Source of the DNA: Clostridia bacterium
GTDB lineage: Bacteria; Bacillota; Clostridia; Christensenellales; Borkfalkiaceae
Assembly (NCBI GenBank): GCA_028720205.1
Contig: JAQYLE010000004.1
Location: 1 to 64,000, forward strand
Length of the DNA: 64,000 nt
Direction of reading: 5' to 3'
In this document: one piece after another, positions 1-64,000 of the stretch
How positions within the stretch are numbered: position 1 is the first letter of the stretch
How the letters are laid out: every line of letters begins with the position of its first letter
Notes under the pieces: generated by a model
What the model was told of the DNA's origin: nothing
Databases searched by the model: none
Seen by the model: only the letters and a program-made list of their open reading frames with translations
Program-made: the position numbers and the translations under genes

Positions 1-1
1 G

Positions 2-442
2 ATGGGCAATATGACGCTTGCCCCCATAGATCTGAAACTGAAAACCAAAGAAGAGGCGGAACAAAAAGCAACGGAACTTTTAAAACGCATCGGTCTGGAA
101 GATAAAAAAGACTCTTACCCCTCCACCTTATCGGGCGGACAGAAACAGCGCATCGCCATCGTACGAGCGTTGATGATGGATCCGGACGTGCTATTATTTG
201 ACGAACCCACTTCCGCGCTGGACCCCGAAATGGTGGGCGAAGTGCTCGCTTTAATGAAAGAACTTGCCGCCGAGGGCATGACCATGGTGGTGGTGACGCA
301 CGAAATGGGCTTTGCCCGCGAAGTGGCTTCGCGCGTGCTGTTTATGGACGAAGGCGTAATTAAAGAAGAAAACGAACCTAAGGAATTTTTCACCCACCCC
401 AAAGACGAGCGGTTGAAAGAATTTTTATCGAAAGTACTTTAA
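2..442 (+). CDS. Polar amino acid ABC transporter ATP-binding protein (GlnQ-like), 5'-truncated by window edge
   Basis: [15 protein letters not shown] signature, Walker [16 protein letters not shown]-loop [10 protein letters not shown]; lacks Walker A because the window starts inside the gene. Confidence 0.9.
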
Positions 443-460
443 ATAATCCCTTTAAAATAA

Positions 461-498
461 AAAAGGTTGCTCGCTTTACTTGCGGAGCAGCCTTTTTT
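461..498 (+). terminator. Intrinsic terminator after the ABC ATPase gene
   Basis: AAAGGTTGCTC…GAGCAGCCTTTTTT hairpin with T tract. Confidence 0.75.
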
Positions 499-522
499 AT
501 ATCGCTCATCGATTATAAACGT

Positions 523-885
523 CTATTTTATGATTACTTCAACGCGAATAACCCCGTCTTCCGAAACGCTGCACGTTTCACTGTAACTTTTCACAAGAAA
601 CAGTCCCCTTCCGCCTTCGGCATAAACGTCGGCGCAGGAGGCTTGCTGCGGAGGCAAAAACGCGGGTTCGCAACGCACCGTGAGAACGGCGCGTTCGCCG
701 CGTACCGCGCACGAAACGCACGCGCTTCCGCCCGCCGTGTGTTGCAGTACGTTGCTGACCAGTTCGCTTACGATCAGTTTACTCTTAAACACCCCTTCTT
801 CGCATGCGCCCGACTCAGAAAGAAGAGAAGAAAGTTCGCGCAGGGCAGTATGCAGTTGTTCGAACGTTTCGATTTCTTCTATCAT
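523..885 (-). CDS. RsbW/SpoIIAB-like HATPase (anti-sigma/serine kinase-like), second copy downstream of sigma factor
   Basis: N-box-like KLIVSELVSNVLQHT and glycine motif EGGRGLFLV. Confidence 0.7.
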   Translation of the reverse strand: MIEEIETFEQLHTALRELSSLLSESGACEEGVFKSKLIVSELVSNVLQHTAGGSACVSCAVRGERAVLTVRCEPAFLPPQQASCADVYAEGGRGLFLVKSYSETCSVSEDGVIRVEVIIK

Positions 886-939
886 TGTTTTAATTAAAGC
901 GTTTTAATTCCGGCGCCGCTTTGTATCCTGCGGCAATTT

Positions 940-1674
940 TTACGCTTCCTTTAAAAATTCCTTTAATTTTGCAAGCACCTTACGTTCCAGACGGGATACG
1001 AACATCTGCGAAACGCCGAGTTTTTTTGCCGTTTCGCTTTGCGACAGACTTTCGAAAAAACGATAATTTACAAGTTTTCGCTCGGTTTCGCTCAGCGTTT
1101 TCATCGCGCTTTTCAACGCTTCGTTGTTTTCGAACCGCTCGTAGGTGGAATCGCTATCGGGTAATACGGCGTAGAGCGAATTATCGTTTTCGTCGTCGTT
1201 TTTCGCCATGGTGGAATCAAGCGAAATCGCATTACCGACTTCCAGCGCGCGCACCACGTCTTCTTCCGATAGCGCAAGCGCGGCGGCAATTTCTTTCACC
1301 GCGGGTTTTTTGCCCGTCCTGCCTTCGTAATCGGCGCAGAACGCGCGCACTTTGGCGTGTATTTCGCTGAGTTTCCTCGGCAGTTTCACCATGCGCGCCT
1401 TATCCCGGAAATAATTTTTAATCTCCCCCGCTATCGTAGGCGTGATAAACGTAGTAAACTGCATGTTCAGATCGGGATTGAATCGGTCGATTCCGCGCAG
1501 AAGCGCCAACGACGCCACTTGTTTTAAATCGTCGTAATCCACGCCCCGCCCCGTAAATTTTTTGGCGAGTATATCCGCTATGTACAGGTACCGTTCGGCA
1601 AGTTGATTGCGCAACTTTACGTCGCCTGTTCGCCTGTACTCGCGGAACAATTCCTCTTCATTCATTTCCGTCAT
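940..1674 (-). CDS. SigB/SigF/SigG-family RNA polymerase sigma factor
   Basis: Region 2 (YDDLKQVASLALLRGIDRFNP…FTTFITPTIAGEIKNYFRDK) and region 4 HTH (LSQSETAKKLGVSQMFVSRLERKVL). Confidence 0.92.
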   Translation of the reverse strand: MTEMNEEELFREYRRTGDVKLRNQLAERYLYIADILAKKFTGRGVDYDDLKQVASLALLRGIDRFNPDLNMQFTTFITPTIAGEIKNYFRDKARMVKLPRKLSEIHAKVRAFCADYEGRTGKKPAVKEIAAALALSEEDVVRALEVGNAISLDSTMAKNDDENDNSLYAVLPDSDSTYERFENNEALKSAMKTLSETERKLVNYRFFESLSQSETAKKLGVSQMFVSRLERKVLAKLKEFLKEA

Positions 1675-1741
1675 ATCGATTTATCCGAAGAATTATTTTT
1701 TCATGCCGCGCCGTGCGAAAGCGCAGAACCTTGCTGTGCGC

Positions 1742-2143
1742 TCACGCAAAAAAAGAAATTTCCGTAACCGCCGCGCCGTCTTTTTCCACATTACTCTCTT
1801 GCACCAGAGCGGCGAGCAAAGCAAACGATATTTCGTCCTCCGCCCCGCCTTGCGCGGCGTTTTTCGTTCGTCCGCCCAAACCGATAAGACGGCAACGCAT
1901 TTTTCCGCCTTCGCCCGTAAACGCAAACGATAACTTCGCCCGCGCGTAACCGTTGCGCTTCAACACAAGCAATCCTTCGGTAACGCAAACTTTCACGTCT
2001 TCCGTATAATCCACGTCTAACCCGCAGAGAGCGCAGATCCCGCCCGTCGTAAGCCGCACGGTGGTAAAAAAATCGTTTAAAAGCGGCAGTTCCGCCGTAA
2101 ATTCGTTATCGCGCTCCGCGCTTTCAGAAATTTCGTCTTTCAT
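1742..2143 (-). CDS. RsbW/SpoIIAB-like anti-sigma factor, degenerate ATP-binding motifs
   Basis: Position between STAS and sigma genes; EDVKVCVTEGLLVLKRNGY resembles the SpoIIAB N-box region but lacks the Asn. Confidence 0.6.
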   Translation of the reverse strand: MKDEISESAERDNEFTAELPLLNDFFTTVRLTTGGICALCGLDVDYTEDVKVCVTEGLLVLKRNGYARAKLSFAFTGEGGKMRCRLIGLGGRTKNAAQGGAEDEISFALLAALVQESNVEKDGAAVTEISFFA

Positions 2144-2145
2144 TT

Positions 2146-2454
2146 TTACGCGATCTCCATTATACTGTTCAGCGAGCAGATGAGAAACAGTTTTTTGATT
2201 TTCGGCTTTAAATTGATAAGAGACATTTTAAAGCCGTCCGTTTTTACCCGCTTTAAAATTTTAACGAAAGTACCCAGAGTGGTACTGTCGATAAAATCGA
2301 GTTCGGCGCAATCGAACACGATATTCGCCGCCCCCGCCGCATACGCCGCCAGAACGCCTTCGTAAAACGCGTCCGCATTGCCGGAATCCACCTCCCCCGA
2401 AAGCGCGATTTTTAAATTTCCGTTTTCTCTGCCGAGTATTTTCATCTCTTCCAT
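2146..2454 (-). CDS. STAS-domain anti-sigma factor antagonist (SpoIIAA/RsbV-like)
   Basis: STAS fold motif IVFDCAELDFIDSTTLGTFVKILKR with phosphoacceptor-like DS. Confidence 0.88.
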   Translation of the reverse strand: MEEMKILGRENGNLKIALSGEVDSGNADAFYEGVLAAYAAGAANIVFDCAELDFIDSTTLGTFVKILKRVKTDGFKMSLINLKPKIKKLFLICSLNSIMEIA

Positions 2455-2595
2455 AATCCGCTAATTTCTCCTTTTCATTCGGATTTTTTCCCGTTCGGAC
2501 GTATTCTTTAAAATAAGGCTACGTTTATTTATAAACGCCGACTCGCCGTTTTAAACGCAGGCAGTCAGGCGCGCTGCGCTTACAAATGATATCCG

Positions 2596-3537
2596 CTATG
2601 CCAAAAAAACGTTTATTAAACTGCCTGCCGCCACCGAAACTACGTAGCAGACGGCGATTAAAATCAGATTTCTTTTCCATTCTTTGCCGTTTTTCAAAAG
2701 CACCACAAACCCCAGCCCGGCGTTAGCGCAAAGCCCTGCCACGCACGAACCGAAATACAGCCCGCCTTTTAAAAAGCATTGCGTAATCACCACGCTGGAA
2801 GCGCAGTTGGGTATCAACCCTATAAGAGCGGCGATAAACGGCTGCGCCGCCTTGCCGCGTTGCATAAAGCCGATGAATTTTTCTTCCGTCACCGCGTGTA
2901 CGATTGCGCCGAGCACAAAATTCACGATAAAGATAAACGCCGCCACCTGCAACGCATGCAACAACGGGCGCACGAAATAGGTCAGCCACGGCTTTCCCTC
3001 GTCGTGTTCTCTGCCGCACGAAGTACATTCTTCGTTTTCGCCCTTCGTAAAGAAATACTCGTGCGAATCCCCCGCGCCGGCGTTCGGATTAACGCGCATC
3101 GCTTCTCTTTCCGCCCCTTCGGCAAGCAACGGTTGCGAAAACTTCTTCTTAAACAGAAACGCCAAGCCGTCCGCAACGTATCCCGCTGAAACGCCGATCG
3201 CCATTTTTGCGATTATCAACGGCATTAAATGCCCCGCCGCCCCCTCGGAAAGCAAAATAACAAACGCCTCGTCGCTCGTCGACAAAAATATCGCCAACAG
3301 CGTGCCTACCGAGATAAATTTCTGTTCGTATAATTTCGCCGCCATCACGGAAAAACCGCATTGCGGAATCAATCCCGTGGCGCTGCCGATCAGCGGCCCC
3401 AACGCCCCTTTCAGGCGGGAATGCTCTTTATTTAAATTAGTTTTATGTTCGAGCAGTTCGATAATTACGTAAATCAGTACCAGGAACGGTAACAGTTTCA
3501 GCGTGTCGAAAAGCGCGTCAAAAAATACGTCAAGCAT
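2596..3537 (-). CDS. Putative 10-TM heavy-metal exporter / ArsP_2-like permease
   Basis: Duplicated GLIPQCGFSVMAAKLY / GLIPNCASSVVITQCF motifs, multiple TM segments, central Cys/His-containing loop. Confidence 0.7.
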   Translation of the reverse strand: MLDVFFDALFDTLKLLPFLVLIYVIIELLEHKTNLNKEHSRLKGALGPLIGSATGLIPQCGFSVMAAKLYEQKFISVGTLLAIFLSTSDEAFVILLSEGAAGHLMPLIIAKMAIGVSAGYVADGLAFLFKKKFSQPLLAEGAEREAMRVNPNAGAGDSHEYFFTKGENEECTSCGREHDEGKPWLTYFVRPLLHALQVAAFIFIVNFVLGAIVHAVTEEKFIGFMQRGKAAQPFIAALIGLIPNCASSVVITQCFLKGGLYFGSCVAGLCANAGLGFVVLLKNGKEWKRNLILIAVCYVVSVAAGSLINVFLA

Positions 3538-3627
3538 ACGTTTTCCTTTTATTTGTTCGAAGCGTTACGCCTTTTATGCTTATAAACCGTAGTATATAAT
3601 AAATTGCGATGAAATTTCCGCGGCGTT

Positions 3628-4689
3628 TTATCCGATTTCCTCTTTCGCCACAAACGAAAGAGGAATCGACGCTTTCGCGTTCAGCGTAAGATCGGCGAAT
3701 ATGCCGTGCCGATAACAGATCAACCCTTCGGAAGCGATCATCGCGGCGTTATCCGTACAATAACGCTTTTCGGGCAACACAAGACGCAAGCCGTTTTTTG
3801 CGCATTCGGCGGCAAGCGTCTGGCGCAGATAATCGTTGGCGACCACGCCGCCGCCCGCCGTCACGGTATTTACGCGCTTTTCTTTTGCCGCCGCCACCGT
3901 CTTTTTCACCAGCACGTCCACCGCCGCTTTCTGAAACGACGCCGCGACGTCCGCTTTCGCAAACGTTTCGCCCTTTTGTTGCTTCGTATGGCAGTAATTG
4001 ATTACGGCGGTTTTCAAACCGCTGTACGAAAAATCGTATCCGCCGCCCCCTTTGAACATCTGCGGCAAAGGTATGTTCGCTCTGCCTTCCGCCGCGCATT
4101 TTTGTATATTCGGTCCGCCGGGATAGGGCAAGCCTAAAACGCGCGCCACCTTATCGAACGCTTCGCCCGCCGCGTCGTCTTTCGTGCCGCCGAGATAGGT
4201 AAACTCCGTTTCGCTCTGCGCGTATAAAATCGCGGTATGCCCGCCGCTTGCCAAAAGCGTAATAAACGGCGGCGTTAACGTTTCGTCGGCAAGATACGCC
4301 GCCGCCAGATGACCGCGGATATGATTTACGCCGATCAGCGGCTTTTGTAAAGCATAGGCAAACGCCTTGGCGAACGACACGCCTACCAACAGCGCGCCTA
4401 AAAGCCCCGCGCCGTACGTTACCGCCACCGCGTCGATTTTATCGGCGGAAATTCCCGCGTCGCTTATCGCCGCCGCCACCACTTTATCTATCGCGTCGAG
4501 GTGCGCGCGCGAAGCGATTTCCGGCACCACGCCGCCGTATAACGCCTGCACCGAAGCGGACGAGGAGATTACGTCGGATAGAATTTTCCTGCCGAAAATC
4601 ACCGCCGCCGCCGTTTCGTCGCACGAGGATTCTATGCCCAGAATCACGGGTTGTTTTTTCTGCGCCGAATGCGCCAATTCCTTCGACAT
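3628..4689 (-). CDS. tsaD: tRNA N6-adenosine threonylcarbamoyltransferase TsaD
   Basis: ILGIESSCDETAAAV, HIRGHLAAAYL, GGVVANDYLR motifs. Confidence 0.97.
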   Translation of the reverse strand: MSKELAHSAQKKQPVILGIESSCDETAAAVIFGRKILSDVISSSASVQALYGGVVPEIASRAHLDAIDKVVAAAISDAGISADKIDAVAVTYGAGLLGALLVGVSFAKAFAYALQKPLIGVNHIRGHLAAAYLADETLTPPFITLLASGGHTAILYAQSETEFTYLGGTKDDAAGEAFDKVARVLGLPYPGGPNIQKCAAEGRANIPLPQMFKGGGGYDFSYSGLKTAVINYCHTKQQKGETFAKADVAASFQKAAVDVLVKKTVAAAKEKRVNTVTAGGGVVANDYLRQTLAAECAKNGLRLVLPEKRYCTDNAAMIASEGLICYRHGIFADLTLNAKASIPLSFVAKEEIG

Positions 4690-4692
4690 TTT

Positions 4693-5790
4693 TTATATCT
4701 TTTTCAGGTAATCGATGATAAAGCCCTGAATATCGCCGTCCATCACCGCCTGAATATCTCCTTTTTCATACCCTGTGCGGTGATCTTTCGCCATGGTGTA
4801 CGGGCAGAACACATAAGAACGGATCTGCGAGCCCCATTCTATCTTTTTCACGTCGCCCTTCATCGCGTCCGCCTCCGCCTGCCGCGCCTCTATCTTTTTT
4901 TCGAGGAGTTTGGAACGGAGCATGTTAAAACACATTTCCTTGTTTTGCAGTTGCGAGCGCTCGTTCTGGCACTGCACCACGATTCCCGTGGGAAAGTGCG
5001 TGATCCGTACGGCGGAAGCCACTTTGTTTACGTTCTGCCCGCCTGCGCCGCCCGAATGGTAAATATCGATGCGGATATCGTCGTCCTTGATTTCCACTTC
5101 GTTATCATCTTCCACTTCGGGCATCACTTCCAGCGAACAGAACGAAGTGTGCCGCCGTTTGTTTGCGTCGAACGGAGAAATACGCACCAGACGGTGCACG
5201 CCCATTTCCGCTTTTAAATAGCCGTAAGCGTTTTCGCCTTCCACGCGGAAATCCACGCTTTTAATGCCCGCTTCGTCGCCCGCTTCCCTATCGAGTTCGT
5301 ACACCTTGAACCCCATTTTCTCGCAGTAGCGGTTGTACATACGATACAGCATCGAGCACCAGTCGCACGCCTCCGTGCCGCCCGCGCCCGCATGCAACGA
5401 TAAAAGCGCGTTGTGCGAATCGTACGGTCCTTTGAGTATCGCGCGGATACGCATATCTTCTATATCTTTATCCGCCGCGGAAAGCATAGAATCGAGTTCG
5501 GAAATCAGACTTTCATCGCCTGTTTCTTCTATGAGATCTATCACTTCTTCCGCGTCGGAAAGGGCGGTTTCGCTTTTTTCGTACGCCGTAATTTTATTCT
5601 GAATATGCGAAATCTCCCGCCCGATTTTCGTAGAGCGTTCCAGATCCTGCCACACTTCCGGTTTTTCCTGTTCCGCTTTCAACCCTTCCAGTCTGGTCTT
5701 CTGATTCTCCAAATCAAGCGCGTACCCCGCTTCCGCGAGCACGCCGCGCATAGCCTGTATTTTTAATCTGTAATCGTCTGCTTTAAACAT
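4693..5790 (-). CDS. prfB: Peptide chain release factor 2, single uninterrupted frame
   Basis: GGQ motif HSGGAGGQNVNKVASAVRITHFPTG; 365-aa ORF with no in-frame stop near codon 25. Confidence 0.97.
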   Translation of the reverse strand: MFKADDYRLKIQAMRGVLAEAGYALDLENQKTRLEGLKAEQEKPEVWQDLERSTKIGREISHIQNKITAYEKSETALSDAEEVIDLIEETGDESLISELDSMLSAADKDIEDMRIRAILKGPYDSHNALLSLHAGAGGTEACDWCSMLYRMYNRYCEKMGFKVYELDREAGDEAGIKSVDFRVEGENAYGYLKAEMGVHRLVRISPFDANKRRHTSFCSLEVMPEVEDDNEVEIKDDDIRIDIYHSGGAGGQNVNKVASAVRITHFPTGIVVQCQNERSQLQNKEMCFNMLRSKLLEKKIEARQAEADAMKGDVKKIEWGSQIRSYVFCPYTMAKDHRTGYEKGDIQAVMDGDIQGFIIDYLKKI

Positions 5791-5903
5791 ATTTTATCGT
5801 TTTCTCTTTCCGTTGTTATCCCTTAAACGCTTTATATTTGCTATTCTTTTCAAAACGTTTCCTTTCGTCTTACGGCGAAAGGAAACGACTTCAACGGAAA
5901 CGT

Positions 5904-8888
5904 TTATTTATTATCTTTATTTCCCGCGGAAGGGCCTGCCGCCGCCTGCGCTTTTTGCTGCGCCTCTTTATACGAGGACATGTTCTGAATGGGTTCCGGC
6001 ATCTGCCGTTTAAACACCCTTCTCTCGCCGTTTTGCGGCGCGGCGTTATTACTCTGCGCGGCGTTTTGCGCGGGGCGCACGGGTGCGCCGTTCGCGCGGA
6101 TTTCGATACGCACTTTCAAAAGCACCGAAATCGTGCCGCGCTGTATACGCTCCACCATTTCGTCGAACATATCGAAGCCCTCTTTTTTATAAGAAATAAT
6201 CGGGTCCACCTGCCCGTAAGCGCGCAAGCCGATACCTTTGCGGAGTTGATCCATTGCGTCGATATGATCGATCCAGTTGCGGTCGACGGTCATGAGCAGC
6301 ACGCGGCGTTCCACGTCGGAAAAATCCACGCCCATTTTAGAAATGTCCTCGATTTTCTTTTCGTATTCCTTAACGGTTTTCGCCGTAATTTTTTCAATGG
6401 CAAGCGGGTAATCCCATTTTTCCAATTTTTCGCGGGTGACGTAATTCGTTCCCTCGGGCAACAGTTTGGCTTCCAGCGCGGCGTTGAGTTCCGTCTCGTT
6501 CCAGAGTTCCGGCATATCGTCGGCATTCACCGCCGAACGCACCACTTCTTCCACGTAGTCGGGAATATATTTCAACACCTGATCGTGCACGTTTTCGCCT
6601 TTGAGCACTTTCATACGTTCCGCATACATTACTTCGCGCTGTTTGTTCATTACGTCGTCGTACTGCAACACGTTTTTACGTATGCCGAAATTACGCCCTT
6701 CAATCGCCTTCTGCGCGTTGGCGATTCCGCGCGAGAGCATCTTCGATTGCAGACACGTATCTTCGTCGATTTTAAAGAAGTTATACAGCGACTTCATTCT
6801 CTCTCCGCCGAAGCGTTTTACAAGATCGTCTTCCAGCGAAAGGAAAAATACCGACATACCGATATCGCCCTGCCGCCCCGCGCGCCCGCGCAACTGATTA
6901 TCGATACGGCGCGATTCGTGACGTTCCGTACCGATGATGCAAAGTCCGCCCGCGGCGATTACCTGCTCCTTTTCTTTATCCGTTTCCGCCTTGAAATATT
7001 CGTATAATTTTTTATAACGTTCGCGTACGGCTAAAATCTTATCGTCTACGTCGGTAATGTACGTACTTACGGCAAGTTCTATCGTATCGTGATCCGCGCC
7101 CTCTTCGCGCAGACGCTTTTTGGCAAGGTATTCGGGATTGCCGCCCAGAAGAATATCCGTGCCGCGCCCCGCCATGTTTGTGGCGATGGTCACCGCGCCG
7201 TATCTGCCCGCCTGCGCCACGATTTCCGCTTCGCGTTCGTGGTTTTTCGCGTTTAAAATGTTGTGTTTAATGCCGTTTTTCTTCAAAAGCCGCGCGATCT
7301 CTTCCGATTTATCCACCGAAGCCGTACCCACAAGCACAGGCTGACCGCTTTTATTCCGCTCGATAATCTCCTGCACGATTGCGCGTTTTTTTCCGTTCAG
7401 CGTGGAATACACCATATCGGGCAGATCGATGCGTTTCACGGGTTTGTTCGTAGGAATTTCTATAACGTCCAACGAATAAATGGTGCGGAATTCCGCCTCT
7501 TCCGTTTTCGCCGTACCCGTCATACCCGAAAGTTTGGAATACAGACGGAAATAATTCTGGAACGTGATGGTGGCGTACGTCTTGTTTTCGCTGCGCACTT
7601 CCACGCCCTCTTTCGCCTCGATTGCCTGATGCAATCCGTCGGAATATCTTCTGCCGATCATAAGTCTGCCCGTAAACTCGTCCACGATAATCACTTCGCC
7701 GTCGTTTACGATATAATCTTCGTCGCGCTTGAACAGTTTATGCGCTTTTAACGCCTGCTGAATATGGTGGTTCAAATCGGCGTGCGCGATTTCCGCGATG
7801 TTGTCGATACGGAAGAACCGCTCCGCTTTCTGCGCGCCCGAATCGGTGAGTTCCACCGTTTTATCTTTGCGGTTAACGATATAATCCCAATCGCGGCTTT
7901 GGGCGAGCGCCTTCTTCCCCTCGGGCGCGTTCTGCGCCGCAATTCTGCGCTTTTCTTCCATTTCCGCTTCGTAATTCGCCTGCTCTTCCAGCGTCATTTT
8001 GGTATAATCTACGCTTTCATCGTCGTCGGCATCGGAAATTTCCGCCTGCGCCGCCTTTTTGTTTTTCTTTTTCGCTTTATTTTCTTTTGCGTTTTCTTTC
8101 GCCAGGCGGTACGCTTCGTCCTCTTCTTCTTTCAGTTCGTCGTCGAACCCGCCCGAAAGCGTGCGCACGAATTTATCCACCTGCACGTACAAATCGGATG
8201 ATTTTTCGCCTTTGCCCGAAATAATCAGCGGCGTTCTCGCCTCGTCGATTAAAATGGAGTCCACCTCGTCTACGATAGCAAACGACAAATCGCGCTGTAC
8301 CATTTTGGATAAATCGGTTTTTAAATTGTCGCGCAGGTAATCGAAGCCGAATTCGTTGTTGGTGCCGTATACGATATCGCAGCGGTACGCCTCGCGTTTC
8401 TGATCGTCGTCCATGCCGGGTACGATAACGCCTACGGTAAGCCCCATAAACTTATGCACTTTGCCCATCCATTCCGCGTCGCGCTTGGCAAGGTAATCGT
8501 TTACGGTAACTACGTGCACGCTCTTGCCCGTCAACGCGTTTAAATAGGCGGGCAGAGTAGCCACCAGCGTTTTGCCTTCGCCCGTGCGCATTTCCGCGAT
8601 ACGCCCCTGGTGCAGGCAGATACCGCCGATAATCTGCACGCGGAAATGCTTCATATTCAGAACGCGCCACGCCGCTTCGCGAAGCGCCGCAAACGCGTCG
8701 GGCAGAATGTCGTCGGTGGTTTCGCCCGCGGCAAGCCTGCCTTTCAGTATGCCTGTCTGCGCCTTTAAAGTCTCGTCGTCCATGGCGGCGTATTTTTCTT
8801 CCAGCGCCTCCACTTTGTCGGCAATCTTATCGAGTTTTTTCAAACTCCGTCTGCTGTCGCTGTTCATTAAAAAACCGAAAAGTCCCAT
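5904..8888 (-). CDS. secA: Preprotein translocase ATPase SecA with charged insertion; start set at MGLFGFLMNS
   Basis: MRTGEGKTLVATLPAYLNAL, VDEVDSILIDEARTPLIISG, TNMAGRGTDILLGGNPEY, RIDNQLRGRAGRQGD; GGAG upstream of the 8888 ATG. Confidence 0.96.
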   Translation of the reverse strand: MGLFGFLMNSDSRRSLKKLDKIADKVEALEEKYAAMDDETLKAQTGILKGRLAAGETTDDILPDAFAALREAAWRVLNMKHFRVQIIGGICLHQGRIAEMRTGEGKTLVATLPAYLNALTGKSVHVVTVNDYLAKRDAEWMGKVHKFMGLTVGVIVPGMDDDQKREAYRCDIVYGTNNEFGFDYLRDNLKTDLSKMVQRDLSFAIVDEVDSILIDEARTPLIISGKGEKSSDLYVQVDKFVRTLSGGFDDELKEEEDEAYRLAKENAKENKAKKKNKKAAQAEISDADDDESVDYTKMTLEEQANYEAEMEEKRRIAAQNAPEGKKALAQSRDWDYIVNRKDKTVELTDSGAQKAERFFRIDNIAEIAHADLNHHIQQALKAHKLFKRDEDYIVNDGEVIIVDEFTGRLMIGRRYSDGLHQAIEAKEGVEVRSENKTYATITFQNYFRLYSKLSGMTGTAKTEEAEFRTIYSLDVIEIPTNKPVKRIDLPDMVYSTLNGKKRAIVQEIIERNKSGQPVLVGTASVDKSEEIARLLKKNGIKHNILNAKNHEREAEIVAQAGRYGAVTIATNMAGRGTDILLGGNPEYLAKKRLREEGADHDTIELAVSTYITDVDDKILAVRERYKKLYEYFKAETDKEKEQVIAAGGLCIIGTERHESRRIDNQLRGRAGRQGDIGMSVFFLSLEDDLVKRFGGERMKSLYNFFKIDEDTCLQSKMLSRGIANAQKAIEGRNFGIRKNVLQYDDVMNKQREVMYAERMKVLKGENVHDQVLKYIPDYVEEVVRSAVNADDMPELWNETELNAALEAKLLPEGTNYVTREKLEKWDYPLAIEKITAKTVKEYEKKIEDISKMGVDFSDVERRVLLMTVDRNWIDHIDAMDQLRKGIGLRAYGQVDPIISYKKEGFDMFDEMVERIQRGTISVLLKVRIEIRANGAPVRPAQNAAQSNNAAPQNGERRVFKRQMPEPIQNMSSYKEAQQKAQAAAGPSAGNKDNK

Positions 8889-9249
8889 CGTTACAAACTC
8901 CGCTTTGTTTTTTGTTGTCTGAAAGGAGCGCTTGCGCATTACGCGGTACGCCTGCGCGATACCTTTGCGCTTTGCCGCGCGGTGTTTTCCCCGGTAAACG
9001 ACCTGAAAAACTTCTGCGCTTTTTCTCCGCCGGATAAAGAGGCGGAAAATCGCACGCTATTCTCTCACTTATATATTTTACAATATTTATTCGGAAAATC
9101 AAAGCGTTTTTCGGCATATTTCTCACATTTTTCCCTAACTTTCAAATTCCCCGCACGAAACGCGCCTCTTTTTTACCTTTTTCCCCTTTTTCGGCATCGC
9201 TTTTGCAAGCGCTTCTTATTCCGTATCCCGATAAAACCGCCGTCTCCTC

Positions 9250-9293
9250 TTGACAAATCCCCCCGCGGTTTGCTATAATTAATTTGCTATAAT
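9250..9293 (+). promoter_or_regulatory. Sigma-A-type promoter with two tandem extended -10 elements
   Basis: TTGACA (9250-9255), 18 bp, TGCTATAAT (-10 at 9274-9279), then a second TGCTATAAT (-10 at 9288-9293). Confidence 0.7.
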
Positions 9294-9314
9294 TCGTTTG
9301 AGGGAGAAAGAATC

Positions 9315-10388
9315 ATGCGCCATATTTTTCCGAAACGTTCAAAGCGTAAAAACGCGTGCCGGGCGCCGCGTAAAAAAGTTTCATTTACTTGCCTTACGGC
9401 GGCATTGTTCTTTGCTTTTTCCTTTCTTTTTACTCTGCCGTTTTTTTCTGCGGAAAAAAGCGCGACGGCAAGCGCGGATACCGGACCTAAACCCTCGGTA
9501 CGCATAACGTTCGAAAATATGAGCGACGCGCTTTGCTACGGCACTCTGCTTTCGCTTGAACCGTCTACCGGTCCGGCCTGCGCATGGGACGGCACGGAAG
9601 AAAACAAATACATACCGAACGGCGTCCCCGAAGAGATCTGGCGCGCGTTTGTAGATTACGAAGATACGGACGGCTATTATTTTTTACAATGTCTGTGGCG
9701 CGTAGACGAAACAAAAACGCTGAACTGGACGTATTTTCCGCCCCAAAACTTTAAAATTTTGTTGTATTACCCCGAAAGCGGCGCGTTCGTATGCGGCGAA
9801 AAATGCGAAAGATACGCCTTTCACAGTTATTTTTCAGTAGACGTTTCGCCGTCCGTGCTCGTCGCGACGGCTTCGGGCGAGGCGATTCCCGTTGAAAAAA
9901 CATACGATCATACGGGCGAATTTTTTTCACTGTTGTTCCGCGTGCTCGTAACGGTGGCTGTGGAAATTGCGATAGCCCTCTTGTTCGGTTTTAAAAAGAA
10001 ACGCTCTTTTCGTATTCTGCTCGGCGTAAACCTCTGCACGCAGTTGCTGTTGAACGGCGCTTTAAACGCCGTGGCGTATTTTTCGGGCGCGGCGGAAATT
10101 ATTGCGCCTTATTTGCTTGCCGAACTTCTGGTATTCGCCGCCGAAGCCGCGGCGTACGTCTTTCTGTTCGGCAAAAAACGCTCGGGCGATATGAACGCGC
10201 AAGCAGCAGAAACAAACGATTCGGCAGACGGAACGAGCGCTACGCCCCAAAACGTCGCCAAGCGCCTGACAGACGGAAAGCGGGATACTATGAGCGCGAA
10301 AAAACTCGTCGTTTACGCGGCGGTTGCCAACGCCGTTTCGTTTATAATCGGTCTGCCGCTTGCTCTGCTTGTTCCTTCGTTATTCTGA
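9315..10388 (+). CDS. Hypothetical exported/membrane protein (signal peptide plus C-terminal TM segments)
   Basis: RBS GAGGGAGAAAGAATC-ATG; hydrophobic N-terminus; several hydrophobic C-terminal segments. Confidence 0.7.
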   Translation: MRHIFPKRSKRKNACRAPRKKVSFTCLTAALFFAFSFLFTLPFFSAEKSATASADTGPKPSVRITFENMSDALCYGTLLSLEPSTGPACAWDGTEENKYIPNGVPEEIWRAFVDYEDTDGYYFLQCLWRVDETKTLNWTYFPPQNFKILLYYPESGAFVCGEKCERYAFHSYFSVDVSPSVLVATASGEAIPVEKTYDHTGEFFSLLFRVLVTVAVEIAIALLFGFKKKRSFRILLGVNLCTQLLLNGALNAVAYFSGAAEIIAPYLLAELLVFAAEAAAYVFLFGKKRSGDMNAQAAETNDSADGTSATPQNVAKRLTDGKRDTMSAKKLVVYAAVANAVSFIIGLPLALLVPSLF

Positions 10389-10444
10389 AAAATAAAAATC
10401 GTTTGCGCGCAACCGTTGTTTCAACCGTTAAAACATACTTGCCT

Positions 10445-10486
10445 ATAAAAAATTCGGCGGAAAAATTTCCCTGCCGAAATTTTTTA
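10445..10486. terminator. Bidirectional intrinsic terminator
   Basis: AAAAAATTCGGC…GCCGAAATTTTTT between convergent genes. Confidence 0.75.
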
Positions 10487-10539
10487 TATTCGTATGCCGA
10501 CAATATGCCGACAAGCGACGGCGCCGCAGACTGAAACGG

Positions 10540-10854
10540 TTACGCCGCGCAACGGCCGAATCCCACAAGAACGAAATACAAAACGCATATAATAATGATT
10601 GCAACGCACATCCACGGAAACATCAGTTTCACCGCGTTCACGTACGTCTGCCATTTTTCTTTCGCCGTGGATTTTTTCTGCGTCTCTTCGCGTTGATTTT
10701 TTCTTTCGTTCTGCGCCGCGTCGCTTCCGCGCGGTTTTTGTCCGCCGCGAAATCCGCCCCGTACGTTGCTCATATCCGCCACGGTGGAATTATCGTCGTA
10801 ATATATTATTTTTTCTTTTTTCTTTTTTGCGTTTTTCTTCTTTTTGCCCGACAT
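10540..10854 (-). CDS. Small Lys-rich protein with one C-terminal TM segment
   Basis: ORF 5 bp after oppF, RBS CAGGAGTAAGGCG-ATG; MFPWMCVAIIIICVLYFVLVGF. Confidence 0.6.
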   Translation of the reverse strand: MSGKKKKNAKKKKEKIIYYDDNSTVADMSNVRGGFRGGQKPRGSDAAQNERKNQREETQKKSTAKEKWQTYVNAVKLMFPWMCVAIIIICVLYFVLVGFGRCAA

Positions 10855-10858
10855 CGCC

Positions 10859-12076
10859 TTACTCCTGCGGATAGCAATGGCACGCCACGAAATGGCCCTC
10901 TTCGTATTCTTTGTAAACGGGCGCGATATGTTTGCAGATTTCCATTGCCTTGGGGCAGCGCGTATGGAACTTACATCCCAACGGCGGATTGGCGGGCGAA
11001 GGAATATCCCCTTTCAAAACCACCCGCTCGGTTTTTTCGTCCGGATTAGGGTTGGGCACGGCAGAAAACAAAGCGTGCGTATACGGATGCATCGGATGAT
11101 TGAAAATCTCGTCTTTCGTGCCGAATTCCACCAACGAACCTAAATACATAACCCCGATTTTATCGGAAATGAATTTTACTACGGATAAATCGTGGGAAAT
11201 GAAAAGATACGTAAGTTTTCGTTCTTCCTGCAAGTTTTTCAACAGATTGATAATCTGCGCCTGAATGGAAACGTCCAGCGCGGATACGGGTTCGTCGCAA
11301 ATCACCAGAGCGGGATTAACCGACAACGCACGCGCAATGCAGATACGCTGACGCTGTCCGCCCGAAAATTCGTGCGGATACCGTTCGTAATAATAATCCC
11401 GCAGTCCGCATTTTTCCATCAGTTCCAAAACGTACTCTTTAATCTGTTCTTTGGGTACGAGATTATGCACCTTAACCGGCTCGGATAATATATCGCCTAC
11501 CGTGCTTCGGGGCGGAAGCGAAGAATAAGGATCCTGAAATACGATTTGCATCTGCGTACGGAGCGGACGCATCTGCTTCTGATTATAATCCGCGATATTT
11601 TCGCCTTTAAAGAAAATCTGCCCCGCCGTGGGTTGATGCAATTTTAAAATAGCGCGCCCCATGGTGGATTTTCCGCAACCCGATTCTCCTACGATGCCCA
11701 GCGTTTCGCCGGGATATATTTTGAAAGATACGTCGTCCACCGCTTTCAACTGCGAAAGCGGCTTTCCGAGCAACGTCTTTTTCAGTACAAAGTATTTTTT
11801 TAAATGCCGTACTTCCAGAATCGCATTCGGATCGGGCGGCAACGACTCGTCCTCTTTAATCTTCTTTTCCCGCTCTTCCTGTTCTTTGGAAAATTCCGCC
11901 TGATCGTCGTACGAGGAAAAATCGCCGGCGGCCTCAATCTTTTGGGCGGCGTTTTCCGCGGCGTTTTCCGCAGCGCCCGTTTGCGCGCCCGCTTGTTCCG
12001 TTATTTCCGTTTTTGCGGCGTTTTCCGGCTCGTCCTGCGGAATTGCGGTTTTTATGTTTTTCTCTTCTTTGCTCAT
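10859..12076 (-). CDS. oppF: Oligopeptide ABC transporter ATP-binding protein OppF-like
   Basis: [43 protein letters not shown]-terminal oligo_HPY (TRCPKAMEICKHIAP); start set at MSKEEKN. Confidence 0.92.
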   Translation of the reverse strand: MSKEEKNIKTAIPQDEPENAAKTEITEQAGAQTGAAENAAENAAQKIEAAGDFSSYDDQAEFSKEQEEREKKIKEDESLPPDPNAILEVRHLKKYFVLKKTLLGKPLSQLKAVDDVSFKIYPGETLGIVGESGCGKSTMGRAILKLHQPTAGQIFFKGENIADYNQKQMRPLRTQMQIVFQDPYSSLPPRSTVGDILSEPVKVHNLVPKEQIKEYVLELMEKCGLRDYYYERYPHEFSGGQRQRICIARALSVNPALVICDEPVSALDVSIQAQIINLLKNLQEERKLTYLFISHDLSVVKFISDKIGVMYLGSLVEFGTKDEIFNHPMHPYTHALFSAVPNPNPDEKTERVVLKGDIPSPANPPLGCKFHTRCPKAMEICKHIAPVYKEYEEGHFVACHCYPQE

Positions 12077-12078
12077 AA

Positions 12079-13458
12079 TCACTCGTTCCTCGGCTGGTAT
12101 AAATGGCACGCAACGAAATGCGTGGGACTGAGTTGCACCATTTCCGGGTACTTTCCGGAACATTGTTTCACGCACTTGCCGCACCGTTCTTTAAAGTAAC
12201 AATAATCGGGCATATCCACGGGGTTTGGCACGTTTCCCGGAATATTGAACAGCCGATCGTCGGAAGATTTCATCGTAGGTTTCGATTTTTGCAAGCCCTG
12301 CGTGTAAGGATGGCAGGGATTGTGGAAAATCTCCGAAGCCGTTCCCTTTTCGATAATACGCCCGGCATACATTACCACCACATAATCCGCCATTTCGGCA
12401 ATCACGCCCAAATCGTGCGTAATCAACAAAATCGATCCGTTGATACGCTTTTTCAAATCGTTGAACAATTCCAGAATCTGCGCCTGAATGGTAACGTCCA
12501 GCGCGGTAGTCGGCTCGTCCGCGATAATCAGCCGCGGCTCGCCCGCCAGCGCCATGGCGATCATAATACGTTGGCGCATACCGCCCGACAATTCGTGCGG
12601 GTACGAAGCGTATACCCGCTCCGCCATGGCTATTCCCACCATATTCAGCATTTGAATAGATCGCTCTTTGGCAAATTCTTTCGTCGCGCCGGGTACGTGC
12701 AGAAGCGTTACCTCGTCTAACTGATTGCCGATGGTAAACACAGGGTTCAGCGAAGTCATCGGTTCCTGAAACACCATCGCCATCTGTCTGCCGCGCAAAC
12801 GGTACATTTCGCTTATCGGCATTTTGGCGATATCGTACACCACTTCTTCTTTTTTAAATAAACCGAGTCCGTTTTCGTCCTTCGCCTGTTTCGGGCGGCG
12901 TAAAGGCTCGCCGTTTTTATCTTTTTTTGTTCTGCCCGCTTTATCCTTTACCTCTTCGTAGATTACGTCGCCGTTTTCGTCCGTTTCGTACTCGGGGATA
13001 AATTTACCGTTTTTATCCCGCATATAATCCACGGTTTTAAAGCGAATCGAACCTTCCACAATCTGGCCGGAAGGACCTTGCAATAAGCGCATGATCGACA
13101 TGGAAGTAACCGATTTACCGCAACCGGATTCTCCCACGACGCCCACCGTAGAATTCAGCGGAATATCGAAACTTACGCCGTTTACCGCCTTCACCACGCC
13201 CTGATCGGTAAAGAAATACGAATGCAGATTTTCCACTTCCAGAATGTTTTCGGGATTTTTCATCTGCGAGGTGTACGCCGAAGGAGGAAGTTTGCGGTTC
13301 TTTTCCTTTTCCAGCCGGCGCATTTCTTTCTGATTGGATTTTGCAATTTCGCGGACTTCCTTGCCGGTAAGATAATGCGAAGAAGATTTCTTTTCTTCGG
13401 CGGCAGAATCGGCGTTGGTTTCTTCTGTTTTTTTCTTGAATAAATCCGAAAGCCCCAT
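12079..13458 (-). CDS. oppD: Oligopeptide ABC transporter ATP-binding protein OppD-like with charged insertion
   Basis: [53 protein letters not shown]. Confidence 0.92.
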
Positions 13459-13460
13459 GG

Positions 13461-14612
13461 TTATCTCCTCTGTTTGGGATCGAGCGCGTCGCGCAATCCG
13501 TCGCCGATAAAGTTAAAGCCGAGCACCGCAATGATAATGCAGATACCCGAAGGCACCCATACGTTAAAATTATTCTGCAAAATATCGCTGCGTTTCGATA
13601 TGATTTCGATCATCGTACCCCACGAAGCGTAAGGAATCCGAACGCCCAGATTCAGATAAGAAAGCGTGGATTCGTAAAGTATCATACTGCCGAGCGAAAG
13701 CGTCATCGATACTAAAATCTGCGGCAGAATATTGGGAATAAGGTGTTTGAAAATTTTTCTCGTTGCCGAATAGCCCATGGCTTCCGCCGCCACCATGTAC
13801 TCCTGTTCGCGCAGGAACAGAATCTGTCCGCGCACCAGCCGCGCCATACCCGGCCACGAAAACAACGACAACAGCCCCATTAAAAGGTAAATGTAATATT
13901 CCTGCGGCACGCCGTTTGAATCGAGCACCGTGCCTATAATCAGCATCAACGGCAGAGTCGGCAGACAGATCAGCACGTCGCAGATTCGCATGATGACGTT
14001 ATCCACTACGCCGCCGTAGTACCCTGCCAGACCGCCTAAGATAATCCCCAGCGCCGACGTTAAAAATACCGCGAGAAAACTTATCGTCAACGAAAGTCTG
14101 CCGCCGTACATCAGACGCACGAAGATGTCCATGCCCTGTTCGTCCGTACCCAGAAGGTGCGTAGCCGAAGGTTTCGCCAAAGCGTTGATGCCCTGCTCGG
14201 TAACGATCACCTGAACGAATTTATCGCCCTCTTCCCCCGCGCCCGCTTCCGTTACCACTTCTTTCGCCCAATAATCGTTCGCGCCCGAACGGTCGGTTTC
14301 CGTTTCGCCCCAGCGGTGATACACTACCGGCCCCAGCCAGCAGAACAGAAACAGCACCGAAAGCATGATAATACCCGCTATCGATAATTTGGAGCGGAAA
14401 AAACGCCTGAGTACCATGCGCGTGGGCGACATGAGTTTTACGTTTTTATCCAGCGGCTTTTCTTCTTCCGCCGCCTGACTGACGGCGATGGCGTCCGTTG
14501 CGGTTTCGGGCATTTCTTCCTTTATTTCCCGTGCGATTTCCGCATTCGCGCCCTCGCCCGCGGTATCGGCAAGAACGGTATGCAATTGTTCTTCTCTTTC
14601 GTTATCTTTCAT
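13461..14612 (-). CDS. oppC: Oligopeptide ABC transporter permease OppC-like
   Basis: BPD_transp_1 EAMGYSATRKIFKHLIPNILPQILV; GTDEQGMDIFVRLMYGGR. Confidence 0.92.
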   Translation of the reverse strand: MKDNEREEQLHTVLADTAGEGANAEIAREIKEEMPETATDAIAVSQAAEEEKPLDKNVKLMSPTRMVLRRFFRSKLSIAGIIMLSVLFLFCWLGPVVYHRWGETETDRSGANDYWAKEVVTEAGAGEEGDKFVQVIVTEQGINALAKPSATHLLGTDEQGMDIFVRLMYGGRLSLTISFLAVFLTSALGIILGGLAGYYGGVVDNVIMRICDVLICLPTLPLMLIIGTVLDSNGVPQEYYIYLLMGLLSLFSWPGMARLVRGQILFLREQEYMVAAEAMGYSATRKIFKHLIPNILPQILVSMTLSLGSMILYESTLSYLNLGVRIPYASWGTMIEIISKRSDILQNNFNVWVPSGICIIIAVLGFNFIGDGLRDALDPKQRR

Positions 14613-14628
14613 TTCCGTTCTCCTTCTC

Positions 14629-15615
14629 TCACGCCAGTTTAACGCGCGGATCCACTACGCCGTACATCAGATCGGAAAGCAACATGCCAAGCACCGAAAG
14701 CGCAGCCAGAAACATATTGTACGTCATAATCACGGGAATATCCCCCTGCGTCATGGCGTTCAGCGCGTACTTTCCTATTCCTTCCAGATCGAATACCGAT
14801 TCGGTAATCATTGCGCCCGAAAACAGCGACGGGATAAGCCCCGCAAGACTGGTAACCAGCGGAATCAGCGTATTTCTGAACGCGTGCTTGTAAATTACCG
14901 ATCTTTCGCTAAGACCTTTTGCCCGCGCCGTACGGATATAATCGGCATTCAGAACTTCCAGCATATTCGTACGCGTCATTCTCATTCGCGAACCTATGCT
15001 TAAAATCGTTACCGTGAGCACGGGAAGAAACATATGCCATAAATAATCGCCGAATTTTTCAAACCCCGTCATGGTGACGCCCGCGGTTTTCATCTGCCCA
15101 ACGGGAAACCATTGCAGTTTGTTGGCGAATATATCCTTTAACAGTTGCCCGAAAAAGAACGAGGGAAGCGAAATACCTATAAGCACCAGCACGGTAACCA
15201 GGTAATCGCGTATCGAATACTGATGCGTCGCCGCCGTTATTCCCAGGGGAATGGCAATAAGAAACTCAAAAACCGTGGCAACCGCCGCAACGATAAACGA
15301 GGTGCCCAGTCTGCCCGGATCGAACACTTCCGAAAGCACTTCGCGCTGATTGATGAAACTCTTGCCGAAATCCAGGTGACAGAAATTGCCCAACCAGTTA
15401 AAGTAACCTTGCACAATCGTACCGTCTAACCCGTACGTTTTATACATCTGCTGTTTGAATTCTTCCGTGACCGTTGCGCCGGACGTGTTGAGCGCGATGA
15501 TCTTCGCCTCCACAAAATCCGTAGGCATGCAACGGAGCAACGTATAAAGGACAAACGACACTCCCAATAATATGAGAATGGATATGCCCACTCTTTTCAA
15601 AATGTATTTAAACAT
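14629..15615 (-). CDS. oppB: Oligopeptide ABC transporter permease OppB-like
   Basis: RMTRTNMLEVLNADYIRTARAKGLSERSVIYKHAFRNTLIPLVT. Confidence 0.93.
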   Translation of the reverse strand: MFKYILKRVGISILILLGVSFVLYTLLRCMPTDFVEAKIIALNTSGATVTEEFKQQMYKTYGLDGTIVQGYFNWLGNFCHLDFGKSFINQREVLSEVFDPGRLGTSFIVAAVATVFEFLIAIPLGITAATHQYSIRDYLVTVLVLIGISLPSFFFGQLLKDIFANKLQWFPVGQMKTAGVTMTGFEKFGDYLWHMFLPVLTVTILSIGSRMRMTRTNMLEVLNADYIRTARAKGLSERSVIYKHAFRNTLIPLVTSLAGLIPSLFSGAMITESVFDLEGIGKYALNAMTQGDIPVIMTYNMFLAALSVLGMLLSDLMYGVVDPRVKLA

Positions 15616-15676
15616 TTTTACACCTACTGCCGATCGATTTTTCTTTGCATTTTATCTTCCGCATTTACAGAATGCG

Positions 15677-15708
15677 TCTTTCCGCCGCAAAGCCTTGCGG
15701 CGGAAAGA
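15677..15708 (-). other. Intercistronic hairpin between oppA and oppB
   Basis: Perfect 14-bp stem TCTTTCCGCCGCAA / TTGCGGCGGAAAGA with 4-nt loop, no downstream U tract on the minus strand. Confidence 0.8.
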
Positions 15709-15716
15709 CTGCGGAA

Positions 15717-18335
15717 TTATTGAATCAATTCCAGTTCCCACACCTTTTCCAGCGGCGAAGAGAACGCGTTCACTTCCGTCTTGAATCCCTTCACGCGCTT
15801 GCTGTTGTATGCGTAAAGATTCTTTCTCTGATATACGGGCATTTCCACCGCCAGATCAAGAACGTAGCCCATCGCCGTTTCGTACAACGACTTTCTTTCG
15901 TTCTGATCGTTGATTTCGCGCGCCTGATCTATCACTTTGCTCATTTTGTTGATAATTTCGTATTCTTTCTCATACTTTGTGGTGTTCGCTTTGATTTCGC
16001 GATATCCCCAGGCATATACGGAAGTAGCCGTTGAGTTCTTATGATAAACCTGATACATATCGGGGTCTACCGTAGAACCCCAGGCCGCCGCCCACACTTC
16101 CAGCGAGCCCGTGGAGAGTTTGGTAAGCGCCTGCGAATCCGCCTTTACTTCCACGTCCCAGCCAAGATCGTTTAAAAGTTCCTTCGCCTGTTTGAATACG
16201 CTGTAGGTGGGGTGTTCCGTAATCGACGCGCCCGCAATGGTGAATCTGATTTTCAGTTGCGAATCACCCGACGTTACGCCCGCCAAAGACATATATTTCT
16301 GTATTTTCGCTTTGGCTTGTTCCACGCCCGTCCATTGCGTATATTCGTGTCCGTTCTGTTTGGAAGAACCGTTCGATTCCAAGGGATATGCCCAACTCAT
16401 TTTAGACATCGGCCAATCGATAACTTCGCACGTACCCGTAGAATAATACTGCGTGGCAAGGCTCGGTTCCATGGCGCTCATAATCGCACGGCGGATATTC
16501 AGGTTGGGCACTTTGCCCGCGTTGATGCCGATATAGCCGTAGCCGAGTTGCCACGATTCGAGTTTTTCGAATCCGCTGCTCTTCATATTCACAAGCCGTT
16601 CTACGTTCGCCTTTGTGAACTGCGGCGTAACGTAATCCACCGCGCCGCTTTGCAGCGTATCCAGCGCGTTGGAAGGGCTGACTACCTGAAACTGAATCTT
16701 CGCCGTTTTCACGTCGAACATAAAATTCTCGTTCTTTTTGAAGTAAACCACGTTGCTCTTCCAGAATTCGGAACCGGAAGGATTGTCGTCGTTTTTCTCG
16801 TTCGTCGCCTGATACGCGCCTGCTCCCACGGGCACTTCCTGATGTTGCTGCGACTGAATCACGTTGCTCTGGAAAGAAGCCGTGGCGTATTCCACGCCGA
16901 ATTTATTATTGGCAATATCGATTTCCCTGCCGTTCGGATGATCGGCGTCCGCCGTGTAATAATGAGCGGGCGCAACCGTAAACCCGAAGTTATAAATCGC
17001 CTTCGGATCGGTGCCTTCTATGGTGATCTGCAACACGTCGTATTTGCCGTCCGCAGGCGTGCCGTCCGCGTTATGGCTCTGCGCCACGGGGTAGGGGGTG
17101 CCGTTTACCGTAACTTCCGTAACGTCGGTAGTATGCCCCAGCGATACGATTCCTTCTATATTGGGTCGAAGCAACGAATCGGAATCTCCCATTGTGTTAC
17201 GCAACAAAACTTCCTTCGCCTTTGCGGCAAATTCCGTCTTTAAAGTGCCCGCCGTGGCGGAAGATTGCAACACTTCGTGCAGATGGTTCACCACGTTGTC
17301 GTTATATACGCGGTTTATGGCTTTTTCCTTCGTATTCGAAGAACCCACTTCGCCGTCCCATTCTTTTATTTTCGTCTTGTCTTTCTTACCCGGATTCTTC
17401 TCGTCATCCGCGTAAACAGGCTTGATATAGCCCTCGTAAACAAGGAATTTGAACACGTCGTCTTTCAGCACGCTTTCCCAGTCCTTATACGGCGCGGTGG
17501 TAAGGTCGAAAGATTCTTTCGCCGCTTTAAAATCGGATTCCAGTTCTTCTTTAAACGTTTTTAAAGCATATTCGTAATCTTCCAGAAGTTGCGCGCGGTA
17601 AAAAGCGTTTTCCGCCGCCGCGCCCTGCGCCGCAAGTTCGTTGCGCTGTTTATCGGTAGCTACGGCTTGTTTGTACCCCGCGCTTACCTCCCTTTCGGCT
17701 ATCGCGTCTCTCATTTGGGATTCGGTTAACTGATAACTATTCGTCGTATTCTCGATCAATCCCGCGTCCTGATACGTCATAACCAATTCCATAACACGGG
17801 TTAAAGCGAAAGCGTTGGCGCTGTTGTTGAGCGTCGATTCCGTCTCGCTGCCGCCCGCGGAAGAATTTTCCTGCAACCTGTATGCGGAAAGGCCTTTGAT
17901 TTTGATGGAATACATCGTGGAAGAGCCCGTATATACAGGGTCGAGATACTCGTACATATTAAACAGCACGTCGTTCATCGTAAGCGGCTTACCGTCGGAA
18001 AATTTCAGTCCGTTTTTCAGAACGAAAGTATATACCGATTCAGCAGAACCGTTTTTTACCTCGTAATCCAGCACCACCGTAGGCAAATCCTCTCCCGCCT
18101 GCGGCTGACCGTTGCTGTCGGTGGAAAGCATGCCGATCTGCGTCATGCCTACCACGTCCATATCCGTTCCCGAAGTAGCGTAGAACGGATTGAACAGACC
18201 GCTGAGTTCTTCCGTCATCAGAACGATGGCGTCGCGCGTCTTCTTCTTGCACCCCGCAAACGCGGAGAGCGTACCGACGCTTAACGCTCCGCACAGCGTA
18301 AGCGCCAACGCCCTGTAAAATCTCTTATTTTTCAT
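15717..18335 (-). CDS. oppA: Oligopeptide-binding lipoprotein OppA-like (SBP family 5), enlarged (872 aa)
   Basis: Signal/lipobox LSAFAGC; SBP_bac_5-like segments (LKNGLKFSDGKPLTMNDVLFNMYEYLDP; WSMSWAYPLESN-type region). Confidence 0.88.
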   Translation of the reverse strand: MKNKRFYRALALTLCGALSVGTLSAFAGCKKKTRDAIVLMTEELSGLFNPFYATSGTDMDVVGMTQIGMLSTDSNGQPQAGEDLPTVVLDYEVKNGSAESVYTFVLKNGLKFSDGKPLTMNDVLFNMYEYLDPVYTGSSTMYSIKIKGLSAYRLQENSSAGGSETESTLNNSANAFALTRVMELVMTYQDAGLIENTTNSYQLTESQMRDAIAEREVSAGYKQAVATDKQRNELAAQGAAAENAFYRAQLLEDYEYALKTFKEELESDFKAAKESFDLTTAPYKDWESVLKDDVFKFLVYEGYIKPVYADDEKNPGKKDKTKIKEWDGEVGSSNTKEKAINRVYNDNVVNHLHEVLQSSATAGTLKTEFAAKAKEVLLRNTMGDSDSLLRPNIEGIVSLGHTTDVTEVTVNGTPYPVAQSHNADGTPADGKYDVLQITIEGTDPKAIYNFGFTVAPAHYYTADADHPNGREIDIANNKFGVEYATASFQSNVIQSQQHQEVPVGAGAYQATNEKNDDNPSGSEFWKSNVVYFKKNENFMFDVKTAKIQFQVVSPSNALDTLQSGAVDYVTPQFTKANVERLVNMKSSGFEKLESWQLGYGYIGINAGKVPNLNIRRAIMSAMEPSLATQYYSTGTCEVIDWPMSKMSWAYPLESNGSSKQNGHEYTQWTGVEQAKAKIQKYMSLAGVTSGDSQLKIRFTIAGASITEHPTYSVFKQAKELLNDLGWDVEVKADSQALTKLSTGSLEVWAAAWGSTVDPDMYQVYHKNSTATSVYAWGYREIKANTTKYEKEYEIINKMSKVIDQAREINDQNERKSLYETAMGYVLDLAVEMPVYQRKNLYAYNSKRVKGFKTEVNAFSSPLEKVWELELIQ

Positions 18336-18381
18336 AAATGGTTACCTCCGTAATTTTAGAGTATTTTTACTTTTTTCGTTC

Positions 18382-18408
18382 CGGCGCGTTCTTTCAGGTT
18401 TCGCGCCG
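18382..18408 (-). other. Intercistronic GC-rich stem-loop upstream of oppA
   Basis: CGGCGCG (18382-18388) / CGCGCCG (18402-18408). Confidence 0.55.
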
Positions 18409-18424
18409 ATTCGTTGCCTTGTTT

Positions 18425-20179
18425 TTATGCCGCTTGTTCCGCCTGAGAATATTGAGTGCCTCCCGGCGCGGCGACTGTGTTGCCCTCGCTATCCCACGTA
18501 ATCGTGTAATATTCGCTATACCGGATCTGCTCTGTCGCTTTATACAGAAATTCCAACTCAATCGTTTTTTGCGCAACGTTTATTTTTATCGTTTGTTCGT
18601 TGAACGAATACAGATACGAAAGGGCCATTGCCTGACCGTACGCTTCCAAAGCCGTTTCGCCTTCCTGCGTTATGCCGGAAAGGTTGCCGTTTGCCAGAAG
18701 ATTGATGCGATAGCCCTCCTGCAACGATACTTTGCCCAAACGAAGTTTCGCATTCGCTATCGTCACGTTTCGCACAACGGCATTTTCGCCGATCTCGCCC
18801 GCAAACAAGCCGTAAGAGGTATCCGTTTCACGCGAAGTCGCTTCGACAATATCCGTAACGATATTTTCAAAACGGAGATTTTCCACTTTCGCGCCGTCCG
18901 CAATTCTGCCGAAAAGTCCGCCGTACGCCGAAGCGGCGCTATACTTCGCGTTAACGTTTACGATTTTAAACGTATTTCCGGAAGAGGAATACATACTGCC
19001 GGTAAATTCGCCCGACGTAAACAACGCGGGCCAGTTCGTCGCCCTGAAATCAAGGTCGGCTAAAATTTCGTAATTTCCGCCGAGCGTTGCATGAGACGAC
19101 AACTGCTCCGCCGTTTCTATTTTAAAGCGTTCCTCGTCGTAAAATTGCACGTAGATATTCTGAATACGGTTAACGGCGAGCCCTTTTTCCAGATCCAGCG
19201 TACCGCCGTGAATGATTTTATCGGTAATTTCCTGCGTGCATTCTTTATCGGCATACGCCGCTTTAAAAGTTTTACCGGCAACAGAAGGAAAAGCCTTGAC
19301 GGAACCGTCGTTATATTTGTACGACGTATAATTCATCGCGCCGTTACCGCCTTCCCAGCCGGGAACGTGCATTTCGCCCTGATCGGCATAGCGCTCGTCG
19401 CCCGAAAAAGCGGCTACGTAATCGAAGTAGGTATCGCCGTATTTTTCCCATTCTCCGCTCTCGTTTTCGCAATAATAGTAATAATGATAATAAGGAACCC
19501 AACCGGCATACAGCGTTATCTCTTTCACGCCCTCTTCCTCGGAATATTCCAGCGTATCGTTTTCAAAATCCCAATAACCGGAATAGATATAGGCGGGCGT
19601 TACGGTTTCCGCCGCAACGGCTTCTTTTTTAGAGCGTTCGTAAATATATTTGTTGCTTTCCGTATTTTTTACGATATCGCCGTCGGAACTTTCGCCTTCG
19701 TAAAAATATATGCCGTCGTATACTACTACTTTCCGCTCTTTTCCGTCGGCGTCCGTCTGTTTATCGAAATACATACCGTCTTTTTCCGTCAGTACGTTTC
19801 CCGCTTCGTCCACTATCTCGTCTTTTTCGTTTTTCAGAAGTTCGCGCGTTGTGTACCAGCCGGCAAGCGAATGTTCCGTTTTGGTCAACGTTACGGGGTC
19901 GTTCGTCGTTGTGGGACGGGAAGGATCGGTGGGGGAAGTAAGTTTTATATGTACTTTCCCCTCCTCGTCCTTTTCGTAATCGGCAGGATTGAACATATCT
20001 ATAATCTTCACGTTTTCCTGTCTGACGAACTTGCCGCCGTTCGCGTCGTACGTCACCGAAATCACGTATCCCTTTTCGCGGTATTCGTCCAACGCGGATT
20101 TTTCCTTACAACTTGCAAAAGCCAGGCACGTTGCCGTCACGCAGGAAAGTCCTAAAATTATTCCGAGTTTCTTTTTCAT
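18425..20179 (-). CDS. Surface lipoprotein with InlB-type (Listeria-Bacteroides) repeat
   Basis: Lipobox AFASC; VTYDANGGKFVRQENV…LAGWYTTRE. Confidence 0.75.
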   Translation of the reverse strand: MKKKLGIILGLSCVTATCLAFASCKEKSALDEYREKGYVISVTYDANGGKFVRQENVKIIDMFNPADYEKDEEGKVHIKLTSPTDPSRPTTTNDPVTLTKTEHSLAGWYTTRELLKNEKDEIVDEAGNVLTEKDGMYFDKQTDADGKERKVVVYDGIYFYEGESSDGDIVKNTESNKYIYERSKKEAVAAETVTPAYIYSGYWDFENDTLEYSEEEGVKEITLYAGWVPYYHYYYYCENESGEWEKYGDTYFDYVAAFSGDERYADQGEMHVPGWEGGNGAMNYTSYKYNDGSVKAFPSVAGKTFKAAYADKECTQEITDKIIHGGTLDLEKGLAVNRIQNIYVQFYDEERFKIETAEQLSSHATLGGNYEILADLDFRATNWPALFTSGEFTGSMYSSSGNTFKIVNVNAKYSAASAYGGLFGRIADGAKVENLRFENIVTDIVEATSRETDTSYGLFAGEIGENAVVRNVTIANAKLRLGKVSLQEGYRINLLANGNLSGITQEGETALEAYGQAMALSYLYSFNEQTIKINVAQKTIELEFLYKATEQIRYSEYYTITWDSEGNTVAAPGGTQYSQAEQAA

Positions 20180-20198
20180 AATTTTTCTTCCGCTTTTT

Positions 20199-23100
20199 TC
20201 ATCGATCTTTTTTTATTTCTCGTCCGCCGAGCGATCGGTTTTTTTCCTCCGGCTCTTCCTGCGCAACGCCTTTAGCGGCATATTTCTTTTTAAGTTTCAA
20301 CGAATACGACGCCGCAAACGCCGCCGCGCCGAGAACCGCAACCGCCGCAATCGCTATGCCGACGCCGTAAGTTTTCATAAACCGCGAGAACGAAGACGTA
20401 TCGTCGTCGCCCGGAATTACCCCCGGTTCCGTCGGCTCTTTGCTTTTCAGATATCTGATAATGCCTTCCGCCGTTTCCAGCGAATCCAGGTTGGAAACAA
20501 GCGCCTGCTGTTCAAGGGGCAACGCGTCGAATGCCGCGCGCGCCGCATTCACGTTGAATTCGCTTTGCAACGTAATGCTCGAACCCAGGTCCGCTATCAT
20601 CGAAATTACATTCAGCGTTTCCAGCGTGGCGGCGTTGTTTCCGTCTACTATAACCGCGAAATACTGTGAGAAGATAAACGTATCGTAATTGTTTCCGTTC
20701 GCAGGGCGTACCATTACAAGCGACTTATCCGTATGCCCGATGCGGTCTACAAAGGTCGCGCCGTAATAGAACAAATTGCCGCTTGAAGAATTCCAGATAA
20801 AATATTCCGTTAAAGAAATATCGCTTGTACCGTCGTTATACGGCTTGTTTGCCGAAGAGATATACGAAGTATCGTATTCTTCTTCGAGCGCAGGCGCGTC
20901 GTAACCCAGAAATACCGTTACGGCAAGATTATTGCAGCCGTAAAACGCTTTGTCGCCTATCGATTGCACGCTGTACGCTATCGTAACGTATTTTAAATTG
21001 AGGTTTCCGGCAAACGCGTTGGCGGCAATTCTCACCGTTCCTTCTTCCACCGCGTACTCGGCATTCGTTCTTTCCATAGGATAAGAAACAAGTTCCAATC
21101 CGTTGGGAACAGACTGATACAATACGCCGTCCAGCACTTTTACCCGCGCGCTGACTTCGTACGTTTCGTTGATTCTCTCGCCCGCTTCCGTATTGCCGAA
21201 TATAATCTTCTCTTTTTTGCCATACGTAGCGATTTCGCAACCGTAGAACGGATTTTCACCAAGCGCCGCGAGTTTTTCGCCTAAAATTACTCCCGTCAGC
21301 GAAGAATACGCAAACGCAAAATCGCCGATGAATTCCGCCCCGGTAAGTTCCGCTTCGTTAATCGCAGTACGCATAAACGCATACGCCCCGATCTGCGTCG
21401 CCTTTTCCAGACCGTTTATTATCGCCAGATCTCCGCAATAGGCAAAAGCCGCGTCGCCTACCGTAACCGTATCGCCGAAGGAAACTTCCGTAAGCGACGT
21501 ACGCGCAAACGCATACGCCCCGATCGACGTAACGCGGGTTAAATCCGCATTAGTCAGCCCCGTATTGTAGAAGGCGTATTCGCCGATTTCCGTTACCGAC
21601 TGCGGCAGAGTAATCGCCGTAAGATTAACGTTGCCGGAGAAAGCGTAATCGGGAATTGCCGTAAGTAAATCTCCTATCGTCGCCGTCTGCAATTTCTTGT
21701 TGTTCGCAAACGCTCCCGTGCCGACTTCCTTCGCCGCGCTTAAATCCGCCGAAGTCAGTTGCGCCGCAACGGCGGTATACATATATTCCGTCGCGGTTTC
21801 CTTGCCGCCGACCGATACGAGTTTATAAGCCGGATACACCGTATTTTCCTGCACGCGGAAATCGTACGTCCGCAAACCCGAAAACGCCGCGTCACCGATT
21901 TTTTCCACGTTGGATAAATCGATCGAAGCAAGCGACACGGCGTTAAAGAACGAATAATCGCCCAATTTCACTCCCGCGCCGTTTTCTTCGCTCCACACTA
22001 CGCTTGTAAGTCTGGCGTTACCCGCAAAAGCATAATCGCCGACGGTTACGTTTTTGCCGATCGTAAGCGAGGTAAGCGAAGAATTTACTCCGCTTGCAAA
22101 ATCATAGGAATAATAGGTGTAAGTTTTTACGGTAACGCCCTCTTCGTCTTTCACTTCGTACACGTAGTCGTTATAATACGAAAGATTGAATTTTCCCGTG
22201 GATTCGTACGAATTGTCCGAAACCGCAGAATAGAAAGCGGCTTCGCCGACGGTTACGTCGTTGCCGATAGTCACGCTCTGTAATTTTGTGCAGAAGGCAA
22301 AGGAATAATCGCCCGCCGTTACGCCGTCGTTCAGCGTGACGCTTGTTATATCCGTGAAAGCAAAGGCATAATTCCTTATCGTTTCCGCCTCGCCGATATC
22401 GGGCGTAGCGGTAATTGCCGTATTTCCGAACGCATACGCGCCTACGTTTTTCAGTTTTCCCGTAGTTACCTTTTTAAGGTTTATACAATCCGCAAAAGCA
22501 TAGTCGCCCACGCTTGTAACGTCAGGAGCGTTCAATTCGAAAATCGCCGTGTTTTTCGAAAACGCACCCGTCGCAATCGATTTCGCGCCGGGAATCGTTA
22601 CGATATTCGGCAAGCCTTTGGGCGCGGCCAGTATCAACTCGCTGTCTTTAAATATATATCTACCGCCGTCTTTCGCGGTGAGATACTCGTTGGAAGAAGC
22701 CACTTCGAATTTATCCGCCTTCGTTCCGGCAAAAGCGTATTCGCCGATAACGGAAACGTCCTCGCCGAGGCGAACGTTCTTTAAAGAAGTACAGTTATAA
22801 AACGCGTACGCGGAAATAACCGACGCGTTTATATCGATCGAAAGCAGATTTTCGCATTCCGCAAACGCCTGTTTCCCTACTTTAACCTTATAAGCGGAAA
22901 ATTCCGCGCTCGTCAGTTCTTTGTTCGCGTAAAACGCGCCTATACCGATGGACTGCGCCGTTTCGGGCAGCACCACCGTATTCAGTTTACAATTCTCAAA
23001 AGCGTAATTGCCGATCGACACCAACATTGCCGCTTTTGCAAAATTCCCTTCTCCGTAAGAAAGATTATCCTGCAAATCACAACCGGAGAAAGCGCGTTCG

Positions 23101-26100
23101 TTGATGAATTGAACGTGTTCCAGATTGATCTTTGAAAGATTTTTGCAGCCTTTAAACGCGCCCACGCCTATCAGATTCAACGTTGAGGGCAGTACCACCT
23201 CTTCCAGCGCCGTCAAGTCGGCGAACGCATACGCCTCTATCGTGGTTATTCCTTCGGGAATCACCACTTTCGTAATCGTATCCTCACCCAAAGGAGACTG
23301 TTTCGTGTAATACGGAGATTCTTTATCGATCACGTCGCCCGCAGTCACATCTTTTTCCACGAGTTCATACCCCGAAAAAGCGTACGATTGAATTGTGGTA
23401 ATGCCGCGATCGGCGGGAATCGTCACCTCTCCGCCGAGCCCTTTATACGAATTGAGATAAATGCTGGTAATATTGAAAGGATTTTTAATCGTTACCGACA
23501 CCGTAAGCATATACAGCGTGGACGCGCCGTTGTAGGTGACGGCAGCCGATATCGTAGATCTTCCCTCTTTTATGGCGACGATCGTTCCGTCTTCGGTAAC
23601 GGTGGCGTTTTTGTTGCCGGATGAAAATACCACTTTCGTCGCGTCGGGATAATACGAATCCAGAGCATAATGCAGGGTTACGCTTTCGGAAGGGTACATC
23701 GAGAGCGAATAACTGCTTCCGAACGAATACGTTCCGCCCGTTACGCCGATTTCTCTTTCGGAAGAAGATACGGAATAATACGCTTTGTTTGTGGTATATC
23801 CCGTAAGCATAAAGTTGTTTACCGTCTGCACGGTATACGTGCCGTTATACCCCTCTTCGCCTTCCGCAAGTACGTGTACGGTAGCGGAGGCCGTTATTTT
23901 TTCACCTTTCGCGTTATACCCCGAAGCCGTAATAATTGCGTCGCCGCTGCGTTTCGCAACAATCGTCTGATTGATGATATCCGCTATATCGGTAGCGGAA
24001 GAAGCGACGGAAAGCGTCTGAATCCAACTATCGTTGGGAAAAATATTCAGCACTTCCGAAAGCGGTTTTGTTTCGTTAGGATTGAGTTTTATCGTCTCCT
24101 CGTTGAAATACATCGAAAGTATTTCGTCGGGCAGACGGATTTCGTACGTCGCTACGTTCAGAGCGTAATCGTAACAGGAGGCGATAAAAGAATTGTTCTT
24201 TTGGTTATTAACGCCGAGCGAATCGTTTTTAATGCGCGATACGTAATCGGTTAACTCCACTGTTACCACGGAAGTGGAATTAAACGAAGAGTAGACGGGC
24301 GTGACGTATTTACCGAAGTTCTTCATCGAAAAGAGATATCCTTCGGTGGTGGACGTTACGATCTGCCCGAACGAAACGCCCATAGCGTAATGGTTATCGT
24401 ATATGCTTACGTCCGCGAACAACCTGGTTTTTTTCGTTGCCGAATCGTATTCCGTATGATAGACGACGTCCGTCACCACAGGCGCTTCGAAATCGATGTA
24501 AAGCGGAAATTCAAACACGTTACGCGCGTTGTTTTGTTCGTTGTCCCCGCCGTAATCGATATACGAAGTAAGCGTTACGATATATTTCGTGTTGTTCTTT
24601 AAATTGTTTTTTAACGCGCTGAAATCCAGATCGATGCTCGATCCGTAAATCGATCCTCCGCCGTTAAACGATTTCCGCACGTTATATTGCGTAGAGGAGT
24701 AAATCGCTCTGCCCGTCGAAGATTCCTTAATTACGATATCCACTTTTTTCGCGTTTCGAAGCAATCCGGCGGTAACGGAACGAATCTTACTGATCGCGCC
24801 GTTCTCGCCCTCCTGATTGGATATGGCTATGCGGTCTTTATTCGCCGAGATAGGCGTAGCGGAAGGATCCTGCGTAAATGCGTAGGCGCCCAGCGTGGAA
24901 ATATAATCGCTGTACAATCCTCCGATAACGCGCGTGGCGTATGCGTCCGCCATCAGTTTATCTTCCGTATCCAACCCGGCGTTCAGTTCGTCTTTATTGG
25001 TGTCGTAATATTCCTCGTCGAATACGGGCGCCTGCGTCCAGTCGCCGTAAAACGCCAGCATGGGAACGTTTAAAGAAACGCCCGTTCCGCTCTGCGCGAT
25101 CAGTTTCACGAATCCTTCCACGTACATACCGTTTTCGAACGACTCGTTCAGATATTGTTTATCGCTCTCTGAAAGCGTGATGCGCAAAGTAATTCTGGCG
25201 CTTTGCCCCGCCTGCACCGTTACCGTATTGCCGCTCTGCGTTCCGCCGGAAACGCTTGTTACCTGCGTCTGCGTTCCCGTTAACAGATAGCCGTCCTGCG
25301 TTACGGTTGTATCGCCGTGGCTCGTATAGGTGGAACTTACTCCCTCCGTCATAACAACGGCGTCGACGTTATAAGAAACAGATCCGGAACCGATATTGTT
25401 GACGGCAAACGTCATTTCGTAAACGCCCGTTTTGTTTTTGTCGTCGCCCAGTTCCAACTTGGTTTTATCCATCTCGTTGCCGGAATCGTCGTACGTGGAA
25501 ATATACGCGGGCGTGGTTGTGGCTTTGGAAATGTTCACAAGCCCGGCGCCCTGTTTTCTTACGGCGTAAGGCAACCCGTTTTTATTCATCACGATGTCCG
25601 CCGTAGACATCATCAGTTGATTCACGCGTTTGGTTACTTCCGTGGCGGGCAATGCGTCGTTGCCGAATACGCCGCTGTAACGTACGTACTGCCTGATCAG
25701 CGCCGTTGCTCCCGCCTGATTCGGCGCAGCCATCGACGTACCGGACATTCTCTTATAGTTCTGCCCCGGAACGGCAGATAAAATTTCGCCGCCGTGCGCG
25801 GTGATTTCCGGTTTGATTTTCAAATCGGAAGTAGGTCCCCACGATGAGAAATCGGACATAAAAGGACCTGCCGTGTTCGTTTTGCTGACTTTAAGAACGC
25901 CCGTTTTCGCCTTTGCCAGTTTTTCGCCTTCATCCTGCGAGAGCGAGCAAACGGCGCCGATATTCGCGCCTACGGACATCGAAATGTTGCCGGATACGTT
26001 ATTGTAAATGATAATTCCCGCGGCGCCTTTTTCTTTTAAAGCAACGCGTACTTTTTCTTCAAACGTGGAGGTTCCGCGTTTTACAAGAACGATTTTGCCG

Positions 26101-27584
26101 TGATAATATTCGTTTTCTTCCATATAATCGGAAGTACGGCCGATACCCGGAATGGTAACGTATTCGAACTCGTGTTCGGTAACGCCTTCGCCAACCGTTT
26201 TTAAAATATCGTCGACAAAACTCTTTTTCGTCTGCGCGTCGGACGTGGAAGCTTCGGTGAAATAAATAATATCGTCGCCGTACAAAAGATAAGGCGTTTT
26301 TACGCCGTCTACAGACGCCACAGACAACGAAGCCTCATACGTGGAAGGCGAACCCACCGTGCCCGAATCGGGGTTGGATGTCAGCCCGTTATTGCCGTTC
26401 TTTTCGGAACTGAAAGTGGCGTTATACGAATTTCCGGCGGAAACCACAAGCGAAATGCCCGCCGCGCGAATGCCGTCGTACACTTCCGCCACTTTCTCCT
26501 CGTCTACTTCGCGCGTAAAGCCGCAGCCGGAGCCGAGCGACATATTGATAACGTCCACCCCGAGCATAACGCAATCTTCCAAAGCAGCCAGAATCCATGA
26601 GGTTTTCGCCCCCGTCTGCGTATCGGAAAACACTTTCATAATGGCGAGTTGCGCGTTGGGAGCAACGCCGGTAATGGTATCGTCTTTGCCCGCGATTACG
26701 CCCGCCACGTGCGTACCGTGTTCGGAACTGATGGGCGCAACGTCGGCGTCTTTATCGGCATAGTCGTAGGCATACGGCACTTTTCGGCTGACGTATACAT
26801 CCTCGGCGGTTAAACCTGCGGAAGATTTCGCCGCCGAAGTTTTACCTATTTTTTCCGCCACCGTAGAAAGCGTGAACGCCTCTTCGGACGTATTGAAATT
26901 CTCTACGGAAAAAGCCGTATGCGTGTAATCGAGCCCCGTATCCAGCACCGCAACCACAACGCCGTCGCCTTTATACGCCGAAGACGAGGAATCGAAAATA
27001 CCCGTTTCGTATACGTCTACGTCGTTGGTTATCACCTGCGATTCCGCAGGGGCGTACACATCTCCTACGATGAGCGTGGCGTCGTTTTCGAACAACTCGT
27101 TCACCTTTTCGAAATCCTTGGCTTTAATCGTAATTTCAAAGCCGCTCAGAACGGTATCGTATTTTTCGCCCGGAACGTATTTTACGCCCGATTTATCCAG
27201 CGCTTTTATCATACGGTTACGCGCCGCTTCCGACTGTTTTGCCGTTGTGCGCGCTTCGCCCGAAGCGACGAATTCTTTCACGCTGCGCTTCTGATCGGAA
27301 CGCTCGTATGCGTCGAGAACGGAATTCGTATTCATCGAAACGATGACGGAAATTTCCTGTGAAGACGAAACGCTTTCGGGAAGTTTATAAACGACTTTCT
27401 CATCGAAATAATCTTCCGTATTTCTTTCCAGCGATCCGTTCAACCTCGTTATGGCGGAAGACGCGGAAACAGTGTTCTGTCCGCTTTCCGGGCCAAGCGT
27501 TTTAAAAACAAATCCGCAAACCGCTCCGGCGCTCATCGTCAGCGCTAAAATTCTGATAGCATACTTCTTTTTCTTTTTAGTCAT
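20199..27584 (-). CDS. S8 subtilisin-like (C5a-peptidase-like) surface serine protease with PA-type insert and BspA-like LRR_5 array, C-terminal TM anchor
   Basis: Catalytic motifs VVAVLDTGLDYTHT, SEHGTHVAGVIAGK, MSGTSMAAPNQAG; repeated IGEYAFYNTGLT…; C-terminal VGIAIAAVAVLGAAAFAASYSLKLKKKYA. Confidence 0.9.
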   Translation of the reverse strand: MTKKKKKYAIRILALTMSAGAVCGFVFKTLGPESGQNTVSASSAITRLNGSLERNTEDYFDEKVVYKLPESVSSSQEISVIVSMNTNSVLDAYERSDQKRSVKEFVASGEARTTAKQSEAARNRMIKALDKSGVKYVPGEKYDTVLSGFEITIKAKDFEKVNELFENDATLIVGDVYAPAESQVITNDVDVYETGIFDSSSSAYKGDGVVVAVLDTGLDYTHTAFSVENFNTSEEAFTLSTVAEKIGKTSAAKSSAGLTAEDVYVSRKVPYAYDYADKDADVAPISSEHGTHVAGVIAGKDDTITGVAPNAQLAIMKVFSDTQTGAKTSWILAALEDCVMLGVDVINMSLGSGCGFTREVDEEKVAEVYDGIRAAGISLVVSAGNSYNATFSSEKNGNNGLTSNPDSGTVGSPSTYEASLSVASVDGVKTPYLLYGDDIIYFTEASTSDAQTKKSFVDDILKTVGEGVTEHEFEYVTIPGIGRTSDYMEENEYYHGKIVLVKRGTSTFEEKVRVALKEKGAAGIIIYNNVSGNISMSVGANIGAVCSLSQDEGEKLAKAKTGVLKVSKTNTAGPFMSDFSSWGPTSDLKIKPEITAHGGEILSAVPGQNYKRMSGTSMAAPNQAGATALIRQYVRYSGVFGNDALPATEVTKRVNQLMMSTADIVMNKNGLPYAVRKQGAGLVNISKATTTPAYISTYDDSGNEMDKTKLELGDDKNKTGVYEMTFAVNNIGSGSVSYNVDAVVMTEGVSSTYTSHGDTTVTQDGYLLTGTQTQVTSVSGGTQSGNTVTVQAGQSARITLRITLSESDKQYLNESFENGMYVEGFVKLIAQSGTGVSLNVPMLAFYGDWTQAPVFDEEYYDTNKDELNAGLDTEDKLMADAYATRVIGGLYSDYISTLGAYAFTQDPSATPISANKDRIAISNQEGENGAISKIRSVTAGLLRNAKKVDIVIKESSTGRAIYSSTQYNVRKSFNGGGSIYGSSIDLDFSALKNNLKNNTKYIVTLTSYIDYGGDNEQNNARNVFEFPLYIDFEAPVVTDVVYHTEYDSATKKTRLFADVSIYDNHYAMGVSFGQIVTSTTEGYLFSMKNFGKYVTPVYSSFNSTSVVTVELTDYVSRIKNDSLGVNNQKNNSFIASCYDYALNVATYEIRLPDEILSMYFNEETIKLNPNETKPLSEVLNIFPNDSWIQTLSVASSATDIADIINQTIVAKRSGDAIITASGYNAKGEKITASATVHVLAEGEEGYNGTYTVQTVNNFMLTGYTTNKAYYSVSSSEREIGVTGGTYSFGSSYSLSMYPSESVTLHYALDSYYPDATKVVFSSGNKNATVTEDGTIVAIKEGRSTISAAVTYNGASTLYMLTVSVTIKNPFNITSIYLNSYKGLGGEVTIPADRGITTIQSYAFSGYELVEKDVTAGDVIDKESPYYTKQSPLGEDTITKVVIPEGITTIEAYAFADLTALEEVVLPSTLNLIGVGAFKGCKNLSKINLEHVQFINERAFSGCDLQDNLSYGEGNFAKAAMLVSIGNYAFENCKLNTVVLPETAQSIGIGAFYANKELTSAEFSAYKVKVGKQAFAECENLLSIDINASVISAYAFYNCTSLKNVRLGEDVSVIGEYAFAGTKADKFEVASSNEYLTAKDGGRYIFKDSELILAAPKGLPNIVTIPGAKSIATGAFSKNTAIFELNAPDVTSVGDYAFADCINLKKVTTGKLKNVGAYAFGNTAITATPDIGEAETIRNYAFAFTDITSVTLNDGVTAGDYSFAFCTKLQSVTIGNDVTVGEAAFYSAVSDNSYESTGKFNLSYYNDYVYEVKDEEGVTVKTYTYYSYDFASGVNSSLTSLTIGKNVTVGDYAFAGNARLTSVVWSEENGAGVKLGDYSFFNAVSLASIDLSNVEKIGDAAFSGLRTYDFRVQENTVYPAYKLVSVGGKETATEYMYTAVAAQLTSADLSAAKEVGTGAFANNKKLQTATIGDLLTAIPDYAFSGNVNLTAITLPQSVTEIGEYAFYNTGLTNADLTRVTSIGAYAFARTSLTEVSFGDTVTVGDAAFAYCGDLAIINGLEKATQIGAYAFMRTAINEAELTGAEFIGDFAFAYSSLTGVILGEKLAALGENPFYGCEIATYGKKEKIIFGNTEAGERINETYEVSARVKVLDGVLYQSVPNGLELVSYPMERTNAEYAVEEGTVRIAANAFAGNLNLKYVTIAYSVQSIGDKAFYGCNNLAVTVFLGYDAPALEEEYDTSYISSANKPYNDGTSDISLTEYFIWNSSSGNLFYYGATFVDRIGHTDKSLVMVRPANGNNYDTFIFSQYFAVIVDGNNAATLETLNVISMIADLGSSITLQSEFNVNAARAAFDALPLEQQALVSNLDSLETAEGIIRYLKSKEPTEPGVIPGDDDTSSFSRFMKTYGVGIAIAAVAVLGAAAFAASYSLKLKKKYAAKGVAQEEPEEKNRSLGGREIKKDR

Positions 27585-27638
27585 TTTTTTATCCTTTGAT
27601 TTTTTCGCCTGCGCGGCGCCGAAATTCGTCGTTTCTCA

Positions 27639-30600
27639 TCACGCGTTTTCGTCGGTCTTTTCCGTAATTTCCGTAATTTCCGCCGTGTCGTCCGACGTAA
27701 TTTTTACCGTAAACGTCTTGCCCGAGGGGGTTCTTGCCGTGTACGTTTTCGCGCTTTCATCGTAATCGCATGCGGAAACGATATACCCCGTACCGTTTAC
27801 GACAATCAGTTTAACGCCTTCCGTCGCATGAACGTCTGCGAACGATTTCCCGTCCGTCCTGCCCTCTTCGGTATAATAGGTGACTATTGCTTTTTCGGTA
27901 ACGGCAACGCCTGTAAAGAAGGTCATTTTATCTTCGTCCACCGACGCCGTTTCTTCGGTAAGAGCAATTTCGTAATATACGGTAGACGTAATCTTCTTAT
28001 CGTCGTCGTACGTTCTTACAACGTATATCCAGGGCTTTGTAGCGTCGACGCGGAAAATCGTATCGTACGTATATTCCGTTTCGCCTTTTTTCAGCAACAT
28101 CGAAACATACGCGCCTTCCGAATATCCGCCCTCAGAGGCCGCAACCCTTTCCACCGTCACGGTATAATCGCCGTCCGTAAGCGTTTCCACGCGCGTGATC
28201 ATCATAGTGTATCCGCTTATACCGTACTGATTCATCGGTTGCATGTACAAACGGTAATCTTTCCCGTCTTTCCCCGTGAAATCCGCGGTATACATACGGT
28301 TTTCAAACGTGTATTCCGCGTCGATTGCAAAAAGATTCCCTTCCGAATCTTTATATCCGCTGTTCTCGGTGAAATCGGAGACGATCCGTCGCGCGACCTC
28401 GTCGCCGTTTTCGTCGTATATCGTTTTCACGCTGATCGTCCCGGGATCGGCAAGCGGAGAAACGCCGCCCAGCATCGAATACAGATACGAATAAAACGTA
28501 TAATTGAACGAAGAATACGAGTAGACGAACGCAAGCCCCGTAACGGAATAGGTGTTATCTCCCTCCGCGCCGTTATAGTTTACCCGGATATCGAAACGGT
28601 GGTTATTAAACGTCATGTACATCACGTACGTGATTTCGCCGCTTTCGCTTTCCGTCGCTTCACGCGTTACCGTGCAGGATTTTTTCGCCTCCTGCTGCTT
28701 GCCGCTTTCATCGGTATAATTAAACGTAACGGTACCCGATACGGTATACTCCGCCGTGCCCGAAGGGGTAAAATCCAGCGTACCGGTAGGCACTTTGCCT
28801 ACGTCGGAAAACGTATACGGATATTTTTCTTTCGAAGATACGTCGCGTGTAAACCGAAGGGCGTACCCGTCGTTTATATAATACGTCTTTCCGTTGTATT
28901 CTTTTGTTTTCTGATCGGTAGAAGAGAGGAACATTTCGGCGATATATCCGAATTCGTTGCCGCCCGTTCTTGCTTTTTTATACACGACTACGCCGTCGTT
29001 ATCGTCGATTTCGTAATAACAACGCTCGCCGTCGATAACCGCCACGCCGAATTTCGTAAACAGCATGGAATCGAGTTCTTTGGTAAAATAGCCGAACTGT
29101 TTGGTAAATTCCCGTTTTATAATCGTTTTTTCCGAAGAATCGTAGGCGTATACCGAAGCGTCGGTGCCGCGGGCGTTAACGTAATACAGCAACTCGTCCG
29201 TGATCAACGTATACGTTCCGCTTTCCTTATTGCCTTTTTGATCGTACTTCACCGCCTTGCCGAGTTTATCGAGAATCATTAACGACCAATCGGCGGGATT
29301 GACGTACGTTACCGCCACAACGTCTTTCTGATAAACCACAAAGCACGAAATCGAGTTGTTGCCCGAAGTATACGTTCTCAGTTCGCCCGTAACTTCCACC
29401 GTCTCGCCGTCCGCCGTATAGCGCAGAATAAACGCGTCGCCGTTTTTAACGTACGAACCGTTTTCGTCGATATAGCGTTTTTCGTACGACGTATTCCCGC
29501 CCTCTGTTACTTTTTCCAGCGTATATACGCTCAGACGGCCGTATCCGTCCGTTTCCGCAAATAATTCGCCGAGTTCCTGATTTTCCGCAAAAACGTGCAC
29601 GCCGTATTCGCTGCCGCGGCGCGTAAACGACTTATCCGTTTTTAAATCGAACAGGAATACGTCTCCGCTCTCAGTCTGAAAATACATCAGGTCGTTTACC
29701 GTTTTCGAAAAGGCGAACGCTCCCGCCGAATTATTTCCGGCGGCGTCGGTATAAATCGCGATATATCCGTAGCCGTCCAGAGAAATTCTGCCATCGTTTT
29801 CCGAGCGGTATTCCCCGTTGTATTTTTCGCCGTACGCGTAAATGAGTACGGAAGAAGACCCTCTGACGCGAATAAATCTGAACGTCTCGGTTGTATCGTT
29901 ATACGTTCCCGTAAAGCGGCAGATTTTTATCGCTGACGTAAAAGGATGATTTTCCTCCGTCTCTTCAAAAGCGCCTGTGTAATATTTCGTTATCGCGTTG
30001 CCTTGTTCGTCTTTTTCGTCGGTGACCACAACATACGTAGCGCCGCCTTTTACCGACGTGCCCGTACCGTCGAACGTAAGATAACGCGTTCTGTCCGTCG
30101 CGCCGTATTCGTTTACGAAATACGCCGAATAAGGCGACGTCCACAAAAGTTCGAAAGTCCGCGCTTCCTCGTCGATTTTCACATAAGCCTTAGAGCCGCT
30201 TCCGCTCTGAATGGTTGTGACGCCCGAGGACGTTTTAAACGTACCCGAAGTAACTACGCCCTTGTTATCCAGCACCATAATTCCGCCGATTTTCTTCAGC
30301 GTTACGCCCTGAGAAGAACAGGTGTATTCCGTTTCGTAGTTCTGGTTGTTTTCGCCGTCGTCAAGGGAGTACCAGTAATAAATTTTATACGAAGTACTCT
30401 GCGTATCCAGCGCGAATACCGCCGTCTTTACCTTGCTCGCTTCGTACAGCCCCGTGCCGCCTTCCGTCTCGTACCCGTTCGCCGCCTCGTAGGTATACGT
30501 CTTGGCGTCGCTGTCGTACAGGTACGTACCGTCCGACGCTTTCTTATACGTTTTCGTCGCCGAAATGTATTCGTAAATCGCCGCCGAGCCCTTCGAAGTA

Positions 30601-32699
30601 TCGTCGATAACGAGAAGGGGGCCGCGCTGCGTGCCGTCCGAATTCTGATAATAATATTCCGCATAGCCTTCGGGCTTTCTTTCGAAGCGGTAAGTCGTCA
30701 CCGTTTCGGTTTCACCCTCGCCGTTGAGTTTTTCTTCCGTCGCGGAAGAAATCAGGAAGCGATACGTTTCGTCGCCCTTCGTCATGGACAAAAGATAATC
30801 CCCGAGAATCGCTTCGGACGCCGTAAACATTCCCTCGGTTAAAACGCCGTCTTTGTTCCGGTAAGAAAGATTGTATAACCCGTCCGTCGTCAACGACGAT
30901 CCGTCGTCCGCGGTAATCGTTTTATCCAGGTCCGCCCGGTAAATATAGTACCCTTTCTTGGCGTTATGCTCGATGATGCGGAACGTAAAATAATCCATGC
31001 GGGAGGAATTTCTCAGCGTAATCGTATTTCCGTCTTTTACATAATAGAACCTGGAAACGTCGGGCTGTTCGTCCGTTCCCGTGTTCAGCGAAGCCACGCC
31101 GAATCCGTCAAGAGTTATATCCATATAGCCCTTGTACGACGTGCCGTCGTAAGTCATTAAAGCGGAGGAATTCGCCACAAAGAAACGGGGCAGGCGGAGC
31201 ATTTCCTCGTCGTTACGCGCAACGAACACCTCGTTGCCGTTACTCAGCGTGCCGCGGAAAAACGTAAGCGTTTTCCCTTGCATATCGCCCGAGGTAAAAG
31301 TCGCCGTGAAATAACCGTTTTCGTCTTTAACGTACTTTCCTTCCGATTCGGAAAGCGGAGCGCCTTCCTCGCCGCTTTTCACGAAATATTTCAACCCGTT
31401 GTATACGTCGAATTCGATATAAACGTTTTCGTCCGTTTTGCCTTCCGCCATGTTGTAAAGCGTGGCGGTGGTGGCGTTTCTGGAATCGTCGAGATAGGCG
31501 AACGCGTCCGCGCTTACGATTTTCCCTCTGCCGATATAATCGCCGTCGGAGTTTTTAAACGAGAACGTACCTTTTTCCTCGTCGTACGAGCCTTTGAAAA
31601 ACACGCCGCCGCGGCAGAGATAAACTTCTTTATTCTCCTCGCCGAACAGATAAATATAATCTTCGCCGCCGAACATATCGGTATAGCCTTTGCTCCATAC
31701 GGCGTAGAGCGTCATATTCCTCTCCGGTAAAAATACGTCGGAAGTATCCGCGGCGTCTTCCTGCCCGTACGTTGCCAGAGCGACGTTGCCCGTTTTGTAT
31801 ACGACGGGGCCGTTCTTCGTGGCGGACCAGCCCGTAAGGCAATAGCCCTCCGCCTCGTAATCGCAGGGAACCTGAATTTCCTTACCGTATATCACGGAAA
31901 TTTCGCGTTTATTTCCTTCGGAAGAATCGGAATCGGGATAATTGCCGTCGAAACGTACGGTGAACGTCTCGCGGTTGAAATACAGTTTCAAAACGTTTTT
32001 TGAAGCGTCTTCCGTAAGTTCTGCAAAAGCCACGGTGTTTTCCGTTTTGGTTTCTTTAAAGCCGCGGAAGGTTTCGCTTGCTTTTACCTGCGTTCCGACG
32101 TAATCGTAGTATGTAAGATCGGTTTCGTCTTTTACGTATTCCGTGCATTCCGGATTCTGTTTATAAATCTGCACCGTATACCCCACCTTATATCTTGCGG
32201 TGAAAGCGACGTCGCTTTCGGGCATAGTCAGATTTTTTGAAATTTCGTTGCCTTTTTCGTCGAACCATGCGCCGAAGACGTATCCGCTTTTTTCGGGCCG
32301 ATACGCCTGCAACAGTTCGTAAAGGTTCTCGCCTGCTTTTACCTGCAGACTGCTTGCGGAAAGCGTACCGCCCGCCGCGTCAAGGGTAACGGTGTATTTT
32401 TTCGCCCATTTGGCGTAAAAAGTAAGATTTTCCTGCGCTTGATCGATTTTTTCAACGGCAGCGCCGGAAAAGTCCGCCGTCGTGTACCACCCCTCGAATT
32501 CGTACCCCTCTCTTACGGGAACGGGCAGCGTAAACGATCTTCCTTTTTCCACTTCCGACTCGGCGATTGCCTCGCCGCCGTTGGAATCGAAAACAAAACG
32601 TATTTTTTCTTTAGCACATGAAGCCGCGCACAGACATCCCGTGCACGCCAAAAGTAATAACAATTTACGCAAAAATTTCTTTTTGGTCGTTTTCTTCAT
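27639..32699 (-). CDS. Very large surface lipoprotein (1686 aa) with N-terminal InlB-type repeats and an unassigned repeated beta-rich domain
   Basis: Lipobox CAASC; VFDSNGGEAIAESEVEKGRSFTLPVPVREGYEFEGWYT; recurring LDGFG/LDGYG/TDGYG motif blocks. Confidence 0.8.
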   Translation of the reverse strand: MKKTTKKKFLRKLLLLLACTGCLCAASCAKEKIRFVFDSNGGEAIAESEVEKGRSFTLPVPVREGYEFEGWYTTADFSGAAVEKIDQAQENLTFYAKWAKKYTVTLDAAGGTLSASSLQVKAGENLYELLQAYRPEKSGYVFGAWFDEKGNEISKNLTMPESDVAFTARYKVGYTVQIYKQNPECTEYVKDETDLTYYDYVGTQVKASETFRGFKETKTENTVAFAELTEDASKNVLKLYFNRETFTVRFDGNYPDSDSSEGNKREISVIYGKEIQVPCDYEAEGYCLTGWSATKNGPVVYKTGNVALATYGQEDAADTSDVFLPERNMTLYAVWSKGYTDMFGGEDYIYLFGEENKEVYLCRGGVFFKGSYDEEKGTFSFKNSDGDYIGRGKIVSADAFAYLDDSRNATTATLYNMAEGKTDENVYIEFDVYNGLKYFVKSGEEGAPLSESEGKYVKDENGYFTATFTSGDMQGKTLTFFRGTLSNGNEVFVARNDEEMLRLPRFFVANSSALMTYDGTSYKGYMDITLDGFGVASLNTGTDEQPDVSRFYYVKDGNTITLRNSSRMDYFTFRIIEHNAKKGYYIYRADLDKTITADDGSSLTTDGLYNLSYRNKDGVLTEGMFTASEAILGDYLLSMTKGDETYRFLISSATEEKLNGEGETETVTTYRFERKPEGYAEYYYQNSDGTQRGPLLVIDDTSKGSAAIYEYISATKTYKKASDGTYLYDSDAKTYTYEAANGYETEGGTGLYEASKVKTAVFALDTQSTSYKIYYWYSLDDGENNQNYETEYTCSSQGVTLKKIGGIMVLDNKGVVTSGTFKTSSGVTTIQSGSGSKAYVKIDEEARTFELLWTSPYSAYFVNEYGATDRTRYLTFDGTGTSVKGGATYVVVTDEKDEQGNAITKYYTGAFEETEENHPFTSAIKICRFTGTYNDTTETFRFIRVRGSSSVLIYAYGEKYNGEYRSENDGRISLDGYGYIAIYTDAAGNNSAGAFAFSKTVNDLMYFQTESGDVFLFDLKTDKSFTRRGSEYGVHVFAENQELGELFAETDGYGRLSVYTLEKVTEGGNTSYEKRYIDENGSYVKNGDAFILRYTADGETVEVTGELRTYTSGNNSISCFVVYQKDVVAVTYVNPADWSLMILDKLGKAVKYDQKGNKESGTYTLITDELLYYVNARGTDASVYAYDSSEKTIIKREFTKQFGYFTKELDSMLFTKFGVAVIDGERCYYEIDDNDGVVVYKKARTGGNEFGYIAEMFLSSTDQKTKEYNGKTYYINDGYALRFTRDVSSKEKYPYTFSDVGKVPTGTLDFTPSGTAEYTVSGTVTFNYTDESGKQQEAKKSCTVTREATESESGEITYVMYMTFNNHRFDIRVNYNGAEGDNTYSVTGLAFVYSYSSFNYTFYSYLYSMLGGVSPLADPGTISVKTIYDENGDEVARRIVSDFTENSGYKDSEGNLFAIDAEYTFENRMYTADFTGKDGKDYRLYMQPMNQYGISGYTMMITRVETLTDGDYTVTVERVAASEGGYSEGAYVSMLLKKGETEYTYDTIFRVDATKPWIYVVRTYDDDKKITSTVYYEIALTEETASVDEDKMTFFTGVAVTEKAIVTYYTEEGRTDGKSFADVHATEGVKLIVVNGTGYIVSACDYDESAKTYTARTPSGKTFTVKITSDDTAEITEITEKTDENA

Positions 32700-32732
32700 T
32701 ATGTATTCTCCTTCATTGCCTCTATGGTTACG

Positions 32733-32755
32733 TCCGGAAGTTTTCCGCTTCCGGA
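32733..32755 (-). other. Stem-loop in 5' leader of the lipoprotein/S8/opp gene run
   Basis: TCCGGAAG / CTTCCGGA, 8 bp with 7-nt loop, shortly upstream of the RBS. Confidence 0.5.
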
Positions 32756-32808
32756 ACCGGTTATTTTTTTATCTCTCCGCCGGACGTTTGTTATGCGGTC
32801 GCGCCCGT

Positions 32809-32843
32809 ATTATAACAGAATTCGCACAGAATTCGCGAGTCAA
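32809..32843 (-). promoter_or_regulatory. Putative promoter region with tandem 11-bp direct repeat
   Basis: TATAAT on minus strand (32809-32814), TTGACT (32838-32843), two copies of ACAGAATTCGC at 32815-32836. Confidence 0.45.
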
Positions 32844-33035
32844 CATTAAACCGTTATAATATTATAATACTTTTTTCATGTAAAATCAAGAAAATTTCGC
32901 CGCTTATCGTTTCTTTCGTAAAAATTCTCCGTTTCATCATTTTTCGGTACTTTTTTTCGCAAAACCGTCATTTTTCTCATCGATGAATCCCGGTGCGCCC
33001 GTATATCGCCGCGCCGCCCGAAAGGCGCCCGTGCG

Positions 33036-35960
33036 TCATGCGCTTTCCGAAGCGGAGTCCGCTTTCACCCAGACGGCATACAACGTAATCCCCGCGGGCA
33101 ATCGCGTCAGTTCCTCCGTTCCGTATTCTTTCGTTCCGGCGCCCGCGTCTGCCGTCCAGCCCGCAAATAAATATCCGCTTCGATAAGGGTCGGCGATACC
33201 TCCGATTGCCGTGGCGTTCTGCACGTTTCCCGTTACGATGGAAACGAGATACGTTCTATCCTCCGATATCCCGCAGGAAGAAAATACGGGGCGATACGAA
33301 GAATTCCAGAATTCGTTCCAGACCGAGTCAATATTTTCGCTTCCGACGTCCGTATAGAACGTAAGGGCGTCGCACCAATAAAAGGCATGAATCCCTATCT
33401 TATTCACGGAAGACGACAGCACTGCCGAACGTAACGACGAACAGCCGCGGAACGCCGCCTCGCCTATGCTTTTCAACGAAGCGGGAAGAGTTGCCTGCGT
33501 AAGTTCGGTCAGCCCGAAAAACGCATAATCGCCTATTTCCTCCACGCCGCCTCCGAATTCAATCGCGTTGATTTTCTCGTCGCCGTAAAACGCATAGGCG
33601 CCGACGGATTGCAAACTGTCGGGGAATTTCACTTCCGTCAACGCCGGACATTCGCGGAACGCGCTTTTCCCGATAATTTTTAACCCGTTTCCGAAAGATA
33701 CCGAGGCGATTTTCGTACAACGTCTGAATGCGCCTTCGCCGATTTCTTCCACGGAATCGGGCAGCGTCGCCTGTTGAAGATTCCCGCATTTATAAAACGC
33801 ATAATTCCCTATATATTTCAACGTATTGCCGAAATCCACAGAAGTGAGGTTTTCCGAATTGTAAAACGCGTAATCTTCCACCGATTCCAGTTCCTCCGCT
33901 TCGCTTAAATCCACGCGCGTAAGAGAGGTTCTGTAAAAGGCGGAACGACCGATTGTCTTTAACCCTAACGGCATTGCTATGGTACGCAGATTCGAACAAC
34001 CGAAAAACGTATAGTCGCGTATTTCCGTTACGTTCATTCCTAAGGAAATGCTTTCCAGAGAACTTTGATAAAACGCGCTTCTGCCTATATATTTTACGCC
34101 GTCCGCCGCACCGGTTACCGCCGCAAGCGTAGAACAATCCATAAACGCGTAATCGGCGATACCCACCGTTTTTGTAGAATCGTCTCCGGAAACGTTCAGT
34201 TTCACCGTACCTACGTCGGAGCCTTCGATATACCCGACCAGCCAGTCGCCTGCGCGAACCACGCCGCCGCCCGATTCCTCCGCCTTGTTCCAGAGTTTCG
34301 TATTCAGATACGCGCCTTTCCCTACGCGAGTCACCGTGGAAGGAATGATGGAATACAACGTATTGTTGTCCACTGCCACGCAGTTATAAAACGCGTATGC
34401 CCCGATCGTTTCCAGCCCCTTGGTTTTTCCGCCTTCCTGATACTCCCTGAAGTAGGAAACGCGCAGGTTTTGCGAGCCGGCAAAAGCATAATCGTCGATC
34501 AGACGCAACAGACTTTTACTCCTGGTGCGCACCGAATCCAACGACGCGCAGGAAGCAAACGCATACGCGCCTACGGTCTTTACCGTAGCGGGCAGATATA
34601 CGTTCATAAGACCGTCGCACTCCGAAAACACGGATGCGGCGATTCCCCGCGTTTCTTCCGAAATATATTCCGCCGCACGGGTAGGTTTGATCTCGTCGCC
34701 CACGGGGTTGAGATCAACCGGAGCGTCTTTATCGGAAAGCGCCTGCTTTTTTGCCGGAGCAATCTCCGTCAGCCAGCCGTCCGCATAAATATACCCTGCG
34801 TCCTTCTGTCTTTCCGCAAGCGCCGTGTCCTTTATCACGGCGGCGCCCAGCCTTGTTACGCCGTCGGGTATCGTAAGACTTTCCAGATTTTCGTCGCCTG
34901 CAAAAACGCGGTTTCCCAAAGTTTCCAGCGTATCGGGCAGTTCTACGGCAGAAAGCGCGGCGCAACCTGCAAACGCCTTGTCGCCGATTTCTTTTAAGCC
35001 GCCCGCAAATCCCGCTTCCGGGGATACGTAAAAATTTATTTTCGTAAGCGCCGAACAGCCGTAGAACGCGGAATCGCCAAGATAGCGGGTATTTTTTCCC
35101 AAGGTAAGCGTTCCGGCGGAAGAAGCGGAATAAAACGCATATTCTCCCACCGATTTTACGGCGTCGGGCAAAACGATTTCTTTCAACGCCGTGCAGTTTG
35201 AAAACGCCGATTGCCCGATTGTTTCCACGTTCTTGCCGATTTCTATATCTTCCAACGAATAGCAGTACTCAAACAGACTTTCGCCCAGTTCGATAACGCC
35301 GTCGGGAATATTCACCGCGGTGAGCGCGTTGCAATTTTGAAAAGCCGCCGTGCCGATTTCTTCCAGCGAGTCGGGCAACTTGGCAAATTCCAGATTCGCG
35401 CAGTTGTAAAAGGCGTTTTTCCCTATCGAACGAATATTATCGCCGAGTATCAAACCCGTCACTTTGGAACTTCCGCGGAACGCGCTTTCCGCAATGCTCG
35501 TAACGGGTTTTCCCCTGTATACGTCTTCGAGTTGCACCGTGCCCGAGGTTGTAGCGCCCACGCGGGCAATTTCGTATTCGGAATTATTGTTTATCAGTTG
35601 ATACACGCAGCCGGTATCGTACGCTTTCCGATATTCTATCGTTTCCGACCAGTCGGAAAACCTGTCGTTGTTCTGTCCGCCCTGCGCTCTCACGCGGATA
35701 AAGTAATTTCCCGTTTCCAGAAAGGCAAGCGAAAGGAACGTTCTTTTGGTGTTTTTCTCCTGTTTCTTCGTCGCGTCTTCCGCAACGGTGATTTCTACCG
35801 TATAACTACGCGCCTGATCCGATTCGTCCCAACTCAACTCGTTATCGACGTTCAACGTAAGATTCTGCGGCGCCGCGATTTCCCCCTCTTTGGAACAAGC
35901 GGAAAAAAACGCCGCGAATATCAGCGCGAATATCAAAATTACGCTTTTGATTTTTTTCAT
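33036..35960 (-). CDS. BspA-like LRR_5 surface lipoprotein with C-terminal InlB-like repeat
   Basis: Lipobox FFSAC; LRR units (SIAESAFRGSSKVTGLILGDNIRSIGKNAFYNC…); RBS GGAGGAGCC before ATG at 35960. Confidence 0.88.
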   Translation of the reverse strand: MKKIKSVILIFALIFAAFFSACSKEGEIAAPQNLTLNVDNELSWDESDQARSYTVEITVAEDATKKQEKNTKRTFLSLAFLETGNYFIRVRAQGGQNNDRFSDWSETIEYRKAYDTGCVYQLINNNSEYEIARVGATTSGTVQLEDVYRGKPVTSIAESAFRGSSKVTGLILGDNIRSIGKNAFYNCANLEFAKLPDSLEEIGTAAFQNCNALTAVNIPDGVIELGESLFEYCYSLEDIEIGKNVETIGQSAFSNCTALKEIVLPDAVKSVGEYAFYSASSAGTLTLGKNTRYLGDSAFYGCSALTKINFYVSPEAGFAGGLKEIGDKAFAGCAALSAVELPDTLETLGNRVFAGDENLESLTIPDGVTRLGAAVIKDTALAERQKDAGYIYADGWLTEIAPAKKQALSDKDAPVDLNPVGDEIKPTRAAEYISEETRGIAASVFSECDGLMNVYLPATVKTVGAYAFASCASLDSVRTRSKSLLRLIDDYAFAGSQNLRVSYFREYQEGGKTKGLETIGAYAFYNCVAVDNNTLYSIIPSTVTRVGKGAYLNTKLWNKAEESGGGVVRAGDWLVGYIEGSDVGTVKLNVSGDDSTKTVGIADYAFMDCSTLAAVTGAADGVKYIGRSAFYQSSLESISLGMNVTEIRDYTFFGCSNLRTIAMPLGLKTIGRSAFYRTSLTRVDLSEAEELESVEDYAFYNSENLTSVDFGNTLKYIGNYAFYKCGNLQQATLPDSVEEIGEGAFRRCTKIASVSFGNGLKIIGKSAFRECPALTEVKFPDSLQSVGAYAFYGDEKINAIEFGGGVEEIGDYAFFGLTELTQATLPASLKSIGEAAFRGCSSLRSAVLSSSVNKIGIHAFYWCDALTFYTDVGSENIDSVWNEFWNSSYRPVFSSCGISEDRTYLVSIVTGNVQNATAIGGIADPYRSGYLFAGWTADAGAGTKEYGTEELTRLPAGITLYAVWVKADSASESA

Positions 35961-36002
35961 TGGCTCCTCCCTCGGCACTTATCTCCTCCGCCTTTTCGTC
36001 GG

Positions 36003-38885
36003 TCAGTCATTCTTTTTTTCCGCCGATTTCCGTTTTTTTTCGCGAATGATTTCGTGAATCCATTTGAACTTGAATTTTCTCACCGCGACGTCCAGCAAAA
36101 ACAGAATTATGGCGAGAATGGCAAAAACATACCGCGGATCAAACGTTTTATCGATACCCGTAATAAAATCATCGAACACTTCTACGGGATCGGACAGATC
36201 TGCGATTTTCGAACCGTTTCCGTTTTTCGCCACCAGAGAAAGCAACTCTTCCGCCGTCGTTTCCTCCTCGTTTGCAGCGAATAAATCGTATTCTTTCGAA
36301 AACGCGAAAGATTTGTATAATTCCACCGTTTGCGAAGGAATCGCCGTTCCGTTTGCGGCGCATACGGTAAGTATGATTTTATATACGCCCGCGCGCTTCA
36401 CCACAAACGCGCAACGGCTGTAACGGTTCGCCTTGTCCAGCGCCGTGGTTACGTAAATATCGCCTTCCGAAGAAACGGTATTCAGCGAATAACTTTTCTC
36501 TTCGGTATCGCCCGTCAGAATAATTTTCGCGTCGATATATTCTCCGTCTTTCAGATCGGCGTATACTTTCAGCGTGTTGGCGTAATTTTCCTCTTCCAGC
36601 CTGCAATCGAACGCCGTGGGCGAAATATCCGTGGTAGGCATCAGATTGTCCACGATATTGCAGATGAGTTTCCTGGCGTTCGCGTCCGCGAGAAACTCCG
36701 CGGACCACGACTCTTTTTCCCCGACTTTCGGCTTTCCCGTAAGATCGCACATAAAACTTCCCACGGTGCCTTTTCCGAATTTCCACTGCGCGTACAGCGG
36801 CGCCACGTCGTAATTGCCCGTCAGCAGAGTTTCCGCTCCGTCCTTCTTTTTCACGCCGTAGAATCCGCCCAACTTCACGCTCATTCTGAAGCGATCGCGC
36901 TCGTCCTCCGATTCCTCGCCTTCGGCTTGATTGATACCGTATTGCACGCCGTTGAAAATAGCGGACATAGGCGATTTTACAATAGGCGAAAACGCTTTTT
37001 CTTCCGTTTCCGCTACCGCCACCGAACGAAGTTCTTCGCGCATTGCGGTAACCAGAGCCTCGCCGCTTTTCGTCGTCAGCGTGCCGCCGCCGGCTTTTAC
37101 CAGATCTTCCATATCCGCTTTGTAATCCGCGGGCGGCTCGCTGATCAATACCACGGAAAGAGTGATTCCCTTGGCTTTCAGAGCACGCGCTTCCGTGATA
37201 TACGTGCTTTCCGTCCCTTCCTCGCTCGACTTGTCGTTAGGCATACCGTCGGAAACGATAATGATATGCCGCTTTTCCACTTGTTTATTCGCCTGTAACG
37301 CTACGCCTGCACGGTGTATCGATTCAAAAAAATGCGTGCCGCCGCCGGCTTCTTTCAGATCCTGGTCCTCAAACGCCTCCATAATCTCGTTGGTATGCGT
37401 ACGGGGAGTCAATTCCAGAATCACCCTCGGCACGGTATCCAGCGTCATCACGCCGATATAATCCCGTTCGGTAAGCGCGTTTGCGCAGGAAATCAATCCC
37501 TGACGGGCGTATTCCAGGTTTTCGGTCATACTGCCCGATCTGTCCACCAATACCATTACCCCCACGGGCGGCGTGTATTCTATCGCCTGAACGGGCAACA
37601 TTTCCTGATATTTCGTATTGTACAGATCGGCGCGGGAATATGCGTTGGCTTTTCCCGTTTCGTCGTCGCCGCCTACCGTAAATAATCCGCCGCCGTAATC
37701 GTGAACGTAGGAATACAGCATATCCACGAAACCTTTGTGCGGCTTCATATCCTTATCGGCGATGTTGTTCATGATAATCTGATCGTAATTACGGAAATCG
37801 TTTACCGATTGTAATACAACGCCTTTTTCCGTCGTGGGTACGTCCGTCGCCGCCGAAAGATTCACACGATCGATTTCGTAAGAATTTTCGCGTAACAAAG
37901 CAATCAGATTCTGCGATTCTTCGCCGTTCCGCTCTACGATAAGAATATGATTGTAATCGTCAAGAAAGACGTACGAAGTATAAACGTCGTTCGCTTTCAG
38001 CGCGTCCGTCGCTTCGAAAAGAGTTACTTTCATTTCGTGCAGACCGGAAGAGGTAAACGTGTGATTGAAACTTACCTCGTTATCTCCCCGCGCCAGAGCC
38101 AGCGTTTTAACGTCGGCGTCACCCATCGTTCTCTCGCCGTTATCCGTCAGTTCGATGCGGGTGGAAGCCGTTTGGGAAAGGCTCCGCACCGTAACGGTAA
38201 TGCTGCATTCCGTATCGGGTTTCACGTGCGTCTCCGGATATTTTATCTGCGTAACCTGCACGTCGTCGCCTGAAAAGTCTTTGGAAATATACGCCGAATC
38301 CACAATCGTTCCCTGCGCCGTAAGCGAACGTATCGCGCCGAGCGCGTTACCGTCCGTCTCTTTGCCGTCGGTAATCAGCACCACCTTCGAACTCTCGGGA
38401 TGCGTAAACAGATCTTTTGTAAATTTCAACGCGGAAGCGATATCCGTCGCGCTTGTATCCGGCAACGGCGCCTCTACGTACCTGTCGTAAATTTCATCGA
38501 TATCGTACGTCAGTTCCACGGCGTAATTCTGCGTGAATCCGAAGGTGACCACGCCTATTTTATATCCGTCGTACCGCCCGTCGTCCAGCACCGTTTGTAT
38601 AAACTCGTCGCGTTCTTTTTTCGCCCGCTCTTCCGTATCGGAAACGTCGACTAAAAGAATAATTTCGTTTTCGGTATTGGTTTTCGTATAGCGGAATTCT
38701 ATGCCCGACAGAATGCTTATGCAAAGTACCGTAACGCACAGATGCAGCACCATCGACACGATACGGTTACGCGTTCTTCTGTAACGTTTCGACAACCTGA
38801 AATAGGGAATCAGCGTTAAGGCAACCGCGGGAATCAGCAACAGAAGCAGCCAGGGATATGAAAAATGTATGGAAAAATTACGCAT
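36003..38885 (-). CDS. Membrane protein with two von Willebrand factor A-type domains (BatA/B-like)
   Basis: MIDAS motifs LLVDVSDTEER and MVLVDRSGSMTEN; N- and C-terminal TM segments. Confidence 0.85.
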   Translation of the reverse strand: MRNFSIHFSYPWLLLLLIPAVALTLIPYFRLSKRYRRTRNRIVSMVLHLCVTVLCISILSGIEFRYTKTNTENEIILLVDVSDTEERAKKERDEFIQTVLDDGRYDGYKIGVVTFGFTQNYAVELTYDIDEIYDRYVEAPLPDTSATDIASALKFTKDLFTHPESSKVVLITDGKETDGNALGAIRSLTAQGTIVDSAYISKDFSGDDVQVTQIKYPETHVKPDTECSITVTVRSLSQTASTRIELTDNGERTMGDADVKTLALARGDNEVSFNHTFTSSGLHEMKVTLFEATDALKANDVYTSYVFLDDYNHILIVERNGEESQNLIALLRENSYEIDRVNLSAATDVPTTEKGVVLQSVNDFRNYDQIIMNNIADKDMKPHKGFVDMLYSYVHDYGGGLFTVGGDDETGKANAYSRADLYNTKYQEMLPVQAIEYTPPVGVMVLVDRSGSMTENLEYARQGLISCANALTERDYIGVMTLDTVPRVILELTPRTHTNEIMEAFEDQDLKEAGGGTHFFESIHRAGVALQANKQVEKRHIIIVSDGMPNDKSSEEGTESTYITEARALKAKGITLSVVLISEPPADYKADMEDLVKAGGGTLTTKSGEALVTAMREELRSVAVAETEEKAFSPIVKSPMSAIFNGVQYGINQAEGEESEDERDRFRMSVKLGGFYGVKKKDGAETLLTGNYDVAPLYAQWKFGKGTVGSFMCDLTGKPKVGEKESWSAEFLADANARKLICNIVDNLMPTTDISPTAFDCRLEEENYANTLKVYADLKDGEYIDAKIILTGDTEEKSYSLNTVSSEGDIYVTTALDKANRYSRCAFVVKRAGVYKIILTVCAANGTAIPSQTVELYKSFAFSKEYDLFAANEEETTAEELLSLVAKNGNGSKIADLSDPVEVFDDFITGIDKTFDPRYVFAILAIILFLLDVAVRKFKFKWIHEIIREKKRKSAEKKND

Positions 38886-38897
38886 GTTTCATCCTCC

Positions 38898-40886
38898 TCA
38901 TATCCCGTCCCGTTGTTGCAGCGCCCATTCGGCGAATATAAAGAAGACCAACGCCGCCGCGATATAAACGACGATATCTTTCAGATAATTCTCTTCTTCC
39001 GTTTCGCGTTCCGGTTGATATAAAGTAGCGCGGACTTCGGTAACGTTACTCTCTGCGGCGGGAAGTTTCACGTATATGTTTTCCGTCACCTGTTTTCCGT
39101 AATAATTTATCTGCGTCAACGTATACGTGCCGGGCGCGGAAAGCGTTAAAACGGAGGGAAAGGAAGTAAACTCCACGGGCGCGTCCCACCCGCCCGAAGA
39201 AACGGTGAGTTTATTACTCCGCGCCGTAAGCGCGGCTTTTTCGTTCACCTCGAATACGTTCTTTTCTACGGTAGCGGGGAAAAAGTACTCGAAAGCGTTC
39301 TGCATCAGAAAATAAACTTCGGGCAAAACGCCTAAATTCGAATACATAAAACTGAAATTCATCACCAACGTCTGCATTCCGCCTTCGTTGAGCATATCGT
39401 CGCGCACCATCAACATGGGATTTTTGTTCCAGGACATCAGTACCGTATAATTTGCGTCGTATGAAGACACCGCCTGATAGCGGCTGATGGTAATATTATC
39501 CGCTTCAACGTGCTGAACGATCCGGTGCTCCTTATCGCCGTACAGCGAAGGCCATTTGCCCGCGGTTTTCGATACGGACATTGCTCCGTCCACGCGGAAC
39601 CCGCACCCATGCGGAGCGGTTTCCGGATCGAACAGATACACTACCCCGTCGGTAGGCATCGTTGCCGGCATCGCGTGTTCGAAAATATAAAGATCGTACC
39701 CTTGGGTTGCGCTCGGCTCCCCCTTTTTCACTTCGGTGATTCGTATATCCCACCGATCGGCATAATCCGCTTTCAGATTTTCGAGAGCGGCGTTCACGAA
39801 CGGATTCGGTTCGGAACTCGCATACTGTACCCTTAAAATCTGCTTCTGTCCGCCGTAAATATCGAAATTATCGTCGGCGTCGTAACTGTCTTCCACAACA
39901 AGAGAAATATGTACGGAGGAATAAGACGAAATCTTTTCTCCGCTGTTTTTTCCCAGATCGATAATCTGCTGATTTTCCGCGGCAACGTCGGTTTCTCCGT
40001 CTTTACGATATTTGAAAATCAACGTTTCCGTTACGCCGTCGTCGCAATCCGCCTCCGTCGAAAACGTAAGCGTACTCCCGGAGGAAAATCCGAAGCCGTT
40101 TACGCCGTATACGTCCATAACAACGTTAATACGGTCCGTCTTTCCGTAACAAGCCACCTTCACGATAAAGGAATAATACCCTTCGTCCCATGCGGCTTCC
40201 GCGCTTAAAATCGCGGCGTTCCACTCTCCTTCTTCCGCTACGTTGCATACGTTTACCCCTGCGGGAATATAATCGTAATCCGCGTCGGTGTACACGTAAA
40301 CGCCGGCAGAGGGATTCTGCGCCAGTATTTCCTCGCTTGCCGCAAGCGCCTCGTCCAGATCGGCGCCGGAATAGCCGCAGTCTTCGGCGGATAAATCGTC
40401 AAGCGATTCTATAACGCCCGAAGCGACTTCTCCCGTGGCGCGTTTATATAAGTATTCCGGGGTGGATTTTGCCAATATCAGCGAAACGACGCCGCCTTTG
40501 TTCAACACGTCCTGAACCCGGTCTTTCGCCGCCGTTAAGGCGCGATCGAAGCGAATCGTATCCGTTTCTTCGCTTTTCGTACGCATGCTGGCGGAAGCGT
40601 CGATTATAACGACTATTTCTTCCTCGTCGTTGAATTGCTTCAATACGATGGCGGGCTTTACCAGCACCGCCACAAGACAGGTAAGCGCGAGCGCCTGACA
40701 AAGGAACAGCAAAATATTTCTGATTTTGCTGGTAGGAAGTCGTTTCTTTTTATATTTCAGGCTGAGTTTCCAAATGTACGTACTGGAAACCGTCTTTTGT
40801 TGGTAATTGGGCTTTATAAGATAGATGACAATCAGAATAACGATGCCGATCAATCCCACTAACCCAAGTTTGTGAATCAGCGTCAT
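38898..40886 (-). CDS. vWA-domain membrane protein (BatA-like), start overlaps upstream stop (ATGA)
   Basis: MIDAS VVIIDASASMRTK; N-terminal GLVGLIGIVILIVIYLI and C-terminal TM; start set at MTLIHKLG. Confidence 0.82.
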   Translation of the reverse strand: MTLIHKLGLVGLIGIVILIVIYLIKPNYQQKTVSSTYIWKLSLKYKKKRLPTSKIRNILLFLCQALALTCLVAVLVKPAIVLKQFNDEEEIVVIIDASASMRTKSEETDTIRFDRALTAAKDRVQDVLNKGGVVSLILAKSTPEYLYKRATGEVASGVIESLDDLSAEDCGYSGADLDEALAASEEILAQNPSAGVYVYTDADYDYIPAGVNVCNVAEEGEWNAAILSAEAAWDEGYYSFIVKVACYGKTDRINVVMDVYGVNGFGFSSGSTLTFSTEADCDDGVTETLIFKYRKDGETDVAAENQQIIDLGKNSGEKISSYSSVHISLVVEDSYDADDNFDIYGGQKQILRVQYASSEPNPFVNAALENLKADYADRWDIRITEVKKGEPSATQGYDLYIFEHAMPATMPTDGVVYLFDPETAPHGCGFRVDGAMSVSKTAGKWPSLYGDKEHRIVQHVEADNITISRYQAVSSYDANYTVLMSWNKNPMLMVRDDMLNEGGMQTLVMNFSFMYSNLGVLPEVYFLMQNAFEYFFPATVEKNVFEVNEKAALTARSNKLTVSSGGWDAPVEFTSFPSVLTLSAPGTYTLTQINYYGKQVTENIYVKLPAAESNVTEVRATLYQPERETEEENYLKDIVVYIAAALVFFIFAEWALQQRDGI

Positions 40887-41782
40887 TCCATTATCCCTGC
40901 TTTTAACAATTCTCCGAAAAGCATTCTTTCCACAGGCGTTTCGGTATTCACGGATACAAAATCTGCGTTCCGTTTCAGGCAAAACGTTCTTATATCCTCT
41001 TTAAAATCGCGCAACGCCTCTTCGTAGGCTTTTTGCATGCTTCTCGTAATTTTGATTTTCATATTTTTATCGTCCGCCGCGTCGATCGATTCGGAATCTA
41101 TCAGATTCACCCTCCCGTCGTACGCGGGATTGATCTCTTCCGGCGTTAACACCTGTATCAATAAAACCTGACGTTTTTTATAACAAAAATAGTCTACGGC
41201 TTTCTTCCAGTTGCTTTCGGTGAAAAAATCGGAAATAATTACGCTCAGTCCGTTGTTCGTTCCCGTTCCGGAAAAGCCCGTCACGCACTTTTCCATATCC
41301 GTATCGCCGGAAAAGTCGATATTTTCAAGCGTGCCTACGGCGCGGAAAAAAGCGTTTTTACCTACGATCGTTCCGTTCTGATTCTCCGCCTTCTCGCCTT
41401 TCATCACGTGAAACGATACTTTATCCATATTCTGCACCGCCAGAAATCCAAGCGCCGCCGCCGTAGCCAGAACGTACGCCGCCTTTTTGGGATTGTCTTT
41501 GCCCATAGAGGCGGAGGCGTCGATAAAGATCTGCACCTGCATCTGCCGCTCGTCGGTAAACAACTTCAAAAAATATTTTTCAAACCGACTGAACAGATTC
41601 CAGTCGATACGTCGGATATCGTCGCCGGGCATGTATTCGCGGAAATCGGAAAATTCCACCGTCTGCCCGTACGTTTTTACCAGATGTTTCCCTCCGTAAT
41701 ATCCGGAAAGGTTTGTTCGTAAATTCAACGCCATTGTTTCCAGTCTGCTGAAAAAGGCGTCGTTTAAGTATGAAATTTGCAT
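40883..41782 (-). CDS. DUF58 domain protein (vWA-like)
   Basis: LVKTYGQTVEFSDFREYMPGDDIRRIDWNLFSRFEKYFLKLF and IFIDASASMGK. Confidence 0.92.
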   Translation of the reverse strand: MQISYLNDAFFSRLETMALNLRTNLSGYYGGKHLVKTYGQTVEFSDFREYMPGDDIRRIDWNLFSRFEKYFLKLFTDERQMQVQIFIDASASMGKDNPKKAAYVLATAAALGFLAVQNMDKVSFHVMKGEKAENQNGTIVGKNAFFRAVGTLENIDFSGDTDMEKCVTGFSGTGTNNGLSVIISDFFTESNWKKAVDYFCYKKRQVLLIQVLTPEEINPAYDGRVNLIDSESIDAADDKNMKIKITRSMQKAYEEALRDFKEDIRTFCLKRNADFVSVNTETPVERMLFGELLKAGIME

Positions 41783-41866
41783 TTTGTATCTCTCCGGTTA
41801 TTCCCGTATGGAATCGTTAATAAATTGCTATTTTTTGCGCCGTGAAATTCCGGCGGCTGCCGTCAA

Positions 41867-42862
41867 TTATTTATTTTTGTATTTTTTCCGCACTTCTTCC
41901 AGAATCAATGCAATCGCGTTATCGGCGGAAACGCCTTTCGCAATCGCTTCGAAATTCATCTTCACTCTGTGGCGAAGAACCGGATAAGCCAATTCTTCGA
42001 CGTCGGAATACGCTACGTTAAAGCGCCCCTTCATCAGCGCCTTTACTTTCGCCGCCGAAATCAACGCCTGTCCCGCACGGGGCGACGCTCCCACGCGGAT
42101 GTATTTTTTCGCCGCTTCGCCGGCATATTCGCCGTCGGGATGCGTAGCCGACGTTATAATCATGGCGTATCTCATCACCTCTTCCGCCACGGGAATCTGA
42201 TTCGCCGTTTCGCGCATTTTTAAGAGTTGTTCGCCCGTGCAGGCGCTGTCCGCCACTTCCGCCATAGTCTTCTGCGTCATGCTGACGATCGCCATCAACT
42301 CGTCCAAGCCGGGGTTGGGTACGATCAGTTTAAACATAAAACGGTCCATCTGCGCTTCGGGCAGGGGATAAGTGCCGTCCTGCTCGATAGGGTTCTGCGT
42401 GGCAAGCACGAAAAACGGCTCGTGAAGTTTACGCGAAACGCCCATTACCGTAACGGTATGTTCCTGCATGGCTTCCAGAAGCGCGGACTGCGTTTTGGGC
42501 GTGGCGCGGTTGATTTCGTCCGCCAGAATAATATTGCTGAAAATAGGGCCCGGTTGAAATTCGAATTTTGAATTACCGTTTTCGTCCTTTACGATAATGT
42601 TCGTTCCCGTAACGTCTGCGGGCATCAGATCGGGCGTAAACTGAATACGGGAAAACGGCAGATTGAACACTCTGCCCAAAGAGCGCACCAGGCGGGTTTT
42701 TCCTACGCCCGGCACCCCTTCCAGAAGAACGTTGCCTCCCGCGATCATTGCGATGACCGTACCTTCCACAACGTCTTTCTGACCAATCACGTCGCGGCCG
42801 ATCTGCGTGAAAATATTTTTGCATTGTTCGCTGAATTGCTCAATATCTTTTTCCGTAACCAT
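41867..42862 (-). CDS. MoxR-family AAA+ ATPase
   Basis: GGNVLLEGVPGVGKTRLVRSLGRVFN, ILADEINRATPKTQSALLEAMQE, LATQNPIEQDGTYPLPEAQMDRF. Confidence 0.96.
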   Translation of the reverse strand: MVTEKDIEQFSEQCKNIFTQIGRDVIGQKDVVEGTVIAMIAGGNVLLEGVPGVGKTRLVRSLGRVFNLPFSRIQFTPDLMPADVTGTNIIVKDENGNSKFEFQPGPIFSNIILADEINRATPKTQSALLEAMQEHTVTVMGVSRKLHEPFFVLATQNPIEQDGTYPLPEAQMDRFMFKLIVPNPGLDELMAIVSMTQKTMAEVADSACTGEQLLKMRETANQIPVAEEVMRYAMIITSATHPDGEYAGEAAKKYIRVGASPRAGQALISAAKVKALMKGRFNVAYSDVEELAYPVLRHRVKMNFEAIAKGVSADNAIALILEEVRKKYKNK

Positions 42863-42906
42863 GTGTTTTTCCTCTTCGTTAATCGTTTTTTTTAAATATT
42901 TTTTAC

Positions 42907-42944
42907 GTGAAAAATCACGTGAATATACTCACGCAATTTTTCAC
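42907..42944 (-). other. Long stem-loop in the intercistronic leader of moxR
   Basis: GTGAAAAATTGCGTGA-GTATAT-TCACGTGATTTTTCAC on minus strand; 16 pairs including two tandem G-U. Confidence 0.7.
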
Positions 42945-43039
42945 CCCCTGTTTATGCCGTTGTGAACATAAGAATTTTACGCGCGTATATCTCCAAACAG
43001 ACGTTTCAATCGTGTTTACGTTTCAGTCGGATAAGATTT

Positions 43040-44278
43040 TCATTTTCTGATCGATTCCAGATAATCGGCAATCGCCTTCTTTTGCGCCTCGGTTAAACTG
43101 TCGTCGTTTTTCAAACGTTCAGACGCCTCTTCGTAGTAATTATCGAATAAGTCGCCGTAATAAGTACTTCCGTCGATAATCTGATTCGCGGCGAAATCTT
43201 TCGCGCCTATATTCTCGCTGTTTCCGCCTTTACCGGGATTATTTTGCTGCCCCTGCTGCGGATCGCTCGACGCTTCCGTATCGGAATCTCCGCTTTCCCC
43301 GTCGCCTTCCGACGCGTTATTTTCCTCTTCTTCCGTTTCCGCGATCTCGTCGAAAATCGCCGTGGCGGAAATATTTTTAATCGGCGAAAGATCCGTTCTG
43401 TACGGAGAAGTCACCCCGTCCGACCAACCGATAAACACCCAGCCTTTTTGCGGCAACGCCAACAGCGCGACGGGGTTTTCTTCGCCTTCCGTTACCGTAA
43501 ACGAATACGTAACGTTTTCGTCGTTTACGCCGTCGAGAACGATAGTGGCTTCCGCCGTTTCGGCATTTTCGCCCTGTAACGATACGGCGGCGGAAAGTTT
43601 GGAAGCATATTCCGCGGGAAACGGCACGTCTTTAAGAATTTCCCCCGCGGGACCGATCGCCTCGCGCTTTTCTTCGCGTTGTTTCACCGAATCGATCAAC
43701 GCAACGTTTTCCTGTTTAGAAAAATCGACTACCCACCCCTTGCCTTGCACGGCATAGCCGATCTGATATTCTTTCTTCTCTTTAAAACTTTCAACCAGTT
43801 GTTTCCCGCCTTCGGGAGAAAGCGCGGAAACCACAGTCATCCCCGTACCGAGAGTAGCGGAAAGCGCCACGGCGATAATCATCGGCACGGAAATCGCCAA
43901 TTTCAGCATGTCGGAATTTACTTCGCTCACCGCGCGCAAAGCGTCCTCCCGTTGTTTCATGGCGATAAACGATTCGTCGTGTTCCAACTCCGTCATCGTA
44001 AGAACGCGCTCTTCCAGCCCCAATGCGTCGATGCGCTTTGCAATCGCCTTTGCGCCGGGCCGGTATTTATAACGGTAAAACAACGGCGCGGCAACGCCCG
44101 CGGATACGAAAAATAATGCGATACCAACGTATAATCCCGCCCGTACGCCCGCAAACCAACAGGCAACGATACAGAAAAAAGCAAGAGAAAAACCTATAAT
44201 CAAACCGCAGAACAGCGATTTGATTACGCTTTCTTTTCTGATTTTACGGTAATATTTTTTAAAAACTTCTCCCGCCAT
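43040..44278 (-). CDS. Membrane protein (two N-terminal TM segments) with InlB-like extracytoplasmic repeat, first gene of MoxR/vWA operon
   Basis: VIKSLFCGLIIGFSLAFFCIVACWFAG hydrophobic pair; LPQKGWVFIGWSDGVTSPYRTDL; start set at MAGEVFKK. Confidence 0.65.
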   Translation of the reverse strand: MAGEVFKKYYRKIRKESVIKSLFCGLIIGFSLAFFCIVACWFAGVRAGLYVGIALFFVSAGVAAPLFYRYKYRPGAKAIAKRIDALGLEERVLTMTELEHDESFIAMKQREDALRAVSEVNSDMLKLAISVPMIIAVALSATLGTGMTVVSALSPEGGKQLVESFKEKKEYQIGYAVQGKGWVVDFSKQENVALIDSVKQREEKREAIGPAGEILKDVPFPAEYASKLSAAVSLQGENAETAEATIVLDGVNDENVTYSFTVTEGEENPVALLALPQKGWVFIGWSDGVTSPYRTDLSPIKNISATAIFDEIAETEEEENNASEGDGESGDSDTEASSDPQQGQQNNPGKGGNSENIGAKDFAANQIIDGSTYYGDLFDNYYEEASERLKNDDSLTEAQKKAIADYLESIRK

Positions 44279-44379
44279 ATAAATATCCTTTTTCGCTTCG
44301 ATATACGGCGCCGTCGCTTTTCTGCGGACGTTCCCCGTAATCGGGCAGAAACTCACAGTTTAAAATACGTGATATTATT

Positions 44380-44408
44380 ATTGTATCATAAATATTACGT
44401 TTTGTAAA
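44380..44408 (-). promoter_or_regulatory. Sigma-A-type promoter of the MoxR/vWA operon
   Basis: TTTACA - 17 bp - TACAAT on minus strand. Confidence 0.65.
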
Positions 44409-44646
44409 GCAAACAGCCCGAAAGTACCGCATAAAAATGATTTTTTTAATATAAAATTCGAATCGTTTATATTTCTAAATATAAATTATTCAAAAATTTA
44501 TACAAAAATATTTAATTATACATAATTTTTCCAATTTTATGCAAGTTTATTTAATAGCCGCGCCTCGCCCGTTTAGAACGTTTCAATAAACGGTTTTATC
44601 CGGTAAATAACTTTATTTACCTTTTTCTTATCGGTAAAAACCCGAA

Positions 44647-44675
44647 ACGGCAACCGCGTTGAAAACGGTTGCCGT
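44647..44675 (-). terminator. Intrinsic terminator of the giant LRR protein gene
   Basis: ACGGCAACCG / CGGTTGCCGT perfect 10-bp stem, followed on minus strand by TTCGGGTTTTT. Confidence 0.7.
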
Positions 44676-44730
44676 CGGTTATAATTTGTCTTTTTTTCTC
44701 GCCGAATAAGGGAGTAAAAGCAATCGCGCT

Positions 44731-47700
44731 TTATGCGGCGCCGCCTTCGCCCTCCGTTTCGGCGGAGGATCCGGCGGAAGCATTGTAGTTCCATACGATC
44801 TTCGCGTCCATCTGATAGAACGGACCGCTGTAAGATTTATCCAGGAACGAGCCGAAACCGCTGTCGCTGTCGGTTGCCCACAGGTTATACACGTCCGCCG
44901 CGCCTGCTTCTACGTAAACGGTCTGTTCCGCCGTCCAGCCTTCGAAGGCAAACGCTACCGTTTCCAGCGAAGCGGGCAGAACGATCGACTTCAACGCCGT
45001 GCAGTAGTCAAACGCGCCCGAAGAAATCTTCGTCACCGTAGAGGGAATATTGACAGAGGCAAGGTTAACGCACCCGGAGAACCCGTCTATCGTCAACAAT
45101 CCTTCGGGCAAGATTACGGAAGTAAGCGCAACGCAGCCGGAGAACGCGCTGCTACCGATAGAGGTCAAGCCCTCGTTAAAGGTAACCTTGGCAAGGTTAG
45201 CGCAGCCGGAGAACGCGCTTCTACCGATAGCGGATATGCCTGCGGGAACGGTAATTTCCGTAAACGCCGCGCCGCGGAAGATACCCGAAGGCAATTCGGT
45301 AACGCTTGCGGGGATATTCACCGAAGCAAGTTTAACGCAACCGTCGAACATATAAGACGGCAATATTTCGGTATCGGGAAGAACCACGCTTTCCAGCGCC
45401 GTACAGCCGCTGAACATATTCTGCCCGAGGCTGGCGTTGGTGCCCAGAACAGCCGCGGTATTGCTTGTAAACTCAACTCTTGTAAGGTTCACGCAGTTGT
45501 AGAACACGCCGTCTTTAGCCGTTGCACTGCCGCCGAAGAACGTTTCCGAACCTTCGATTACAACGCTTTGCAGCGCGCTGCCTGCAAAGGCGGCGTCGCC
45601 GACGGTACGCGTTGATATCGAACTGCCGGAGGCATTTAACACAAGTCCGTTCAACGTAGCGGGAAGAATCACTTTTTCAAGTTTCGTATTCTGGAACGCA
45701 TATTTACCGATGAATTTCAGCGTTGCGGGGAATACGGAAGTTTTCAAAGCGGTTTCGCCTTCGGCAGCCGCTTCTTCCTCCGCGCCCGTATAAGTAATTT
45801 TCTTTAACCCGGTATTTTCAAACGCATTGGCGCCGATGCTTTCCGTCTGAGAAGAAAGCACTACTTCTTCCAGCGTGGTAAGTCCCTGGAACAACTTATC
45901 GGCAACCGACGTCATCGCTTCGGGCAGAACGATTTTCTTAACGTTGACGCAGCCGTCCAACGCGCCCGCGGCAATGGTATCGCCTTCCTGCAATTTCAGC
46001 GTATAATTTTCCATTTCAACGCCTGCGGGAACGCATACGATTGCGCCGTCCGCAGTATACAGCACGCCGTTCAGCGCTTTGTAATAACTGTTTGCGGAAT
46101 TCACGGTGATCTTAGCCAACTTCGCGCAACTGCCGAACGCCGCCGCGCCGATAGAACTTACGTTTTTAGAAATGCTTACGCTTTCCAGATTGGCGCAACC
46201 GTTAAACGCCGAAGCGCTAACGGTAAGTTTGCCGGTGGCGCTTGCCAACGTAGGCAATACCACCGAAGTCAGTCCGTCGCACCCCGCAAACGCTTCGGTG
46301 CCGATCGTCTTTAACGCCGTAAAGCCCTCCAGAGTAAAGTCAACTTCCGTTTTTTCCGTTCCGTTCACAACCGTCGCTTTCGCCAACGATACGCAATTAC
46401 GGAACGCATAGTCGTTAATTGCCGTAATATTAGGCAACGCCGTAGCATTCACCGTAATATTCGAAAGGCTTGTGCATCCGTCGAACATACCTTTGGCAAT
46501 AGAAGTTGCGGTAGCCTTCGATAAATCGATTGACTGTAAAGAGGTACAACCTGCAAAAGTGTATCTTCCAAAAGATTTTATCGCACCGTTGAATGTTACC
46601 GACTGCAATCTCACGCAATCGCGGAATATTTGTTCTCCGCTCAACGAAATTACTTTTGCAGGGAGCACAACGCTCGTCAAGCCTGCGCAACCCATAAACG
46701 CACCTTCGTTAATGGTGGCAAGCAAGGTCAGATTTTCCAGACTGAATGCCTCTGCGCCTTCTTCCGCATCCTCAGGCAACGCACTTACCAAAGAGGTGCA
46801 ATCACGGAACGCGTATTTATTTATTGTTGTTATCTTTGCGGCGTTCAGTTTTACGGTTGCCAGGTTAGCGCAGCCGTCGAAGAAATATTGCGGAACACCG
46901 GTAACGGTTGCTTTCGATAAATCAATCGAAGTAAGAGCGGAACATCCCGCGAACATATAGTTGCCGAGCGAAGTCATCGCCCCGTTGATTGTTACGCTTG
47001 TCAGCGCCGTACAATTCTGGAACACGTTTGTAGAGGCAGTTTTAATATTGGCGGGCAGATTAACCGAAGTAAGCGACGTACACCCCTTAAACATCGAGGA
47101 CGCCAAAGCCGTCAGCGTAGAAGACGTGGAGAAGATGACGCCGGTAATCGCCGTGCAGTTTTCGAAGTTGCTTTTATCGAACTTAGTGATCTGCGAAAGA
47201 TCGACTACCGGCGTTTCGCTTTCCGTCGCCCCCGCCGCAAGTACGCTGTTCAACGAGGTGCAATTCCGGAACAGATAAGAAGGCAACGACGTAATATTCG
47301 CGTTCAGCGTAACTTTTTGCAAAGCCGTGCAGTTTTCAAACGCATTCGAACCGAGTTGCTTATCCGTAACGTTCAAATCGACGTTTTCCAGCGACGTACA
47401 ATTCTGGAACGAATAGTTCTGTATCCATTGCACCGTGGAAGGAATATTGATATTTTTTAACGAAGTGCAGTAAGCGAACGAATAGCCGCCGCTGGAAGTA
47501 AGCGACTGCTTGCCCGACCGCTCGTAATACCCGATATTGGTAAGCCCTTCGGGAAGCGTCACCGTTTCCAAAGCCTTGCAGTTGTAGAACGCATATTTTT
47601 TAATCATCGTTACGTTCTTCGGAACGGCGATGGTTTTAAGCGATTTGCAGTTGTAGAAGGTGTATTCGTCGATTACCGTAACGCCGACGGGAATGGTTAT

Positions 47701-50700
47701 ATCCGTAAGCGAAACGCAGTTTCTGAACGCCGAAGCGCCGATTTTGGCAAGCGTGCTGTTGGTTTCAAACGTAACTTTCTTTAAGCCGAGGCAATCGTAA
47801 AACGCCTTTTCGCCGATTGTCATTACCGACTTGGGAATATAGATTTCCTTCAGCGTGGCTTTGCCCGCAAACGTGCTGGGGTTGATTGTGGTAACGCCGT
47901 CCTTCACGTTAAACGTGCCTTCCACGTCGCCGAGTATATATACCAACTCGGTTTGCTTTACGTTGTACAGCACCGCGCCGTCGGCTACGAAATAACCGCC
48001 TTCCGGAACGGTGATCTTTTTAATCGATCCGCAAAGGTCGAACACTTTGCTGATATCTTTCACCGTTTCGGAAAGGTTAATGGTAACAAGTTTCTTGCAG
48101 CCTTTAAACATTTCCTTACCCAACCCCAAATCACCCGCTACCAGCGGTTCCTTGGTGGAAGGGAAGGTGAACGAGGTAAGTCCCGTATTCAGGAAAGCCT
48201 GGTCGCCGATCGACCGCAACGAACTCTTGCCCGCTACCGCGCCCGTTTCTTCGTCGGTTTCCGCATACGTTGCAAACGTTACCGAAGTAAGGGCGGCGCA
48301 TCCTTCAAACGCGTTCTTCCCGATAGTCGTCAACGTGGCGGGAAGGCTGACGGAAGTCAGCGCTTTGCAGTTATAAAACGCGTTGCTTTCAATCGTTTGT
48401 AATTTGCTGTTTTCGCCGAAGTTTACCAAAGCAAGTTTTGAACAAGTAGTAAACGCGCGGCTCTTCAGCGTGGTCAGCGCGCTGTTGTTTCCGAAACTTA
48501 CTTCGGTAAGTTCGGGGGAATAAAACGCCTGTTCGTATACCGTTTCCAAAAGGCTGTTATCGGCAAACGTTATCTTGCTTACCGACGTATCGCCGAATAC
48601 GCCCCGCGTAGCCGACTTCTTCGTCGTCTGCTTGCCGTATTCGGTTACGCTGGCGGGAATATTTATCGCCGTTCCTGCGGGGAACTTCGCCCCTCTGAAC
48701 GCCTCCATACCTATCGTCGTAAGTCTTCCGGGCAGCGAAATCGCCGTCAGACCGCTATCGGTAAACGCGCCGTCGCCGATCTCGGTAAGGTTACAATCTT
48801 CGGCAAACGTCACCGTTTCCAGCCCCGAGCATTTGTAGAACGCAAACGTGCCGATTTTGGCAAGCCGTTTGGGGAACTGAACGGAGGTAAGCGAAACGCA
48901 ACTCTTCAATATTTTTGTGTTCGAAGCTGAACCGGTACCTTGATAATAATAGGAAAACACGCCTGTATATACGTCGGAACCGGAAGAACCGCTGGAAGAA
49001 CTACTGTACTCGCCGTCTTCCAGCGTAAGCGGGGTATCGTCGTTGCCCCCCTCAAACGTCAGATTGCTGAGCGATACGCACCCTTCGAACGCGCCCGCTT
49101 CTATCGAAGTAACGGTGTTGGGTACGACGATGCCGGTTAAGTCGCTGCAATCTTTAAACAGCCCTTTTACGATTTTGGTTAACCCTTGGGGCAATTCAAA
49201 CGTGGTCAGCGCGGAGGCTTTATACAGCGCTTTTTCGCCGATTTTAAAATCGCCCGCAAGCGCTCCGTCGAACTTCACTGTGGTTACGCCCGTATTCAGC
49301 GCGAACGCCTCATCGTATATCAACGTTAAGGTGTTAGGCAACAAAACTTCGCCCGCTTTTTTGAACGGACAGAAATACAGCGTCACCAGATTGCCGCTTT
49401 CGTCTTTGCCGTACAGCATACCGTCTTTCGAGGCGTAATGCTTGTTTCCGCTCGCCACCTCTACTTCTTCCAGGTTCTTGGAATAATAATTCGGGGTAGA
49501 GAATATGAAAGTGCTCTCCGATTTGAACAGATCCATCGAATCGAATTTATACGTGGTTACGCCGCTCTCGTCCGTGGTTTCCGTCCATTTACCCAGGCGC
49601 TCCACCGTGGAGGGGAAGGTAACTTTGGTTAAGTTTTCGCAATCGGAAAACGCGTAATTCCCCACAGACACAACGCCTTCGGGCAACGCGATCGTCTGCA
49701 ACTTATCCAAGCCGGCAAACGCCTTTTCGCCTATCGTTTTCAGCGCGCTGTTCGCGGCAAAATCAAACGTTACGATAGAATCGCAATTGTAGAACGCCAT
49801 ATCCCCCAGCGCGGTAACGCGTGCGGGCAGCGTAAACGATACGAACGAATCGCAGTCTTCAAACGCGCGCTCGCCTATCGTAAGCGGCTTTGCCGTTTCG
49901 CCTTCGGCAGGCTCGCCCCATACGATTTCCGCAAGGTTCGTACACCCTTTAAACGCCGCGTCCCCTATGGAGGTTACGTTATTGCCTATCGTTATCTTTG
50001 TTAAGCCTTTTCTTGCAACGAACACGTTCGCGCCGATTTTCGTAACCGTCGAAGGCACAACGTATTCGCCCTGTTTCCCTACGGGATAGTACAGTATCTC
50101 CGTCTTGCTCTTGGTTTCGTCTTCCGCGTTTTTATCGTAAATTACGCTCTCTTCTTCAAGATAATACTTGTTATCTTTATCCACGTTCACCGTGGCAAGT
50201 TTCGAAGAAGTACCGCCGAACGCGCCCGAAATATTGATGACGGACACGTCTTTGCCGATGATCAGCGTGGTTACCGTACTGTTTCCGGAGCCGGTAATTT
50301 CGCCCGTCGTAAAATTACGCGTAAACGAAGCGAACGCGCCGTCCGCAAACGATACCTCGCCGCTGCTCTTCACCGTTACCGTACTTAACGACGTATTTGA
50401 CGACGAGTTGTCGCCGAAAGCGTATTTGCCGATGGTGCGCACGTTCTCGGTTAAGGTAAGTTCCGTAATGTTGCAGCCGTAAAACGCCCGTTCCTTAATT
50501 TCCAGAGCGGCGTCCGCTTCTGTGCCCTCGAACGTAAGCGTTGCAAGATTCTCGCAATTTTCAAACGCCGATTCGCCGATTTCAACAATTCTGGCAGGGA
50601 CAATGAAAGTCGTGATTTTCTTATTTCCGTAAAACGCCTTGTCGGCAATCTTCGTAACGGAAGAAGGCAACGCAACTTCCGTTTCCGTACGGCCCTGCGC

Positions 50701-53700
50701 CCAATACAGCAACTCTGTTCCGTCGGCGTTTAACAGCAAGCCGTTCTCGGAAGAGGAATACAATCTCCCCGTAGAAACCGTGCCCGTAACGTAAATTTCC
50801 GACAGACGGTTGCAGCCGTAGAACGCCGAACGTTCGTACGCCCAGGTATAGTCATTCTTCTTTTCGCCGTTGAACAGCGTCATGTTCGTCAGACGGGCGG
50901 GCAACGTGATCTTCTTTATATTATAACTTGAAGCAAACGCTTTATCCGCGATGATAAGTTTTTCTTCAACGCCGTCTTCCGCCTGCAAAAATTCGATTTC
51001 CGTAAGCGAGGTGCACGATTTAAACGCGTTCATCGCTACGTAATTAACGCTTGCGGGTATTTTGATTACTTCTAATTTGCATCCGGTAAATACGTTCGCC
51101 GCAATCGTTTCCACGCCCGAGGGAATCGTGTATTCGCCCGTTCTCGCCAAGGGGAAGAACTGCAACGTTTTGCCCGCCGAATCGTTCTTCACAATAATTC
51201 CGTCCGTTTCGCCGTTGTCTTTTACGGGCGAATAGTATACGGGTTCAATCGTGCCTTCCACTTTGTAAATGTTTAAATTAAGAAGCCCCGTGCAACCTTC
51301 GAAAGCCGTGTTTTCGATATTGGCTATGCTTTCGGGAATGTTGATCGTCGTCAGGTTTTTCGCGTCTTTGAATGCGTACGCTTCCACCGTAGAAACGCGT
51401 TTGTTATTGTATTCGGTGGGAACGGTTACTTCCGTAAGATATTTAACGCCGTCCGCCTGCGTTACGCTATAACTGCCGTCGACAAGGCTTGCAAATTTAA
51501 ACACGTCCACCCATCTGGCTTCAAGCGTCTGGCCGGTTAAATATCTCCACACGTCTTTGCTTTCGCCGCGATGATCGGTAATCTGCGTGGTGCCGGCATA
51601 CCAGCCCATAAAGGCTTTATTCTTGTTATTGGAAGAGGGAACGGGTAATTCGAAGGCTTCTTTATACGACACCGTTGCGCCTGCGGACAAATCGTCGTCG
51701 CTGTAAGCGCCTTTGTTCAACACAACGTTGTATTGCTTCGGCGTCCATTTCGCGTACAGCGTTAAATCTTCCGCCGCGCCCAGCGTGGGTAACGTACCCG
51801 AAACTTCTTCGTATTTCGTTCCCGCGCCGTTCTGCCCGTTGTACCAGCCGCCAAAATCATATCCTTCAAAAATGCTTTCGGGCAAAGCGATGGAATCCCC
51901 CACCGCAACGTATGCGTCGTCGATTTTGCGTTCGTTTTCGCCTACGTCGTAACTTACGGTATACGCCGTAACTTTCTTTTCTATCCAGGCGGAAGCATTT
52001 CCTTTTTCGTCGTACGAACGCACGCGCAACGTGTTTTCGCCCGCTTTGGTCAGCGTAACGGCGGTGCCGACGTCCTTAACCTCCGTAATCGCGCCGTCGT
52101 TTACCTGCACTTCGTATTTTGCCACGCCGAAACCGGGATTCCACGATAAAAACCCTTTTTCGTAAGAAAGTTCGCCCGCGATTTTACCCGATTGCACCGT
52201 CAGCGTTTTGGTAAACAGAGAATTGCCTGCCGCCGCCGTATCTTTCGCGCTTACGGAAATGCCGTATTCCGTCTGCCCTTCCACGTAATCTTCCGCTTGC
52301 AACGTGTAACTGTTGGTAGTTACGTCGATTTCTTTTTCGCCGATCTTCACAACATACCCGTTCGCGCCGTCCACCGCCGTCCAGTTCAGCGTGTAACCGC
52401 TTACGGAGAGGTTCGCGGGCGTAGGCAGCGTGGCTTTCGTCCACTCTGTTTCGGCCGCGGGAGAATTGTTGTAGCCCTTTGCCACGGCAATAACTTTAAC
52501 GCTATAAGCGCCCTTTTCGTAACCGCGCAGATCGAACGACGTTTTGTCGCCTACGTTAATCGCGTCTCCGTCGTTTACCTGAACCAGATAATATTTAGCG
52601 TTTTCAACGGCGTCCCAACTCGCTTGCTGGGTAGAATCTTCCACCGCCAGATTCGTCGCCGCGTTCAGCGTTCTTTCAAACGACCAGGTTTCCGAAACGG
52701 AGGTAAGCATACCGTCGGCAACCGCTTTAACGGTGAAACGGATTCCTCCCGCTTGCATATCGCAATCGGAAAAATCGTAAAACGTAACGGGTTTGTTATC
52801 TTCGCCCACGCCCAGATCGATATCTTCGTGAGAATGTTCCGCCGTTCCGCATTCGATGGTAAGCAGATATTTTTCGGCGTTTTCCACGGCGTTGAACGTA
52901 AGAATCGAGGGAGAGTTTACGGCAAACGCGCTTACGCGCGCAAGCGCCTTGTTTTTATAATACGCCGTGGTTTCCGCGCTGCCGCACTTCACCGTTACCG
53001 TATATTCGCCCGCAGGTTGCGCCGAAAAATCAAACTCGCCGAATTCCGTTGAAGAAACTTTGCGGTTTTCTATGCCGCCGACGACTTTCCCTTCGGCGTC
53101 TTTAACGGTGAGTTCGTACGTTTTGTTTACGCCCAGAGAACTCCACGAGATTTTATTCGATTTTACGGATACCGCGATTTTTTCAGCGCTCTTCCATACG
53201 GGATACAATACGATGTTTTCCGCAATGGGCTCTTCCGCCTCGTATTGCGCGGTTAATTTATTTTTATCGTTATACGCACTTCGCCACCAGCCGAGGAATT
53301 CCTCGCCGTTTTCGCTTTCGGGCACAGGCAGATTGTACAACGTCTGATTGGTTGTAACGACAGGATACGTTCCTTCCTGCCCCCCCCCTGTGTAGCCGTC
53401 GAACGTTACGGAAAATTCCGTTTTGCCCAACAATTCGGCAAAACGCGCGTACAGCGTAATATTTTTGGTAACAGGCTGGTCGAAGGAATACTTTTCGTTA
53501 AACGCCGCGTCTTTATACCACCCCACGAAAACGTATTCTTTCCCCTGTTCTTCTTTTACGGGGTTGGCGGGCTTTGCAAGTTTCTTGCCGTTCAGAACTT
53601 TTTCGTCCTCTTTTGCCTCCCCGCCGTTCATTTCGAATTTTACCGTATATTCTACGTTTTTATAGAATTTATACGTTTTGTTCTGATATGTAAGGGTAAT

Positions 53701-54018
53701 CGTCGCGTCGTTGTACTTCGCTTCCAGCACCGTTCCGTCGGCGGCAACCAATCTCAGCGTAGTACCGTTGAACAGATACGTACCTTCGATCTTCGCGGAA
53801 CCGATTTTAACAGAGAACGCCGAATCGGTAAGATCAAACGTGTTTCTCGTTTCGCCTTCGTCCGCATAGTACGAGCCGATTTCTTCAAACGTCTTGTCGT
53901 ATCCGCTCGGCACTTCCGGCTCATTCGTTTTCTCTTTGCAGGCTACGCCGCCGGCAGTTGCGCCGATAACGAGCGAAAAGCACAACAATTTGAGAAATAA
54001 ATGCCTTTTGTCCTTCAT
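44731..54018 (-). CDS. Giant (about 3095 aa) BspA-like LRR_5 surface lipoprotein with N-terminal InlB-type repeats and FN3-like modules
   Basis: Lipobox AGGVAC; VKFEMNGGEAKEDEKVLNGK…FVGWYKDAAF; long array of about 23-aa LRR_5 units; RBS GGAGGTAACTAT-ATG at 54018. Confidence 0.9.
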   Translation of the reverse strand: MKDKRHLFLKLLCFSLVIGATAGGVACKEKTNEPEVPSGYDKTFEEIGSYYADEGETRNTFDLTDSAFSVKIGSAKIEGTYLFNGTTLRLVAADGTVLEAKYNDATITLTYQNKTYKFYKNVEYTVKFEMNGGEAKEDEKVLNGKKLAKPANPVKEEQGKEYVFVGWYKDAAFNEKYSFDQPVTKNITLYARFAELLGKTEFSVTFDGYTGGGQEGTYPVVTTNQTLYNLPVPESENGEEFLGWWRSAYNDKNKLTAQYEAEEPIAENIVLYPVWKSAEKIAVSVKSNKISWSSLGVNKTYELTVKDAEGKVVGGIENRKVSSTEFGEFDFSAQPAGEYTVTVKCGSAETTAYYKNKALARVSAFAVNSPSILTFNAVENAEKYLLTIECGTAEHSHEDIDLGVGEDNKPVTFYDFSDCDMQAGGIRFTVKAVADGMLTSVSETWSFERTLNAATNLAVEDSTQQASWDAVENAKYYLVQVNDGDAINVGDKTSFDLRGYEKGAYSVKVIAVAKGYNNSPAAETEWTKATLPTPANLSVSGYTLNWTAVDGANGYVVKIGEKEIDVTTNSYTLQAEDYVEGQTEYGISVSAKDTAAAGNSLFTKTLTVQSGKIAGELSYEKGFLSWNPGFGVAKYEVQVNDGAITEVKDVGTAVTLTKAGENTLRVRSYDEKGNASAWIEKKVTAYTVSYDVGENERKIDDAYVAVGDSIALPESIFEGYDFGGWYNGQNGAGTKYEEVSGTLPTLGAAEDLTLYAKWTPKQYNVVLNKGAYSDDDLSAGATVSYKEAFELPVPSSNNKNKAFMGWYAGTTQITDHRGESKDVWRYLTGQTLEARWVDVFKFASLVDGSYSVTQADGVKYLTEVTVPTEYNNKRVSTVEAYAFKDAKNLTTINIPESIANIENTAFEGCTGLLNLNIYKVEGTIEPVYYSPVKDNGETDGIIVKNDSAGKTLQFFPLARTGEYTIPSGVETIAANVFTGCKLEVIKIPASVNYVAMNAFKSCTSLTEIEFLQAEDGVEEKLIIADKAFASSYNIKKITLPARLTNMTLFNGEKKNDYTWAYERSAFYGCNRLSEIYVTGTVSTGRLYSSSENGLLLNADGTELLYWAQGRTETEVALPSSVTKIADKAFYGNKKITTFIVPARIVEIGESAFENCENLATLTFEGTEADAALEIKERAFYGCNITELTLTENVRTIGKYAFGDNSSSNTSLSTVTVKSSGEVSFADGAFASFTRNFTTGEITGSGNSTVTTLIIGKDVSVINISGAFGGTSSKLATVNVDKDNKYYLEEESVIYDKNAEDETKSKTEILYYPVGKQGEYVVPSTVTKIGANVFVARKGLTKITIGNNVTSIGDAAFKGCTNLAEIVWGEPAEGETAKPLTIGERAFEDCDSFVSFTLPARVTALGDMAFYNCDSIVTFDFAANSALKTIGEKAFAGLDKLQTIALPEGVVSVGNYAFSDCENLTKVTFPSTVERLGKWTETTDESGVTTYKFDSMDLFKSESTFIFSTPNYYSKNLEEVEVASGNKHYASKDGMLYGKDESGNLVTLYFCPFKKAGEVLLPNTLTLIYDEAFALNTGVTTVKFDGALAGDFKIGEKALYKASALTTFELPQGLTKIVKGLFKDCSDLTGIVVPNTVTSIEAGAFEGCVSLSNLTFEGGNDDTPLTLEDGEYSSSSSGSSGSDVYTGVFSYYYQGTGSASNTKILKSCVSLTSVQFPKRLAKIGTFAFYKCSGLETVTFAEDCNLTEIGDGAFTDSGLTAISLPGRLTTIGMEAFRGAKFPAGTAINIPASVTEYGKQTTKKSATRGVFGDTSVSKITFADNSLLETVYEQAFYSPELTEVSFGNNSALTTLKSRAFTTCSKLALVNFGENSKLQTIESNAFYNCKALTSVSLPATLTTIGKNAFEGCAALTSVTFATYAETDEETGAVAGKSSLRSIGDQAFLNTGLTSFTFPSTKEPLVAGDLGLGKEMFKGCKKLVTINLSETVKDISKVFDLCGSIKKITVPEGGYFVADGAVLYNVKQTELVYILGDVEGTFNVKDGVTTINPSTFAGKATLKEIYIPKSVMTIGEKAFYDCLGLKKVTFETNSTLAKIGASAFRNCVSLTDITIPVGVTVIDEYTFYNCKSLKTIAVPKNVTMIKKYAFYNCKALETVTLPEGLTNIGYYERSGKQSLTSSGGYSFAYCTSLKNINIPSTVQWIQNYSFQNCTSLENVDLNVTDKQLGSNAFENCTALQKVTLNANITSLPSYLFRNCTSLNSVLAAGATESETPVVDLSQITKFDKSNFENCTAITGVIFSTSSTLTALASSMFKGCTSLTSVNLPANIKTASTNVFQNCTALTSVTINGAMTSLGNYMFAGCSALTSIDLSKATVTGVPQYFFDGCANLATVKLNAAKITTINKYAFRDCTSLVSALPEDAEEGAEAFSLENLTLLATINEGAFMGCAGLTSVVLPAKVISLSGEQIFRDCVRLQSVTFNGAIKSFGRYTFAGCTSLQSIDLSKATATSIAKGMFDGCTSLSNITVNATALPNITAINDYAFRNCVSLAKATVVNGTEKTEVDFTLEGFTALKTIGTEAFAGCDGLTSVVLPTLASATGKLTVSASAFNGCANLESVSISKNVSSIGAAAFGSCAKLAKITVNSANSYYKALNGVLYTADGAIVCVPAGVEMENYTLKLQEGDTIAAGALDGCVNVKKIVLPEAMTSVADKLFQGLTTLEEVVLSSQTESIGANAFENTGLKKITYTGAEEEAAAEGETALKTSVFPATLKFIGKYAFQNTKLEKVILPATLNGLVLNASGSSISTRTVGDAAFAGSALQSVVIEGSETFFGGSATAKDGVFYNCVNLTRVEFTSNTAAVLGTNASLGQNMFSGCTALESVVLPDTEILPSYMFDGCVKLASVNIPASVTELPSGIFRGAAFTEITVPAGISAIGRSAFSGCANLAKVTFNEGLTSIGSSAFSGCVALTSVILPEGLLTIDGFSGCVNLASVNIPSTVTKISSGAFDYCTALKSIVLPASLETVAFAFEGWTAEQTVYVEAGAADVYNLWATDSDSGFGSFLDKSYSGPFYQMDAKIVWNYNASAGSSAETEGEGGAA
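45132..45231 (-). repeat. Near-identical LRR-coding DNA repeats with 69-nt period
   Basis: cgcagccggagaacgcgct at 45132 and again at 45201, each followed by (g/t)ctaccgatag. Confidence 0.8.
46500..47010 (-). repeat. Higher-order super-repeat (period 396 nt, 132 aa) in LRR array
   Basis: ttcgataaatc at 46517 and 46913; parallel protein blocks SIDLSKATATS…FDGC…INDYAFRNC and SIDLSKATVTG…FDGC…INKYAFRDC. Confidence 0.65.
53380..53388 (-). repeat. G9 homopolymer (C9 on + strand) inside giant surface-protein ORF
   Basis: tgcccccccccctg-type run at 53380-53388, encoding Gly-Gly-Gly in DGYTGGGQEG. Confidence 0.85.
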
Positions 54019-54160
54019 ATAGTTACCTCCGTCAATTACTTTCGATTTTTGGCGTTTCACGGCGCACGTATAATCGTTTTTATAAATGGATATGATTCAA
54101 TAAAACGATATGCCTCGCCTTTAAAACGAAAAAATATAGAATCTTGGTATTTTACATTTT

Positions 54161-54189
54161 ATTATACTTTTTTTCTTAAAATTCGTCAA
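54161..54189 (-). promoter_or_regulatory. Sigma-A-type promoter of giant LRR gene
   Basis: TTGACG - 17 bp - TATAAT on minus strand. Confidence 0.75.
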
Positions 54190-54325
54190 GCGATTGCAAC
54201 AATTTTTTCGATTTTTTTTTATTTTTTCATTTTATTATCGGATTGATAATGTTTTTTAAAAAAGATTTAAAAATTGAATTTTTATATAAATTTTTTTATT
54301 GATTAAAATTGTTTATATAATTTAT

Positions 54326-54354
54326 TTGACAAATCGATTTTTTTGTGATAAAAT
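54326..54354 (+). promoter_or_regulatory. Sigma-A-type promoter of the trpB leader
   Basis: TTGACA (54326-54331), 17 bp, TAAAAT (54349-54354). Confidence 0.8.
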
Positions 54355-54405
54355 GTTTACGATAATTATAATTTCAGCGGAAGAACCGCGGAAAAGGAAA
54401 GTACC

Positions 54406-54471
54406 ATGAGTAATGTTTTCGGCAACAAAGCGCTTTGGCGCGGCAATCGTATCCTCGGCCATATTCGTTGA
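54406..54471 (+). CDS. Putative Trp-containing leader peptide MSNVFGNKALWRGNRILGHIR
   Basis: ATG with AAGGA 6-7 nt upstream, 21 codons, single TGG at codon 11, TGA directly abutting the antiterminator arm. Confidence 0.65.
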   Translation: MSNVFGNKALWRGNRILGHIR

Positions 54472-54558
54472 TACCGGTTTTTTTCGTTGCGCGAAAAAAT
54501 CATTGCATTGATTCAGTTATAATTCGACCGGTAGCAAGCGCGATCGGTCGATTTTTTT
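54472..54558 (+). promoter_or_regulatory. Putative attenuator: antiterminator TACCGGT(54472-54478)/ACCGGTA(54527-54533) versus terminator CGACCG(54525-54530)/CGGTCG(54545-54550)+T7
   Basis: Mutually exclusive complementary segments; T run 54552-54558. Confidence 0.7.
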
Positions 54559-54624
54559 ATACTTTTTTTCTTTCGTTACGACTGCCGCGTTTACGAAACA
54601 AAAAAACAGACAAAAAATTTACCG

Positions 54625-54637
54625 CCCCCCCCCCCCC
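54625..54637 (+). repeat. C13 homopolymer in trpB leader
   Basis: 13 consecutive C residues between attenuator and trpB RBS. Confidence 0.85.
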
Positions 54638-54685
54638 GCGTTTGTATATCGGCAAAACACTAAAAAAACAAAAGGAGCAACAGAT

Positions 54686-56071
54686 ATGAAAGCAACAGAC
54701 AAGAAAATTCCCTACAAAATTTACCTCGACGAAAACGAACTTCCCCGCGCGTGGTACGATCTGAGGGCGGATATGAAAAACAAACCCGCGCCTCTTCTCA
54801 ACCCCGCAACGCATAAACCCGTTACGCCGGAAGAATTAGAGCACGTGTTCTGCCGCGATCTTGCCATGCAGGAACTTTGCGATACGCAAAGATACGTGCC
54901 CATTCCCGAAGAAATTCTGAATTTTTATAAAATGTACCGTCCGTCGCCGCTCGTACGCGCGTACTGTCTGGAAGAAAAACTCGGCACTCCCGCCGAAATT
55001 TATTATAAATTCGAAGGCAACAACACCAGCGGAAGCCACAAACTGAATTCAGCCATCGCGCAGGCTTACTATGCCAAAAAACAGGGACTGAAAGGCGTTA
55101 CCACCGAAACGGGCGCGGGGCAATGGGGCACGGCGCTTTCGATGGCTTGCGCGTATTTCGGGCTGGATTGCCAAGTGTATATGGTGAAAGTTTCTTACGA
55201 ACAGAAGCCGCACCGCCGCGAAGTGATGCGCACCTACGGCGCAACCGTAACCCCCTCCCCTTCCGAAACGACGGAAGTAGGCAGAAAAATTTTAAAAGAG
55301 TTTCCGGGCACGACGGGCAGCCTCGGTTGCGCCATTTCCGAAGCGGTGGAAGCCGCCGAAACCACGGAAGGCTACCGCTACGTACTCGGCAGCGTTTTAT
55401 GCCAGGTATCGCTCCATCAATCGATTATCGGGCTGGAAACCAAAACCGCGCTGGAAAAATACGGCGTTAAACCCGACGTCATCATCGGTTGTGCGGGCGG
55501 AGGTTCTAATTTAAGCGGCCTTATCGCGCCGTTCATGGGCGAAAAACTGCGCGGCGAGGCAGATTATAAATTCATCGCCGTAGAACCGGCGTCCTGTCCT
55601 TCGCTTTCCCGCGGAAAATTCGCGTACGATTTCTGCGATACGGGCAAGGTGTGTCCGCTTGCCAGAATGTATACGCTGGGAAGCGGTTTTATCCCCGCGC
55701 CCAACCACGCGGGCGGCTTGCGCTATCACGGCATGTCGCCCATCTTATCCCAACTGTACCACGACGGCTATCTCGAAGCGGTTACGGCGGTGCAGACGGA
55801 CGTGTTCGGGGCCGCGGAGTATTTCGCGCGCGTTGAAGGAATTTTACCCGCGCCGGAAAGTTCGCACGCCATTAAAGCGGCAATCGATCAGGCGCTGGAA
55901 TGCAAAAAGACGGGCGAAAAGAAAGTTATCGTTTTCGGCTTGACCGGAACGGGTTATTTCGACATGACCGCTTACCGGAAATACAACGACGGCGCGATGA
56001 GCGACTATATTCCCACCGACGAGGAAATAGGAAAAAGCACTTCCTCTATGCCTTGCGTGGAAGAAGACTGA
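54686..56071 (+). CDS. trpB: Tryptophan synthase beta chain, TrpB2-type
   Basis: RPSPLVRAYCLEEKLGTPAEIYYKFEGNNTSGSHKLNSA (PLP Lys), TETGAGQWGTAL, CAGGGSNLSGL; RBS AAAGGAG. Confidence 0.93.
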   Translation: MKATDKKIPYKIYLDENELPRAWYDLRADMKNKPAPLLNPATHKPVTPEELEHVFCRDLAMQELCDTQRYVPIPEEILNFYKMYRPSPLVRAYCLEEKLGTPAEIYYKFEGNNTSGSHKLNSAIAQAYYAKKQGLKGVTTETGAGQWGTALSMACAYFGLDCQVYMVKVSYEQKPHRREVMRTYGATVTPSPSETTEVGRKILKEFPGTTGSLGCAISEAVEAAETTEGYRYVLGSVLCQVSLHQSIIGLETKTALEKYGVKPDVIIGCAGGGSNLSGLIAPFMGEKLRGEADYKFIAVEPASCPSLSRGKFAYDFCDTGKVCPLARMYTLGSGFIPAPNHAGGLRYHGMSPILSQLYHDGYLEAVTAVQTDVFGAAEYFARVEGILPAPESSHAIKAAIDQALECKKTGEKKVIVFGLTGTGYFDMTAYRKYNDGAMSDYIPTDEEIGKSTSSMPCVEED

Positions 56072-56092
56072 ATATTTTTAAAGAGGCGCACG

Positions 56093-56821
56093 ATGAACCG
56101 AACGACTTTTCACGAACGTTTTACGCTTTCGCCCGTGGCTCGGGCAGAAAACGATTTTAAAGAAAAATTCGGCGTTCCGCGGCAGAGCGGACGAGCGAAC
56201 GTACTTACGAAAATAACGCTGTTGCCGCCGTATAACAACGCGGAGGCGGTGCGCGGCATCGAAAATTTTTCGCATTTGTGGCTGATTTTCGGTTTTTCGT
56301 TAAACGGCTTGCAAAAAGACGGCGGATTTTCCCCCACCGTACGCCCGCCCCGCCTCGGCGGCAACGAACGGGTGGGCGTATTCGCTTCCCGTTCGCCTTT
56401 TCGCCCCAATCCGCTGGGGCTTTCCTGCGTAAAACTGGAAAAAGTCGATTTCCCGCGGAACGGCGGCGTCGTTTTATACGTTTCGGGCGCCGACCTCGTA
56501 AACGGAACGCCCGTGTACGACATCAAGCCTTATCTGCCCTCGGCGGATAAGATCGACAACGCGAAAGGCGGTTATGCGGACGAAAACGCGACATACGCGC
56601 TGAATGTGCAATTCCCCGAAAATCTGCTGGAAAAAATTCCGCAGAAAAAGCGAGAAGGTTTGCTTGCCTGCCTGCGCGACGATCCGCGCCCCGCGTACCA
56701 GAACGACGAAACACGCGTATACGGCATGCGTTTTGCAAATTTCGACGTACGCTTTACGGTGAAAGATTGCGTTTTAACCGTGTGCGACGTAATCGAAACA
56801 AATCGGGAAACCCGTCCGTGA
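56093..56821 (+). CDS. trmO: tRNA (N6-threonylcarbamoyladenosine(37)-N6)-methyltransferase TrmO (UPF0066/TsaA)
   Basis: FGVPRQSG, ENFSHLWLIFGF, VGVFASRSPFRPNPLGLSCVKL, DIKPYLPSAD. Confidence 0.92.
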   Translation: MNRTTFHERFTLSPVARAENDFKEKFGVPRQSGRANVLTKITLLPPYNNAEAVRGIENFSHLWLIFGFSLNGLQKDGGFSPTVRPPRLGGNERVGVFASRSPFRPNPLGLSCVKLEKVDFPRNGGVVLYVSGADLVNGTPVYDIKPYLPSADKIDNAKGGYADENATYALNVQFPENLLEKIPQKKREGLLACLRDDPRPAYQNDETRVYGMRFANFDVRFTVKDCVLTVCDVIETNRETRP

Positions 56822-56844
56822 CCTTTTACTATGCGGAACATAAT

Positions 56845-56890
56845 AAAAAACCGACGTTCGCCTGCATTACGCTTCGTTCGTCGGTTTTTT
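56845..56890. terminator. Bidirectional intrinsic terminator between trmO and yigZ
   Basis: AAAAAACCGACG…CGTCGGTTTTTTTT between convergent genes. Confidence 0.75.
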
Positions 56891-56967
56891 TTAATAAAAT
56901 TTCTTTCTTCGCTAATTAATCGCTTTGCGCCGCATGCCGCGCGGCGATGAAACGATACGCGCTCCGT

Positions 56968-57594
56968 TTATACGGGAAAAAAGCCGTCGGAAATTTCTTT
57001 CACCGTAATTTCCGCTTTGCCGCACAGCAAGTCGGAAAGAGCGCGGCGCAACTCTTCCGCCTGCGAAGTTTTTACGCGCAATAAAAATTCCGCTTTTTCC
57101 GCATACGTAACCGTGGGAATCAGTCCCTGCTTTCCCAGCAGTTTTTTAACGCTTTCCGCCGCGGCGTATTCCGTAAAAAAACGCCACGTTTCACACGGCA
57201 CGATCTCGCATAAACGCGCCTTTTCCAAGTGCTCGTTCGCCGCCGAAAAATATGCGCGCGTCAATCCCCCCGCGCCCAGTTTCACTCCGCCGAAATAGCG
57301 CACTACGGCAAGCGCGCTGAGCACCAGGCCGCGGTTTTTCAGATTTTCCAGAATCGGCATGCCCGCCGTACCCTGCGGCTCTCCGTTATCGGAAAAGCGT
57401 TGAATGTTACCCGTCTTATCGCAGATATACGCATAGCAGACGTGCGTAGCGAACGGGTGCTCTTTTTGCAGCGCCGCCAAAAACGCGCGCGCCGCTTCTT
57501 CGCTCTCCGCGCGCGAAGAATAAGCGATAAAGCGCGATTTTTCTATGATTTTTTCCGTCGGCTCGCTCGTGTCGATCGTAAGCGCGCGGCGCAT
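56968..57594 (-). CDS. yigZ: YigZ/IMPACT family protein
   Basis: EKSRFIAYSSRAESEEAARAFLAALQKEHPFATHVCYAY…RFSDNGEPQGTAGMPIL…VRYFGGVKLGAGGLTRAY. Confidence 0.94.
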   Translation of the reverse strand: MRRALTIDTSEPTEKIIEKSRFIAYSSRAESEEAARAFLAALQKEHPFATHVCYAYICDKTGNIQRFSDNGEPQGTAGMPILENLKNRGLVLSALAVVRYFGGVKLGAGGLTRAYFSAANEHLEKARLCEIVPCETWRFFTEYAAAESVKKLLGKQGLIPTVTYAEKAEFLLRVKTSQAEELRRALSDLLCGKAEITVKEISDGFFPV

Positions 57595-57595
57595 G

Positions 57596-58792
57596 TTATA
57601 TCACCAGCACTTTTACGCGTACTTTTTTGCCTTTTTGCAAAATAAATTCGCGAGCCGGCACGGGCATGTTCACGTCCGTCACCTTTTCGTCGTTCACGCA
57701 AACGCCGCCCTGTTCGATAAGTCTGCGCGCCTCGCCTTTCGATTTGCATACGCCGCAAAGCGCCATCGCGTCCACCACCGTCTGCGCGCCTTCCGCCGTT
57801 TTTTCGGGAAGTTCGCCCGCGCCGCCGGCAAAAGCCGCTTTCGCCTGCTCCCGCGCCGTTTCCGCCTTTTCTTCGCCGTGCACTTCTTTAGTGAGTTCGT
57901 ATGCCAGCACTTCCTTGGCGTAATTGATGCGCTCGTCGCGGTAGCGGCAGAGTTCTTCGATTTGTTCCACGGGCAGATAGGTGAGCAGTTTCATGCACTT
58001 TTCCACGTCCGCGTCGTCGATATTGCGCCAATATTGATAGAATTCGTACGGAGAAGTTTTATTTTCGTCCAGCCAAACCGCGCCTTTCGCCGTTTTGCCC
58101 ATCTTGCGCCCGTCGGAAGTGGTAAGAAGCGTGAACGTCATGGCGTACGCGGGTTTTCTTTCTTTGATACGAATCAGGTTGGCGCCCGCCAGAATGTTGC
58201 TCCACTGATCGTCGCCGCCGAGTTCCAGCGCGCAGCCGAATTTACGGTTGAGCACCAGAAAATCGTACGCCTGCATTAACATATAATTGAATTCCAGAAA
58301 GGAAAGTCCGCGTTCGAGGCGCTGTTTGAAGCATTCCGCCGTAAGCATTTTGTTTACCGAAAAATGCGCGCCGATTTCGCGCAGGAAATCAACGTAATTC
58401 AAATTCAACAGCCAGTCGGCGTTGTTCACCACGATCGCGCCGTTTTCGCCTTCGAAATCGATGAACTTCGCCATCTGCTTTTTAAAACATTCCACGTTGT
58501 GCTCCACCGTTTCGCGCGTCATCATCTGCCGCATATCCGTTCTGCCCGAAGGATCGCCGATCATGCCCGTGCCGCCGCCGATTAAAATAATGGGTTTGTG
58601 CCCCGCCTGCTGCATATGATGCATAGCAATCAGCGTTAAAAAGTGCCCCACGTGCAACGAGTCCGCCGTAGGATCGAACCCGATATAAAAAGGTACGCTT
58701 TCTTTGCCGAGTTTTTCGTACAGTTCTTCTTCGTATACCGTCTGTTTGATAAAGCCCCGCTTACGGAGCGTATCCATTACGTTTTCCGCCAT
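57596..58792 (-). CDS. tyrS: Tyrosyl-tRNA synthetase
   Basis: [19 protein letters not shown] (HIGH-like), [13 protein letters not shown] (KMSKS-like), C-terminal S4 domain. Confidence 0.96.
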
Positions 58793-58875
58793 TGTATGTC
58801 GCTCTCCTTACAAAATGATTCTCGTCTGATTTATCCGGCGCGCCTGTTCGATTCAACGCTCCGTCGCGGATAGTT

Positions 58876-58907
58876 AAAAAAAACGGTCTGCGCGATTGCA
58901 AACCGTT
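58876..58907 (-). terminator. Intrinsic terminator in tyrS leader (putative attenuator)
   Basis: AACGGTTTGC / GCAGACCGTT 10-bp stem (one G-U), 6-nt loop, U8 tract; 84 nt upstream of tyrS start. Confidence 0.8.
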
Positions 58908-58947
58908 TGCCGTATTTTTTCCGCTTCGCGAAACGACTTCCGATTTA

Positions 58948-59040
58948 TTACGCGCACGCTATACGCCTGCCGCAAAAATATCGGTAGGCGTAAATATACT
59001 TCCCACCGTTTTCGCATAAATACGCTTTCGTTGCTTTCAT
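58948..59040 (-). CDS. Putative Tyr-rich leader peptide MKATKAYLCENGGKYIYAYRYFCGRRIACA
   Basis: 30-codon ORF starting at predicted TSS; Tyr codons 7, 15, 17, 19, 21; TAATAA stop; terminator downstream, then tyrS. Confidence 0.7.
   Translation of the reverse strand: MKATKAYLCENGGKYIYAYRYFCGRRIACA
58962..58992 (-). promoter_or_regulatory. Hairpin overlapping the Tyr codons (candidate 1:2 structure)
   Basis: UACGCCUACCG / CGGCAGGCGUA, 7 bp + A-C mismatch + 3 bp, loop AUAUUUUUG. Confidence 0.65.
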
Positions 59041-59046
59041 GATTTC

Positions 59047-59075
59047 AGTTTACTCCGTTTTTAAAATTCTGTCAA
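59047..59075 (-). promoter_or_regulatory. Sigma-A-type promoter of the tyrS leader
   Basis: TTGACA - 17 bp - TAAACT on minus strand. Confidence 0.75.
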
Positions 59076-59180
59076 GCAAAAACAAGCCGCCGCGCCTTTT
59101 TTTCGGTTTTTGCGCCGTTTCTTTGCGGTTTTTTACCGCTTGCAGCCTCTTTTGAACGCGCATTTACCGTTAATTTACCA

Positions 59181-59438
59181 TTAAACGATTTTATACTCCG
59201 GCCGGCGCGCGTTTTCCCCCGCGTCTGAAACGACAGAATCGCCCGCGCCGCCGTTTATCGCAAACAGATTGCACGAAAACAACCGCGCCCACGCCTCCTC
59301 CTCGCTGTTTTCTTTCAAATGACGCATGATTTTATAATTGAGCGCGCATTCCCAGAGTTCGGCGCCCGACGCGCTTTTTTTATTTACGCTATACTTTTCA
59401 CAAGACCGTTCCGCCCCGAATTGCCGATAATATAACAT
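59181..59438 (-). CDS. Small hypothetical protein (85 aa), divergent from WYL regulator
   Basis: ATG at 59438 preceded by CGGAGGAAAAACAGT; the longer ORF start in the track runs into the divergent gene and is disfavoured. Confidence 0.55.
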   Translation of the reverse strand: MLYYRQFGAERSCEKYSVNKKSASGAELWECALNYKIMRHLKENSEEEAWARLFSCNLFAINGGAGDSVVSDAGENARRPEYKIV

Positions 59439-59498
59439 ACTGTTTTTCCTCCGTAAACCTATTTTTATTCGTTCCGGAAATATTTTATCACAATAAAC

Positions 59499-59527
59499 TT
59501 GACAACTAACGTCAGGTTTTATAAAAT
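59499..59527 (+). promoter_or_regulatory. Promoter of WYL regulator with overlapping inverted repeat TGACAACTAACGTCA (59500-59514)
   Basis: TTGACA - 17 bp - TAAAAT; inverted repeat TGAC-N7-GTCA overlaps the -35. Confidence 0.65.
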
Positions 59528-59582
59528 AATTATGAAAAAATAAAAAATTTTTACGAAAAGACCTGACCCGGGAGAAAAAACG

Positions 59583-60569
59583 ATGAAATTCGATATTCTG
59601 TTGGATATGCTCTTCGATCTGCTTAACCGCCGTAAAACCACGGCGCAGTATTTCGCGCAGAAATATTCCGTTTCCGCGCGCACGGTGTACCGCTACGTAG
59701 ATGCGCTTTCCTCTTGCGTGCCCGTAGAAATACGGCAAGGGCGAGGCGGAGGCATCTATATTTCCGACGCCTATAAACTGCCCGTCGGAATTCTGACGCG
59801 CGAAGAGTACGCCGCCGCGGACGAGGCGCTGGAAGCCATGTATTCGCAACTGCCCGAAGAACGATTTTTAGCGGCGCGGAAAAAACTCGCCGCGCAAAAC
59901 AAAGAAGAAAAAAAACAGTCGTTTTTTCCGGGCGACTCCAACTTCGTTATGATAGACAGCGGCTCGTGGGGAGATTCCAAACCGCTTTCGGAAAAAATCC
60001 GCCTGTTCGAAAACGCCGCCAAATCGCTGTCGGTGGTGGAAATCGATTACTTTTCGCGCGAGGGCGAACGTACGGCGCGCAAGATAGAGCCTCATATTTT
60101 AATTTACAAACAGAACGTATGGTACGTATACGCCTTCTGTCGGACGAAAAAAGCGTTTCGCCTGTTCCGTATCGGGCGGGTGTATTCCGCGTTTTTAACG
60201 GGCGAAACGTTCGTGCGGCGCGAGGTGAAACGCGAAGATATTCCTCTGCATTATTGGAATACGCCCGATAGCGTAGAAGTAAAACTGGAAGTACGCGAAG
60301 AAGCGTTTGCCGACGTGCAGGACTGGCTGGGCTGCGAAAGTCTGCGCCCCCTGCCTTCCGCCGAAGAAACGGCGGCGCAAAGCGCCGCAGTCGAAACAGA
60401 CGATTCTTACGCGCGGCGGTTTATCGCGCAGGTAACCTTGCCGTTCGACGACGCGCTGGTGAAAAAAATCGTCGGACTGGGCGCGGGCGTCAAAGTACTT
60501 GCGCCCGAAGCGCTGAAAGAAAAAACGGCGGCACTTGCCGCCGCCGTCGCCAAAGTATACGAAAAATAA
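59583..60569 (+). CDS. YafY-type HTH / WYL-domain transcriptional regulator
   Basis: N-terminal HTH (TTAQYFAQKYSVSARTVYRYVDAL), WYL core (IEPHILIYKQNVWYVYAFCRTKKAFRLFRIGRV). Confidence 0.92.
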   Translation: MKFDILLDMLFDLLNRRKTTAQYFAQKYSVSARTVYRYVDALSSCVPVEIRQGRGGGIYISDAYKLPVGILTREEYAAADEALEAMYSQLPEERFLAARKKLAAQNKEEKKQSFFPGDSNFVMIDSGSWGDSKPLSEKIRLFENAAKSLSVVEIDYFSREGERTARKIEPHILIYKQNVWYVYAFCRTKKAFRLFRIGRVYSAFLTGETFVRREVKREDIPLHYWNTPDSVEVKLEVREEAFADVQDWLGCESLRPLPSAEETAAQSAAVETDDSYARRFIAQVTLPFDDALVKKIVGLGAGVKVLAPEALKEKTAALAAAVAKVYEK

Positions 60570-60594
60570 TGTTCTCCTCCCTACGAAAATCCTC

Positions 60595-60972
60595 TTATAT
60601 AGTTTCCAGGCCCATTTCGAAAAGCATTTCGTTCACGCGCATCAGGTTATAAATCTTGTTTTCGATGCAATATCTGATGACCAAATCGAATTTAGAAGCG
60701 CTTGTTAAAATGTAGCCCGCTTTTTTTACGAGTTTTTTGCACGTAGGCGTATCCAATTCCAACGCTAAAGCCAAAGCGCAGACCACTTTTTTCTTCGGTC
60801 TGTAATTTTTATCGCCGCGAAGTTTTGAAAAATACCGCCTGTCCAGCCCCGCTTTTTTATACACGTCGACGTCGTTGAATTTTTTCTCGTCGATTAAAGA
60901 AAAAAGCATCTGAGAAAACGTTTGCTTGTTTTCGTTTTTTTCTTTTACGTATTCGATTAACTTTTCATCCAT
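60595..60972 (-). CDS. XRE-like HTH regulator-type small protein (125 aa)
   Basis: FNDVDVYKKAGLDRRYFSKLRGDKNYRPKKKVVCALALALELDTPTCKKLVKKAGY HTH-like; predicted leaderless start. Confidence 0.6.
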   Translation of the reverse strand: MDEKLIEYVKEKNENKQTFSQMLFSLIDEKKFNDVDVYKKAGLDRRYFSKLRGDKNYRPKKKVVCALALALELDTPTCKKLVKKAGYILTSASKFDLVIRYCIENKIYNLMRVNEMLFEMGLETI

Positions 60973-60978
60973 AACTTT

Positions 60979-61007
60979 ATTATATCACAATTATTATGAT
61001 ACTGCAA
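60979..61007 (-). promoter_or_regulatory. Promoter of 60595..60972 gene, TSS predicted at start codon
   Basis: TTGCAG - 17 bp - TATAAT, then 6 nt to ATG at 60972. Confidence 0.65.
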
Positions 61008-61029
61008 TAGAATAAAGAAAAAAACAATA

Positions 61030-61057
61030 AAAAGTCGCATTTTTTGCGACCTTTTTT
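61030..61057. terminator. Hairpin with T tracts on both strands in a divergent intergenic region
   Basis: AAAAAGTCGCA-TTTTT-TGCGACCTTTTTT. Confidence 0.6.
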
Positions 61058-61096
61058 AATTTCCGCCTGCTATAATTAAGATAACGGAGGTCTGAT

Positions 61097-61750
61097 ATGA
61101 GATTATTGAACAAAATTCATGGATTTTTACAAAGCATCGGCTGTTCCGAAGAAGAAATCGATACATACGATTCATCGTCGGTTTATATAGCGGAAGAAAT
61201 CGCTTTATACGCCCACAGAAACCAGAAGAGGTTGAACGGCGAAATGTATTTTCGTCACCCGCACCGGGTGTTACAAAGATACCGCAACTTCGTAGGCATA
61301 ACCGAACACGACTATTTTTGCGTGGACGTGGATTTACTTGCCGAGTGCAACCTGCCTTACAACGGCGTTCAGGAAGTGTGTTTATTACACGACGTTTTGG
61401 AAGATACTACAATCGCCGTTGAAGAAATAGAAGAGATATTTGATTACTTTTCGCTCGACGAATTTTTTAAAAATTCTGTAAAACAACCTTTATTGCTCGT
61501 TACCCATCGTCCCGAAGACAACTATTCTGATTATATTCGGAAACTACTCCGCAACCCCGTGGCTTCAATGGTGAAATTTATGGATATGGCGGACAATATG
61601 GATCCGTCCACGTTAAACGTATTTGGAAATAAAGAATTGGAACGCATCCAAAAATACGCCGCATACGCTCAACTCATAAACTCACAATGGCATTTTTTAG
61701 AAAATGTCATTCGGTATTTTCAACTTTACCGAAAGGATCTTAACCACTAA
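61097..61750 (+). CDS. HD-domain protein related to MESH1/RelA-SpoT hydrolase domain
   Basis: AHRNQKRLNGEMYFRHPHRV … CLLHDVLEDTTIAVEEIEEIF … VKFMDMADNM; RBS CGGAGGTCTGAT-ATG. Confidence 0.75.
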   Translation: MRLLNKIHGFLQSIGCSEEEIDTYDSSSVYIAEEIALYAHRNQKRLNGEMYFRHPHRVLQRYRNFVGITEHDYFCVDVDLLAECNLPYNGVQEVCLLHDVLEDTTIAVEEIEEIFDYFSLDEFFKNSVKQPLLLVTHRPEDNYSDYIRKLLRNPVASMVKFMDMADNMDPSTLNVFGNKELERIQKYAAYAQLINSQWHFLENVIRYFQLYRKDLNH

Positions 61751-61792
61751 TACGTAACGGGAGCGTGCTCGGCGCAACATGAAGCGTAAAAC

Positions 61793-63001
61793 TTATAAAT
61801 CGCGCAGACGGGAAGAAACTGCGGTTAAAAACTCTTCCGTATCCGCCTCTCTTACGGCTACGCCGTCTTCCACAAGCGGAATCAGATCTTTCGTCATCAC
61901 GCCCGAAGAAAGCGTGTCCAGCGTGGCTTTTTCCATTTTTTCGCCGAACGAGGTAAGATCGGGCAACGAATCGAGTTCGCCGCGTTTTTTCAGCGCGCCG
62001 CTCCACGCAAAAATCGTGGCGACGGGATTGGTGGAAGTTTTTTCGCCTTTGAGATAGCGGTAGTAATGCCAGGTTACCGTGCCGTGCGCCGCTTCGTATT
62101 CGTACTTTCCGTCCGGCGAAACCAGCACCGAAGTCATCATGGCAAGCGAGCCGAACGCCGTGGAAACCATATCGCTCATCACGTCGCCGTCGTAATTTTT
62201 CAGCGCCCATACGAATCCGCCCTTACTGCGGATTACGCGCGCCACGGCGTCGTCGATCAGCGTATAAAAATAAGTAATTCCCGCCTGTTCGAAAGCCTGT
62301 TTGTATTCCGTTTCGTACAGACGTTCGAAAATGAATTTAAACGTCTGATCGTACTTTTTAGAAATGGTATCCTTTGTGGAAAACCATAAATCCTGTTTTG
62401 TGGAAAGCGCGTAATTAAAGCAGGAACGCGCAAACGACGTAATGGAAGTATCTTTATTGTACTGCGCCTGCAACACGCCGCCGCATTCGAAGTCGTACAC
62501 CGTTTCGCGCGTTTCGTTGCCTTCTTTGTCGGTAAACACAAGTTCCGCTTTGCCCGGCTTTTCCGTGCGCATTTCCGCCGCTTTGTATACGTCGCCGTAC
62601 GCGTGACGCGCAATGGTTATGGGCTTCTGCCAGTTTTTCACCGCGGGCTTTATACAGTCTAACAAAACAGGCGCGCGGAACACCGTGCCGTCCAGCGCGG
62701 CGCGGATCGTGCCGTTGGGACTCTTCCACATCTGCTTTAAATTGTATTCTTCCACCCGCTGTTTGTTGGGCGTAATCGTGGCGCACTTTACCGCCACGCC
62801 GTATTTTTTCGTCGCCTCCGCCGCCTGAAACGTAACCTCGTCGTCCGTTTCGTCGCGGCGCTTTAATCCCAAATCGTAATATTCCGTTTTTAAATCAACG
62901 AAAGGCAGAATGAGTTTTTCTTTAATCTCCCGCCACAGAATTCTCGTCATTTCGTCGCCGTCCATCTCCACGAGCGGCGTTTTCATCGCTATTTTTTTCA
63001 T
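61793..63001 (-). CDS. icd: NADP-type isocitrate dehydrogenase
   Basis: [74 protein letters not shown]. Confidence 0.96.
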
Positions 63002-63071
63002 AAGTCCGCTTCTCCCGTAAATTTATTGCCGCGCTTTTTCGTCGCGGCGCTCTTATTTCTTTTTAAACGCT

Positions 63072-64000
63072 TTATTTTCCGCCCGATTTGGTGTAGGCGA
63101 GCAAACCGCCCGCCGCCAGAATATCGCGTTGGCGCTTTGTAAACTCCGCTTTCAGCGCGATTTCTTCGCCCGTGGAAAGAAGTTTCGCTTTCACCACGCC
63201 TTTTTCAAGGCTTGCGGAAACGTCGGAAAATTCAACCGCTTCGTCCTGCGCGAGTTTGTCGTAGTCGTCGGGATTTTTAAGCGTCAGCGGCAGAATCCCC
63301 GCGTTCACGAGATTCGCCGCATGAATCCGCGCGAAACTCTTGGCGATTACCGCTTTTACGCCCAGATAAAGCGGCACAAGCGCCGCGTGTTCGCGCGAAG
63401 AGCCCTGCCCGTAATTCACGCCGCCCACGATCACGCAGCCGCCTATTTTTTCCGTAATTTCCTTCGCCCGTTCGGGAAACGTCTCGTCCACCACGGAAAA
63501 GCAGAATTTGGAAAGATACGGAATATTCGAACGATACGGCAGAATTTTCGCCCCTGCCGGCATGATATGGTCGGTGGTAATATCGTCGCCCGTTTTCAGC
63601 GCTACGCCGCAAGTGAATTTTTCGGGCATGGGTTGCGTTTTGGGGAAGGGCTTGATGTTCGGTCCGCGCACGACCTCGGCGGTTTTCGCCTCCGCTTCGT
63701 TAAGCGGCGGCAACACGGAGCCGTCGTCGATATCGAATTTTTCGGGCATGGAAACGGAGATCGCCCCGAATTTATCGCCGAAATCGCGCGGGTCCGTCAG
63801 CACGCCGGAAATCGCCGAAGCCGCCGCCGTTTCGGGCGATACAAGATACACCTGCCCGTCTTTCGTACCGCTTCTGCCCAGGAAATTCCGGTTGAACGTT
63901 CGCAGCGACACGCCCGCCGAAGAGGGCGAAAATCCCATGCCGATACACGGCCCGCACGCGCATTCCAAAAGCCGCGCGCCCGATTGCAGAATATCGTTCA
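63072..64000 (-). CDS. Aconitate hydratase, C-terminal part (runs off window end)
   Basis: LLECACGPCIGMGFSPSSAGVSLRTFNRNFLGRSG; DDITTDHIMPAG; NYGQGSSREHAAL; frame stays open through 64000. Confidence 0.94.
   Translation of the reverse strand, partial: NDILQSGARLLECACGPCIGMGFSPSSAGVSLRTFNRNFLGRSGTKDGQVYLVSPETAAASAISGVLTDPRDFGDKFGAISVSMPEKFDIDDGSVLPPLNEAEAKTAEVVRGPNIKPFPKTQPMPEKFTCGVALKTGDDITTDHIMPAGAKILPYRSNIPYLSKFCFSVVDETFPERAKEITEKIGGCVIVGGVNYGQGSSREHAALVPLYLGVKAVIAKSFARIHAANLVNAGILPLTLKNPDDYDKLAQDEAVEFSDVSASLEKGVVKAKLLSTGEEIALKAEFTKRQRDILAAGGLLAYTKSGGK

Follow-up and report, generated by a model that had tools for sequence, protein, structure and literature searches.

What governs transcription of trpB2 in a clostridial genome, in which this gene is not preceded by the T-box that most of its relatives bear? 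The gene lies in a stretch of 64,000 nucleotides (hereafter the window; positions 1 to 64,000 of contig JAQYLE010000004.1, Borkfalkiaceae), downstream of a short leader with its own promoter, a small ORF and a terminator. Based on RNA folding, this leader is probably a ribosome-mediated transcription attenuator that senses the supply of Trp-tRNA ahead of trpB2.

Anatomy of the leader

All elements of the leader reside on the forward strand. The strong promoter (54326–54354) combines TTGACA (54326–54331) and TAAAAT (54349–54354) at a spacing of 17 nucleotides, scores 11/12, and bears a TG preceding the −10 element. A Shine–Dalgarno sequence AAGGAA (54394–54399) is followed by an ORF of 21 codons (MSNVFGNKALWRGNRILGHIR*, 54406–54471, ending with TGA at 54469–54471), whose lone Trp codon is the TGG at 54436–54438 (W11). 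An overlapping ORF from ATG 54413 was dropped, as its Shine–Dalgarno spacing reads as poor.

Three arms and a terminator provide for alternative pairings. Arm 1, the protector (AATCGTATC, 54445–54453), pairs with 54470–54479—AATC-GTATC with GATAC-C-GGTT—and arm 2 (TACCGGT, 54472–54478) can have either arm 1 or arm 3 as its partner. Arm 3 (ACCGGTA, 54527–54533) in turn forms the antiterminator or the 5′ side of the intrinsic terminator (54524–54558), which is located between the leader ORF and trpB2 and consists of a hairpin (54524–54551) and a T7 run (54552–54558). The hairpin comprises 9 bp (54524–54532/54543–54551) plus 2 inner GC pairs, at about −16 kcal/mol. A sequence-only reading of this DNA had already placed promoter, ribosome-binding site, ORF with its single TGG and TGA, arms, and T7 at these positions; terminator and protector turn out to be stronger and longer, respectively, than it had claimed. 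Compared with chance, the leader fold has a z of −2.86. ACCGGT is a palindrome, which makes a chance match between arms 2 and 3 easier.

The stretch from 54558 to trpB2 was scanned for promoter-like sites and holds none, and, hence, trpB2 should rely on read-through of the terminator. The 5′ untranslated region of trpB2 also contains a run of 13 C (54625–54637)—one of two C/G runs of at least 8 within 318 kb of the same genome—that is possibly a slippage site or an assembly error. Running divergently from the trpB2 promoter, a gene on the reverse strand (44731–54060) encodes a BspA-type protein of 3109 aa with leucine-rich repeats and a Listeria-Bacteroides repeat.

A predicted RNA switch

If the leader acts as an attenuator, a ribosome translating the ORF under plentiful Trp would clear W11 and reach the stop codon; arm 2 would be covered or held by arm 1, arm 3 would pair with arm 4, and transcription would stop at 54558. 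Under scarce Trp, the ribosome would halt at W11 and mask arm 1, arm 2 would join arm 3, and, with no terminator formed, trpB2 would be transcribed—its enzyme presumably making Trp from indole and serine.

This switch was probed in a stall scan, in which the equilibrium probability of the terminator was calculated for a ribosome placed with its A site at each leader codon in turn and the covered bases—up to position +15 relative to the first P-site base, repeated with +16—set unpaired. In this equilibrium folding, which ignores kinetics and uses one energy-parameter set, the terminator probability is 0.975 without a ribosome. With the +15 footprint it amounts to 0.82–0.96 at K8 to L10, drops to 0.59 at W11, 0.004 at R12, and 0.003 at G13, and returns to 0.91 at N14 and 0.97 from R15 through the stop codon; with the +16 footprint, it is 0.01, 0.00, and 0.01 at W11, R12, and G13. 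The antiterminator—in a Trp attenuator favored only by a stall at the Trp codon—is predicted to be favored at codons 11–13, with W11 at the edge of this interval: its flip is partial at +15 and full only at +16, and stalls at R12 and G13 flip the RNA fully with the +15 footprint. The switch is lost when arm 2 is mutated in silico. Disruption of arm 1, on the other side, leaves the fold without ribosome unchanged, because other upstream pairs form, and the role of the 1:2 pairing is therefore less clear-cut than that of 2:3 versus 3:4. Overall, folding supports the 1:2/2:3/3:4 logic proposed by the sequence-only reading.

Such switching is rare by chance. When the terminator was kept fixed and 54439–54523 was shuffled with dinucleotides preserved (n = 1000), 8/1000 shuffles switched (terminator P < 0.1) at codons 11–13 and 0/1000 did so with a sharp profile. 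The 516 terminator-like hairpins within 318 kb of this genome yield 16 uORF–terminator pairs, of which the window leader is the only one that switches. A further hallmark, tandem Trp codons, is absent with a single TGG; tandem codons are typical of characterized trp attenuators, and the mechanism does not require them. One Trp codon had been called unusual at the outset; in Actinobacteria, trp leaders contain two or three (PMC1262725).

The trpB2 gene and its origin

Behind a Shine–Dalgarno sequence AAGGAG (54672–54677), trpB2 (54686–56071, forward strand) encodes a TrpB-like PLP-dependent enzyme of 461 aa that matches NF009057 with 669 bits and TIGR01415 with 575 bits, both past the cutoff. 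The gene had been named trpB before; it is indeed tryptophan-synthase-like, but as a stand-alone gene of the trpB2 type rather than the trpB of a trp operon. No IGPS is found in this genome (96% complete), whereas 14/14 control genomes are positive, and because of this missing enzyme trpB2 probably serves indole salvage. The only T-box match of the genome (L200, G000:C31:14274–14513) reaches 57 bits, below the gathering score, and precedes a gene that reads by its sequence as thrS.

A tree of TrpB2 proteins separates the window protein from the genus clade of 36 rows (support 100), on a long branch and with an unsure placement. The contig itself belongs to the genus, since the neighboring tyrS shares 93% identity with its counterpart in genome G003 and 79–86% with those of most other genus members. 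G003, the nearest sister, is devoid of trpB2 and bears a different gene at that site, before trmO, apparently the end of a MATE-type transporter by its sequence. The position outside the genus clade and the different gene in G003 suggest that the window species probably acquired trpB2 horizontally.

Leaders of trpB2 in relatives

Does the leader recur where trpB2 does? The gene is found in 38/57 genomes of the genus and 191/398 of the family, but a promoter–uORF–terminator leader of the window type occurs in 0/205 other trpB2 upstream regions (genus, family, order, class, and GTDB). A DNA search of the 398 family genomes with the leader returned short matches only (<60 bases), which fell largely within the AT-rich promoter portion and never spanned the leader; no Rfam family matches it, and the T-box model RF00230 does not do so even at E ≤ 5. 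The closest TrpB2 proteins are only 81–82% identical to that of the window, and no homologous leader was found in which conservation of ORF or pairing could be compared.

Occurrence in a single genome, with no relative found to carry the leader, speaks against an attenuator, as do the one Trp codon, the position of W11 at the edge, and the palindromic arms. An independent small transcription unit, with promoter and terminator, for a small RNA or a 21-aa protein would fit the palindromic arms, the lone Trp codon, and the lack of conservation seen for the leader; trpB2 would then be expressed through constitutive read-through or a weak promoter that escaped notice, and the pairing would be coincidental. 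We regard this as unlikely, since the switch is rare among shuffles and unique in 318 kb, no promoter-like site follows the terminator, and a Trp codon sits at the switching position before a Trp-making gene.

For the relatives, T-boxes were counted by searching for their core sequence, which is present upstream of trpB2 in 122/178 regions and in a further 25/28 from order and class. The Rfam T-box model confirms 12/12 relatives tried (E 5e-30 to 6e-13), 8/12 of which exceed the gathering score. The specifier region, read by eye, is GAATGGACTT, that is, TGG. In several other members of the genus, trpB2 is preceded by no more than a short promoter region. Since Trp T-boxes precede most relatives of trpB2, this gene is as a rule under Trp control. 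This, together with the likely product of the gene being Trp, weighs against a leader-peptide attenuator whose signal is not Trp but general starvation, a shortage of Arg or Gly, or slow translation. The single Trp codon would suit such a device, and so would the stalls at R12 and G13, which flip the RNA too and at +15 leave a lower terminator probability than W11; all in all, we consider it improbable.

A second type of Trp-containing uORF emerges from these leaders. Between T-box and trpB2, 23 leaders with a Trp T-box also contain a conserved [F/K]RWR-type uORF (L003, L006, L007, L009, L016, L020, L023, L030, L034, L035, L067, L068, L073, L074, L077, L085, L088, L090, L096, L099, L138, L177, and L230), in most cases with a Shine–Dalgarno site. 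The core is of a W-R type, mostly FRWR, with KRWR in L067, L138, and L177, RLWRG in L068, YWWRC in L230, and one-residue variants in L003, L030, L077, and L099. The Arg codon before Trp varies between CGA, AGA, AGG, and CGG, which suggests that selection acts on the peptide. A shared Shine–Dalgarno-sequestering fold was looked for among the FRWR uORFs and none was found. In L008, the uORF (ATGTTACAAAATC...CCGATGACGG) carries a TGA in place of the TGG seen elsewhere—possibly by decay or as a stop replacing Trp. It is conceivable, if rather doubtful, that single-Trp uORFs of this kind ([F/K]RWR, LWRG, WWR) represent a clostridial Trp-sensing class at trpB2, normally 3′ of a T-box and partly acting via the nascent peptide, with the window leader as a T-box-free version that bears its own terminator.

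TnaC arrests at high Trp, giving antitermination. A TnaC-like arrest peptide sensing free Trp via its nascent chain, which the sequence-only reading had offered as an alternative, would profit from the single Trp followed by Arg and from the amino-acid-level constraint around Trp in the [F/K]RWR-type uORFs, but its sign is wrong for a Trp-making gene and no conservation of the leader sequence was found, making it highly improbable.

Comparison with known systems

The proposed Trp attenuator shares with Escherichia coli trpL—which has two Trp codons—the promoter, a short Trp-codon ORF, the mutually exclusive 1:2/2:3/3:4 pairing, an intrinsic terminator, and a Trp-making gene next to it. It differs by its one Trp codon, the stand-alone trpB2, a genome without IGPS, and the clostridial host. 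A leader-peptide attenuator before Trp salvage genes has likewise been predicted for trpRBA of Chlamydia trachomatis (Merino and Yanofsky 2005, in PMC6504234), for which, according to the latter source, firm experimental proof is lacking; in Chlamydia, however, other regulators also act. The at (rtpA) operon of Bacillus subtilis, as cited in PMC11255114 (Chen and Yanofsky 2003, 2004), combines a T-box with a Trp-codon leader peptide. Hereby, a Trp-codon uORF is tied to Trp control as well, but the control is translational and joined to a T-box, and the operon hence resembles the [F/K]RWR loci rather than the window leader.

A leader peptide where relatives have a T-box is known in Firmicutes from hisS*/hisZ of bacilli (PMC2965389), with His codons in place of the Trp codon, trpB2, and single genome of the window. 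This kind of swap is thus known from His genes and the mechanism is an established one, while this trpB2 copy is new, with no relatives so far. If the attenuator holds true, it would mark a swap of the sensing device—an acquired trpB2 under ribosome stalling, versus the relatives' T-box that reads uncharged tRNA—and would hint at a single Trp codon being enough and at leader-peptide attenuation being able to emerge anew in Clostridia.

Follow-up and report, generated by a model that had tools for sequence, protein, structure and literature searches.

A predicted leaderless, tyrosine-codon-rich leader as a candidate ribosome-mediated attenuator of tyrS in Clostridia

Introduction

In the pheST attenuator of E. 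coli, a short ORF rich in cognate codons, which encodes the PheM leader peptide, precedes mutually exclusive antiterminator and terminator structures, and the gene downstream encodes an aaRS. The pheST attenuator is cited in PMC1262725. In Bacillota, T-boxes are the usual control of aaRS genes, and a comparative survey of 2005 reported no Firmicutes aaRS gene under classical attenuation, the tyrosine genes using T-boxes (PMC1262725). His leaders were reported afterwards for hisS*/hisZ in bacilli (PMC2965389) and for the his operons of Eubacteriales and Erysipelotrichales (PMC9413887). For aromatic amino acids, the uORFC-13-1 motif ahead of the aroF gene of Acholeplasma is a proposed leader (PMC8632094), and a Phe-Tyr-Phe leader is known at the aroR-aroF attenuator of C. 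glutamicum (Neshat 2014, reviewed in PMC11802643). Leaderless leader peptides have been reported for leuS, trpS, thrS, trpE, and leuA of Streptomyces lividans (PMC8079986). Leaderless genes are generally scarce in Firmicutes, being reported mainly from Lactobacillales and Mycoplasma (PMC3160421).

The tyrS leader described here lies in a window of 64,000 nucleotides, which is the whole stretch of DNA analysed. It shares with E. coli pheST and other proteobacterial attenuators the leader ORF with cognate codons and the mutually exclusive antiterminator and terminator, and with pheST also the position ahead of an aaRS gene. However, the codons are Tyr instead of Phe, the gene is tyrS instead of pheST, there is no Shine-Dalgarno sequence, the host belongs to the Bacillota, and no Rfam leader family matches. 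The likeness to pheST proposed in the original prediction holds for the attenuation layout and has to be corrected at the leader start: from the promoter-AUG spacing, the window leader peptide is predicted to be leaderless, a trait described for Actinobacteria (PMC8079986) and not for E. coli. The S. lividans leaders likewise place a leaderless leader ORF ahead of aaRS or biosynthesis genes, but they come from another phylum, none of the eight cases concerns Tyr or tyrS, and several have no U-tract terminator, whereas strong ones are present in all 26 tyrS leaders considered here (PMC8079986). The Bacillota His leaders resemble the tyrS leader in using classical leader-peptide attenuation in place of T-boxes, but carry His codons, and the accessible text of PMC2965389 and PMC9413887 describes no leaderless arrangement. 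The C. glutamicum leader has aromatic codons at a DAHP synthase gene, like the aroF leaders of the present order, but it controls aroF and not tyrS, and its reported signal is Phe, not Tyr (PMC11802643). The uORFC-13-1 motif also sets a short aromatic-codon uORF ahead of a terminator, and differs in its ribosome binding site, its Phe codons, and its gene, aroF (PMC8632094).

Organization of the tyrS leader

The promoter-leader-terminator unit of tyrS spans positions 59075-58873 of the window on the minus strand (Table 1). The original prediction, made from the letters, had named a TTGACA-17-TAAACT promoter, five Tyr codons in a 30-codon ORF closed by TAA TAA, a strong hairpin holding the Tyr codons, and a U-tract terminator between the ORF and tyrS, and all of these were recovered. 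The leader peptide is MKATKAYLCENGGKYIYAYRYFCGRRIACA (30 aa). The Tyr-codon hairpin (UACGCCUACCGAUAUUUUUGCGGCAGGCGUA) is real as a local fold and is absent from the MFE structure of the whole leader. The terminator has an 11-bp stem of -14.9 kcal/mol, and 88 nt separate it from the tyrS start. As a whole, the window leader was more stable than 200 of 200 dinucleotide shuffles (z = -3.07). Downstream, the 208-aa ORF begins one base past the tyrS stop and is probably co-transcribed with tyrS.

Table 1. Features of the tyrS unit and their positions in the window
Feature	Position	Strand	Basis
Promoter TTGACA-17-TAAACT (-35 box TTGACA, 59075-59070; 17-nt spacer; -10 box TAAACT, 59052-59047)	59047..59075	(-)	Sequence and promoter scan
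Leader-peptide ORF, 30 codons (ATG, 59040-59038), Tyr at codons 7, 15, 17, 19, 21	58951..59040	(-)	Sequence, homologues
Tandem stops TAA TAA, within antiterminator strand 2	58945..58950	(-)	Sequence
Antiterminator strand 2, UGCGCG (58956-58951) and UAAAUCG (58947-58941)	58941..58956	(-)	Folds; position conserved in homologues
Antiterminator strand 3, CGGUUUG (58905-58899) and CGCGCA (58894-58889)	58889..58905	(-)	Folds
Tyr-codon hairpin, candidate pause/protector, -14.0 kcal/mol	58962..58992	(-)	Fold; analogous hairpins in relatives
Intrinsic terminator, stem-loop 58908-58881 and U tract	58873..58908	(-)	Terminator scan
tyrS, tyrosyl-tRNA synthetase, 398 aa, regulated gene	57596..58792	(-)	ORF, homology searches
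208-aa ORF, YigZ/IMPACT-like by inspection	56968..57594	(-)	Assignment by eye

Occurrence of the leader in related genomes

We searched tyrS in 201 genomes of the same family, which comprises uncultured gut Clostridia, and examined 90 upstream regions from this search. A Tyr-rich ORF followed by a terminator was found at the same place in 26 of the 90 regions, from the genera g1, g4, g7, g9, g11, and g12. With locus L210 of a seventh genus, g2, which was found separately from the 26, the leader occurs in seven of 18 genera; further leader-bearing loci are L106, L115, L116, and L124. The Tyr-leader pattern gave 26 matches in the 201 genomes and the reversed control pattern gave none. The homologous leaders keep what the original prediction said to look for: runs of Tyr codons, the hairpin that includes them, and a terminator. 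Terminators were found in 26/26 leaders (23 by program and 3 by eye). Named near relatives are MAGs of uncultured Clostridia, some of them labelled Christensenellaceae.

Most of the other tyrS regions have a short 5' UTR of 25-90 nt without a Tyr-rich ORF. As judged by eye, L012 and L055 retain the terminator-like hairpin alone, and L009 has a 12-codon ORF with one Tyr. Since the leader is missing from many close relatives, it is not essential. In a TyrS tree of 30 species, leader presence was clustered; five changes were needed, and at least three of them were forced by well-supported branches. Separately, two tyrS genes of genus g10 (L038 and L039) have alike, very GC-rich 5' UTRs of 136-141 nt, which lack a Tyr ORF and match no Rfam family.

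Tyr codons of the leader ORF

A run of Tyr codons in a short ORF ahead of the gene was present in the 26 leaders. At least three Tyr residues were found in 25 of the 26 leader ORFs, as compared with 7% of 1033 other short ORFs from the same upstream regions, and L065 is a leader with just two. Tyr accounted for 121 of 601 leader residues (20%) and for 3.3% of those in the 1033 other ORFs. Counted by frame over the 26 leaders, UAY triplets numbered 121/7/21 and are thus confined to the ORF frame; UAU and UAC (65/56) were freely interchanged. Judging from these sequence statistics, we conclude that the leader ORF is probably a genuine regulatory reading frame; the UAY counts by frame, and the pN/pS given below, are indirect signs that it may be translated.

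Nascent-peptide arrest, in which the peptide K.F(L).ENG.YYIYAY.Y would stall the ribosome in response to free tyrosine or another ligand (cf. TnaC for Trp), would agree with the conservation of non-Tyr residues in g1 and g4, whose consensus is MK.F(L).ENG.YYIYAY.Y. It would also agree with a pN/pS of 0.46 pooled over close leader pairs, a ratio which comes from small numbers and from sequences that RNA pairing constrains as well. However, the peptides of g7, g9, g11, and g12 differ, and those outside g1 and g4 diverge to forms such as MKNSLAIAIYGYAYYVFA, MKGQVTSRFYVGAVVFYAYYRSRTV, and MNIYAIKNGYVYYCAYYRYGMYVL, yet the Tyr run is kept; moreover, the pairing of strand 1 described below accounts for part of the IYAY conservation. 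The persistence of the Tyr run while the other residues diverge points to the Tyr codons, rather than a peptide motif, as the sensed feature, and we regard peptide arrest as improbable.

Promoter spacing and predicted leaderless start

The ATG of the window leader lies 6 nt past the -10 box, so that a Shine-Dalgarno sequence has no room, a point which the original prediction had not remarked on. In all 26 family leaders the AUG follows the -10 box at a distance of 6, 7, or 9 nt, and the tyrS-leader mRNA is therefore predicted to be leaderless. Counting from the -10 box, 23 of the 26 have a purine as base 7, and the remaining three have the A of the AUG as base 8; a start site at base 7 or 8 leaves 0-3 nt ahead of the AUG. 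From this spacing, the leader ORF probably begins at base one of its mRNA. A GGAG lies 5' of the -10 box and, given transcription from this promoter, cannot serve for ribosome binding. A transcribed 5' UTR of the proteobacterial type, with a Shine-Dalgarno sequence before the leader AUG, was found in none of the 26 leaders. The same promoter was found upstream of tyrS in relatives both with and without the Tyr leader. Leaderless initiation is plausible in this lineage, where the promoter spacing recurs at other candidate leaderless genes, some of them full-length.

Alternative RNA pairings and their gating

Each leader was divided into four regions: region 1 holds the Tyr codons, region 2 runs from the last Tyr codon to the terminator, and regions 3 and 4 are the terminator arms. 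Covariation was evaluated on the 26 leaders by a cognate-versus-swapped duplex permutation test with reversed-sequence controls. The mean 2:3 duplex energy was -15.1 for cognate and -12.6 for swapped strands (z -5.3, p 5e-5), and the cognate pairings 1:2, the protector, and 3:4 gave z values of -5.2 (p<=5e-5) and -10.2; the reversed-sequence controls gave -1.1, 0.2, and 0.25 for 2:3, 1:2, and 3:4, respectively. After the leaders were thinned to 19, p was 0.0005 for 2:3 and 5e-5 for 1:2. When strand 3 was lengthened into the 3' arm the test weakened (z -4.5) and its reversed control was not clean (z -2.4), so we relied on the narrower definition of strand 3. The covariation that the original prediction had asked for in homologues was thus significant for 1:2 and 2:3 by permutation.

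In the window, the antiterminator consists of UGCGCG/CGCGCA together with UAAAUCG/CGGUUUG, where CGGUUUG is the terminator 5' arm and CGCGCA covers the terminator loop and the start of the 3' arm. This layout agrees by eye with those of L003 and L004. Two short candidates had been offered beforehand: UGCGCG/CGCGCA was borne out by the homologues, along with the UAAAUCG/CGGUUUG pairing that had not been listed, and CGUAU/AUACG fell outside the conserved pairing. For the window 2:3 duplex alone, 128 of 1000 shuffles were as stable, and support for the antiterminator lies at the family level. A pairing between the conserved AAAACGG of the leader and CCGUUUU in the terminator 3' arm was rejected by eye, there being no covariation when the stem changes (L028, L029).

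Taken over the family, antiterminator and terminator are mutually exclusive, and the choice between them depends on where the ribosome is placed. With the ribosome modelled by masking, the mean probability of upstream pairing of strand 3 was 0.78 with the ribosome on a Tyr codon, 0.44 with the ribosome at the stop, and 0.66 with no ribosome. In the window, stalls at codons 17-21 gave 0.55-0.62, a stall at codon 15 gave little antiterminator (0.25), and a ribosome at the stop gave 0.23; the MFE structure contained the antiterminator when the stall was at codon 21 or 22 and lost it at the stop. Since the untranslated window RNA gives a strand 3 pairing of 0.62, default termination is not predicted for this leader by folding. 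In some g9 leaders strand 2 begins only after the stop codon, and placing a ribosome on that codon leaves strand 3 pairing unchanged; in these leaders without occlusion at the stop, the 1:2 pairing may be in play instead. Folded to equilibrium at full length, most leaders favour the terminator even with a stalled ribosome, and the decision must therefore be kinetic and co-transcriptional, as in classical attenuators.

The stall logic would react to any slowed translation, and the gap between terminator and tyrS has space for other elements, so a leader that controls translation or stability, or an attenuator that senses general translation speed and not Tyr, has to be weighed. The specific enrichment of Tyr, the identity of the gene as tyrS, and the conservation of U-tract terminators in 26/26 leaders stand against both, and we consider them unlikely. 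An ordinary short ORF next to the terminator of an upstream transcript, without regulation, would suit the commonness of the single elements and the absence of the leader from many relatives, but is very hard to reconcile with a Tyr run conserved in frame, occurrence in seven of 18 genera, covariation, and a fixed promoter-AUG-terminator order.

T-box searches

A Tyr T-box riboswitch, in which uncharged tRNA-Tyr would be bound by a specifier loop and an antiterminator, is the least credible explanation, because, although T-boxes are usual for such genes in this phylum (PMC1262725) and the tyrS of L089 (genus g8, same family) has one (RF00230, 95 bits, locus 135-362, minus strand), the T-box model found none in the window at E<=10 or in 20 homologous leaders at E<=0.05, and the same search found the T-boxes of pheS. 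The T-box reading is thereby refuted, save for a T-box that the covariance model would not recognise. That no T-box is visible at this tyrS leader, as first stated from the sequence, is therefore also the result of the Rfam search, which gave no match of any kind in window positions 57300-60500 at E<=10. Across the whole window, neither the amino-acid leader families nor any other Rfam 15 family matched at gathering score. The pheS T-boxes, which serve as positive control, were found in five leader-bearing genomes, L277 and L278 above the gathering score and L269, L272, and L276 at E values of 5e-11 to 6e-14. The pheS region of the genome from which the window comes (L274) gave no T-box match. 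A Phe-rich leader was sought in the pheS regions and none was found. One and the same family contains three forms of tyrS control, with a T-box, a leader peptide, or a plain promoter.

DAHP synthase leaders and other ORFs in leaderless position

In 248 genomes of the order, the Tyr pattern picked out DAHP synthase genes (aroF) of several other families that are preceded by Tyr/Phe-rich leaders in leaderless arrangement. Thirty aroF loci were examined; where the aroF start could be located, an aromatic-rich short ORF was present in most cases, and terminators were frequent. Eight aroF leaders are in leaderless position (L239, L244, L246, L248, L251, L252, L253, and L257); other Tyr/Phe-rich short ORFs are at L241, L247, L249, L256, L259, L260, L261, L265, and L267, and some of the non-leaderless leaders apparently have a ribosome binding site.

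DAHP synthase had no match in the genome of the window (G000) or in five of the other six family members listed in the search, so that the organisms without it may rely on an external supply of aromatic amino acids. They may be auxotrophs for these compounds, which could leave tyrS as the gene still under Tyr control. Tentatively, at somewhat less than even odds, this order of Bacillota would have evolved, apart from Actinobacteria, an aromatic attenuation regulon (tyrS here, aroF elsewhere) with the leaderless AUG as an integral part and T-boxes replaced. In such a regulon, a leaderless 5' AUG would keep the first ribosome close behind RNA polymerase, T-boxes would have been replaced at tyrS and aroF while pheS stays T-box-controlled in the same cells, and the tyrS leader would belong to a family mostly without DAHP synthase and the aroF leader to others.

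Two extensions were rejected. The matches of the Tyr pattern away from tyrS in the family (L185, L186, L193, and L203-L206), considered for a wider Tyr regulon, look like chance or coding starts. For a general system of leaderless attenuators that would serve other amino acids as well, a Trp pattern gave 15 matches in the 201 family genomes, which to judge by their matched letters look like ordinary gene starts or chance and not like Trp leader peptides.

Three further ORFs in leaderless position were observed. In the genome of the window, L095 (C28:12520) has a 43-codon ORF followed by a terminator-like hairpin and purE, with no Rfam match at gathering score, and L097 (C35:14395) has a short ORF starting MYYYA approximately 310 nt upstream of rpoB. 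In a relative, L219 has a short ORF starting MYHYA.

Discussion

The Tyr-rich ORF, the terminator, the mutually exclusive pairings with their conservation, and the absence of a T-box are observed at these loci. They argue for a ribosome-mediated transcription attenuator that would couple tyrS to the supply of charged tRNA-Tyr, a reading to which we assign a probability of about 0.83. The candidate Tyr attenuator of the original prediction is thus supported by homologue conservation, covariation, and the lack of a T-box.

In the attenuator that we propose, transcription would begin at the leader AUG or within 3 bases of it and, as the promoter spacing suggests, the ribosome would load straight on the mRNA 5' end without a Shine-Dalgarno sequence. 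With ample Tyr-tRNA, the ribosome would reach the stops inside strand 2 and cover this strand; strand 3 would then pair with strand 4, the terminator would form, and transcription would end. With scarce Tyr-tRNA, the ribosome would be expected to stall on the Tyr run at codons 15-21, and the free strand 2 (UGCGCG..UAAAUCG) would capture CGGUUUG..CGCGCA, including the terminator 5' arm, so that RNA polymerase would read into tyrS. In many homologues, strand 2 has a further possible partner in the Tyr codons of strand 1, a pairing that would lead to default termination when the leader is untranslated. Leaderless initiation, stalling, and the dependence on Tyr are thus predicted steps of this scheme.

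On these predictions, the logic would be classical, and the new elements would be the Tyr specificity on tyrS, the leaderless leaders in Bacillota, and the replacement of the T-box. A literature search, which mostly covered papers outside subscription journals, turned up neither a Tyr-codon leader at tyrS nor a leaderless leader peptide from Bacillota. With 26 natural candidate attenuators, close relatives without the leader, and one relative with a T-box, it becomes possible to follow directly how one gene exchanges one sensing mechanism for another. The tyrS leaders also make it testable whether leaderless initiation supports transcription-translation coupling tight enough for attenuation beyond Actinobacteria.

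Other features of the window were also observed. An 85-aa small ORF (59181-59439, minus strand) lies between the tyrS leader and a divergent ORF (59583-60569) that by eye encodes a WYL-type regulator, and small ORFs like it seem to be placed alike in several relatives, e.g., L006, L010, L018, and L020. A giant ORF of 3109 aa (44731-54060, minus strand), with leucine-rich (BspA-like) repeats by eye, probably encodes a surface protein.
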